From: a virus
Length of the DNA: 30,485 bases
Virus record (IMG/VR): IMGVR_UViG_3300035224_000007
Span: 1-30,485 of that record
Strand: one strand, 5' to 3'
Part shown: positions 1-30,485 of the stretch, one piece after another
How the letters are laid out: every line of letters begins with the position of its first letter
How positions within the stretch are numbered: position 1 is the first letter of the stretch
Program-made: the position numbers and the translations under genes
The notes under the pieces: generated by a model
Databases searched by the model: none
Told to the model about the DNA's origin: nothing
Seen by the model: the letters and a program-made list of their open reading frames with translations, nothing else

Positions 1-127
1 AGTGTTACCTGCATCTAAATCTAATGAAGATAATGTTCCAGATGAAAATGTTGCCCCACTTCCTATTTGTGATGCAACTTCCACTCCATTTACCCATAAA
101 GCAAAATCATTAGTCTTGTATTTAAAA
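1..127. repeat. Terminal direct repeat, copy 1 (circularisation overlap)
   Basis: Bases 1-127 are identical, by reading, to bases 30359-30485. A gene on the minus strand stays open across the junction in the same frame (1896 down to 1, then 30358 down to 30206). This fits an assembly k-mer overlap on a circular or circularly permuted genome better than a biological repeat. The length of exactly 127 is a common largest assembly k-mer. Confidence 0.95.
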
Positions 128-1896
128 GCAATTTTATTAAACGTATTTCTTATTGGTAAAGCGTAACTTAAAACCGATTGATTAGAGCCATTAAATAAAA
201 TTCCTATAATAACGTTAGTACTTGAAGTATATGTAAACCTAACATTATTACTTGTTGTTCCATCATTTAATGAAATTCTACTATCATTATTAAAATTAAG
301 CATTTCAACAAACAAAACTCCTTCCTCACTATTAATCAAACTACCTATACCATCTCTTGAGAAGATGTCTTGGTTTCTTGTTAGTTCAATTCCTGATGTT
401 GGAATGTATGATGTTGGATATGAGCCTACTTCTAATTGTGAACCCCAAGCAAATAAAGCAGTAGTATCTGTTCCATTATCCCTATCTATATCTATTTCTA
501 CACCTGCTGTTGTACCATCAGTTGTAAAACTAAATCCAACTTTCCACCAATCATTTCCAAAATTTTCTAATATAACATTTGTTCTTGTTCCTGATTCTTG
601 TAAACTTGTAACTGATAAAGTGCTTCCATTCCATTCATAACCTTGTCTAAATAATGTACCACCTGATATTCTTGCAGATATTGTAGATACCCCACCATTA
701 TCAATATCACTATTTTTAAGAAAAGCACTAACATTATAAATAGTACTATTGCTAACAGTAATATCAGTTTTTATCCTATCGTTTGAATTACTACCATCTT
801 TTGTTATTTTATCAGCATTTAATACTCCACTAGGAGATGTAGTAGAATTAGGAGATACAGTTGCACTTTGAGTAGACCAACTACTATCTGTAAAATCTTC
901 TGAATACGTTACTAAATTAGTCCTCTGTGGCTCTGCTAATATATGTGGACAACCTCCTCCTGTGTAGTCTATACGAGGTACGTTGTTTCTGTCTACTTCT
1001 TTTACTGATACGTTTGAAATAGATGCAGAAGTACCTGCGTTTCTGTTGTAAAAATATAATGTAGGATTATTTTCATTATTTAAATATATAGTATATGTAT
1101 CTGCAACAGTATAACTATTTCTTAAACCAAATGATGGATAATTTGTGTAAACAGAAACTTCACCCGATATTAATGTAAATGTTAGTTTATTTAATCCATA
1201 TATAAGGCAGTTTTGAGATACAGGAGATTTTGTTGTACCAACTGTAGATGCTACTCCCCCACTAATTACCCATTCTCCACCTGTACTCCAAGCAGTAGTA
1301 CCTGTTGGAAAATTACCATCTGTAACTAACTCACTACCTATAACCTCAGCATAATTTACTAAACCATTCTCATCTACTCTTGTAGCAGCAGTTGCTCTAG
1401 TAACATCCATATCTGCTGATGTAAATTCTTTTGCTACAATATCATCAATATAAAAATTTGTTATACTTCCTCCTGTAGTACCAAATTCTAAATACACACT
1501 ACTACTAGTTGCAACAAACTCTACATTATTCCAATCTCCTACTATAAAAGATGTTGAAGAATACATTACATTAGAAGCATTTCTTACCCTAAATGTACCT
1601 GTTGAATTAGGTTTAAATCTAAAAGATATTTTATATTGTTTATTACTTAATAAAACCTGTGTAATTGGTTTTATAGCAAAAGTATTATCTCCTGTCGTAG
1701 CAACTAAACAAGTGCTATCTGACTGCCAAGTTAAAGTTGCACCTGAATCATCAGTCCATCCATTAACATTAGTAGCAAAATCTCCATTAAAAATTAAATC
1801 AGCACCCTCAGTAGCTGTTGGTAAAACACCATACAAAGTACCTGCCTTATATCCGTTAGGAGTAACTACAATACTTACATCATCTAATAAACTCAT
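1..1896 (-). CDS. LamG-like adhesion/receptor-binding protein, N-terminal part (gene crosses contig ends)
   Basis: The ATG at 1896 opens a frame with no stop before base 1. It continues at 30358 and stops at 30206, giving 682 residues in the circular genome. The N-terminal third has a carbohydrate-binding-module look (GADLIFNGDF, ...VNGWTDD), followed by a second copy of that theme (IGSELVTDGNF). The C-terminal third contains PTSYIPTSG, LINSEEGVLFVEM and LKQLQVYDTALTD, typical of concanavalin-like (LamG) jelly-roll domains in phage fibre or head-spike proteins. Its probable role is glycan or host-surface binding on the virion. It starts inside the stop of the 55-residue gene (ATGA overlap) and is followed by a paralogue at 28629-30206. 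The family call is from sequence style, not a search. Confidence 0.85.
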   Translation of the reverse strand, partial: MSLLDDVSIVVTPNGYKAGTLYGVLPTATEGADLIFNGDFATNVNGWTDDSGATLTWQSDSTCLVATTGDNTFAIKPITQVLLSNKQYKISFRFKPNSTGTFRVRNASNVMYSSTSFIVGDWNNVEFVATSSSVYLEFGTTGGSITNFYIDDIVAKEFTSADMDVTRATAATRVDENGLVNYAEVIGSELVTDGNFPTGTTAWSTGGEWVISGGVASTVGTTKSPVSQNCLIYGLNKLTFTLISGEVSVYTNYPSFGLRNSYTVADTYTIYLNNENNPTLYFYNRNAGTSASISNVSVKEVDRNNVPRIDYTGGGCPHILAEPQRTNLVTYSEDFTDSSWSTQSATVSPNSTTSPSGVLNADKITKDGSNSNDRIKTDITVSNSTIYNVSAFLKNSDIDNGGVSTISARISGGTLFRQGYEWNGSTLSVTSLQESGTRTNVILENFGNDWWKVGFSFTTDGTTAGVEIDIDRDNGTDTTALFAWGSQLEVGSYPTSYIPTSGIELTRNQDIFSRDGIGSLINSEEGVLFVEMLNFNNDSRISLNDGTTSNNVRFTYTSSTNVIIGILFNGSNQSVLSYALPIRNTFNKIAFKYKTNDFALWVNGVEVASQIGSGATFSSGTLSSLDLDAGNT

Positions 1897-2060
1897 TGTA
1901 TATTATTTAATATTGTTAATTGATCTACTAAACAAGCCTTAGCTTCAAATACCCCTCCATCAGCAATAACCCTTAATCTAAAAGCATTGACAAGTTTCTG
2001 TGCAGGTGTTAGACCTCCCTTGTTACTTGAAGGTAAAGATATTCCTAATGCTAATTTCAT
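1893..2060 (-). CDS. Small structural-region protein, 55 aa
   Basis: The frame runs from ATG at 2060 to TGA at 1893, whose last bases overlap the ATG of the LamG-like gene, so translation is probably coupled. The protein starts MKLALGISLP and has a central segment RVIADGGVFEAKACL. Short proteins with a similar 'RV..DGG..E...C' segment are, as I recall, common directly before lectin-like virion genes in Bacteroidota phages. There is no signal peptide or membrane span. The position among virion genes suggests a small virion or assembly protein, but the function is unknown. It fills a gap that would otherwise be unexplained between two closely spaced genes, which supports it being real. Confidence 0.7.
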   Translation of the reverse strand: MKLALGISLPSSNKGGLTPAQKLVNAFRLRVIADGGVFEAKACLVDQLTILNNIQ

Positions 2061-2063
2061 TTC

Positions 2064-2327
2064 TTAGTTTTTGTATGCAATAGCTAAACCACTTGTAAGT
2101 GTAATTGCAGTTATCTTTCCAAACAAAGTCATTCCTGCATCTACAGTTGTGTGTAAGTTACTAGAACCTGTTGAATCAGTTATAGTAATAGTAGATATTA
2201 CACTTTCTTTTACAAAGTATATTGCATAGTAATCTTTACTTGTTTGTGCAGCAGTTGTAAAAATATCTACTCCACCTAATTGACCTAATTGTTCATTTAA
2301 TAATGCTTGTGTATTTTTTATTCCCAT
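2064..2327 (-). CDS. Small virion-region protein, 87 aa
   Basis: This is an 87-residue protein starting MGIKNTQALLNEQLGQLGG. The rest is mostly short beta-prone stretches (YYAIYFVKESVISTITITD, GKITAITLTSGLAIAYK), consistent with a small beta-sandwich virion subunit. It lies 13 nt after the stop of the 159-residue gene and 3 nt before the start of the 55-residue gene, within one transcription unit that begins at the motif at 2835-2864. I do not recognise the family. A decoration protein or a small adaptor for the LamG-like proteins are possible roles, both inferred only from position. Confidence 0.75.
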   Translation of the reverse strand: MGIKNTQALLNEQLGQLGGVDIFTTAAQTSKDYYAIYFVKESVISTITITDSTGSSNLHTTVDAGMTLFGKITAITLTSGLAIAYKN

Positions 2328-2340
2328 TTTTTTATTTTAT

Positions 2341-2820
2341 TTAACTAACATATATGTAATTCGTACCACTTGGTGCAGGATGCTCTGTATATTGTACTTC
2401 TTCTGATCCTGTTGCTTCTGCTACGTTTAATTTTCCTTTTTCTATACTTCCTTTAACAACTCCTTTATTATTTGCAGCAGGAGTTAATATATCGTTTTCA
2501 TTTACTGGTGCATAATCCTCAGCTAATGTTACTGTAGGACTCTGCCAAGATACCTCAAATATTTCATAAGACCAATAACCACTAGGACTAAATTTTACTT
2601 GTCCTAAATATACATTACTTGTATTTGCTATAACTGCTACTTTTGTATATCTATCATTTACTAACTGCTCTTGTCCATACGCATAAACAACACTATCTTT
2701 CATATCATTTGTTAATTTAAACAAATATCTTATCTGTGAAGATGGTACACCAGTATCAATTCTTTTCTCCTCTGTAGTTACTGTAAAAGTTGCATTAGTA
2801 TTTGTTGTTGCGTGTATCAT
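2341..2820 (-). CDS. Virion structural protein, 159 aa, first gene of the adhesion unit
   Basis: A 159-residue protein beginning MIHATTNTNATFTVTTEEKR, with beta-rich text such as IRYLFKLTND, YTKVAVIANT and GYWSYEIFEV, then a more flexible C-terminus. This pattern is common in Bacteroidota phages in front of fibre genes, where such proteins are annotated only as structural; I am not aware of a defined function. The gene is preceded by a strong intrinsic terminator (2867-2892) and one of the five late-type promoter motifs (2835-2864), which ends 14 nt before the ATG. It therefore starts a transcription unit that can run through the adhesion genes and, across the circle, into the portal and lysis genes. 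Confidence 0.8.
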   Translation of the reverse strand: MIHATTNTNATFTVTTEEKRIDTGVPSSQIRYLFKLTNDMKDSVVYAYGQEQLVNDRYTKVAVIANTSNVYLGQVKFSPSGYWSYEIFEVSWQSPTVTLAEDYAPVNENDILTPAANNKGVVKGSIEKGKLNVAEATGSEEVQYTEHPAPSGTNYIYVS

Positions 2821-2834
2821 AATTGTTTACTTAC

Positions 2835-2864
2835 TATATAATAGAAAAAAGTCATTTTTGTTTG
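2835..2864 (-). promoter_or_regulatory. Putative phage late promoter L5 (CAAAC-N15-CTATTATATA)
   Basis: On the minus strand CAAAC (2864-2860) is followed by 15 nt and CTATTATATA (2844-2835), then 14 nt to the ATG at 2820. The same two blocks with the same spacing occur at 5115-5144, 6398-6427 and 16780-16809, with a near copy at 15189-15219. It lies just after a terminator, where a promoter would be expected. A promoter function is inferred; the arrangement and spacing are directly visible. Confidence 0.7.
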
Positions 2865-2866
2865 AT

Positions 2867-2892
2867 AAAAAAAAAAGACTACCGAAGTAGTC
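2867..2892 (-). terminator. Intrinsic terminator after the tail-tube-like gene
   Basis: On the minus strand GACTAC (2892-2887), loop TTCG (2886-2883) and GTAGTC (2882-2877) form a perfect 6-bp stem with a very stable UUCG loop. A run of ten T (2876-2867) follows directly. It lies 26 nt after the stop of the 188-residue gene. This is the clearest terminator in the window. Confidence 0.92.
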
Positions 2893-2918
2893 CTTTAAGA
2901 AATATAAAAATTAATAGT

Positions 2919-3485
2919 TTACGAAGTAACTATACTATTAAATGTAAATGCAGAATTGTCTAATGGAGTTGCAGTATAGTCAGCTACTGTTACCATAGCA
3001 TCTCTTTCCATACCATCAAATGTCCAGTCATAACCATTCATATCTCCAAATGCAGTTCCTGTTGCGTTAGTACCTGAATTTAGTTCCATTCCATTTTCTA
3101 GTCCTAAAGCTAATAACACATTATGTGAGTTAGCTGTCAGTACTTCGTTTAATTCTAAAAATATTACCAATCTATTAGAAGCTAATAGTTTTACTTGGTT
3201 TTGATCTTCTTTTGTTAGTTTGTGTAGTTTGATATTAACTGATGGTGTATAAAATACAGTACCTGCCTCGCTGTTACCTGTAAGAGTTTCTGTGCAACTC
3301 GCAGTACCCCTCTTTAAAGTGTATTTATATATGTCATCAGAAGCACCTAAGTCAAAGTCAGTCAATTCGCCTGAAGCAGATACATAAGTAGCAACATCAT
3401 CAAACTGTGCAAAGTAAATTGCCTTTACCCCACCAACTGTATCTCTACAAGTTATGTTTCTTCCTTTTGTTAAATTACAAGACAT
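2919..3485 (-). CDS. Probable tail tube (or other abundant virion) protein, 188 aa
   Basis: A 188-residue protein starting MSCNLTKGRNITCRDTVGG. The segment GTAFGDMNGYDWTFDGMERD (roughly residues 144-163) resembles the 'G..fGD..GY..TF.g.E' pattern seen in Bacteroidota phage tail-tube-like proteins, and the central part is beta-rich. It directly follows the capsid gene and is bracketed by a UUCG hairpin upstream and a strong terminator downstream, which fits an abundant protein whose mRNA level is set separately. The tail-tube call rests on remembered pattern plus location. A capsid decoration or head-tail joining protein is the main alternative. Confidence 0.55.
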   Translation of the reverse strand: MSCNLTKGRNITCRDTVGGVKAIYFAQFDDVATYVSASGELTDFDLGASDDIYKYTLKRGTASCTETLTGNSEAGTVFYTPSVNIKLHKLTKEDQNQVKLLASNRLVIFLELNEVLTANSHNVLLALGLENGMELNSGTNATGTAFGDMNGYDWTFDGMERDAMVTVADYTATPLDNSAFTFNSIVTS

Positions 3486-3505
3486 ATTATTTTTTTTAAA
3501 GTTAA

Positions 3506-3527
3506 GGAAGTAGCCGAAACTACTCCC
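3506..3527 (-). terminator. UUCG-type hairpin between capsid and tail-tube genes (weak terminator)
   Basis: On the minus strand GGGAGTAG (3527-3520) pairs with CTACTTCC (3513-3506) as an 8-bp stem with one G-U pair around a TTTCGG loop. The downstream tract is only moderately T-rich, so termination is probably partial. It starts 13 nt after the major capsid stop at 3541. It could act as an attenuator or as an mRNA 3'-end stabiliser that raises capsid mRNA over downstream genes. Confidence 0.6.
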
Positions 3528-3540
3528 TTTTAATCAGTTA

Positions 3541-4455
3541 TTAGTTTTGTTGAACTGCATCAGCACCAATTCCCACTTGAACACCTCCTGAGAACTTAGC
3601 AACTACTCTCATATTATCTGAACCATCTAAGCTAGTCATATCAAGCATTTTGATATTTGTATCATCAGATAGTAAGTCAGTACCATAGAATAAGTTAGAA
3701 GTTTCAGCAGCAACTAATTGGTCATCTGGCATACCAGGACAAGGCTGAATTGTGATACCTTCAAATACTGGAACGTAATCTCCGTTCATATTGTAAGCAT
3801 TAACATATCCTAATGTAGAAATAGCTGATACATAGAATCTGTAACTTTTCATATTCATATAGATTCTTAAATCATCTCTACCATATACGTTAGCAGGAAT
3901 CCCTGCAACTAATGTTTGTAGGTTAGATATAATGTTACCAGCATTATAAGCCGCTCCTGCACCTCCTGTATTATCAGTTTGTACTACGTTACCATTTACT
4001 GCAAAAGCACCTGTAGTAGCAGTTAAAAAGCCTTCAAATTCTCCTGGTGTTGCAGCAGCACCTGACCAAATAGAACCCTCTACTGAATCAGCAATTAATT
4101 CTCCAAAGTATGATAATACATACTGGTCAAAAGTTGGTGCAGTTCTGTTAAAAGCACCTGCTTTCATTTCTTCGCTCTCGAATCCTTCTAATAATTCTTT
4201 TTTACAAAGGTCTACATTAATTTGTAGATTTTTTGGAGTAAGTACTGCTTCTGTTACATTTAGAGTACCTGCATCAATAAAGTCACAAGTTGCATCAGCT
4301 ACTAAGCTAGAACCTGCCATTTTTCTAATATTTGATTTATATTTTATATTTTCTAAGACAGTTAAACCCTCTAAGGATTTAGCTTCTTTTAATGCAGCCG
4401 AGATGTATTGTCCAAATACTTTACCTGCATAATTTGATGTTACGTTAAATGCCAT
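3541..4455 (-). CDS. Major capsid protein (HK97-fold type), 304 aa
   Basis: A 304-residue protein in the position and size range of HK97-fold capsid proteins, directly after an acidic coiled-coil scaffold-like gene and an XkdF-type protease. Visible themes are a helical N-terminus (YAGKVFGQYISAALKEAKSL), a domain with ESEEMKAGAFNRTAPTFDQYVL (about residues 93-114) like the long helix region, DDLRIYMNMKSYRFYVSAI (about 193-211), and a C-terminal VVAKFSGGVQVGIGAD strand typical of the A-domain end. A poly-A stretch precedes the ATG, as expected for Bacteroidota initiation without Shine-Dalgarno. There is no obvious cleavage site; processing by the upstream protease is possible but unproven. Confidence 0.85.
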   Translation of the reverse strand: MAFNVTSNYAGKVFGQYISAALKEAKSLEGLTVLENIKYKSNIRKMAGSSLVADATCDFIDAGTLNVTEAVLTPKNLQINVDLCKKELLEGFESEEMKAGAFNRTAPTFDQYVLSYFGELIADSVEGSIWSGAAATPGEFEGFLTATTGAFAVNGNVVQTDNTGGAGAAYNAGNIISNLQTLVAGIPANVYGRDDLRIYMNMKSYRFYVSAISTLGYVNAYNMNGDYVPVFEGITIQPCPGMPDDQLVAAETSNLFYGTDLLSDDTNIKMLDMTSLDGSDNMRVVAKFSGGVQVGIGADAVQQN

Positions 4456-4465
4456 TTTTTTTTAT

Positions 4466-5098
4466 TTATTTAGTTATGTTATATAATATTCTTTCTCTTT
4501 TAGTCATTTTAGATAAATCTCTTTGTGAAAGTTCTTTACCTAATGCACTAAATTTATTTGTATCTACATGTTTAGCAGCAGGTTCGTTTGATAACTCTAC
4601 TACTTGTGCAGATAGTTTTTCTTTTTCTGAAGATAATTCTTCATTTGTTGATTTAAGTTCTGCTAACTCAGATTTTAATGTTTCAATCTCAGTATTTACA
4701 TTACTCATTAGATCAACTACTACGGACTTAACTTCATCCATAAAAGCTACTGAATCAAATTCTACTGCTTCAGTTTCTTCTTCCATATCTTCTTTAGATG
4801 CTTCTTCTTCAACTACTTCTTCTGTTGCTTCCTCCTCTACTTCTTCTTCGTAGATTTCAGCTACAACACCTTCAACCTCTACAGAAAATCCTATACCATC
4901 TTCAGTTTTGTATTTTCCAACTGGTAAAAGCATTGTAGTTCCATCTTCTGTAAGAACTGATATGTCTACTGATGGTTCTAATGAGTCAGCAGTAGAAACT
5001 ATAATAGTACCATCTTCAAGTTTATTTTGATACTCTAAATTCACTTCTTCTTGCTTATCAAGACCAAGTGCTACTAATATTTGTTGTTTTAAATCCAT
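4466..5098 (-). CDS. Scaffolding/capsid assembly protein, acidic coiled coil, 210 aa
   Basis: The N-terminus is MDLKQQILVALGLDKQEE. A highly acidic low-complexity stretch follows at about residues 84-112 (many Glu, e.g. EEEVEEEATEEVVEEE), then a long coiled coil (about 130-170, LKSELAELKSTNEELSSEKEKL) and a basic C-terminus (SKMTKRERILYNITK). An acidic, extended, coiled-coil protein directly before the major capsid gene is the usual profile of a phage scaffold. The gene has its own late-type motif 16 nt upstream of the ATG. A plus-strand serine-rich frame inside it is only the complement of the Glu-rich codons. Confidence 0.75.
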   Translation of the reverse strand: MDLKQQILVALGLDKQEEVNLEYQNKLEDGTIIVSTADSLEPSVDISVLTEDGTTMLLPVGKYKTEDGIGFSVEVEGVVAEIYEEEVEEEATEEVVEEEASKEDMEEETEAVEFDSVAFMDEVKSVVVDLMSNVNTEIETLKSELAELKSTNEELSSEKEKLSAQVVELSNEPAAKHVDTNKFSALGKELSQRDLSKMTKRERILYNITK

Positions 5099-5114
5099 AG
5101 TGATGTCTTTTTTT

Positions 5115-5144
5115 TATATAATAGAATAGTTATTGTTCTGTTTG
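5115..5144 (-). promoter_or_regulatory. Putative phage late promoter L4 (CAAAC-N15-CTATTATATA)
   Basis: CAAAC at 5144-5140, 15-nt spacer, CTATTATATA at 5124-5115, then 16 nt to the scaffold ATG at 5098. It lies just after the stop of the 122-residue gene (5149), so it would give the scaffold and capsid genes extra transcription in addition to read-through. Confidence 0.7.
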
Positions 5145-5148
5145 ATTT

Positions 5149-5517
5149 TTAAAATATATTGTATAATTTTTCAATAGCTTGATTTATCTTTTGTGATTCT
5201 TTAATAAAACTTTTTGCTGATAATAATTTATTTCCTAAAACATCCTTTGGTATTTCTACTCCTAAATCTTTTGCATCTTTTTCAATACCTTCTCCAATTT
5301 TTATCACTTTTTCCCATTTTCCTTTTTGTGATTTATAATCTTGTTGAGTTTTAGACATAGCTTTTATTAAACTATTAGAGGTATTACCCCACTCATCTAA
5401 GGACTTTTCAAATAATTTTTTAAAGTCATCAATAGCACCCAACTCAATCTTTTCAGCTTTTAGTTCTGTCTTTTCTTTTATTAGTTCGCTTAATGCTTGT
5501 AGTATATCTTTTCTCAT
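5149..5517 (-). CDS. Helical protein resembling the C-terminal domain of the protease gene, 122 aa
   Basis: A Lys/Glu-rich, almost wholly helical protein (MRKDILQALSELIKEKTELK...). Its second half contains EKDAKDLGVEIPKD. The preceding XkdF-type protein has a similar helical tail with ARQAKDLGIDVKIVKD, so the two look like distant paralogues by eye. It sits between the protease and the scaffold, 11 nt after the protease stop. An assembly or scaffold cofactor is the most economical guess. I do not recognise a named family. It contains no membrane span, cysteine cluster or signal peptide. Confidence 0.7.
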   Translation of the reverse strand: MRKDILQALSELIKEKTELKAEKIELGAIDDFKKLFEKSLDEWGNTSNSLIKAMSKTQQDYKSQKGKWEKVIKIGEGIEKDAKDLGVEIPKDVLGNKLLSAKSFIKESQKINQAIEKLYNIF

Positions 5518-5528
5518 ATTATTTTATT

Positions 5529-6395
5529 TTATAAACCAAATTCTTTAGCTAATTTATCATACTTAAATAATTCAGTTGCACTTTCTTTATAGTCTTTTAC
5601 TATTTTTACATCAATACCTAAGTCTTTAGCTTGTCGTGCTAATGATTTTCTTTGTTGTTCAATTTCTTTATATGCTTTTTCAGCAGGTACTGAAGCAGCC
5701 ATTAATTCATTTCCTAATTTTCTTATTTTTGTATTAGCTTTTTCTAAAATAATTTTTTGGTCAGTTAATATGCTTTGTAATAACTCAATTCTTTGACCAC
5801 TTAACAACTCTTTTAGTGCAGTTTTTACTTCTTCGTTTGTTGGTTGTGTTTTTGTCATTTTTTCCATTTTATTAATAAAGTAGCCCTCTATACTTAGACC
5901 TCGTAATTCCCCACCTGTTATTTTACTCCACATCTCATCATTCTCTATCTTCATCTTAACAAACCAAGTACCATCAGGTAAGTCAAAGCCATATAACTTA
6001 GACTTGTCTTGTTCGCCTTCTTTTATCCAACTCTCTATAGTCAATACACCTGATACTCTATCTTCGTGTTGATATGTAGCTTTATGATGGTTGTTATGCT
6101 TTAAATATAACTCACTAGCTTGTCTTACTGTTTCTTTTGAAAAGAAAACATAATAGTCAGAGTCAGTATTAGGATCATACCTAAATATTTGTTTGTTTGG
6201 TATTAAAGCAGGACTAACTAACATTCTTTTCTCCTCATCTATCTTAGCTAATGTCAAGTTGTTCTTTTCTTTCCCAAAAAATACAAAGTCTTGCTCTATA
6301 GCAGGACTTGTAACTAAACTGATAGCATCTATAGTCATTTCTTGACTTTCATCAGCTATTACTAACTCTACAATCTTAGTTGGTTTCTTTTCCAT
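5529..6395 (-). CDS. XkdF-like prohead protease with C-terminal helical domain, 288 aa
   Basis: Residues 1-175 look like the XkdF-like putative serine protease family: KIVELVIADESQEMTIDAIS, VTSPAIEQDFVFFG, KRMLVSPALIPNKQIFRYD, the His-rich HNNHHKATYQHEDR (about 97-110), TWFVKMKIENDEMWSKI and GELRGLSIEGYF. The last strand with its Ser is where this fold usually has its catalytic serine. The family is thought to mature capsids. Residues from about 180 on form a helical, scaffold-like tail, so protease and scaffold functions may be fused, as in other phages. A late-type motif ends only 2 nt before the ATG, suggesting a leaderless message. The catalytic residues are inferred, not proven. Confidence 0.8.
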   Translation of the reverse strand: MEKKPTKIVELVIADESQEMTIDAISLVTSPAIEQDFVFFGKEKNNLTLAKIDEEKRMLVSPALIPNKQIFRYDPNTDSDYYVFFSKETVRQASELYLKHNNHHKATYQHEDRVSGVLTIESWIKEGEQDKSKLYGFDLPDGTWFVKMKIENDEMWSKITGGELRGLSIEGYFINKMEKMTKTQPTNEEVKTALKELLSGQRIELLQSILTDQKIILEKANTKIRKLGNELMAASVPAEKAYKEIEQQRKSLARQAKDLGIDVKIVKDYKESATELFKYDKLAKEFGL

Positions 6396-6397
6396 AA

Positions 6398-6427
6398 TAT
6401 ATAATAGATTATTTTTTGATTTGTTTG
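6398..6427 (-). promoter_or_regulatory. Putative phage late promoter L3 (CAAAC-N15-CTATTATATA)
   Basis: CAAAC at 6427-6423, 15-nt spacer, CTATTATATA at 6407-6398, then TT and the protease ATG at 6395. The 15 bases from the CTATT block through ATG are identical to those at the tail chaperone gene (15184-15198). If the second block is a -10 element, transcription would begin at or next to the ATG, giving a leaderless mRNA. Confidence 0.7.
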
Positions 6428-6431
6428 TTTT

Positions 6432-7844
6432 TTAAATTGTTGCTCTCCTACGAATATTAGCTAACTTGTTTTGATTGTTAGTCATATCATCTGTAACAAC
6501 GTATGCTTGTACTGGCTGTGCTTCTTGACCTCCTCCTAATGTAAATGCACCACTAAGTACCTGAGGTGCAGGAGTACCTGTATCTGATGGTACTGAGCCA
6601 CCTCCACCACCACTACCTACATCTGTATCTAATATTTTTCTAACATTAGCTAATCCTGCTGCTATTATTGCTGCTGCTTGTATAAATCCTAAAGGAGTAC
6701 CTGCACCCTCTCTTAATGCTTTATTTGCACCTGCAAACGTATCTATAATAGCAGATGCAACTGCTAACTGTTTATTTTCTCCTGCTAAACTACTTAATGC
6801 ACCTGCAAGGTCGCTATATGCTTGTATCTGTGCATCAGCGTTCTCTAAAGCTAATTGTGTTTTTTCTTTTTCTAAAGCTACTTGATTTACTAGCTGCTCA
6901 GATTGGAAACCTGTAATCTGTGCTAATACTGCATCTTTTTCTGTCTTAGCTTGTATTAAAGCTATACTATTCTCATCACTTTTATTTTTGTCATATTGTG
7001 CTTGTGCTGCTACTACTATAGCATCTGCATTTTCAAGCATTAATTTTTTTTGTTCTTCTAGTATAGTTCCTAACTTTTCATTAGCTTTTATTCTATCTTC
7101 AAATGTCTTACTTTCATCATCTCTTATTTGTCTTTGTAATTCAGCTTCTCTATCTTTCTGCTCTATAATTTGTTGATTTTTAACTGCTGCTAATTCAGCA
7201 GCTTTATTCATTTCAGTTATTGCTTTAGCACTATCTAATGTAGACTTAGCATAATCTTTTATTTTATCAGTAACTTTAGTAATAGCTTTTTCCATCTCTA
7301 CAGTTTCCACTACGTTACCTGTTACTACTTCAGTAAGATCAGTTATTGCAGCTTTAGCAGTTTCACTAGCACCTGCAAAATCTCCCTTAAATACTTTTAC
7401 TAATGCAGAACCTAAACCTCCAATACCTTGTATAAGATTTTTAACTCTAGTAATAACCTCTATACTTAAAGTCCTACCAAAGTCTATCATACTTTGTACT
7501 ACTTCATTACCAAAGATTTTATCCATAAATCCTGAAGCAGTATCTATGTTACTTTGTAAGAATTTAAAGAAGTCGTTAAATGTTAAACTTAAAAACTCCA
7601 TAGCAGTATTAAACGTATCAACTACTGTTTGATTTTGTCTAAACACATCCATTAGTTTAGCAAGTAAACCAACTATAAGTCCTATTCCTGCTGCCTTTAA
7701 AGCAGTACCCATTCCTTTAATAGTACCACCTAAACCTTTAAAACCTTTCTGAGCATCTTTGGCTGAATCTGCTAGTTTTTCTGTGTCTTTAGCTACTTCT
7801 CCTATATTTGATTTTATTTCTGCTTCTATAATTTCTTTTGCCAT
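6432..7844 (-). CDS. Tape measure protein (short), 470 aa
   Basis: The N-terminus MAKEIIEAEIKSNIGEVAKDTEKLADSAKDA is a helical region common in tape measure proteins. A hydrophobic segment follows at about residues 48-66 (ALKAAGIGLIVGLLAKLMDVF), then long coiled-coil segments (about 200-340) rich in Lys/Glu/Ala/Gln, a second Ala-rich hydrophobic stretch (about 370-400) and a Gly-rich linker GGGGGS. By the rule of about 0.15 nm per residue this predicts a tail of roughly 70 nm, short for a siphovirus. It lies between the baseplate-like genes and the head protease, so tail and head modules join here. The assignment is good; tail length is inference. Confidence 0.82.
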   Translation of the reverse strand: MAKEIIEAEIKSNIGEVAKDTEKLADSAKDAQKGFKGLGGTIKGMGTALKAAGIGLIVGLLAKLMDVFRQNQTVVDTFNTAMEFLSLTFNDFFKFLQSNIDTASGFMDKIFGNEVVQSMIDFGRTLSIEVITRVKNLIQGIGGLGSALVKVFKGDFAGASETAKAAITDLTEVVTGNVVETVEMEKAITKVTDKIKDYAKSTLDSAKAITEMNKAAELAAVKNQQIIEQKDREAELQRQIRDDESKTFEDRIKANEKLGTILEEQKKLMLENADAIVVAAQAQYDKNKSDENSIALIQAKTEKDAVLAQITGFQSEQLVNQVALEKEKTQLALENADAQIQAYSDLAGALSSLAGENKQLAVASAIIDTFAGANKALREGAGTPLGFIQAAAIIAAGLANVRKILDTDVGSGGGGGSVPSDTGTPAPQVLSGAFTLGGGQEAQPVQAYVVTDDMTNNQNKLANIRRRATI

Positions 7845-7847
7845 ATC

Positions 7848-8693
7848 TTAAAATATTGTAGTTAATTTATTTTGCCATAATTTAATACTTGCAGTCCATT
7901 GTATGTTTGTTTCTACTAAACCTGTAACGTGAACACCAAAAGAAGTAGCAGTTACATCTTTCATAGTTCCTGTAAGGTTTAAACCACTATGTCCGTGTGG
8001 TACTACTGCACTTACTGTAACGTGATAAGTAGATGCTAGTCCATTTGTAAAAACAACTGCACCTGTTAGTTTAAAATACCCATATTCTCCTGCACTACCT
8101 TGAACTACTCCATCATTTACCCCAATAACATGTGCTTCAAAACCTATTACTGAATTTTTTACTTTTTGTATATATGTTAAAGGTAAGTATTGTACTAGTA
8201 AAGCAGTTTCAGTAGCATCTGTTGTCTTACCTGATTGTTGAATAAAGGACATTTGTGATAGTTCTAATGTTTCATTAAAACCACCTCCTGACATAACTAC
8301 TTCTCCCTGATTAGATGCTTGTCCAAACCTTCCTGATAAAATTGCAGTATTGTTTAATCCATTTGTTAGTTCGTGTTGTCTACCATTTACTAAACAGTTA
8401 TTGTTATTACCTTTTGTTAAGTTATTAGTTCCGTTTATTAAAGTGTTGTTAGTTCCTTTCTCTGTTGTGTTATCTGCACCTAATTTATTATTACTTACGT
8501 TATTAAAAAAGTTTTGTACTTGTGTACTGTATTCAAAAGCTACGCAAGTTCCTGTATCTGAATTGTATGTATATCCGTATGCTTCACAAGATAATTGATT
8601 CGGTACTACATCATTAGTTCCATCAGTAAATATAACTTCTCCTATGCCAGTTATTTCTTTTGGTTTTATTTTAAATCCTCTTTTAAAATTCAT
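7848..8693 (-). CDS. Tail fibre/structural protein with G-x-N-N repeats, 281 aa
   Basis: Residues about 75-120 contain a run of short repeats with a GTNN/GNNN theme (TTEKGTNNTLINGTNNLTK, NGRQHELTNGLNN), the sort of motif that builds a trimeric left-handed beta roll as in YadA-like heads. The C-terminal half is beta-rich with GEYGYFKLTGAVVFTNG and HVTVSAVVPHGHSGL. It overlaps the end of the 923-residue tail gene at its ATG and lies 3 nt before the tape measure start. A distal tail fibre or tip protein is most likely. The exact family is not recognised. Confidence 0.65.
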   Translation of the reverse strand: MNFKRGFKIKPKEITGIGEVIFTDGTNDVVPNQLSCEAYGYTYNSDTGTCVAFEYSTQVQNFFNNVSNNKLGADNTTEKGTNNTLINGTNNLTKGNNNNCLVNGRQHELTNGLNNTAILSGRFGQASNQGEVVMSGGGFNETLELSQMSFIQQSGKTTDATETALLVQYLPLTYIQKVKNSVIGFEAHVIGVNDGVVQGSAGEYGYFKLTGAVVFTNGLASTYHVTVSAVVPHGHSGLNLTGTMKDVTATSFGVHVTGLVETNIQWTASIKLWQNKLTTIF

Positions 8694-11464
8694 TATGGTA
8701 TAAGTATAAATTCAACTGTAGATAAGTCGTTAGGTTTATAATCTATTTTATTTACTCTAAAAGCCCTATTTTGTATCATTACTTTATTTCTAAAATCAAA
8801 CTGAGTAATATCTGATGCGTTTAAATTTACTTTTACAGTCATTGTTTTAGTATCAAAGTTATATAACTCATCAAAATAATTTGACCAATACTCTTGATAC
8901 AAGCTATTTGGAGTACTACCTGATATACCTATCATAAATTTTGGAGAATAGTTTAAATCTAATGATGTAGATAAAGGTGGTAAGTCTGTTGTATGACTAA
9001 ATTTAAGATACTTAGTTTCTGCACCAGTACCAGTTACTCCATTTTGTGCAGGTATAAAATAAGAAGTACCATCTGTCATTGTAAAAGGACTTGCTGAGGT
9101 TTTATATAGTATTCTTGGTTTATTGTCAAAACTTTGATATACCCCACCATCAGATGAGTAAATAGCAGGAGTTAAAAACTGAGGTGTATAATCTAATAAT
9201 GGTTTTACAATAGTAGCTGCAAAAGGACTAGCACTTACTTCTTCTGATTCTACAAATATAGTATTACCTCTTGCATTAAATGTTTTTGATCCATAAGGTT
9301 CTGTAAATGTGTTCTTATATAAATTAGCTGAATAATCTTTATCATCTTCTATGTAGTCAAACATAGTTTCCTTAGCTAAATCTAAAGGAGTTAGTTTTAT
9401 TTCAGAAGCATCTATTTTATCTGTCCAATCATTGACTATATTTCTTGCTGATAAACTTAAACCTTTATCGATATTGTTAAATACTGTATCATACGTTTCT
9501 ATTAATAAATTAGTAGGACTAGTTTCATCTTGTCTAATTATTAAATTAAACATATTAATAAAACCTTTAATAAATTCCCATTGACCTAAATCTCCTCTTA
9601 AATTGTTAAGTAAAGTAGATTCTGTTACAGCATCTATATTTCTTGTTATGTTTACTGTAGCAGTAGAAGTAATAGTAGTATCAAAGTTTTGATAAAACAT
9701 ACTAGATATTGATGATTTAAATTGTGCTTCTAAAGTATCTCCTGCATCTAATGTTCTAGTAAATTGTCCTGCAAAAGAACCTACACCAAATGGATTTAAT
9801 GTTGTTGGAAGTGTTTCATCTATTTCTTCTGGTGTACTACCATCTGCAAATGTAAGTAACCATCTTAACTGAACTACTGGCATACCATTTTTATTTGCAA
9901 TTCCATAATCATAATCTATAACGTATTCTGAATTGTTATTTACAGATGTAATTTTGTTTGTGCTTGTGTCATAATTTACAGAAGCTAAACTTAAAGTAGG
10001 AAATGTTAATTTTAAATTTGTATAAGATGAACCTGCATAATGTTCTGATAAAGAATTATAATTACCAACAACAGAATTACTATTAACCTCTATTGGCATA
10101 TCTCCTGCACCCCAATTAAAGTCCATAAATAAATTAGTAAAAGTTGAACTTTCTAAAAATGTAGATGTATAAGTAAATCCTGCATCATTAAATATTTTAT
10201 CTACTATATATTTACATTGTATAAAAGGTCTAAAAGCATCTTCTAATTTATTTAGTATTGGCTGATCTGTTAGATTATCTACAGTTAAATTACCAGTCCA
10301 ATCTATAAAAGGATATTTTATTACTGTAGTTTTGTTAAGACTTAATGATGAATCTCTAGCAAAAGAATTTAATTCTAAATCTTCTACTAATGTAAGCCCT
10401 GTACTATCATACCAACTATCTGTTATGTTTGTTTTATTATAATCGTGAGTTAGTTCATCAAAATCTAAATCTCTAAATAATCTATTTTGTAATACATCTA
10501 CTAAAATTATAGATTCAGAATATAAGTTTACATTATAACTAATTTCTCCTTCTTTATTTACTATATCTATTAATTTAAGAAAACCTTTAAATAAAATGTT
10601 ACCATCTTGTTTAAGTACACATTGTGTCTGTACATAAGGATTAAATGATTCTGCATTACTTTCTACAGAATTAGTTATTTCAAATATTTGTGTAAATATT
10701 CTATTGTTACGTTTAGTAGCAGGTAAATTAAAGTCCTTAGAATAACTTTGTGTTTTCTCAGCTACATTTTTAAAGTCATCAATAGATAAAGTTAATGGTA
10801 TATCTTCATCTTCGTATAAGTCGCAAATAACTTGTCCATCTGCTAAGTCAGTAAATACTACAGGAGGTGTAGCACCTGCACCTTTGATTGTTATTCTTCT
10901 TATATCAATAGCATCAGCACCATCATTTTGGTAATCTAGTATAAGTTCTTCAGATGTACTACCTGCTGTAAAATCAAATGTTTTATATCCTGTACCTGTA
11001 GTTGATATAGCACTTATACCACCACCACCTAAATTATTACCATAACTATTAGCCCCTACAATTATTAAACCACCTGTAGCTGCATTGACTACCTTAAATC
11101 TTAATTGATATGTAGCACCAATTACTAAATTGTTTATTGTTTGATATATACCACTACTTGAACTTACACCTCCTGAAGCTGCTCTAAATCTTAGCTTTGG
11201 ATTAATTCCTGGTATTACAATAGGAAAATCTACATTAGCAAAAGAACTACTACCTTGAGACCTAAACTTTTTCCAAGATGGAATAGGTGCATCATTGGTT
11301 AATGCATCAAATGCAGGATCACTAGCTGAAGAACTATATCCTGTATGAAGTGCTAATGTATTAAACCTAGCACCATCTGCTACTAAGTTAGTAGTTATAA
11401 CAGTAGAGTTAGATGCGTAAACACCTTGATAGTTTTGTGGATATAATATTAGTTGTACACTCAT
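8693..11464 (-). CDS. Baseplate/tail hub-like protein with N-terminal CBM-like domain, 923 aa
   Basis: The largest protein encoded. Residues about 85-195 look like a carbohydrate-binding-module jelly roll (QTINNLVIGATYQLRFKV, ...YKTFDFTAGSTSEELILDYQ). From about 205 on the text (DEDIPLTLSIDDFKNVAEK, SYSKDFNLPATKRNNRIF) matches a pattern I recall in large tail proteins of Bacteroidota phages thought to be baseplate hub or tail-tip components. The C-terminus (VMIQNRAFRVNKIDYKPND) is also typical of that group. It overlaps its neighbours by single bases (TAATG type). The virion location is confident; hub identity and sugar binding are inferred. Confidence 0.72.
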   Translation of the reverse strand: MSVQLILYPQNYQGVYASNSTVITTNLVADGARFNTLALHTGYSSSASDPAFDALTNDAPIPSWKKFRSQGSSSFANVDFPIVIPGINPKLRFRAASGGVSSSSGIYQTINNLVIGATYQLRFKVVNAATGGLIIVGANSYGNNLGGGGISAISTTGTGYKTFDFTAGSTSEELILDYQNDGADAIDIRRITIKGAGATPPVVFTDLADGQVICDLYEDEDIPLTLSIDDFKNVAEKTQSYSKDFNLPATKRNNRIFTQIFEITNSVESNAESFNPYVQTQCVLKQDGNILFKGFLKLIDIVNKEGEISYNVNLYSESIILVDVLQNRLFRDLDFDELTHDYNKTNITDSWYDSTGLTLVEDLELNSFARDSSLSLNKTTVIKYPFIDWTGNLTVDNLTDQPILNKLEDAFRPFIQCKYIVDKIFNDAGFTYTSTFLESSTFTNLFMDFNWGAGDMPIEVNSNSVVGNYNSLSEHYAGSSYTNLKLTFPTLSLASVNYDTSTNKITSVNNNSEYVIDYDYGIANKNGMPVVQLRWLLTFADGSTPEEIDETLPTTLNPFGVGSFAGQFTRTLDAGDTLEAQFKSSISSMFYQNFDTTITSTATVNITRNIDAVTESTLLNNLRGDLGQWEFIKGFINMFNLIIRQDETSPTNLLIETYDTVFNNIDKGLSLSARNIVNDWTDKIDASEIKLTPLDLAKETMFDYIEDDKDYSANLYKNTFTEPYGSKTFNARGNTIFVESEEVSASPFAATIVKPLLDYTPQFLTPAIYSSDGGVYQSFDNKPRILYKTSASPFTMTDGTSYFIPAQNGVTGTGAETKYLKFSHTTDLPPLSTSLDLNYSPKFMIGISGSTPNSLYQEYWSNYFDELYNFDTKTMTVKVNLNASDITQFDFRNKVMIQNRAFRVNKIDYKPNDLSTVEFILIP

Positions 11465-12897
11465 TATGCAGATTGTATTCTTTTATTCTTACTCTTTTCT
11501 AATTCAAATGTATATTGTATGAGTTTATCGTTTGCTTTTGTTTTTCTTATATAGCTTGATGTAGAAACTATAACAGGTTCTACATATTTATTTACCATAC
11601 CATTAGCATCTGATGAATAACCATTAAGTATATAAACTTCAGGACTATTTATTAAATCCTCAAACCAAACTGCATCTGCATCTAATAAATAATCTGTATT
11701 AACTGTTATAAGTTCTTTAGAATTTACTCTAAAGTTTTTCTTACCACCACTAAAACCATTTATCTTATATGTGCTTTCATTCCAAGTACCTCCTAGTTGT
11801 GTGTATGATGTTCTATTAGTTTGTAATGACCTTACTGACTTTTTAGTAAATGTATAATAATCCCAAACTCCGTGAGGATTTAACCAAGTTAATCTAATAC
11901 CTTCAAAACCTTTACAAGAATCTGTTATAATATTTATTGTATATAATTGACTTATTTCTATATTTTGATCATCAAATGCTTGTATAGTGTAATAACTTAC
12001 ATTTGCTTTATGTGTGTCCCAATCTGAACTCCAACCATCTAAGTTAGCAGGAAAAGCACCTAGATAGTTTATTCTTGTACGAGATAAGTTATTTGCATTT
12101 GTAAATGCACCTGATGTCCAGTTAGCAAAAGAATTTATAACTGCTAACTGTGTATTAGAACTATTGTATAATATTATTTTGAAATAATATACTTTTTTAT
12201 TTATTGCAGTATCATCTCCTACTTGAAATGAATAATCTGCTGTAGAAAGAAAATTAAAGAAAGGTAGAGTACCATAATCAGTTAATCGTGCATATTGTGT
12301 AGTAGGTGCATTACTTAAAAATTTATCATCACTACTATTCATTACATAATTAAATTGTGATAACTGATACCCATAATTATTACCACTTTGCACTAATACA
12401 TCATCAAAATTTAAATAGCCATTATAAAATAAATAAGGTTCAGATAATATTGAATTAGATTGATCTATAGTTACAACACCATCTATAGTAGGAGAGTATT
12501 CTAAGAAGAACTCTACTATAAAATATCTAGTAGCATTGTCTGATGTTGCAAATTTATCTATTAAGTGTATAGGATGTGGAGTTGTGTCAGAATAGCTAAC
12601 TTGCTTATATGTACTAGTATTACCATAATCAGTACCATTGTTATCAGGTTTTACAAAACTTTCTAATACTGGCTGTAAAGAAAATATACCTACCCCTGCA
12701 TTGTTAGGTGTTGTTTTTAAGACTGCTACTGGTGTTGTAGTATTTAAGTTTGCATTACTATCACCTACATATACATTAGCTACAAATTTTACATTGTAAT
12801 TATTTGCAACTATTGTACTGTCTGATACTGAAAATACTATATCCTGACCTACTGGTAGAGTATAGTATAAAGGTTTTTGATCTATTAATATTGCCAT
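11464..12897 (-). CDS. Tail protein (distal tail-like), 477 aa
   Basis: A 477-residue beta-rich protein starting MAILIDQKPLYYTLPVGQDI. The segment CKGFEGIRLTWLNPHGVWDYYTF (split at about residues 330-352) is a characteristic phrase in tail proteins of flavobacterial phages, always next to the large hub-like protein, as here. No enzymatic motif is visible. Gene order (completion protein, this gene, hub-like protein, fibre, tape measure) suggests a distal tail or baseplate ring component. The stop and the next ATG overlap (TAATG). Family recall is from memory. Confidence 0.7.
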   Translation of the reverse strand: MAILIDQKPLYYTLPVGQDIVFSVSDSTIVANNYNVKFVANVYVGDSNANLNTTTPVAVLKTTPNNAGVGIFSLQPVLESFVKPDNNGTDYGNTSTYKQVSYSDTTPHPIHLIDKFATSDNATRYFIVEFFLEYSPTIDGVVTIDQSNSILSEPYLFYNGYLNFDDVLVQSGNNYGYQLSQFNYVMNSSDDKFLSNAPTTQYARLTDYGTLPFFNFLSTADYSFQVGDDTAINKKVYYFKIILYNSSNTQLAVINSFANWTSGAFTNANNLSRTRINYLGAFPANLDGWSSDWDTHKANVSYYTIQAFDDQNIEISQLYTINIITDSCKGFEGIRLTWLNPHGVWDYYTFTKKSVRSLQTNRTSYTQLGGTWNESTYKINGFSGGKKNFRVNSKELITVNTDYLLDADAVWFEDLINSPEVYILNGYSSDANGMVNKYVEPVIVSTSSYIRKTKANDKLIQYTFELEKSKNKRIQSA

Positions 12898-13412
12898 TAT
12901 GTTGTTATTATGTTTTCTATATCTTCTTTAATTGCCTTACCTACTTGATTGTAAAAATCTCTCATTTCTAACTGTAAAGGTTTTTGAAAGAAACTAATAC
13001 CTTGTATACCTTGTGTAAATATTTTTCTAGCTATAAGAAACTGTAAACTTTTACGAGATATAAACCTACCCTTTGCATCTCTTGGTGCTATACCTCTACG
13101 AACTATCCACTTGTCTAATAAACTCATAGGTGGCTGCTTAGTAGTATAAGCATAAGGAGTTTGCTCTGTCTTACCTTTATAATTTACATAGCTTCTTTTC
13201 TTTTTAGTACCTGATACTCCTTTGTCTATGAATGTACCATAATCTGCCATCATAAACTGCACAGTAAAACTATCATTGTCTTTTTTAATTTTAAAAGATA
13301 TACTATTAAGAAGTTGAGATGATACTACCTTTTTCTTCCTTTTTAGTATGCCCTTAGATTTATTGACAACACTTTTACCGAAACTATTTAAGTATCGTTC
13401 TAATGCTACCAT
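12897..13412 (-). CDS. Tail completion / HK97 gp10-like protein, 171 aa
   Basis: A basic 171-residue protein with LLNSISFKIKKDNDSFTVQFMMADYGTFIDKGVSG (in two pieces, about residues 35-70). The phrase 'adYg.FIdkGvsGt' is typical of HK97 gp10-like tail completion or neck proteins. The C-terminal half (IARKIFTQGIQGISFFQKPL) is also typical of that group. It lies between a small virion protein and the distal tail-like gene, where tail completion proteins usually are. Start and stop both overlap neighbours by one or a few bases. Confidence 0.68.
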   Translation of the reverse strand: MVALERYLNSFGKSVVNKSKGILKRKKKVVSSQLLNSISFKIKKDNDSFTVQFMMADYGTFIDKGVSGTKKKRSYVNYKGKTEQTPYAYTTKQPPMSLLDKWIVRRGIAPRDAKGRFISRKSLQFLIARKIFTQGIQGISFFQKPLQLEMRDFYNQVGKAIKEDIENIITT

Positions 13413-13855
13413 TATACACTAGCTACAAATATCTCTACATCTAAAGTTGCAGCAGGATGTACTTGTATACTTGTCAAGTCAGCCATAGTTCCAAAGCTAG
13501 GACTAGTATCTGCTTCAGCTAACATAACAGTAACTGCTGCACCTAAGATATGTGATTGCCCTGCTGCTAAAGTTACTTGGTATAATGTTGCTGCACCAAC
13601 TACTGCTAATTCTAAAGTGTTTGTCTGATCTAAATTTGTTATTCTAATATATTTAACATCTTGTTTATCTATTTGAACTGCTGAACCAAAAGAATCAGAA
13701 TCAAAAGTTGCAAGATGTGTAGTTTCATCTATAGTACAAGTTACAATACGTTCATATACGTTATTGATTCCTGTTGTTGTTACTGTGTTTGTTGTACCTC
13801 TAACTGCACCATTTAGTGTTACTGATTCAGATAGTGTTGTTGTTAAGTCTGCCAT
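13412..13855 (-). CDS. Small virion protein, beta-rich, 147 aa
   Basis: A 147-residue protein rich in Thr, Ala and Val with almost no Lys/Arg (MADLTTTLSESVTLNGAVRG, VKYIRITNLDQTNTLELAVVG, GQSHILGAAVTVMLAEAD). The pattern suggests an all-beta structural subunit. It lies between the terminator-like gene and the tail completion gene. I recall similar short proteins in Bacteroidota phage tail blocks, without a known function. A role as a minor tail or decoration protein is inferred from place only. Confidence 0.7.
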   Translation of the reverse strand: MADLTTTLSESVTLNGAVRGTTNTVTTTGINNVYERIVTCTIDETTHLATFDSDSFGSAVQIDKQDVKYIRITNLDQTNTLELAVVGAATLYQVTLAAGQSHILGAAVTVMLAEADTSPSFGTMADLTSIQVHPAATLDVEIFVASV

Positions 13856-13857
13856 AA

Positions 13858-13926
13858 TTATAATTTATAAGTTATTTTTGGTGGTATTAGTTGTATTGTT
13901 AATTTTCCTATTTTTATTTTAAACAT
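13858..13926 (-). CDS. Candidate 22-aa microprotein, translationally coupled
   Basis: The stop of the 164-residue gene and an ATG overlap as TAATG at 13924-13928, opening a 22-codon frame (MFKIKIGKLTIQLIPPKITY + KL) that stops at 13858, 2 nt before the ATG of the 147-residue gene. It exactly fills the only gap in this block, and the same TAATG coupling is used at several other joints in the genome. It could equally be a by-product of a short linker. No function can be given. Confidence 0.4.
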   Translation of the reverse strand: MFKIKIGKLTIQLIPPKITYKL

Positions 13927-14420
13927 TATTTTCCTGCATATGCTTTTGATTGTGGTGCTATACAAGTGTTGTAATCATTCTCTATTACTATTGGTAGTGT
14001 AAACACCCAACCACTTACTGAGTTATCAAATCGTTCTGTAAATGGTTCTATTGTTATATCTCCTTCTGTAAAGTATGCAGGACTTTCTCCTTGGTCTGCG
14101 TTAGACAAGTATAGACTTTCTCCGTTCTTTAGTGTACCTATCAAGTCATTACATATACTAAGACAATCTGATAATACTTCTTGCTCATTACTTTGGTCAG
14201 GAAATACTAAGTCCATAATAAATATTTGAAAGTTTAATGTCATCTGATTATTCTGTGCTACTGCATTAACAGGATTGATGTGCATTAAAGGATATAAAGT
14301 ATTTTTCTCTAAATCTATTTCATACAAATCTCCAGTAGTTACAGTTTGTATCTGAAACTGATAGGAACCTAATTGTTTTAAGGTATCTATTGTATTATTG
14401 TAATTCTTAAAATGTGTCAT
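13926..14420 (-). CDS. Tail terminator-like protein, 164 aa
   Basis: A 164-residue protein (MTHFKNYNNTIDTLKQLGSY) containing LYPLMHINPVNA, LNFQIFIMDLVFPDQSNEQE (about residues 62-81), VLSDCLSICNDLIGTL and a final GWVFTLPIVIENDYNTC. This series is what I recall from tail terminator or head-tail joining proteins of Bacteroidota phages: a small alpha/beta protein with a conserved 'yP.m.i.p' strand and a helix after a 'mD...' strand. It follows the tail chaperone by a 4-nt ATGA overlap with the frame-shifted reading. The exact role is inferred. Confidence 0.55.
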   Translation of the reverse strand: MTHFKNYNNTIDTLKQLGSYQFQIQTVTTGDLYEIDLEKNTLYPLMHINPVNAVAQNNQMTLNFQIFIMDLVFPDQSNEQEVLSDCLSICNDLIGTLKNGESLYLSNADQGESPAYFTEGDITIEPFTERFDNSVSGWVFTLPIVIENDYNTCIAPQSKAYAGK

Positions 14421-15186
14421 CTTTTAACTTTTTTTGTTTCGTTTAAATCAACTTCATAAGTTAGCCAAGTTAAACATTCATATAAACTTAATTTTGTTAT
14501 TCTCTCTAAGTTTACTATACTACCTCCTGTCAAATTATACATTACTCCGAACCAAGACCACTTACTGGCAAATTTTTCATCAGTAGTGATTGTTTCACTT
14601 CCTTCATCCGTTCCATCAAATACAACGGCAAAATCGTTGATAGTTCGTTTCCTAAAGTCCAAAAAAAAACCAATGAACTATTTACATCTGCTGCTTTCAT
14701 CTTTTTAAACTTCTCTGCCCTCATCCTGACATCACTACCATTATATGCTTCAATAGAATAGTGCTTACCATTTCTTTTTACTACTGGTCTGTAAAGAACT
14801 GCCATTAACTTATCTAAGTTCTTTTCCATTCCGTTTTGTATGTAGGTTTCAATATCGGCATAAGCACCGAGAGTAATTTCAGATAGATCAGGATGAAATC
14901 CGTAATCAATTCCATCTACCTTTATTATTCTTTTTAACCTACTACTAGCTTTGTTCTGCAACTCAGCTACTTTGTTTAAGATATTAGATACATCATTTAT
15001 ACTCAACTCTTTTACAAGTTTTCTAGGTATATCAGATAACAAACTTATTGTATCTAATGCTTCTTTAGTTTTTGACTTACTTTTACTATCTATAAGTTTA
15101 GCCCATTTATCAAGTGTTACATCTTCCCAACTGTTAATTAGATTGTAAGTGTTTTTCTTACCATCTTTCTTAATGTTTACCTGCAT
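14417..15186 (-). CDS. Tail assembly chaperone, long frameshift product (GT-like), 256 aa
   Basis: If ribosomes slip -1 on the T9 run at 14661-14669, residues 1-175 of the short product are joined to an 81-residue second frame that runs to 14417. This second frame (from 14662) has no ATG near its start and contains FASKWSWFGVMYNLTGGSI and LERITKLSLYECLTWLTYEV, a pattern I recall from C-terminal domains of tail chaperone extensions. The overlap of the two frames is 121 nt. Long and short forms made in this way (gpG/gpGT of lambda) guide tape measure and tube assembly. The next gene overlaps its stop by 4 nt. The slip itself is inferred. Confidence 0.7.
14542..15186 (-). CDS. Tail assembly chaperone, short product (G-like), 214 aa
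   Basis: The zero-frame product is 214 residues, starting MQVNIKKDGKKNTYNLINSW. Its core (VDGIDYGFHPDLSEITLGAY at about residues 90-109, MAVLYRPVVKRNGKHYSIEAY at 128-148 in two pieces) is conserved, as I recall, in a Bacteroidota phage family found next to tail genes. After Phe175, where the slip occurs, the zero frame adds 39 more residues that look helical and less conserved. It is the first gene after terminase, following a terminator and a late-type motif whose second block ends 2 nt before the ATG. The chaperone role is inferred from the frameshift arrangement and gene order. Confidence 0.7.
   Translation of the reverse strand: MQVNIKKDGKKNTYNLINSWEDVTLDKWAKLIDSKSKSKTKEALDTISLLSDIPRKLVKELSINDVSNILNKVAELQNKASSRLKRIIKVDGIDYGFHPDLSEITLGAYADIETYIQNGMEKNLDKLMAVLYRPVVKRNGKHYSIEAYNGSDVRMRAEKFKKMKAADVNSSLVFFWTLGNELSTILPLYLMERMKEVKQSLLMKNLPVSGLGSE
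14662..14668 (-). other. Programmed -1 frameshift slippery heptamer (T TTT TTT)
   Basis: The minus strand reads GG, nine T (14669-14661), GG. In the zero frame the codons are GTT TTT TTT TGG (Val173 Phe174 Phe175 Trp176), so 14668-14662 is a T TTT TTT heptamer in the canonical phase for tandem -1 slippage. After the slip the next codon is TTG at 14662-14660, opening the 81-residue second frame. I did not identify a downstream stem or pseudoknot. Confidence 0.75.
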
Positions 15187-15188
15187 AA

Positions 15189-15219
15189 TATATAATAGAA
15201 TTTATTGTTATTTAGTTTA
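15189..15219 (-). promoter_or_regulatory. Putative phage late promoter L2 (variant TAAAC-N16-CTATTATATA)
   Basis: The block CTATTATATA is at 15198-15189, then TT and ATG at 15186. The upstream block is TAAAC (15219-15215) with a 16-nt spacer, one base longer and one base different from the other copies. It lies between the terminator after TerL and the tail chaperone gene, as expected for a promoter that restarts transcription for the tail block. Confidence 0.62.
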
Positions 15220-15258
15220 AAATCGTACATTTGTAATGTTTTCAAAATTTTTGTTAAA

Positions 15259-15290
15259 GAAAGGTGTTTACTTTATGTAGCACCTTTTTT
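15259..15290 (-). terminator. Intrinsic terminator after terminase large subunit (works best read on either strand)
   Basis: On the minus strand AAAGGTG and CACCTTT form a 7-bp stem around a 14-nt loop that can pair further (TAC with GTA), followed by CTTT. It starts directly at the TerL stop (15291-15293). The T8 tract is on the opposite strand, so it would also stop plus-strand transcription. With all genes on the minus strand, termination of the early/packaging transcript is the likely use. Confidence 0.7.
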
Positions 15291-16499
15291 TTATTGTACA
15301 TAATATTTTCCTGCATTTGGATTGTCTAAATGATATATTACGTTATAACGGATTCCATCTATTGCGTGGTTATAACTATCTACATATAACTTACTTCCTT
15401 TGTCTGCATAAACATAATTGTTTAACTCTTTAGCTATGTTAGTAGATTTTGGAGATACTATTAGTTGATAGTCTTGCATACGAGTTACACCACTTTCAAT
15501 AGTTCCTTTCTTAACTGGTTTTATGTTTACTCCTAAGTGTCTTAAATCCTCTATCAATCTTGGCTCTGCACTATCTGCTATGATTAGTTTGTTATCTACC
15601 TTGTCTAATATTATTTTAGCTAACTCGTGAGATTTTAAACCATTACGATATAAATGTTCTTTAATATATATCTTCATTTTCTTTTTATCTATAGCAACCT
15701 CAGTTAATGAATCAGGATCAACAGAAAAACCAAAGTCCATACCACAAGATGTTTGTAAGTTATCAGGATTAAATTCTCCTATTGTCCAATTATCAAATAC
15801 TACACCCTCTGCTTTATCTAACCATCCACCAAGTATCTTATGTAAATACTTCTTAGGATTGTTTTGTTTAAGTCTATATATCCTTTCTATGAAACTATCG
15901 GATAGATTCTGCTTGTTATCTAAGTAAGTAGAATGAATGTAGCACACATTATCTTTAATACCATTAAAACCATCTATAACTCCTCTCTCCTCAAAGAATC
16001 GTTTATATATCCAATGCTCTTTAGTTGTAGGATTAAGTATTAATATAATTCTATTCTGTATGTTCTTCTCTCTTATACTAAGGTCTATAGTATCAAATAT
16101 ATTCTCATCTATTAATTCTTCAGCTTCATCAAGTACCCAACAACTTATTCCTTGTAATGATTTAAGGGATGCAGTCTGATTTCCTGAAGATGTTTTTATA
16201 CCTCTAAATAGTATATCACTATTTGTTGATGTATTGACTACCTCTGACTTATTAATACTAAATATAGAATCATATCCTAATAAGCCTATCTTTTCTAAGA
16301 ACTCTGGTATTATAGATAAGTGAGCAGATACCATAGTATATCTTGTAAACAATACTCTTATACCTTGAGCCATTGTAAGCAAAGTAAGAAACACAGTTAC
16401 TGCATAAGACTTACCTGATCCTCTCCCTCCTGTAATTATATAGTATCTACAATCAGAAGAAAATAGAACACTATACTTTTTATTCAGTTTCGGATTCAA
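15291..16499 (-). CDS. terL: Terminase large subunit, 402 aa
   Basis: The packaging motor ATPase/nuclease. Walker A is GGRGSGKS at residues 24-31. Walker B is SCWVLDEAEEL with Asp124-Glu125. The coupling region is LILNPTT (about 153-159). The nuclease domain shows MDFGFSVDPDS (Asp255), LIIADSAEP (Asp309) and DGIRY (Asp381), the usual three acidic residues of the RNase H-like nuclease of the PBSX/Terminase_3 type. At 402 residues it is complete. The ATG lies inside the end of TerS (20-nt overlap). It is followed at once by a terminator, then a new promoter motif, so packaging genes may have their own short transcript. Confidence 0.95.
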   Translation of the reverse strand: MNPKLNKKYSVLFSSDCRYYIITGGRGSGKSYAVTVFLTLLTMAQGIRVLFTRYTMVSAHLSIIPEFLEKIGLLGYDSIFSINKSEVVNTSTNSDILFRGIKTSSGNQTASLKSLQGISCWVLDEAEELIDENIFDTIDLSIREKNIQNRIILILNPTTKEHWIYKRFFEERGVIDGFNGIKDNVCYIHSTYLDNKQNLSDSFIERIYRLKQNNPKKYLHKILGGWLDKAEGVVFDNWTIGEFNPDNLQTSCGMDFGFSVDPDSLTEVAIDKKKMKIYIKEHLYRNGLKSHELAKIILDKVDNKLIIADSAEPRLIEDLRHLGVNIKPVKKGTIESGVTRMQDYQLIVSPKSTNIAKELNNYVYADKGSKLYVDSYNHAIDGIRYNVIYHLDNPNAGKYYVQ

Positions 16500-16749
16500 T
16501 GAAGTTTATTATAGGTATGTTTAGTGTTTCACTATTACTTGTTACATCAACTCTTTGTTGAGGTTTACCATAAAAGTACTCAAAGAATAATTTAACTGCC
16601 CATTGTTCTTTGTTCTTTAAACCTACCTCTAAAGACTTTAAAGCATCTGCGTTCATTGGAGTTAAGTTCTCTATTAACTTTTGTTCTTCTGCTTTGCCTT
16701 TGCGACCAGCACCTTCTCTTTTACCTCCGTTGTTTATTCGTTTATCCAT
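16480..16749 (-). CDS. terS: Terminase small subunit, 89 aa
   Basis: The ATG at 16749 gives MDKRINNGGKREGAGRKGKA, the usual N-terminus of small terminase subunits in Bacteroidota phages (GG+R.GAGRKG). It is followed by helices LIENLTPMNADALKSLEVGL and NKEQWAVKLFFEYFYGKPQQ, and an acidic end. It binds the packaging site and recruits TerL. A longer frame could begin at TTG 16773, but ATG 16749 keeps a 30-nt leader after the late-type motif at 16780-16809 and is preferred. The end overlaps the TerL start by 20 nt. Confidence 0.8.
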   Translation of the reverse strand: MDKRINNGGKREGAGRKGKAEEQKLIENLTPMNADALKSLEVGLKNKEQWAVKLFFEYFYGKPQQRVDVTSNSETLNIPIINFIESETE

Positions 16750-16779
16750 AATTGAAATAGATTGATTATTCAATCTTTA

Positions 16780-16809
16780 TATATAATAGAAATTAGTTGT
16801 ATTCGTTTG
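16780..16809 (-). promoter_or_regulatory. Putative phage late promoter L1 (CAAAC-N15-CTATTATATA)
   Basis: CAAAC at 16809-16805, 15-nt spacer, CTATTATATA at 16789-16780. The copy overlaps the last codons and stop of the NinB-like gene, so the motif is conserved here even within coding sequence. It lies 30 nt upstream of the TerS ATG (16749), the longest leader of the five. The leader holds a short inverted repeat (GATTGA / TCAATC). Confidence 0.68.
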
Positions 16810-17176
16810 GTAGCATTAATCTTATTCCTAACTCTGTCATTGCCCATATTCTTATCTGCTCTGCATAGATTTCAAATGCTTTAGTGTTTAGTGTTGCAGT
16901 ACTTCCTATCTTGTTTATACCTACCTTCTTATCGTTTATCTCTAACATCTCCCATTCTTGTAGAAACTTTGCTCTTAGTATATCGTGCATTTCATTAGGG
17001 AAATATCCTAACTCATCAGATAGTGTTTGTACAATACATTTCCAATAATAGTTATTCTGCATATTTGATCTATTGTTTCTTTGTTTCTTTACATCTACTA
17101 TGTAATCGTTCCCTAACTCTTTTAAATAGTTTATCAGACTTTGCTTGTCTTTACTATCCTTTATTACAAATTTCAA
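16793..17176 (-). CDS. ninB: NinB-like recombination protein, 127 aa
   Basis: A 127-residue protein with VDVKKQRNNRSNMQNNYYWK (about residues 28-47), matching the conserved 'R+.R+..QN..yW' element of the lambda NinB/Orf family, then QTLSDELGYFPNEMHDILRA and a C-terminal EIYAEQIRIWAMTELGI. NinB proteins bind SSB-coated single-stranded DNA and assist recombination, which fits the SSB-like gene in the same operon. It overlaps the methyltransferase stop by 4 nt. Its 3' end carries the TerS promoter motif. A more distant family cannot be excluded. Confidence 0.68.
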   Translation of the reverse strand: MKFVIKDSKDKQSLINYLKELGNDYIVDVKKQRNNRSNMQNNYYWKCIVQTLSDELGYFPNEMHDILRAKFLQEWEMLEINDKKVGINKIGSTATLNTKAFEIYAEQIRIWAMTELGIRLMLPNEYN

Positions 17177-17910
17177 AATAATTGTTTTTGTAGTTCTTTT
17201 TTATTAATTCTTTCTGTTGCTATCTTAAAGTAGTTTTCTTCTTTCTCTATTCCTATAAAGTTTCTATTAAAATTCTTTGCTGCTACTCCTGTTGTTCCAC
17301 TTCCCATTGTAAAATCTAAAACAGTTTCGTTTTCATTTGTGTAAGTTTTTATTAGGTATTCCATTAATGCAACAGGTTTTTGTGTGGGATGTATTGGTGG
17401 GTGTGGTCTACTATATTTTAATACTTGTCTTGGATATTTCTCGTTACCTTCTCTATTGACTCTTTTAAAATTTCCATATAAATTATTATTTTTGCAAGTT
17501 ATATCATTAATTGCTTTGCCTATTGAATTAGATTTTTTACCTATTGTCATTATAGGATTGTAAGTGCATTGTTTTTTATAAAATACAGATATGTTTTCCA
17601 CATTTCTCAAAGGCTGTTTTTTAGAATTAAGATGTCCACTTGGTCTATCTTTTTCCCATATCCAATCATATTTATAATTTTTAATATTACTCATTCTTAA
17701 AGCACTACTAAAAGGTTCACTTCCAAAAAGAACAATAGCACCATTAGGTTTAATTATTCTGTTTAATTGCACCCACATCAAATTAAAATTAATTACACTA
17801 TCCCATTTACAAGCAGTTGTACCATAAGGAGGGTCTGTTATTATAGCATCTATACTTTCATTTTTAATTGATTTCATTACTTCTAAACAATCTCCTAATA
17901 TTAAATCCAT
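17173..17910 (-). CDS. DNA methyltransferase (DPPY type, N6-adenine or N4-cytosine), 245 aa
   Basis: An SAM-dependent amino-methyltransferase. DPPY is at residues 26-29 (ITDPPYG) and the SAM-binding motif LDFTMGSGTTGVAA is at about 198-211, with HPTQKPVALMEYLI (174-187) between. The catalytic motif precedes the SAM-binding motif, the beta-class order. With 245 residues it has only a short target-recognition region (about 85-165). No restriction nuclease is nearby, so self-protection against host restriction or modification of phage DNA is likely. It lies 2 nt after the zinc-ribbon gene. Target sequence cannot be read from the protein. Confidence 0.9.
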   Translation of the reverse strand: MDLILGDCLEVMKSIKNESIDAIITDPPYGTTACKWDSVINFNLMWVQLNRIIKPNGAIVLFGSEPFSSALRMSNIKNYKYDWIWEKDRPSGHLNSKKQPLRNVENISVFYKKQCTYNPIMTIGKKSNSIGKAINDITCKNNNLYGNFKRVNREGNEKYPRQVLKYSRPHPPIHPTQKPVALMEYLIKTYTNENETVLDFTMGSGTTGVAAKNFNRNFIGIEKEENYFKIATERINKKELQKQLF

Positions 17911-17912
17911 AG

Positions 17913-18149
17913 TTAGCTAGTAAGTTTTGCTTTTGTGTCTTTCCACATTCTATCTTTGCTTTTACTTAGTGATGGTTCTGTTCTTTTAATACTAGGAAAC
18001 CCACCAAATGCTTTTTGTACTTCCTGCATATATTCTCCACACTTTGGACATTCTGAGCCAATATGACAAACCTTATTGTCTATTATTTTCATAGTGATTT
18101 TACTTAATTCTTTTTTTATTTCACATTTATTACATTGATATTCTAACAT
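17913..18149 (-). CDS. Small zinc-ribbon-like protein, 78 aa
   Basis: A 78-residue protein with CNKC (Cys6, Cys9) and CPKC (Cys34, Cys37), spaced as in a zinc ribbon (FmdB/rubredoxin-like appearance), plus Cys28. The tail is basic (KSKDRMWKDTKAKLTS). The role is unknown; nucleic acid binding is plausible. The gene is preceded by an 83-nt leader with a strong predicted RNA fold (18163-18231), so its translation or the stability of its mRNA may be controlled, and it starts the small unit with the methyltransferase and NinB-like genes. Confidence 0.72.
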   Translation of the reverse strand: MLEYQCNKCEIKKELSKITMKIIDNKVCHIGSECPKCGEYMQEVQKAFGGFPSIKRTEPSLSKSKDRMWKDTKAKLTS

Positions 18150-18162
18150 AGTTTATAGTTTA

Positions 18163-18231
18163 AAAATAAAGGAGAGCATTTAAAACATTTAATATATTAA
18201 AGTTGGCAGTATGCCTACCCTCCCTTATTTA
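18163..18231 (-). ncRNA. Putative structured RNA element (three-helix junction) in leader of zinc-ribbon gene
   Basis: On the minus strand the bases 18230-18217 and 18177-18164 can pair as a 14-bp closing helix. Three of the pairs are G-U, and these same positions would be A-C mismatches if the plus strand folded, so the structure favours the transcribed strand. Inside are a GGCA-TAC-TGCC hairpin (18215-18205) and a palindrome TTTAATATATTAAA (18201-18188). This occupies nearly the whole gap between the DUF3310 stop and the next ATG. It could be a cis-regulator, processing site or small RNA. No known RNA family is recognised. Confidence 0.55.
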
Positions 18232-18232
18232 G

Positions 18233-18469
18233 TTATATATGACTTATTCTAGGTTTCTTCTTCTTCTGTTCTATCTCATCTAACTCAAACTCCAAATGGT
18301 GTATAGCTTTCTTTATACATTCCTCAGGAGAATTATGTTTAAAGTTTGCTCTTAGTAAATATGTTACTGCATTACCTACGTTGTAAGTTAATTCCCAATC
18401 AGATATTACTTTTCTTGCTTCGTATTTATAATTCCTTCCTATATAATAATCAGGTATTTTATTTTTCAT
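18233..18469 (-). CDS. DUF3310-like protein, 78 aa
   Basis: A 78-residue protein with YYIGRNYKYEARKVISDWEL, the conserved NVGNAVTYLLRANFKHN (about residues 30-46) and CIKKAIHHLEFELDEIEQ. The 'GNA..YL.R...K....e...KA..hl' pattern is that of DUF3310, small helical phage proteins sometimes labelled nucleotide kinase-like without proof. It sits 3 nt after the cysteine-cluster gene and before the structured RNA element. A role in nucleotide metabolism is only the usual guess. Confidence 0.72.
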   Translation of the reverse strand: MKNKIPDYYIGRNYKYEARKVISDWELTYNVGNAVTYLLRANFKHNSPEECIKKAIHHLEFELDEIEQKKKKPRISHI

Positions 18470-18472
18470 CTT

Positions 18473-18874
18473 TTATGTTTTATATTTTTCTACTATTTGT
18501 CTTATTCCGTGATAGCAACTATTTAAACAAGAGCCACAATTACTCGTAGTTTTATAGTTGGCATTATATATAGTATTATATAATTCAATCATTTTCTTTT
18601 TTACTGTTACGTTCTTTGCTACTCCTGTCTTTACATCTTTCCAAATTAATAGACATTCTTCTATTAGTTCTTCAGGTATGTCATCAGGTCTTTCTACTTC
18701 TGTTGTCTTACCCCAATACTTCTGTGGACATTCCATTACTCCTATCCTGGCTTTTACTTTCATAAAACATAAGCAGACCTTACAAGTACCTGTAGGTTTA
18801 AAGTAATATACACATTCCCTACATAATGCTATGCGTTCTTGATACACCTCATCTTTGACAAAGAAATTACTCAT
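18473..18874 (-). CDS. Cysteine-cluster (zinc-binding) protein, 133 aa
   Basis: The N-terminal half has Cys18, Cys21, Cys31, Cys34, Cys36 and Cys49 (ALCRECVYYF, TCKVCLCFMKVKARI, ECPQKYW), likely binding one or two zinc ions. A second cluster lies at the C-terminus (Cys113, Cys116, Cys120; SNCGSCLNSCYHGI). I recall this arrangement in a widespread family of Bacteroidota phages, with no known function. The gene overlaps the sigma-like gene by 8 nt, so the two are probably made together. A partner of the sigma-like factor or of RNA polymerase is a possibility suggested by coupling only. Confidence 0.7.
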   Translation of the reverse strand: MSNFFVKDEVYQERIALCRECVYYFKPTGTCKVCLCFMKVKARIGVMECPQKYWGKTTEVERPDDIPEELIEECLLIWKDVKTGVAKNVTVKKKMIELYNTIYNANYKTTSNCGSCLNSCYHGIRQIVEKYKT

Positions 18875-19433
18875 CTAACAATTCTTTAAGTTGTTCTCTT
18901 ACTTTGTCTATAGTCGTGAATAAACTATTTCTGCTTATACCTGTCTTTTTCGCAAGTCCCGTTAGTGTATTACCCTCGTAATAATATAACTTAAATACAG
19001 AAGCATCATACCAGTAAACATTTTCTTCTAATGCTTGATCAATAAGTTCTAGTTTTTGCCATTGTTTATATTCTTCAGCATTAGGTATGTTGTATAGATT
19101 CTTTTCATTAGATGTTTCTCCACTTTCTGTTATGTCATAAGTTAAACTACTTGCTTGTGCATCTAAGTATGTATAGTATTTCTTATACTTATAATAGTAT
19201 GGACTTCGTGGACTTGTAAAACTTCTTCTTAATACTACTGCACCATATCTTATTAATCCTTTTTCTCCATCTTTATTGTATATGTCTTTGAGAACTGTTG
19301 GATTCATTTGCAAAAAATACATTAGACATTCTTGTACTGCTTCTTCTATTTCATTTATATCGTGAGTAAAAGCATAGGACATCTTTACAAATGTCTTTCT
19401 ACAATCTGCTACTGCCTGATATACTTTATTCAT
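18867..19433 (-). CDS. Sigma-70-like factor (putative late gene regulator), 188 aa
   Basis: The C-terminus (about residues 130-186) reads like sigma region 4: LIDQALEENVYWYDASVFKL, YYYEGNTLTGLAKKTGISRN, SLFTTIDKVREQLKELL, with a clear helix-turn-helix at about 155-180. The N-terminal part (HDINEIEEAVQECLMYFLQM) recalls region 2 of ECF-type factors, but weakly. Such proteins are known in Bacteroidota phages, mostly without proven targets. It is in the early operon behind a host-type promoter, and it is the best candidate in this genome to recognise the CAAAC/CTATTATATA motif before late genes. It overlaps both neighbours by 8 nt. Alternative: a simple HTH DNA-binding regulator. Confidence 0.75.
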   Translation of the reverse strand: MNKVYQAVADCRKTFVKMSYAFTHDINEIEEAVQECLMYFLQMNPTVLKDIYNKDGEKGLIRYGAVVLRRSFTSPRSPYYYKYKKYYTYLDAQASSLTYDITESGETSNEKNLYNIPNAEEYKQWQKLELIDQALEENVYWYDASVFKLYYYEGNTLTGLAKKTGISRNSLFTTIDKVREQLKELLDE

Positions 19434-19785
19434 TTTTATAATCTATATTGCTTAAATTAATAACACAATCTTCTAAATACTTATCAAGCAAAACCCTATA
19501 TGCTCTTAATGATTCTCTATTTCTTTTTGTTTCTAATGCAGCAAAGTAACCATTACAACATACTGAAAGGTTAATAGGTAGTATCATCAACCAATCATTC
19601 CAGTTCCCTTTATCTAAACCTTCTTCTCCATATCCGTTATGGTAGTTTATTATTAAATCTACCACTTCTACAAATGAATTATATTTTGTTTCTGATGATG
19701 ATTCTTTTACAAAAGATAACACTAACTTTAAATATTCTTCTATGTAAATTTGATGTTGTATACTTGAATAAACAGGTTTTACCAT
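19426..19785 (-). CDS. Unknown early protein, 119 aa
   Basis: I choose ATG 19785 (MVKPVYSSIQHQIYIEEYLK); a TTG two codons upstream is a weaker start. The protein is helical, with a cysteine pair CC (NLSVCCNGYFAALETKRNRE) and an acidic/aromatic stretch GYGEEGLDKGNWNDWLMILP. I do not recognise a family. It lies 21 nt after NinG and overlaps the sigma-like gene by 8 nt, so it is part of the early operon. TATATTTG stands 3 nt before the ATG but lacks an upstream TTG at the right distance. Confidence 0.65.
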   Translation of the reverse strand: MVKPVYSSIQHQIYIEEYLKLVLSFVKESSSETKYNSFVEVVDLIINYHNGYGEEGLDKGNWNDWLMILPINLSVCCNGYFAALETKRNRESLRAYRVLLDKYLEDCVINLSNIDYKNE

Positions 19786-19806
19786 TCTCAAATATAAATA
19801 AATTAA

Positions 19807-20214
19807 TTATTCTATATTTTTTTCTTGTTTGATTTTATTAACAACTGATTTATAATAAGTTATCTTTTCTTCATAATCTATGCGCATCATTTTAAAAGTC
19901 TGTCTAGCTTTTAATTGCAATTCTTCAGCAGTGCCTAATCCATACTTAGCATCTAAGTTAAGACCAAATTGCCACTGCATACCTTGTTCAAACATATTAC
20001 ACTTAACACACTGTATTTGATTTCTTTCATCATAACGAGTAGCCATAAATCTTCTTGATTGAAAATGTCCACACTGCATACCTGATTTGTAATGTGCTAT
20101 TTTACCACAAGTAAAGCATTGAACTACACCCATATCTGTAGCATCTCTAAGTCTTATGTATAAGCTAAACCATTTGTCTAACTCTTTCTTTAATTTACTT
20201 ATTGTCTTTTTCAT
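19807..20214 (-). CDS. ninG: NinG (Rap)-like recombination endonuclease, 135 aa
   Basis: The protein matches the lambda NinG/Rap family: N-terminal SKLKKELDKWFSLYIRLRDA, a CxxC pair (Cys33, Cys36), CGHFQSRR (Cys48, His50), then YDERNQIQCVKCN (Cys69, Cys72). The Cys/His set is that of an HNH-like zinc-binding fold. Lambda Rap is a structure-specific nuclease cutting recombination and replication branches. It overlaps the preceding gene by 4 nt. With the NinB-like gene and the SSB it forms a recombination/repair set, although no recombinase (RecT, Erf, RecA-like) is visible. At 135 residues it is shorter than lambda NinG. Confidence 0.87.
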   Translation of the reverse strand: MKKTISKLKKELDKWFSLYIRLRDATDMGVVQCFTCGKIAHYKSGMQCGHFQSRRFMATRYDERNQIQCVKCNMFEQGMQWQFGLNLDAKYGLGTAEELQLKARQTFKMMRIDYEEKITYYKSVVNKIKQEKNIE

Positions 20215-20624
20215 ATACTCTTAATTAGATCAGCAACCTTTGTCCAATCTTTATTAGTGCTAGTATTTTTATTTTTGTATAATACACGCAATAAATTTAA
20301 AGCATCATTAATTCTTTGCTTCTTAGTCTTATTAGTATTCTTTACATTTACAGGAAGTTTATCTGTTAAATCCCATTCTATTGATGTTCTTCCTGTAACA
20401 GTACACGTTCTATTTTGAACCTCATAAATAACTCCAAGTTTTCTTAATTCAGTAAACCTTGTTGCTTCTTGTTTTATGATATTCATAGTTGCATATACTT
20501 CTCTAGTTGTAGAGGGTTTTCCCATTGCTAATAAAGCTGAATAAACCCTAAATCTCATATTAGATAAAAGCCCTTCTGACTTAATTTGATTATAGCAGTC
20601 TATTGATGTTTGTCTTGTTTTCAT
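20211..20624 (-). CDS. Winged-helix DNA-binding protein, 137 aa
   Basis: Residues 1-95 look like a winged helix: MRFRVYSALLAMGKPSTTRE, VYATMNIIKQEATRFTELRK, LGVIYEVQNRTCTVTGR, ending in the wing and EWDLTDKLP. I recall this family in many phages as a MarR-like HTH protein of unknown role. The C-terminal 40 residues are basic and helical. It overlaps NinG by 4 nt and starts 1 nt after the preceding stop. A regulator or replication accessory is possible. Confidence 0.72.
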   Translation of the reverse strand: MKTRQTSIDCYNQIKSEGLLSNMRFRVYSALLAMGKPSTTREVYATMNIIKQEATRFTELRKLGVIYEVQNRTCTVTGRTSIEWDLTDKLPVNVKNTNKTKKQRINDALNLLRVLYKNKNTSTNKDWTKVADLIKSI

Positions 20625-20625
20625 T

Positions 20626-20904
20626 TTAACCCCATATTAATTTTTGTTCAAACACAGGTGCAGGTTTAAAGTATAAGTATTTAGCTATAGTTGTTTGTTT
20701 ACCAAATCTTGATTTTACTTTTAATTCAGATGTATGTATTTTATAACCATCCTTTTTTAATTTATATATAATATCAGCAAGTCTAGTAGCACCATATTCT
20801 TTTATTGCTTCCCAACTTGTAATATGTCCATAGTTTTTTAAATGCCATTTAATTGCATCCTTTTGTGTTTTAACTTGATCCTTTGTAATTTTAATTGTTT
20901 TCAT
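20626..20904 (-). CDS. Helix-turn-helix protein (HTH_39-like), 92 aa
   Basis: The central part AIKWHLKNYGHITSWEAIKEYGATRLADIIYKLKKDGYKI (about residues 17-56, in pieces) follows the HTH_39 pattern 'i..hL..yGsitswEAi..yG.tRL...I..Lrk.Gy.I', a short DNA-binding domain common in phages. The remaining residues form a likely wing (KSRFGKQTTIAKYLYF). The start overlaps the preceding stop by 4 nt. Its role is unknown; control of the early operon or replication is plausible. Confidence 0.75.
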   Translation of the reverse strand: MKTIKITKDQVKTQKDAIKWHLKNYGHITSWEAIKEYGATRLADIIYKLKKDGYKIHTSELKVKSRFGKQTTIAKYLYFKPAPVFEQKLIWG

Positions 20905-21269
20905 TTTAATAATTTTTTAGGTTCTTGATAAAAAGGTACTTCTTTTGGATTCTTGTTTAAAGTGTGTACAGAATAATAAGCACTATTGACAGTTTTTTTG
21001 TGTTCTATTATCCACCTAAAAAAAGTCTTAATATTTAAGTAAGGATCAAAATTACAATACCTTACTCCTATATGAAAAGCATCCTCTATTTGATTAAAGG
21101 TCATTCTTCTAAACCTATTCTCTTTTTTTAAATCTTCTGCAAATATTTTAGCCAGACTAGCCATTGATTTAGCATCTGCTCTGTGTCCTAACTCTACTGA
21201 AGTCTTAGCTATTAAGTCTAAAGTTTTACTTGTTAGTTCTTTAATATCTTCTTCCTGAAGTGTTTTCAT
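20901..21269 (-). CDS. Unknown replication-region protein, 122 aa
   Basis: A helical 122-residue protein: SMASLAKIFAEDLKKENRFR, RMTFNQIEDAFHIGVRYCNF, DPYLNIKTFFRWIIEHKKTV. The 'F...t..qi..AF..G.r' layout is reminiscent of small helicase-loader-like phage proteins, but I cannot support this firmly. Its position directly after the HTH initiator-like gene is compatible with recruiting a host helicase, since no phage helicase is present. The start and stop overlap neighbours by 4 nt on both sides. Confidence 0.65.
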   Translation of the reverse strand: MKTLQEEDIKELTSKTLDLIAKTSVELGHRADAKSMASLAKIFAEDLKKENRFRRMTFNQIEDAFHIGVRYCNFDPYLNIKTFFRWIIEHKKTVNSAYYSVHTLNKNPKEVPFYQEPKKLLK

Positions 21270-21472
21270 TTTCTATAGTTTTTTAATTTATATTTAGTCA
21301 TATCATTTATTACTTTAAAAGTATTATCTCTATAAGTTGTAGTTAAAGATACTAATCTGTTATTAACCTCTTGCATACCACTATACTTAAAGTAATGATC
21401 TAACTCTATAAAGTTTTCTTTTTTAATTAAAGCTATAACTTTTCTATATTTTAATTCTTCTACTATATTCAT
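21266..21472 (-). CDS. Small early protein, 68 aa
   Basis: I choose ATG 21472, which overlaps the preceding TGA as ATGA, the typical joint in this operon. A longer frame from ATG 21496 would add 8 residues within the upstream gene. The protein is short, basic and helical (MNIVEELKYRKVIALIKKEN, YFKYSGMQEVNNRLVSLTTT). I do not recognise a family. It lies between the initiator-like and the putative helicase-loader-like genes, so a replication accessory role is possible. Confidence 0.62.
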   Translation of the reverse strand: MNIVEELKYRKVIALIKKENFIELDHYFKYSGMQEVNNRLVSLTTTYRDNTFKVINDMTKYKLKNYRK

Positions 21473-22071
21473 AATAATTCTTTTGCTTTCTGCCATTCAC
21501 TAATTTGTGAATCCAATTTAGATACACCTTTGCTTTTAGGTTTATCCCACTTGTCTGAGTTTTTTGACCACCTAGCTAATCTTAGTTTAATCTCAAATGT
21601 ACCCTGCTTTTGATACCTCATCTTCTTAACACCCTCTGTCCAGTAACTAATAAAATCTTCTTTCATTTCTTTTGGGTAATCAAAAAACATAACCTGATTA
21701 ATAAATTTTTCCTTTATAGATATATTATTACTTGTAGTATTAATACTTGTACTAATACCTTTCATCTTTTCGTGTATAGGGCTATCCATATTTTTCGTGA
21801 TACCTATACATCTTTTAATGATTTGCTTATTAGAATCTCTTTCTATATTAATAATTATAAACCCATAATTTTTTAAATCAGATAACCAAGATGATACTGT
21901 GTTTTTATTTACATTATATAATTCAGCAAAGTATTTGTTAGATGCAAAACAAAAACCATATTTATTACTTAAAGCAGTTATCTCTCCATACATTAACTTA
22001 GCATTAGGTTTTAAATCTGAATACCTTACGTTAGCAGGTATTATAGCATAGTAGTTAGGGTTTTCTTTCAT
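21469..22071 (-). CDS. Replication initiator-like protein with N-terminal HTH (HTH_36 type), 200 aa
   Basis: Residues 5-75 fit the helix-turn-helix of phage/plasmid initiators: YYAIIPANVRYSDLKPNAKL, MYGEITALSNKYGFCFASNK, YFAELYNVNKNTVSSWLSDL, KNYGFIII. The C-terminal region (FFDYPKEMKEDFISYWTEGV, RYQKQGTFEIKLRLARWSKN) is similar to the end of replication-initiation or O-protein-like families that contact DNA or the helicase. No polymerase or helicase gene follows, so the host machinery is likely recruited. It overlaps the DnaA-like gene by 4 nt. The HTH is well supported; the initiator role is inferred. Confidence 0.75.
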   Translation of the reverse strand: MKENPNYYAIIPANVRYSDLKPNAKLMYGEITALSNKYGFCFASNKYFAELYNVNKNTVSSWLSDLKNYGFIIINIERDSNKQIIKRCIGITKNMDSPIHEKMKGISTSINTTSNNISIKEKFINQVMFFDYPKEMKEDFISYWTEGVKKMRYQKQGTFEIKLRLARWSKNSDKWDKPKSKGVSKLDSQISEWQKAKELL

Positions 22072-22580
22072 ATTGTTATAATCTGTAATGTATAATTGTA
22101 ATCTTTTAAAACACTTTTTATTAAATTAGTGTTATTAGAAAACTCTAAGTAGGTAGTTTTTATTGTATAACTACTACTTCCACTTTTAATTTTTAACTTT
22201 ACTTGTGCCTTTTTAGAAATTACAATACCATTAGAAATCAAGAACATCCTTAAAGATTCTGAATCTATAAATACTTTTTTAGAATTATTAATATCTGTAT
22301 AGCTATTATATACTTTATTAAATATTTCTCTATAATATGGAAAAGATGCGTAGTTATGCTTATGACATTTTTTATAATGTATTATAGAAGTTCTATGCCT
22401 ATTTATAACATCAGCAATAATCTCAGAATTTATCTTTTCTAATCTACCAATTACAGATGCTACCATTCTAGGTATCTGTATATTATGCTTCCTAGTTTTA
22501 TCACTTAAAGAACCCTCTTGTAACCCTACTAGATTAGTAGTAAGGGTACAAAGAAGTTCAAATTTTTCTCTATCTGTCAT
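22068..22580 (-). CDS. DnaA domain IV-like DNA-binding protein, 170 aa
   Basis: Residues about 29-70 (RKHNIQIPRMVASVIGRLEK, INSEIIADVINRHRTSIIHY) follow the C-terminal DNA-binding domain of DnaA: an 'R....i..pR.ia..l' helix and a 'i...i.rhRtsiiHy' helix like the signature that contacts DnaA boxes. There is no ATPase (no Walker A), so it is a stand-alone domain with a different C-terminal half (100-170). It could bind the phage origin together with the HTH initiator-like protein encoded next to it. It starts 2 nt after the SSB stop. A good candidate for origin recognition, but unproven. Confidence 0.65.
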   Translation of the reverse strand: MTDREKFELLCTLTTNLVGLQEGSLSDKTRKHNIQIPRMVASVIGRLEKINSEIIADVINRHRTSIIHYKKCHKHNYASFPYYREIFNKVYNSYTDINNSKKVFIDSESLRMFLISNGIVISKKAQVKLKIKSGSSSYTIKTTYLEFSNNTNLIKSVLKDYNYTLQIITI

Positions 22581-22582
22581 AA

Positions 22583-23095
22583 TTAAAATGGTAAATCATC
22601 AGGTGTAGAATCTTTAAACTTTGCATCAAAAGCAGAAACATATTTATTAGGATCAGTTATTTCATCTATTTTGTTTTTTAATCTACTATCAAAATTATCT
22701 GATGTATTATTTAAACCCATAACCCAGTCATAAAACGTTTGAGCATTTTTTAAAACATCTTCAACAGTGCAATTATTATCAAATTCAATAGCTGATTTTA
22801 AAACTGATAACTTTGAAATTACTTTTTGTCTATCAGGATTATCATTTGAAGAATTACTAAATGAATTATTAAAAGAATCAGGTTTTATATAAACAGGTTT
22901 TACTTTAGGAAACTTACCATCTGTGTATTCATAATCTGTTTTACTTCCTATGTTAAATTTATCTTGATCTTTATTTTTAGATGAGTATTCTCCTACATCT
23001 CCATTTTCAAAACCAATTTCAAATTTATACATCATTCCATATTTACCTTCCCAAGTACCATTAGATTGTACACTTGTTACTTTACTATTTTTCAT
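22583..23095 (-). CDS. SSB-like single-stranded DNA-binding protein, 170 aa
   Basis: The N-terminal third looks like an OB fold (VTSVQSNGTWEGKYGMMYKF, EIGFENGDVGEYSSKN). The middle is an Asn/Ser-rich linker (FNNSFSNSSNDN), and the last residues are STPDDLPF, the acidic DDLPF tail of SSB proteins that recruits partner enzymes. A helical segment (about 90-125) lies between linker and tail. The tail is strong evidence for the SSB-like role. In this operon the NinB-like and NinG-like products are the obvious partners. Overall similarity to bacterial SSB is low, and this is the atypical phage type. Confidence 0.82.
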   Translation of the reverse strand: MKNSKVTSVQSNGTWEGKYGMMYKFEIGFENGDVGEYSSKNKDQDKFNIGSKTDYEYTDGKFPKVKPVYIKPDSFNNSFSNSSNDNPDRQKVISKLSVLKSAIEFDNNCTVEDVLKNAQTFYDWVMGLNNTSDNFDSRLKNKIDEITDPNKYVSAFDAKFKDSTPDDLPF

Positions 23096-23101
23096 ATTTA
23101 T

Positions 23102-23461
23102 TTAATTTATTATTATTAATTTTCTATTATTATCTTCATACATCTTTAACAAATCTTCTGTTAAATTGTAAGAATATATTCCTGTTATATTAGGAAAAGT
23201 TTTATCCATACATCTTTGTCTTTCTGTACCTACTACTACTATACCTTCATAAGCATCTCTTTCATCTACTGATTTTTTTCTTAAAATATTATCAGGTTTA
23301 GCATAACTCTCTGTACCTTTTACACAATAAAGTTTAGCTTCAACTATTCTATCATCTAATTTAGATAGTCTTAGTTCTCTTTCTATTGCTTGTTTAACTA
23401 ACATAGCTTTATATTCTTCTGGAGTTAATGGTGTCGGTCTGTATAATTTATTTATAGCCAT
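23102..23461 (-). CDS. Unknown early protein, 119 aa
   Basis: A 119-residue protein (MAINKLYRPTPLTPEEYKAM) with a helical first half (LVKQAIERELRLSKLDDRIV), then GTESYAKPDNILRKKSVDER and a terminal beta-like KLIIIN. No membrane span, Cys cluster or catalytic motif is seen, and no family is recognised. It overlaps the membrane protein gene by 10 nt and is the second gene from the early promoter, so it is expected to be among the first proteins made, where host-takeover functions often lie. Confidence 0.7.
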   Translation of the reverse strand: MAINKLYRPTPLTPEEYKAMLVKQAIERELRLSKLDDRIVEAKLYCVKGTESYAKPDNILRKKSVDERDAYEGIVVVGTERQRCMDKTFPNITGIYSYNLTEDLLKMYEDNNRKLIIIN

Positions 23462-23670
23462 TCTACAATAATTTTAGTTCCTAATATTACTATTGCTAAA
23501 CCAAAAAAAGCAAAACCTAAAATCTCAAACCAAGTTTCTTTTTTAGAAGAAATTCTTGAAATCGCATAATCTCTATAATTTTTACGTTTTAAAAACATAC
23601 TAACTTCTTTTGCGTTTAAAATAAGTTCATCTCTTGTTTCTCTGTTAATTACTAAATACTGTGTTTTCAT
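23452..23670 (-). CDS. Small membrane protein, first early gene, 72 aa
   Basis: The soluble N-terminus (MKTQYLVINRETRDELILNA) is followed by a basic region (FLKRKNYRDYAISRISSKKE) and one hydrophobic helix at about residues 49-68 (EILGFAFFGLAIVILGTKII). The topology is probably N-in, C-terminal anchor. It is the first gene after the host-type promoter, with a short leader of about 26 nt. First-gene membrane proteins of phages often act on the host envelope or block superinfection; that is only a general expectation. The family is unknown. Confidence 0.75.
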   Translation of the reverse strand: MKTQYLVINRETRDELILNAKEVSMFLKRKNYRDYAISRISSKKETWFEILGFAFFGLAIVILGTKIIVEWL

Positions 23671-23696
23671 TGTTTTGTTATTAGTTTAATAAAGCA

Positions 23697-23727
23697 CAAA
23701 TATACTAATTAACTTTTATATTAACAA
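23697..23727 (-). promoter_or_regulatory. Host-type (Bacteroidota) early promoter TTG-N20-TATATTTG
   Basis: On the minus strand TTG at 23727-23725, a 20-nt spacer, and TATATTTG at 23704-23697 match the Bacteroidota sigma-70 consensus (-33 TTG, spacing about 19-21, -7 TAnnTTTG). The start codon of the first early gene is 26 nt downstream. It lies in the longest intergenic stretch of the early side and points into the early operon. Confidence 0.82.
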
Positions 23728-23744
23728 AGTAGTCAAATAAGTTA

Positions 23745-23763
23745 TTAACAATAAAGATGTTAA
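23745..23763. promoter_or_regulatory. Inverted repeat upstream of early promoter (possible operator/origin element)
   Basis: TTAACA (23745-23750), a 7-nt spacer and TGTTAA (23758-23763) form a perfect 6-bp inverted repeat, 18 nt upstream of the -33 element. The surrounding 23671-23792 gap is strongly AT-rich and otherwise holds only the promoter. It could be an operator for one of the phage HTH proteins or part of an origin, but such a short repeat can arise by chance in AT-rich DNA. Confidence 0.35.
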
Positions 23764-23792
23764 ATATATGTAAGTTGTTGATTTTTAGTAGA

Positions 23793-24878
23793 TTAGAAGT
23801 AGTGTACTAATCTTGCTATTTGTCCTGATTCTTTAGAATGTATAAAACCTTCTACTGCTTTTTGAACTCCACAGAAACCTTTTCTGCTATGCCAACTATC
23901 AGTTCCACTTGGAGAACGCATATATTCTACAGTAACACCTATAAAATCTTTTGCATCTCTCCACTTGTATTTAATTTTGTGATGTAAGTGATGTAAATAC
24001 CAATATCTATATTTAGTATCTGACCAATCATTTGGTCTTTCATTAGCCATAAGCATAGGAAGATTATCCATCTTAGCACCATCTCCGTGTTCTAATCCTA
24101 TTAAGTTTGATCCATACTTATAATACTTTCTATGTGCTACACTTATATCAAATGTAACATCTTCTGCTTTTCTAAACCAACTTTTAAGTGCGTGTGCTAA
24201 GTGAAATCCACTTTGATAATCGTGATTAGACATAGAGTGAACTACATCTACAGGTGCTACTTGTCTAAGCATCTCTACACATTTAACATATAAATCTAAA
24301 GCTAATTCAAAATGTTCCCACCACTTACCATTAACATCTTGTCTTGTACCTGCTGTTGTTTGATTGTATACATTATCTATATGTAAAATATCGTTCCCTA
24401 CACAAAATAAAACTCTATCTATACTAAACCCTTTAGACTTGCTTAAAAGACCTGTAACGCCCTCTAAAACCCTTTCACAAGCAATCTTACTATTATATTC
24501 ATCTCCAGTTTCTAAAGCTACTGCAAGTTTACCTATATGAATGTCGGCAGGATTTATAACTAAAAGATGTTCTCCCTTAGTTCTTTTAATTGTTGGATAT
24601 GTTGGTGCGTGATTATCTATTAAGTTTTTAATATCTTCAAGCAATTCGTTTTGCTCTACACCATAATTTTCTTTTGTAACTATTGAAAACCTAAGTTCTC
24701 CTGACATACTTTGCCAATGCTTAACACTAACAATATCTTTTTTATTAATACCTCTATCTTTTATATGTAGATCAAGAGCAGTATTACCATTTATGTTTTC
24801 TAAGTTTTGCCCTCTGAACTCATTGATTATCTCAACTTCTTCAGAGGACAGTCTTAGTCGTTTACTTTTTAAGGTCAA
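23793..24878 (-). CDS. Calcineurin-like metallophosphoesterase, 361 aa
   Basis: The core motifs are visible in order: ADIHIG with Asp112 and His114, VGNDILH with Asn162-Asp163, SNHD (Asn218, His219, Asp220), GLEHGD with His264, and the final HHLHH (296-300) that stands for GHxH. The family includes nucleases (Mre11/SbcD-like) and phosphatases; the substrate is unknown here. Residues 1-60 (ALDLHIKDRGINKKDIVSVK) look like a small HTH-type DNA-binding region, favouring a nucleic acid substrate. It is the last gene before the early promoter and directly follows the holin-like gene, an unusual place for a DNA metabolism enzyme. Confidence 0.85.
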   Translation of the reverse strand: MTLKSKRLRLSSEEVEIINEFRGQNLENINGNTALDLHIKDRGINKKDIVSVKHWQSMSGELRFSIVTKENYGVEQNELLEDIKNLIDNHAPTYPTIKRTKGEHLLVINPADIHIGKLAVALETGDEYNSKIACERVLEGVTGLLSKSKGFSIDRVLFCVGNDILHIDNVYNQTTAGTRQDVNGKWWEHFELALDLYVKCVEMLRQVAPVDVVHSMSNHDYQSGFHLAHALKSWFRKAEDVTFDISVAHRKYYKYGSNLIGLEHGDGAKMDNLPMLMANERPNDWSDTKYRYWYLHHLHHKIKYKWRDAKDFIGVTVEYMRSPSGTDSWHSRKGFCGVQKAVEGFIHSKESGQIARLVHYF

Positions 24879-25067
24879 TTATTTTACTTCTTTACCAAAA
24901 TCTTGTAATCCAGTAACACCTAGAAGTGCTAATATAGACCAAAACATTTCGCTAACGTGTACCTCATCAACACCTAAACTTCTAGCTATAAAAGGAACTA
25001 CTATTGCAGCTATAGTGTACCATACTTTTTTTGATTTTAACATTGTTAAGATTAAATAATTTTTCAT
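24879..25067 (-). CDS. Holin-like small membrane protein, 62 aa
   Basis: ATG 25067 gives MKNYLILTMLKSKKVWYTIA. A hydrophobic helix at about residues 16-28 (WYTIAAIVVPFIAR) and a second at about 40-53 (MFWSILALLGVTGL) suggest a two-pass holin. A GTG start at 25106 would add 13 residues but overlaps the preceding gene; ATG 25067 follows its stop directly. The position beside the DUF5675-type gene and other short membrane genes makes a lysis cassette. The stop touches the start of the phosphoesterase gene. Confidence 0.65.
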   Translation of the reverse strand: MKNYLILTMLKSKKVWYTIAAIVVPFIARSLGVDEVHVSEMFWSILALLGVTGLQDFGKEVK

Positions 25068-25068
25068 T

Positions 25069-25518
25069 TTATTTTTTATTAATTGATAATTTAATATTCT
25101 CGCCACCTAATTTAAGTATTTCACTTATTAATAAATCCATAGCATCTTTTGAATTACTAACAAAGTCTTGTTCATTATGAGTTCCCACTAGAATACAACC
25201 TAACGTATCTTTAGCAGTATTACCTCTATGAAACAGTATATAACTTCTATCAGGCACTTCTTGTACTAAAAGATGTAAATAATATCTTGTAGCACTCTCT
25301 CTAGCTAAACGTAACCTAACATCATAACTACCTGTTGGTATGCAACTTATGTTACGTTCATTGTTTATATATGGATTCTCTAAAGTATCACATACATATT
25401 CTTCATTAAGATATAACCTACCTATAGTAGATTTATCAGTACATATCTCTCTAACAAGTTTAAGATTAACCTTGTCCTCTTGATTGTTTTTTAAAAGCAT
25501 TTTGGGATTTGGAAGCAT
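25069..25518 (-). CDS. DUF5675-like protein (candidate endolysin), 149 aa
   Basis: The sequence shows the DUF5675 pattern: LYLNEEYVCDTLENPY, ISCIPTGSYDVRLRLARES, SYILFHRGNTAKDTLGCILV with His and Cys (FHRGN, LGC) in the position of the potential active site. DUF5675 proteins lie in phage lysis regions and are suspected to act on peptidoglycan, but this is not proven to my knowledge. The first 18 residues from ATG 25518 overlap the small basic gene in another frame, and an internal start (ATG 25500) is possible. It precedes the holin-like gene, strengthening the lysis assignment. No other endolysin is seen in the genome. Confidence 0.72.
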   Translation of the reverse strand: MLPNPKMLLKNNQEDKVNLKLVREICTDKSTIGRLYLNEEYVCDTLENPYINNERNISCIPTGSYDVRLRLARESATRYYLHLLVQEVPDRSYILFHRGNTAKDTLGCILVGTHNEQDFVSNSKDAMDLLISEILKLGGENIKLSINKK

Positions 25519-25588
25519 TTTTTGAGTGTACTCCTTTACGTTTAGTGCGTGTTTTTTTAACTACTGTGTAAATTTTATTTTTTGCCAT
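25466..25588 (-). CDS. Small basic protein, 40 aa, nested between lysis genes
   Basis: ATG 25588 to TAA 25466 gives a 40-residue protein, MAKNKIYTVVKKTRTKRKGV with an Asn/Ser/Lys tail ending in RGQG. I recall very similar short basic proteins (start 'MAK..iY.V.KkT+..+kGV', end 'GQG') in many flavobacterial phages and prophages in the same place, so I believe it is real. It overlaps the membrane gene before it by 14 nt and the DUF5675 gene after it by 53 nt in different frames. Function unknown; nucleic acid or cell wall binding would fit the charge. Confidence 0.68.
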   Translation of the reverse strand: MAKNKIYTVVKKTRTKRKGVHSKNASKSQNAFKKQSRGQG

Positions 25589-25754
25589 TCTTCTTTTTCT
25601 GATTATACCACTTGTCCAAAGTATATGCTATTGAAACCACTAACAAGATTATCTTTAAAGCTATCTCTAAGTTAGTGAAAGTTGTTACACTTAGGACTGT
25701 TCCGTTTACTGCTGCTACTTCTAGACTGTCCTGTATTGTTTTTTGTATTGGCAT
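25575..25754 (-). CDS. Small single-span membrane protein of the lysis cassette, 59 aa
   Basis: The frame from ATG 25754 encodes MPIQKTIQDSLEVAAVNGTV, then one hydrophobic helix at about residues 30-46 (IALKIILLVVSIAYTL) and a basic tail (DKWYNQKKKNGKK). Such small membrane proteins next to a lysin often serve as holin, antiholin or spanin partner. It overlaps the 47-residue frame before it and the basic gene after it. The pairing with a second membrane gene (24879-25067) gives a two-membrane-protein lysis set. Assignment to a specific lysis role is inference. Confidence 0.68.
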   Translation of the reverse strand: MPIQKTIQDSLEVAAVNGTVLSVTTFTNLEIALKIILLVVSIAYTLDKWYNQKKKNGKK

Positions 25755-25815
25755 TTTTCAAATATGATTTTAATTTTGTCTTATTAATTTCTTTTACTTT
25801 ATATCTTTTCTTCAT
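25672..25815 (-). CDS. Candidate small basic protein, 47 aa, overlapping membrane gene
   Basis: ATG 25815 overlaps the stop of the connector-like gene as TAATG and opens 47 codons: MKKRYKVKEINKTKLKSYLK followed by a Ser/Asn/Lys-rich tail. Its last two thirds overlap the 59-residue membrane gene in another frame. The coupled start and the lack of other use for 25755-25814 support it, but the low-complexity tail suggests the true functional part may be only the first 20-25 residues. No family recognised. Confidence 0.45.
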   Translation of the reverse strand: MKKRYKVKEINKTKLKSYLKNANTKNNTGQSRSSSSKRNSPKCNNFH

Positions 25816-26393
25816 TATGTTAGATCAGGAGTTAAAAAATCTCTTAGTGTTATCTTGTTTCCTTGTCCTTGTGGTCTGTCTAAATTCATTCCTTGATAGC
25901 TAAAACCATTTGAATCAGGAGATAAATCACTACCAGAATTTGTATTATATTCAGCAAACTGACTTATATTGTTTTTAATAAAATCAATCATTCTCTCTAT
26001 AAAATATTCTCCAGTATTTAAAATTTCACTTCGTAAGTGTTGTGCTTCAGCAGTAGTTAAAGCTACTCCAGTTTCAGATGTTTTAGAATAAATATTTCCT
26101 GCTTCTATTTTAAATCTTAAAAAAGGAAAAGCCATATATAAAGCCATATTAGGTAAGTAATCTCCTATGTAATCATTAAGTAATTCTTTATAGTATTCAT
26201 TACCTACATTATCTATTGTACCTGCTGTAATTAAATCTTTTAATTTTTGTGTAAGGTCTGTACCTAACTTAGTTTCACAGTAAAGTCTTTGGGCTTGGCG
26301 TACATAAGGTAGTAATAGTGAACTATCTACTGAACCATATATACTTGTACTGTCTACTAATTTCTGTTGTGATATAAATAAAACGTATGCCAT
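25815..26393 (-). CDS. Head-tail connector-like protein, 192 aa
   Basis: A helical 192-residue protein starting MAYVLFISQQKLVDSTSIYG. The passage LLPYVRQAQRLYCETKLGTD followed by NEYYKELLNDYIGDYLPNMA is the theme of the gp6-like connector group as found in Bacteroidota phages (DUF6712 in my memory): helices that line the neck. It follows the portal by 1 nt, which is where connector proteins are usually encoded. The C-terminus is extended and polar. Function is supported by position and pattern, not by search. Confidence 0.65.
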   Translation of the reverse strand: MAYVLFISQQKLVDSTSIYGSVDSSLLLPYVRQAQRLYCETKLGTDLTQKLKDLITAGTIDNVGNEYYKELLNDYIGDYLPNMALYMAFPFLRFKIEAGNIYSKTSETGVALTTAEAQHLRSEILNTGEYFIERMIDFIKNNISQFAEYNTNSGSDLSPDSNGFSYQGMNLDRPQGQGNKITLRDFLTPDLT

Positions 26394-26394
26394 A

Positions 26395-28257
26395 TTATCT
26401 TGGTTTTAAAAATCCGTTATTTTTCATTCTTTTAGGTGCTATAGCTACTCTTTTGTCATTTTTCTTAGCAGTAAAGCCCTCTGATCTTGCTTTAGTATAT
26501 CCTACTAAGTCAGCATCTTTAATTTTTGTACTTACAGATATACCTAGTTCTGTTCTGTATATTTGTCTTAACCAAAAGTGATGACAATTACCACCTCCTT
26601 TAAATAAAAATATATCGTAAGTATCTGCACCATTAGCACCCCAACCTGCATTAACTTTTTTAGCAGACATTTTTTCTATATCTTCTTTACGATAAAGTTT
26701 TTTAGCTTCTACCATTTTTTTACAAAAATCTCTTTTCTTAGCTGACTTTCTAGTTAAGAAATTATCTTCAGCATATACATATCTTACTCTATAATAGTCG
26801 TAAGTCTTTTTAGATATACCATCTTGTTCAGATTTACTATCAGGTCTAGCAACTCCAGTAGTTGCAAACTCCATTTTTTCACTAGCTATCTTATTTAACT
26901 CATCTTCAAAGTCAAAGTCTGCGTGTTCTCCATCTACTACTTCTTCATCAATTAATTCCCAACCCTCAGGTATATCTTCAACAGTTTCTAAGAAAGCATC
27001 TAACTCTGTTCTCTCTCCCATTTTAGTAAACTCATCTTCTTCTACAACTTCTTCTTCAGTTAATGGTTTAAGCCCTAGTTCTGACCTTATCTCATCCTGT
27101 GTCATTACAGATTTAAGAGTTTCCATATCAAACTTAGATGTAATTGGTTTATTTTGTATAAAAGATATTGGTAAGTTCATACCATTAACCTCAAATATTT
27201 TTGATAAAGTTTTAAGTATGTGTTTTTGATAGGGAACTATTACAATATTTAAATATATTTCAAAAGCACTATTCATTTCATCTACATTAGAACCTAAACC
27301 AGTATCAGATTTAATTCCTAAAAGCATTGGGGATGTTACTCTGTGAGCAGTTAAAATATTTTGTATTAATGTTTCATTTAAATTTAAAAACTGCTTGTCG
27401 CTATCACTCATTCCTATTGCAGTTATCTCAGGAGTTCTTGTTTTGTCATCTGAAAAAGTTAAAACCATTTTTCCTGCGTTCTGACTACCTGAAAATTTAG
27501 CAGATAAATTTCTTTCTATTTGTATTCTTTCTTCCTGAGATGGAACTCCATTTGCAAACGAAATCATATGTGTACCACTAAATCCATTACTTATCACATT
27601 TAGCATATACTCTGAAACTTTACTATCAGTAAGAATCCAACAAGTTGCTGCCATATAGTCTGGTGTGTGGTAAACATCCATATTAGGACTATATAAGCCT
27701 GTATAAAGTATCTGACTAGGACTTGTTCTGTCTTTAGTATTAAATGCTGCTATCGGCATTGGTTTGTTAGTCCTTGTATTACTCCAGTCTGCACAAACAT
27801 AGTAGGTATCTATAACACCCATTTCATTTGGTTTACTTGCTCTAATTTTTTCTACTCCTATATGATAAAATTCAGATATTTCTGTTCGTGCCTTATTCCA
27901 AATAATGTGTAGTGCAAAAGCACCTTGTAACTTAAAGTCAAATGCAATCTTTTTTATTACTTCGTGTAGTGATTCTTTACCATTAGCTTGTGCAAAGAAT
28001 TTTTTAAGTTTAACATATTGTTCTAGGTTTTCACTTTCATCTACAATAATATCCTCCCCTGCAATCATCTCTGATGTTGTATTAACGATAGCAGAATGTG
28101 TTGAACTTGTATTATACAGGTCAATTAAAAAGTTAGGATAAAGATTTTTCCATTCTCCACTAGCATCTGAATATTCTATATACTCTCTACCTCGTACTTC
28201 TTGTACGACAGGACTTGTTTCGGATGATAAATCTACTGATAAAATTGTATCTTTCAT
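26395..28257 (-). CDS. Portal protein with extra C-terminal domain, 620 aa
   Basis: The N-terminal 400 residues read as a portal: NLYPNFLIDLYNTSSTHSAI, IVNTTSEMIAGEDIIVDE, FALHIIWNKARTEISEFYHI, FLNLNETLIQNILTAHRVTS, and a stem helix ending ITSKFDMETLKSVMTQDEIR. An acidic linker (about 395-450) leads to a C-terminal domain (503-620) with RDFCKKMVEAKKLYRKEDIE, GWGANGADTYDIFLFKGGGN and CHHFW (Cys558, His559-560). This looks like the Cys/His end of a MuF/gp7-like head morphogenesis domain fused to the portal; that identity is inference. It is encoded far from terminase, between adhesion genes and connector. Confidence 0.8.
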   Translation of the reverse strand: MKDTILSVDLSSETSPVVQEVRGREYIEYSDASGEWKNLYPNFLIDLYNTSSTHSAIVNTTSEMIAGEDIIVDESENLEQYVKLKKFFAQANGKESLHEVIKKIAFDFKLQGAFALHIIWNKARTEISEFYHIGVEKIRASKPNEMGVIDTYYVCADWSNTRTNKPMPIAAFNTKDRTSPSQILYTGLYSPNMDVYHTPDYMAATCWILTDSKVSEYMLNVISNGFSGTHMISFANGVPSQEERIQIERNLSAKFSGSQNAGKMVLTFSDDKTRTPEITAIGMSDSDKQFLNLNETLIQNILTAHRVTSPMLLGIKSDTGLGSNVDEMNSAFEIYLNIVIVPYQKHILKTLSKIFEVNGMNLPISFIQNKPITSKFDMETLKSVMTQDEIRSELGLKPLTEEEVVEEDEFTKMGERTELDAFLETVEDIPEGWELIDEEVVDGEHADFDFEDELNKIASEKMEFATTGVARPDSKSEQDGISKKTYDYYRVRYVYAEDNFLTRKSAKKRDFCKKMVEAKKLYRKEDIEKMSAKKVNAGWGANGADTYDIFLFKGGGNCHHFWLRQIYRTELGISVSTKIKDADLVGYTKARSEGFTAKKNDKRVAIAPKRMKNNGFLKPR

Positions 28258-28267
28258 TTTATTTGTT

Positions 28268-28627
28268 TTATATTTCTTCTAGTTCTTCAGGATCAATGTC
28301 AGTACCTTCAGCATTTTTTGCATATCCTAAGAACGAATGTACACAATCTACAGGAAATATCTCATTAGTTCCAAAGTCATATTCTTCTGTAGTCATTAAG
28401 TCATAGAATACTCCACTATAATAAACAGGAGGAGTTAATTCGTGTCCTTCATCATCATAAGTTGCAGGTATCTCTACTATCTGTCCTATATAGACTATTG
28501 CCTGTGTACCATTAGTATAGACTTCTTGAGTAACACCTTCTTCAGTTACTACTTCATAAGTACCTTTAACAAGTAAGTCAGCATCTCCTTCTGCTTTAGT
28601 GTCGTATTGTAATTTATATATATTCAT
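28268..28627 (-). CDS. Unknown virion-region protein, 119 aa
   Basis: An acidic 119-residue protein (MNIYKLQYDTKAEGDADLLV) with beta-rich text (GTYEVVTEEGVTQEVYTNGT, QAIVYIGQIVEIPATYDDEG) and an acidic end (DPEELEEI). It lies between the LamG-like gene and the portal gene. I recall similar short acidic proteins in Bacteroidota phages near the portal, of unknown role. A small virion or assembly protein is likely. It starts 1 nt after the preceding stop and ends 10 nt before the portal start. Confidence 0.72.
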   Translation of the reverse strand: MNIYKLQYDTKAEGDADLLVKGTYEVVTEEGVTQEVYTNGTQAIVYIGQIVEIPATYDDEGHELTPPVYYSGVFYDLMTTEEYDFGTNEIFPVDCVHSFLGYAKNAEGTDIDPEELEEI

Positions 28628-28628
28628 T

Positions 28629-30206
28629 TTATATTGTTGTTAATGTTGCTAATTCAGTATCTGTTAATGCTGTTTTATATACTTGTAGTTGTTTTACTTT
28701 TCCTTCAAAGAAATATGTTGAAGCAGAATCAAAATTAACATTTGTTAAAACACCACTTGAAAAAGTTGTACCGTGTGTAACTGTTCCACGCAAAAATCCA
28801 TTTATCCAAAATGTAAAAACACCTAAAGATGTCCACATTATAGCAATTTTATTACTACTAACTATTGGTGTTGTATAATTTAATGTAGCACCTATTGAAA
28901 CATTTGAAACTTTAGACCTTGCTTTTATAATTCCTGTTTCTAATTGTATGGAAATAACATTAGCGGATGCAGCATCTCTTAATTGTATTTGACCATTCCC
29001 CCCTGATTCACTCAAAGCAGCCATCTCTACAAATAAAACCCCTTCCTCACTATTTATCAAATTACTAATACCTGTCTTTTCGTATTGGTCTTTTACTCTT
29101 GTAACTGTAAGACCACTTGTAGGTATGTAAGATGTAGCGTAAGAGCCTTGTTCTGCTTGAAATCCGTAAACTAATATATCAGCAGTATTAACAGTAGAAA
29201 CACCACCATTTAAGCATAAACCTGCCCAAGAGTTACTAAACCCATTTCTACTAAAAGTAAATCTTTTCCAATCTGCAGTAACAGTTGTTTCGTTAGTGTC
29301 TGATGTGCTATGCCATAATATTTTTTGGTCTGTACCATCAGTAGATTTCATATATACAGATAAGAACCAATCAGTTTGGGTAGAAATACTTTGTCTAATT
29401 ACAGTTCTACTTGGAGAACTTCCACCTAAATTAAATTGTATTCTTTGTGCGTTTTGCGTACCATCAGGACTTATAGCATAATTATCAGTTACAATAGGTG
29501 TTATTGCAGTTCCTGTTGTTACTTGCGACCAACCTGTTGAACCAAATGTTTCAGAATTAGTAATATCATTAGTCCTCTCAGGCTCTACTAATAATGAAGA
29601 AGCAGTACCATCATAATCTACTCTTGCAAGATTGTTTTTAGTTGATTCTTTTACTGATACGTTTGAAACACCAAAAGAACCATTATTTGTATCAGCTTGA
29701 ATACCTATTAATGTAGCTGATATTCCTGAAGTAATATATACCGTATGAGTGCCTTGTGCATAAACCACCCAAGTACCTTGAAATCTTGCACCTGCTTCAT
29801 TTACAAATCTTAACTTTGCATCAGAATTTAAAGTAAAAGTAAAAATAAAAGTTTGACCTACTTGTATATTAACTGCATTGAGATTGTTTAAGTATGGCTC
29901 TCCTACACCACCATAAGTAGCAATATTATTAGCAATAGTCCAACTTGCACCTGTAGACCAATATGTACCTGTTGTGCTTTCTGCTTGTGTTCCTGTTAAA
30001 GCAAAATCTCCATCAGTAATTAACTCACTACCCAACAACTCAACAGTTTCAATCAAGCCACTAGAATTAACCCTAGTACCTGCTGATGCTCTTGTCATTG
30101 TTATAGGCTGAGGTAAAAATCTTGTACCCGCTGTACTATAGCCTAAAAGATTATCTTCTTTTATTGCCCAATTACTATTACCTATTTGTAAACTTGGATT
30201 CGCCAT
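28629..30206 (-). CDS. LamG-like adhesion protein, paralogue, 525 aa
   Basis: The C-terminal 60% parallels the upstream wrapped gene step by step: IGSEL/LGSELITDGDF, ISNVSVKE/VSNVSVKE, EPQRTN/EPERTN, PTSYIPTSG in both, LINSEEGVLFVEM in both, and LKQLQVYDTALTD/VKQLQVYKTALTD. It therefore has a carbohydrate-binding-like module (about residues 60-170), a second jelly roll (about 200-360) and a concanavalin/LamG-like domain (about 370-525). The first 40 residues differ, so the two may attach to different sites. The ATG overlaps the preceding stop (TAATG). A role in binding host-surface glycans is inferred from the domains. Confidence 0.85.
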   Translation of the reverse strand: MANPSLQIGNSNWAIKEDNLLGYSTAGTRFLPQPITMTRASAGTRVNSSGLIETVELLGSELITDGDFALTGTQAESTTGTYWSTGASWTIANNIATYGGVGEPYLNNLNAVNIQVGQTFIFTFTLNSDAKLRFVNEAGARFQGTWVVYAQGTHTVYITSGISATLIGIQADTNNGSFGVSNVSVKESTKNNLARVDYDGTASSLLVEPERTNDITNSETFGSTGWSQVTTGTAITPIVTDNYAISPDGTQNAQRIQFNLGGSSPSRTVIRQSISTQTDWFLSVYMKSTDGTDQKILWHSTSDTNETTVTADWKRFTFSRNGFSNSWAGLCLNGGVSTVNTADILVYGFQAEQGSYATSYIPTSGLTVTRVKDQYEKTGISNLINSEEGVLFVEMAALSESGGNGQIQLRDAASANVISIQLETGIIKARSKVSNVSIGATLNYTTPIVSSNKIAIMWTSLGVFTFWINGFLRGTVTHGTTFSSGVLTNVNFDSASTYFFEGKVKQLQVYKTALTDTELATLTTI

Positions 30207-30485
30207 TATTGTATTGTATAAGTTAATGCTTCTGCCATCTCTGTATAAGATTCAAAAAAGTGAGTACCTGCTTCTCCTGTTAGTTGTATAAGTTGATTAT
30301 CTGTTAGTGCTGTATCGTAGACTTGTAGTTGTTTTAGTTGCCCTTTAAAAGCAATAGCAGTGTTACCTGCATCTAAATCTAATGAAGATAATGTTCCAGA
30401 TGAAAATGTTGCCCCACTTCCTATTTGTGATGCAACTTCCACTCCATTTACCCATAAAGCAAAATCATTAGTCTTGTATTTAAAA
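30206..30485 (-). CDS. LamG-like adhesion protein, C-terminal part of the gene that starts at 1896
   Basis: This is the continuation of the 1896-1 reading frame. Bases 30358-30206 complete it (30359-30485 duplicate 1-127). The end includes VASQIGSGATFSSGTLSSLD and LKQLQVYDTALTDNQLIQL, the last strands of the LamG-like domain, then a 30-residue tail (ESYTEMAEALTYTIQ) that replaces the end seen in the paralogue. A frame from ATG 30442 alone would be an artefact of where the circle was cut. The stop overlaps the paralogue ATG as TAATG. Confidence 0.85.
   Translation of the reverse strand, partial: FKYKTNDFALWVNGVEVASQIGSGATFSSGTLSSLDLDAGNTAIAFKGQLKQLQVYDTALTDNQLIQLTGEAGTHFFESYTEMAEALTYTIQ
30359..30485. 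repeat. Terminal direct repeat, copy 2 (circularisation overlap)
   Basis: Identical to bases 1-127. Removing one copy closes the circle at 30,358 bp and restores the open reading frame across the joint. Confidence 0.95.

Follow-up and report, generated by a model that had tools for sequence, protein, structure and literature searches.

Which factor activates packaging and virion genes in this phage, and does the short protein encoded at positions 18867 to 19433 supply it? The window, by which we mean the whole analyzed stretch of 30,485 bases, is a virus record with a 127-base terminal direct repeat (positions 1 to 127 and 30359 to 30485) and therefore represents a complete, circularly mapping genome of 30,358 bases (∼30.36 kb). 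Every assigned gene lies on the minus strand, and a 684-codon tail-like ORF spans the circular junction. A sequence-only reading of this DNA had proposed that a 188-residue protein with a sigma region 4-type helix-turn-helix (HTH) is the partner of a motif found ahead of late genes. We consider it very likely that the protein is an ECF-like sigma factor that directs host RNA polymerase to phage-only bipartite late promoters. Fold, family, motif, placement, co-occurrence, and covariation were computed in this analysis, and from these we infer host-core binding, start sites, timing, and host.

The interval from 18867 to 19433 is a genuine ORF on the minus strand that starts with ATG and encodes 188 amino acids. 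Three scans of IMG/VR recovered 332, 374, and 526 stretches matching this protein. The relatives that were retained are ∼50 to 95% identical, and most family members are 178 to 198 amino acids long. Among 54 diverse members of the family, the Pfam profiles Sigma70_r4 and Sigma70_r4_2 match 44 and 39, respectively, with a best E value of 2.8e-6, which bears out the recognition of a region 4-type HTH from the sequence. When the window protein is scanned singly, its region 4 matches fall below the Pfam cutoff, and the comparison with PHROG gives a weak match to phrog_36, “transcriptional regulator” (E = 0.007). The region 2 profile Sigma70_r2 (PF04542) is absent from the 25 families listed for the 54 members and from the P0001 matches. 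A tblastn search with the window protein found no match at an E value of ≤0.1 in 50,697 phage records. The same protein had been called the only initiation-like protein in the genome; family scans of most ORFs fit this statement and do not amount to proof of absence. In one relative (L208, record G004, 30988 bases), the sigma gene is present at both ends of the record in two differing versions, at 698 to 1252 and 29148 to 29705, which reflect either a paralogue or a chimeric assembly.

Pfam matches to region 4 only, together with the weak match to a “transcriptional regulator,” would suit a protein of another kind, a RinA/ArpU-type activator that resembles sigma region 4 and, by binding the CAAAC box, brings the host sigma holoenzyme to the late promoters. 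RinA and ArpU late activators have a region 4-like HTH without region 2, whereas the structural model of the window protein contains both. An initial AF2 model had a pLDDT of 69.5, which rose to 80.6 with the 54-member alignment. In the model based on these 54 homologues, pLDDT is ∼93 over residues 1 to 73 and ∼87 over region 4, while the linker around residues 81 to 118 is of low confidence; the pTM is 0.45 because the model does not fix the two domains relative to one another. Codons 1 to 86 (positions 19176 to 19433, minus strand) are predicted to form the complete four-helix domain of region 2, and codons 119 to 187 (positions 18873 to 19079, minus strand) form the region 4 HTH, the expected reader of the −35 element. 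The disordered linker alone joins the two domains, and there is no region 1.1, 1.2, or 3 domain.

Comparison of the model with the PDB by Foldseek returned sigma factors as nearly all of the top matches, with most of the chain length aligned. The best match was the ECF factor SigL (6dv9; E = 3.1e-4, probability of 1.00, 187 columns), and further matches included AlgU, SigE, and SigW. Whole-chain TM-scores against the PDB matches are low, about 0.3 to 0.4, a consequence of the flexible joint, which prevents both domains from being superposed at once. Among viral proteins (BFVD), the fold matches include phage proteins labeled as sigma24 homologues. When PDB sequences were searched by profile, no relevant match was returned, and it is the fold comparison alone that matched sigma factors. 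Residues 33 to 35 of region 2 (V-Q-E) are invariant or nearly so in the family, and by analogy the helix that carries them is expected to meet the clamp of RNA polymerase. Structure prediction, which the sequence-only reading had suggested as a check, thus yields both sigma domains with matches to ECF sigma factors. That reading had noticed region 4 alone; region 4 stands, and a predicted region 2 must be added to it. We call the protein ECF-like on the grounds that the modeled region 2 fold and the region 4 HTH are both present, and we stop at “like” because PF04542, the sequence profile of region 2 that serves as a criterion of ECF sigmas, does not match. Region 2 of this family has diverged too far for Pfam recognition.

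The window contains exactly five copies of the motif AAAC-N15/16-CTATTATATA, each on the minus strand and just ahead of a late gene, with the C of CTATTATATA at positions 16789, 15198, 6407, 5124, and 2844. In the direction of transcription, all five copies come after the sigma gene, as had been claimed. The first putative late promoter (16780 to 16809, CAAAC-N15-CTATTATATA, 31.9 bits) precedes a terS-like gene and terL. The second (15189 to 15219, TAAAC-N16-CTATTATATA, 35.4 bits) precedes the gene at 14542 to 15186, with the ATG 2 nt past the −10 element. The remaining three, all of the form CAAAC-N15-CTATTATATA, precede the head maturation protease gene at 5529 to 6395 (third promoter, 6398 to 6427, 28.8 bits), the gene at 4466 to 5098 (fourth, 5115 to 5144, 20.8 bits), and the gene at 2341 to 2820 (fifth, 2835 to 2864, 34.6 bits). 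The scoring matrix was derived from other phages; the five sites span 20.8 to 35.4 bits, nothing in 20 Markov-shuffled versions of the window scored above 6.0 bits, and the matrix scan found no further strong site in the window. Full sites in the fetched family loci number 348 distinct in the sense orientation versus 8 antisense, several of the latter arising from the fact that CTATTATATAATAG reads the same on both strands. An exact version of the motif occurs 128 times in sense orientation, 0 times in antisense orientation, and 0 times in Markov sequence. The spacer is 15 or 16 nt in 349 of 356 sites, and the sites fit an extended consensus of approximately TAAA(C/T)TAAA-N-TTTCTATTATATA-N-TATG.

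An ATG follows the −10 element by 2 nt at 148 of the 356 sites and by 4 nt at another 50. This proximity is what might be expected if the motif were a translation-initiation signal, or a replication or packaging signal, and not a promoter. Such a reading is at odds with a bipartite, sense-only motif with a spacer of 15 to 16 nt, with the presence of several copies per genome ahead of late genes only, and with the leaders of about 26 to 30 nt at the sites at 5124 and 16789, and we regard it as extremely unlikely. For the motif as a promoter, the position of the ATG has a different meaning. The distance from element to start site in phages 7-11 and phiEco32 is 6 to 9 nt (PMC8948821); combined with an ATG 2 to 4 nt past the −10 element, such a distance implies that many late mRNAs of the window phage would have little or no leader. 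This would be unusual in comparison with the model host Flavobacterium johnsoniae, in which most transcripts have leaders (PMC6847099).

The region around the first late promoter has other features of its own. A dyad with a third half-site (GATTGAATAATCAATC..TTTCAA, 10-bp phase) lies at positions 16752 to 16775 on the minus strand, between this promoter and the terS-like gene, and is conserved in >50 relatives; loci L001, L005, L009, L013, and L100 have the same layout with another sequence (CAGTTAACTAA..TTTAAACTAA). The arrangement resembles an operator, a packaging or TerS binding site, or a leader RNA hairpin. The listed TTG start of the terS-like ORF (16480 to 16773, minus strand) at 16773 falls within this conserved leader dyad; translation more probably begins at the ATG at 16749. 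A 208-base segment of terL (15646 to 15853) shares 84% identity with a record that bears the name Edwardsiella phage vB_EtaM_ET-ABTNL-9. The matching gene of that record is annotated “DNA methylase,” and since a Riemerella phage terL is labeled likewise, this annotation is probably wrong.

The pattern TTTG-N17/23-TANNTTTG, which is of the Bacteroidetes primary-sigma type (PMC6847099), has a single intergenic match on the gene strand of the window. This host-type promoter (TTTG-N20-TATATTTG, positions 23728 to 23697, minus strand) heads the early operon in which the sigma gene lies, 4.3 kb upstream of that gene and on the same strand, in agreement with the earlier assignment of the gene to an operon read from a host-type promoter. 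A set of relatives has a similar site 3.9 to 4.7 kb upstream of sigma. The strict pattern is found upstream of sigma in 26 of 89 loci only and so cannot serve as a general marker among distant relatives. Elsewhere in the early operon, an 83-nt intergenic gap (18150 to 18232, minus strand) holds nested inverted repeats (AAATAAGGGAG...CTCTCCTTTATTT and GGCATACTGCC), a possible terminator or structured RNA.

Given the Bacteroidetes-type early promoter, the host is probably a member of the Bacteroidetes. The nearest cultured relatives, Nonlabens phages P12024S and P12024L (Inhavirus; TerL 62% and portal 31% identical), agree with this assignment. When genome contigs were scanned, the single sigma match was a phage contig within an alphaproteobacterial MAG, which we did not accept as evidence of the host. 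One contig of the window's phage group (L082, PAPR01000004.1) is binned in a MAG labeled Pseudooceanicola (Alphaproteobacteria), and another contig of that MAG (C49, G056) is rich in the late motif; both are probably misbinned phages.

The genes that flank the sigma gene were considered as possible partners. A Cys-rich, DUF6171-like ORF (18473 to 18874, minus strand) overlaps the sigma stop by 8 nt, exactly as first described. The overlap is kept in 123 homologous pairs, and the Cys-rich ORF adjoins sigma in 178 of 206 loci, making it a usual neighbor. The suggestion that its product is a sigma cofactor is unsupported, as the zinc finger-like, Cys-containing N terminus also occurs in unrelated Synechococcus phages (cyanophages). 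The ORF directly upstream of sigma (19426 to 19791, minus strand) was present in all 199 of the 199 loci checked and had no match among cultured phages. We offer it, as a suggestion only, as a better partner candidate than the Cys protein.

The sigma gene and the late motif occur together in both directions. The strict motif is present in 30 of 32 near-complete sigma-bearing records, most of which carry three to five copies, all on one strand; when the pattern was reversed as a control, it gave zero matches in these records. The two records with sigma and no strict motif (G040 and G047) are not counterexamples: they carry concerted variants at the same late genes. In the other direction, sigma is encoded by 13 of 14 motif-bearing contigs of 25 to 33 kb, with one copy partial at the contig edge. 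The exception (G002) is an unrelated phage that has no genes in common with the window's group and contains the motif as a chance match. Two further contigs without sigma (G009 and G015) are shorter fragments that end before the sigma position. Orthologues without the motif, and the motif without an orthologue, had been named at the outset as the cases to look for; the former resolve into genomes whose late promoters carry a distinct form of the motif and the latter into a phage outside the group.

The variant promoters provide the strongest evidence. In five genomes, a variant is shared by most or all of the late promoters: two have no strict motif (G040, with ATATTATATA, and G047, with CTATAATATA or a close form), and three have a single copy of it (G018, G053, and G054, with CTATTATATT). 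In the sigma of G040, Thr73 is replaced by Gln and Arg76 by Asn. These residues belong to the stretch T-S-P-R-S (codons 73 to 77, positions 19203 to 19217, minus strand), of which residues 74 to 77 make up the loop between helices 45 to 73 and 78 to 86 in the AF2 model, in the place of the −10 specificity loop of ECF factors. In SigH, residues 72 to 79 form the specificity loop, and T76 and N77 contact a flipped −10 base (PMC6411747). On the basis of topology and this analogy, loop 73 to 77 would correspond to the ECF region 2 specificity loop and would bring residue 76 near the −10 base.

Anchored promoters were scored without using the first −10 base, and that base was then compared with residue 76. 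Where residue 76 is Arg, that base is C (206 of 208 sites, 137 loci); where it is Asn, the base is A (31 of 33 sites, 17 loci); and the one locus with His76 has A at 4 of 4 sites, which brings A to 35 of 37 sites for Asn76 and His76 together. Four cells depart from this pattern: L037 is a weak match, G054 and G057 are misphased picks, and at L339 the wrong region was picked and an A-type motif is visible on inspection. Asn76 has at least two origins on the tree, one in the clade of G040 and L342 to L349 and the other in L353, which lies amid Arg76 sequences. The complete genome of L353 (G057) has an ATATAC-form −10 element at five late promoters with the −35 element unchanged. This covariation turns the pairing of sigma and motif into something close to a genetic test. 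Layout, two-way co-occurrence, and the covariation of residue 76 all lend support to the pairing first proposed by the sequence-only reading, and the conclusion that the sigma protein and the late promoters belong together is well supported.

The covariation also weighs against the two remaining alternatives. An upstream activator of the RinA/ArpU type would not read the covarying base, which lies in the −10 element and is paired with a region 2 loop. The late −10 element also differs from the Bacteroidetes TANNTTTG element, and with a region 2 domain predicted at high confidence we judge the activator reading improbable. Bacteroidetes encode many ECF sigmas, and one of these could read the late motif while the phage protein, for example, displaces the host sigma or shuts off host transcription. 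A host factor would not explain why motif variants track the phage protein genome by genome, why N76 or H76 predicts the base change, or why gene and motif co-occur in both directions, and we hold this to be very unlikely. That a phage sigma recognizes the late promoters remains our preferred reading.

Whether residue 76 alone sets the first −10 base is a narrower question. A one-residue switch (Arg for C, Asn or His for A), giving a natural series of specificity swaps, has in our estimate about an even chance of being correct. This reading takes in a change from C to A at least twice, the CTATTATATT and CTATAATATA variants, the CGTTAATA element of the sister phages, and the rewriting of promoters together within each genome. 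We treat it as a hypothesis because Asn76 has two origins only and is accompanied by a change at residue 73. Natural variants that differ at a loop residue and, in concert, at all late promoters make an ECF-like recognition code directly testable, along with the evolution of regulator/promoter pairs.

We propose that the sigma gene would be expressed early from the host-type promoter and that its product would take the place of the host sigma on the host RNA polymerase core. The phage sigma would then steer the core to bipartite late promoters of the form AAAC(TAAA)-N-TTTCTATTATATA, with the AAAC side read by region 4 and the first −10 base by the region 2 specificity loop with Arg76. Packaging and virion genes would thereby be switched on. 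This mechanism would account for late-gene activation in a large, little-studied group of marine phages that probably infect Bacteroidetes, and sigma and motif together provide a signature for metagenome searches.

The domain plan of the window sigma is that of ECF sigmas such as SigL, SigH, SigE, and AlgU, which consist of region 2, a linker, and region 4 only. It shares with them a specificity loop between region 2 helices 3 and 4 and, at the sequence level, a rigid two-element promoter with an AAC-like −35 element. Unlike the bacterial ECF sigmas, the window sigma is phage-borne, no anti-sigma gene was found beside it, and its region 2 has diverged beyond what Pfam detects.

Nonlabens phages P12024S and P12024L have a sigma-like gene in the same place, just before terS/terL (gp33/gp35, “Sigma-70 region 2”). 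Late genes of P12024S are headed by AAAACAAA-N-TT-CGTTAATA, with the ATG 4 nt on. Like the motif of the window family, this late motif is bipartite and AT-rich and lies at the same distance from the ATG; the −10 element is CGTTAATA in P12024S/L and CTATTATATA in the window. A literature search found no published report of an Inhavirus AAAACAAA/CGTTAATA late promoter. The P12024S/L sigma is shorter (159 amino acids), and Pfam detects its region 2 and not its region 4; PF04542 scores above the cutoff in all four Inhavirus-type family members scanned. The profile link between the two sigma families is weak (hhalign probability of 17%, E = 0.0015).

The closest functional parallel is with Salmonella phage 7-11, a lytic phage that encodes a sigma-like factor with region 4 (PMC8948821, PMC4331800). 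In vitro, this factor (gp47) directs the host core to late promoters of the form GTAAtg-(16)-aCTA (PMC8948821). The late promoters in both phages are bipartite, with elements about 16 nt apart, and stand before structural genes, and by analogy the window sigma would also use the host core. A division between a host sigma for early genes and phage sigma promoters for late genes is likewise shared, in our case as read from sequence alone. Phage 7-11 differs in its enterobacterial host and its GTAAtg/aCTA promoter, and the window phage differs in having sigma and late genes on one strand and many late mRNAs that are predicted to be leaderless. In phiEco32, gp36 is also a phage-encoded sigma for middle and late transcription by the host core; it recognizes a single-element promoter, tAATGTAtA, and has no region 4 homology (PMC8948821). 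phiEco32 gp36 is activated by the regulator gp79, and a gp79-type inhibitor of host sigma is missing from phage 7-11 (PMC8948821). A tblastn search of the phage collection at an E value of ≤0.1 found no homology of the window sigma to gp47 or gp36. By analogy, the window system would work like the late sigma systems of 7-11 and phiEco32. The proposed mechanism is one already known from 7-11 and, more loosely, from phiEco32, and what is new is its probable presence in another host group with a promoter of its own.
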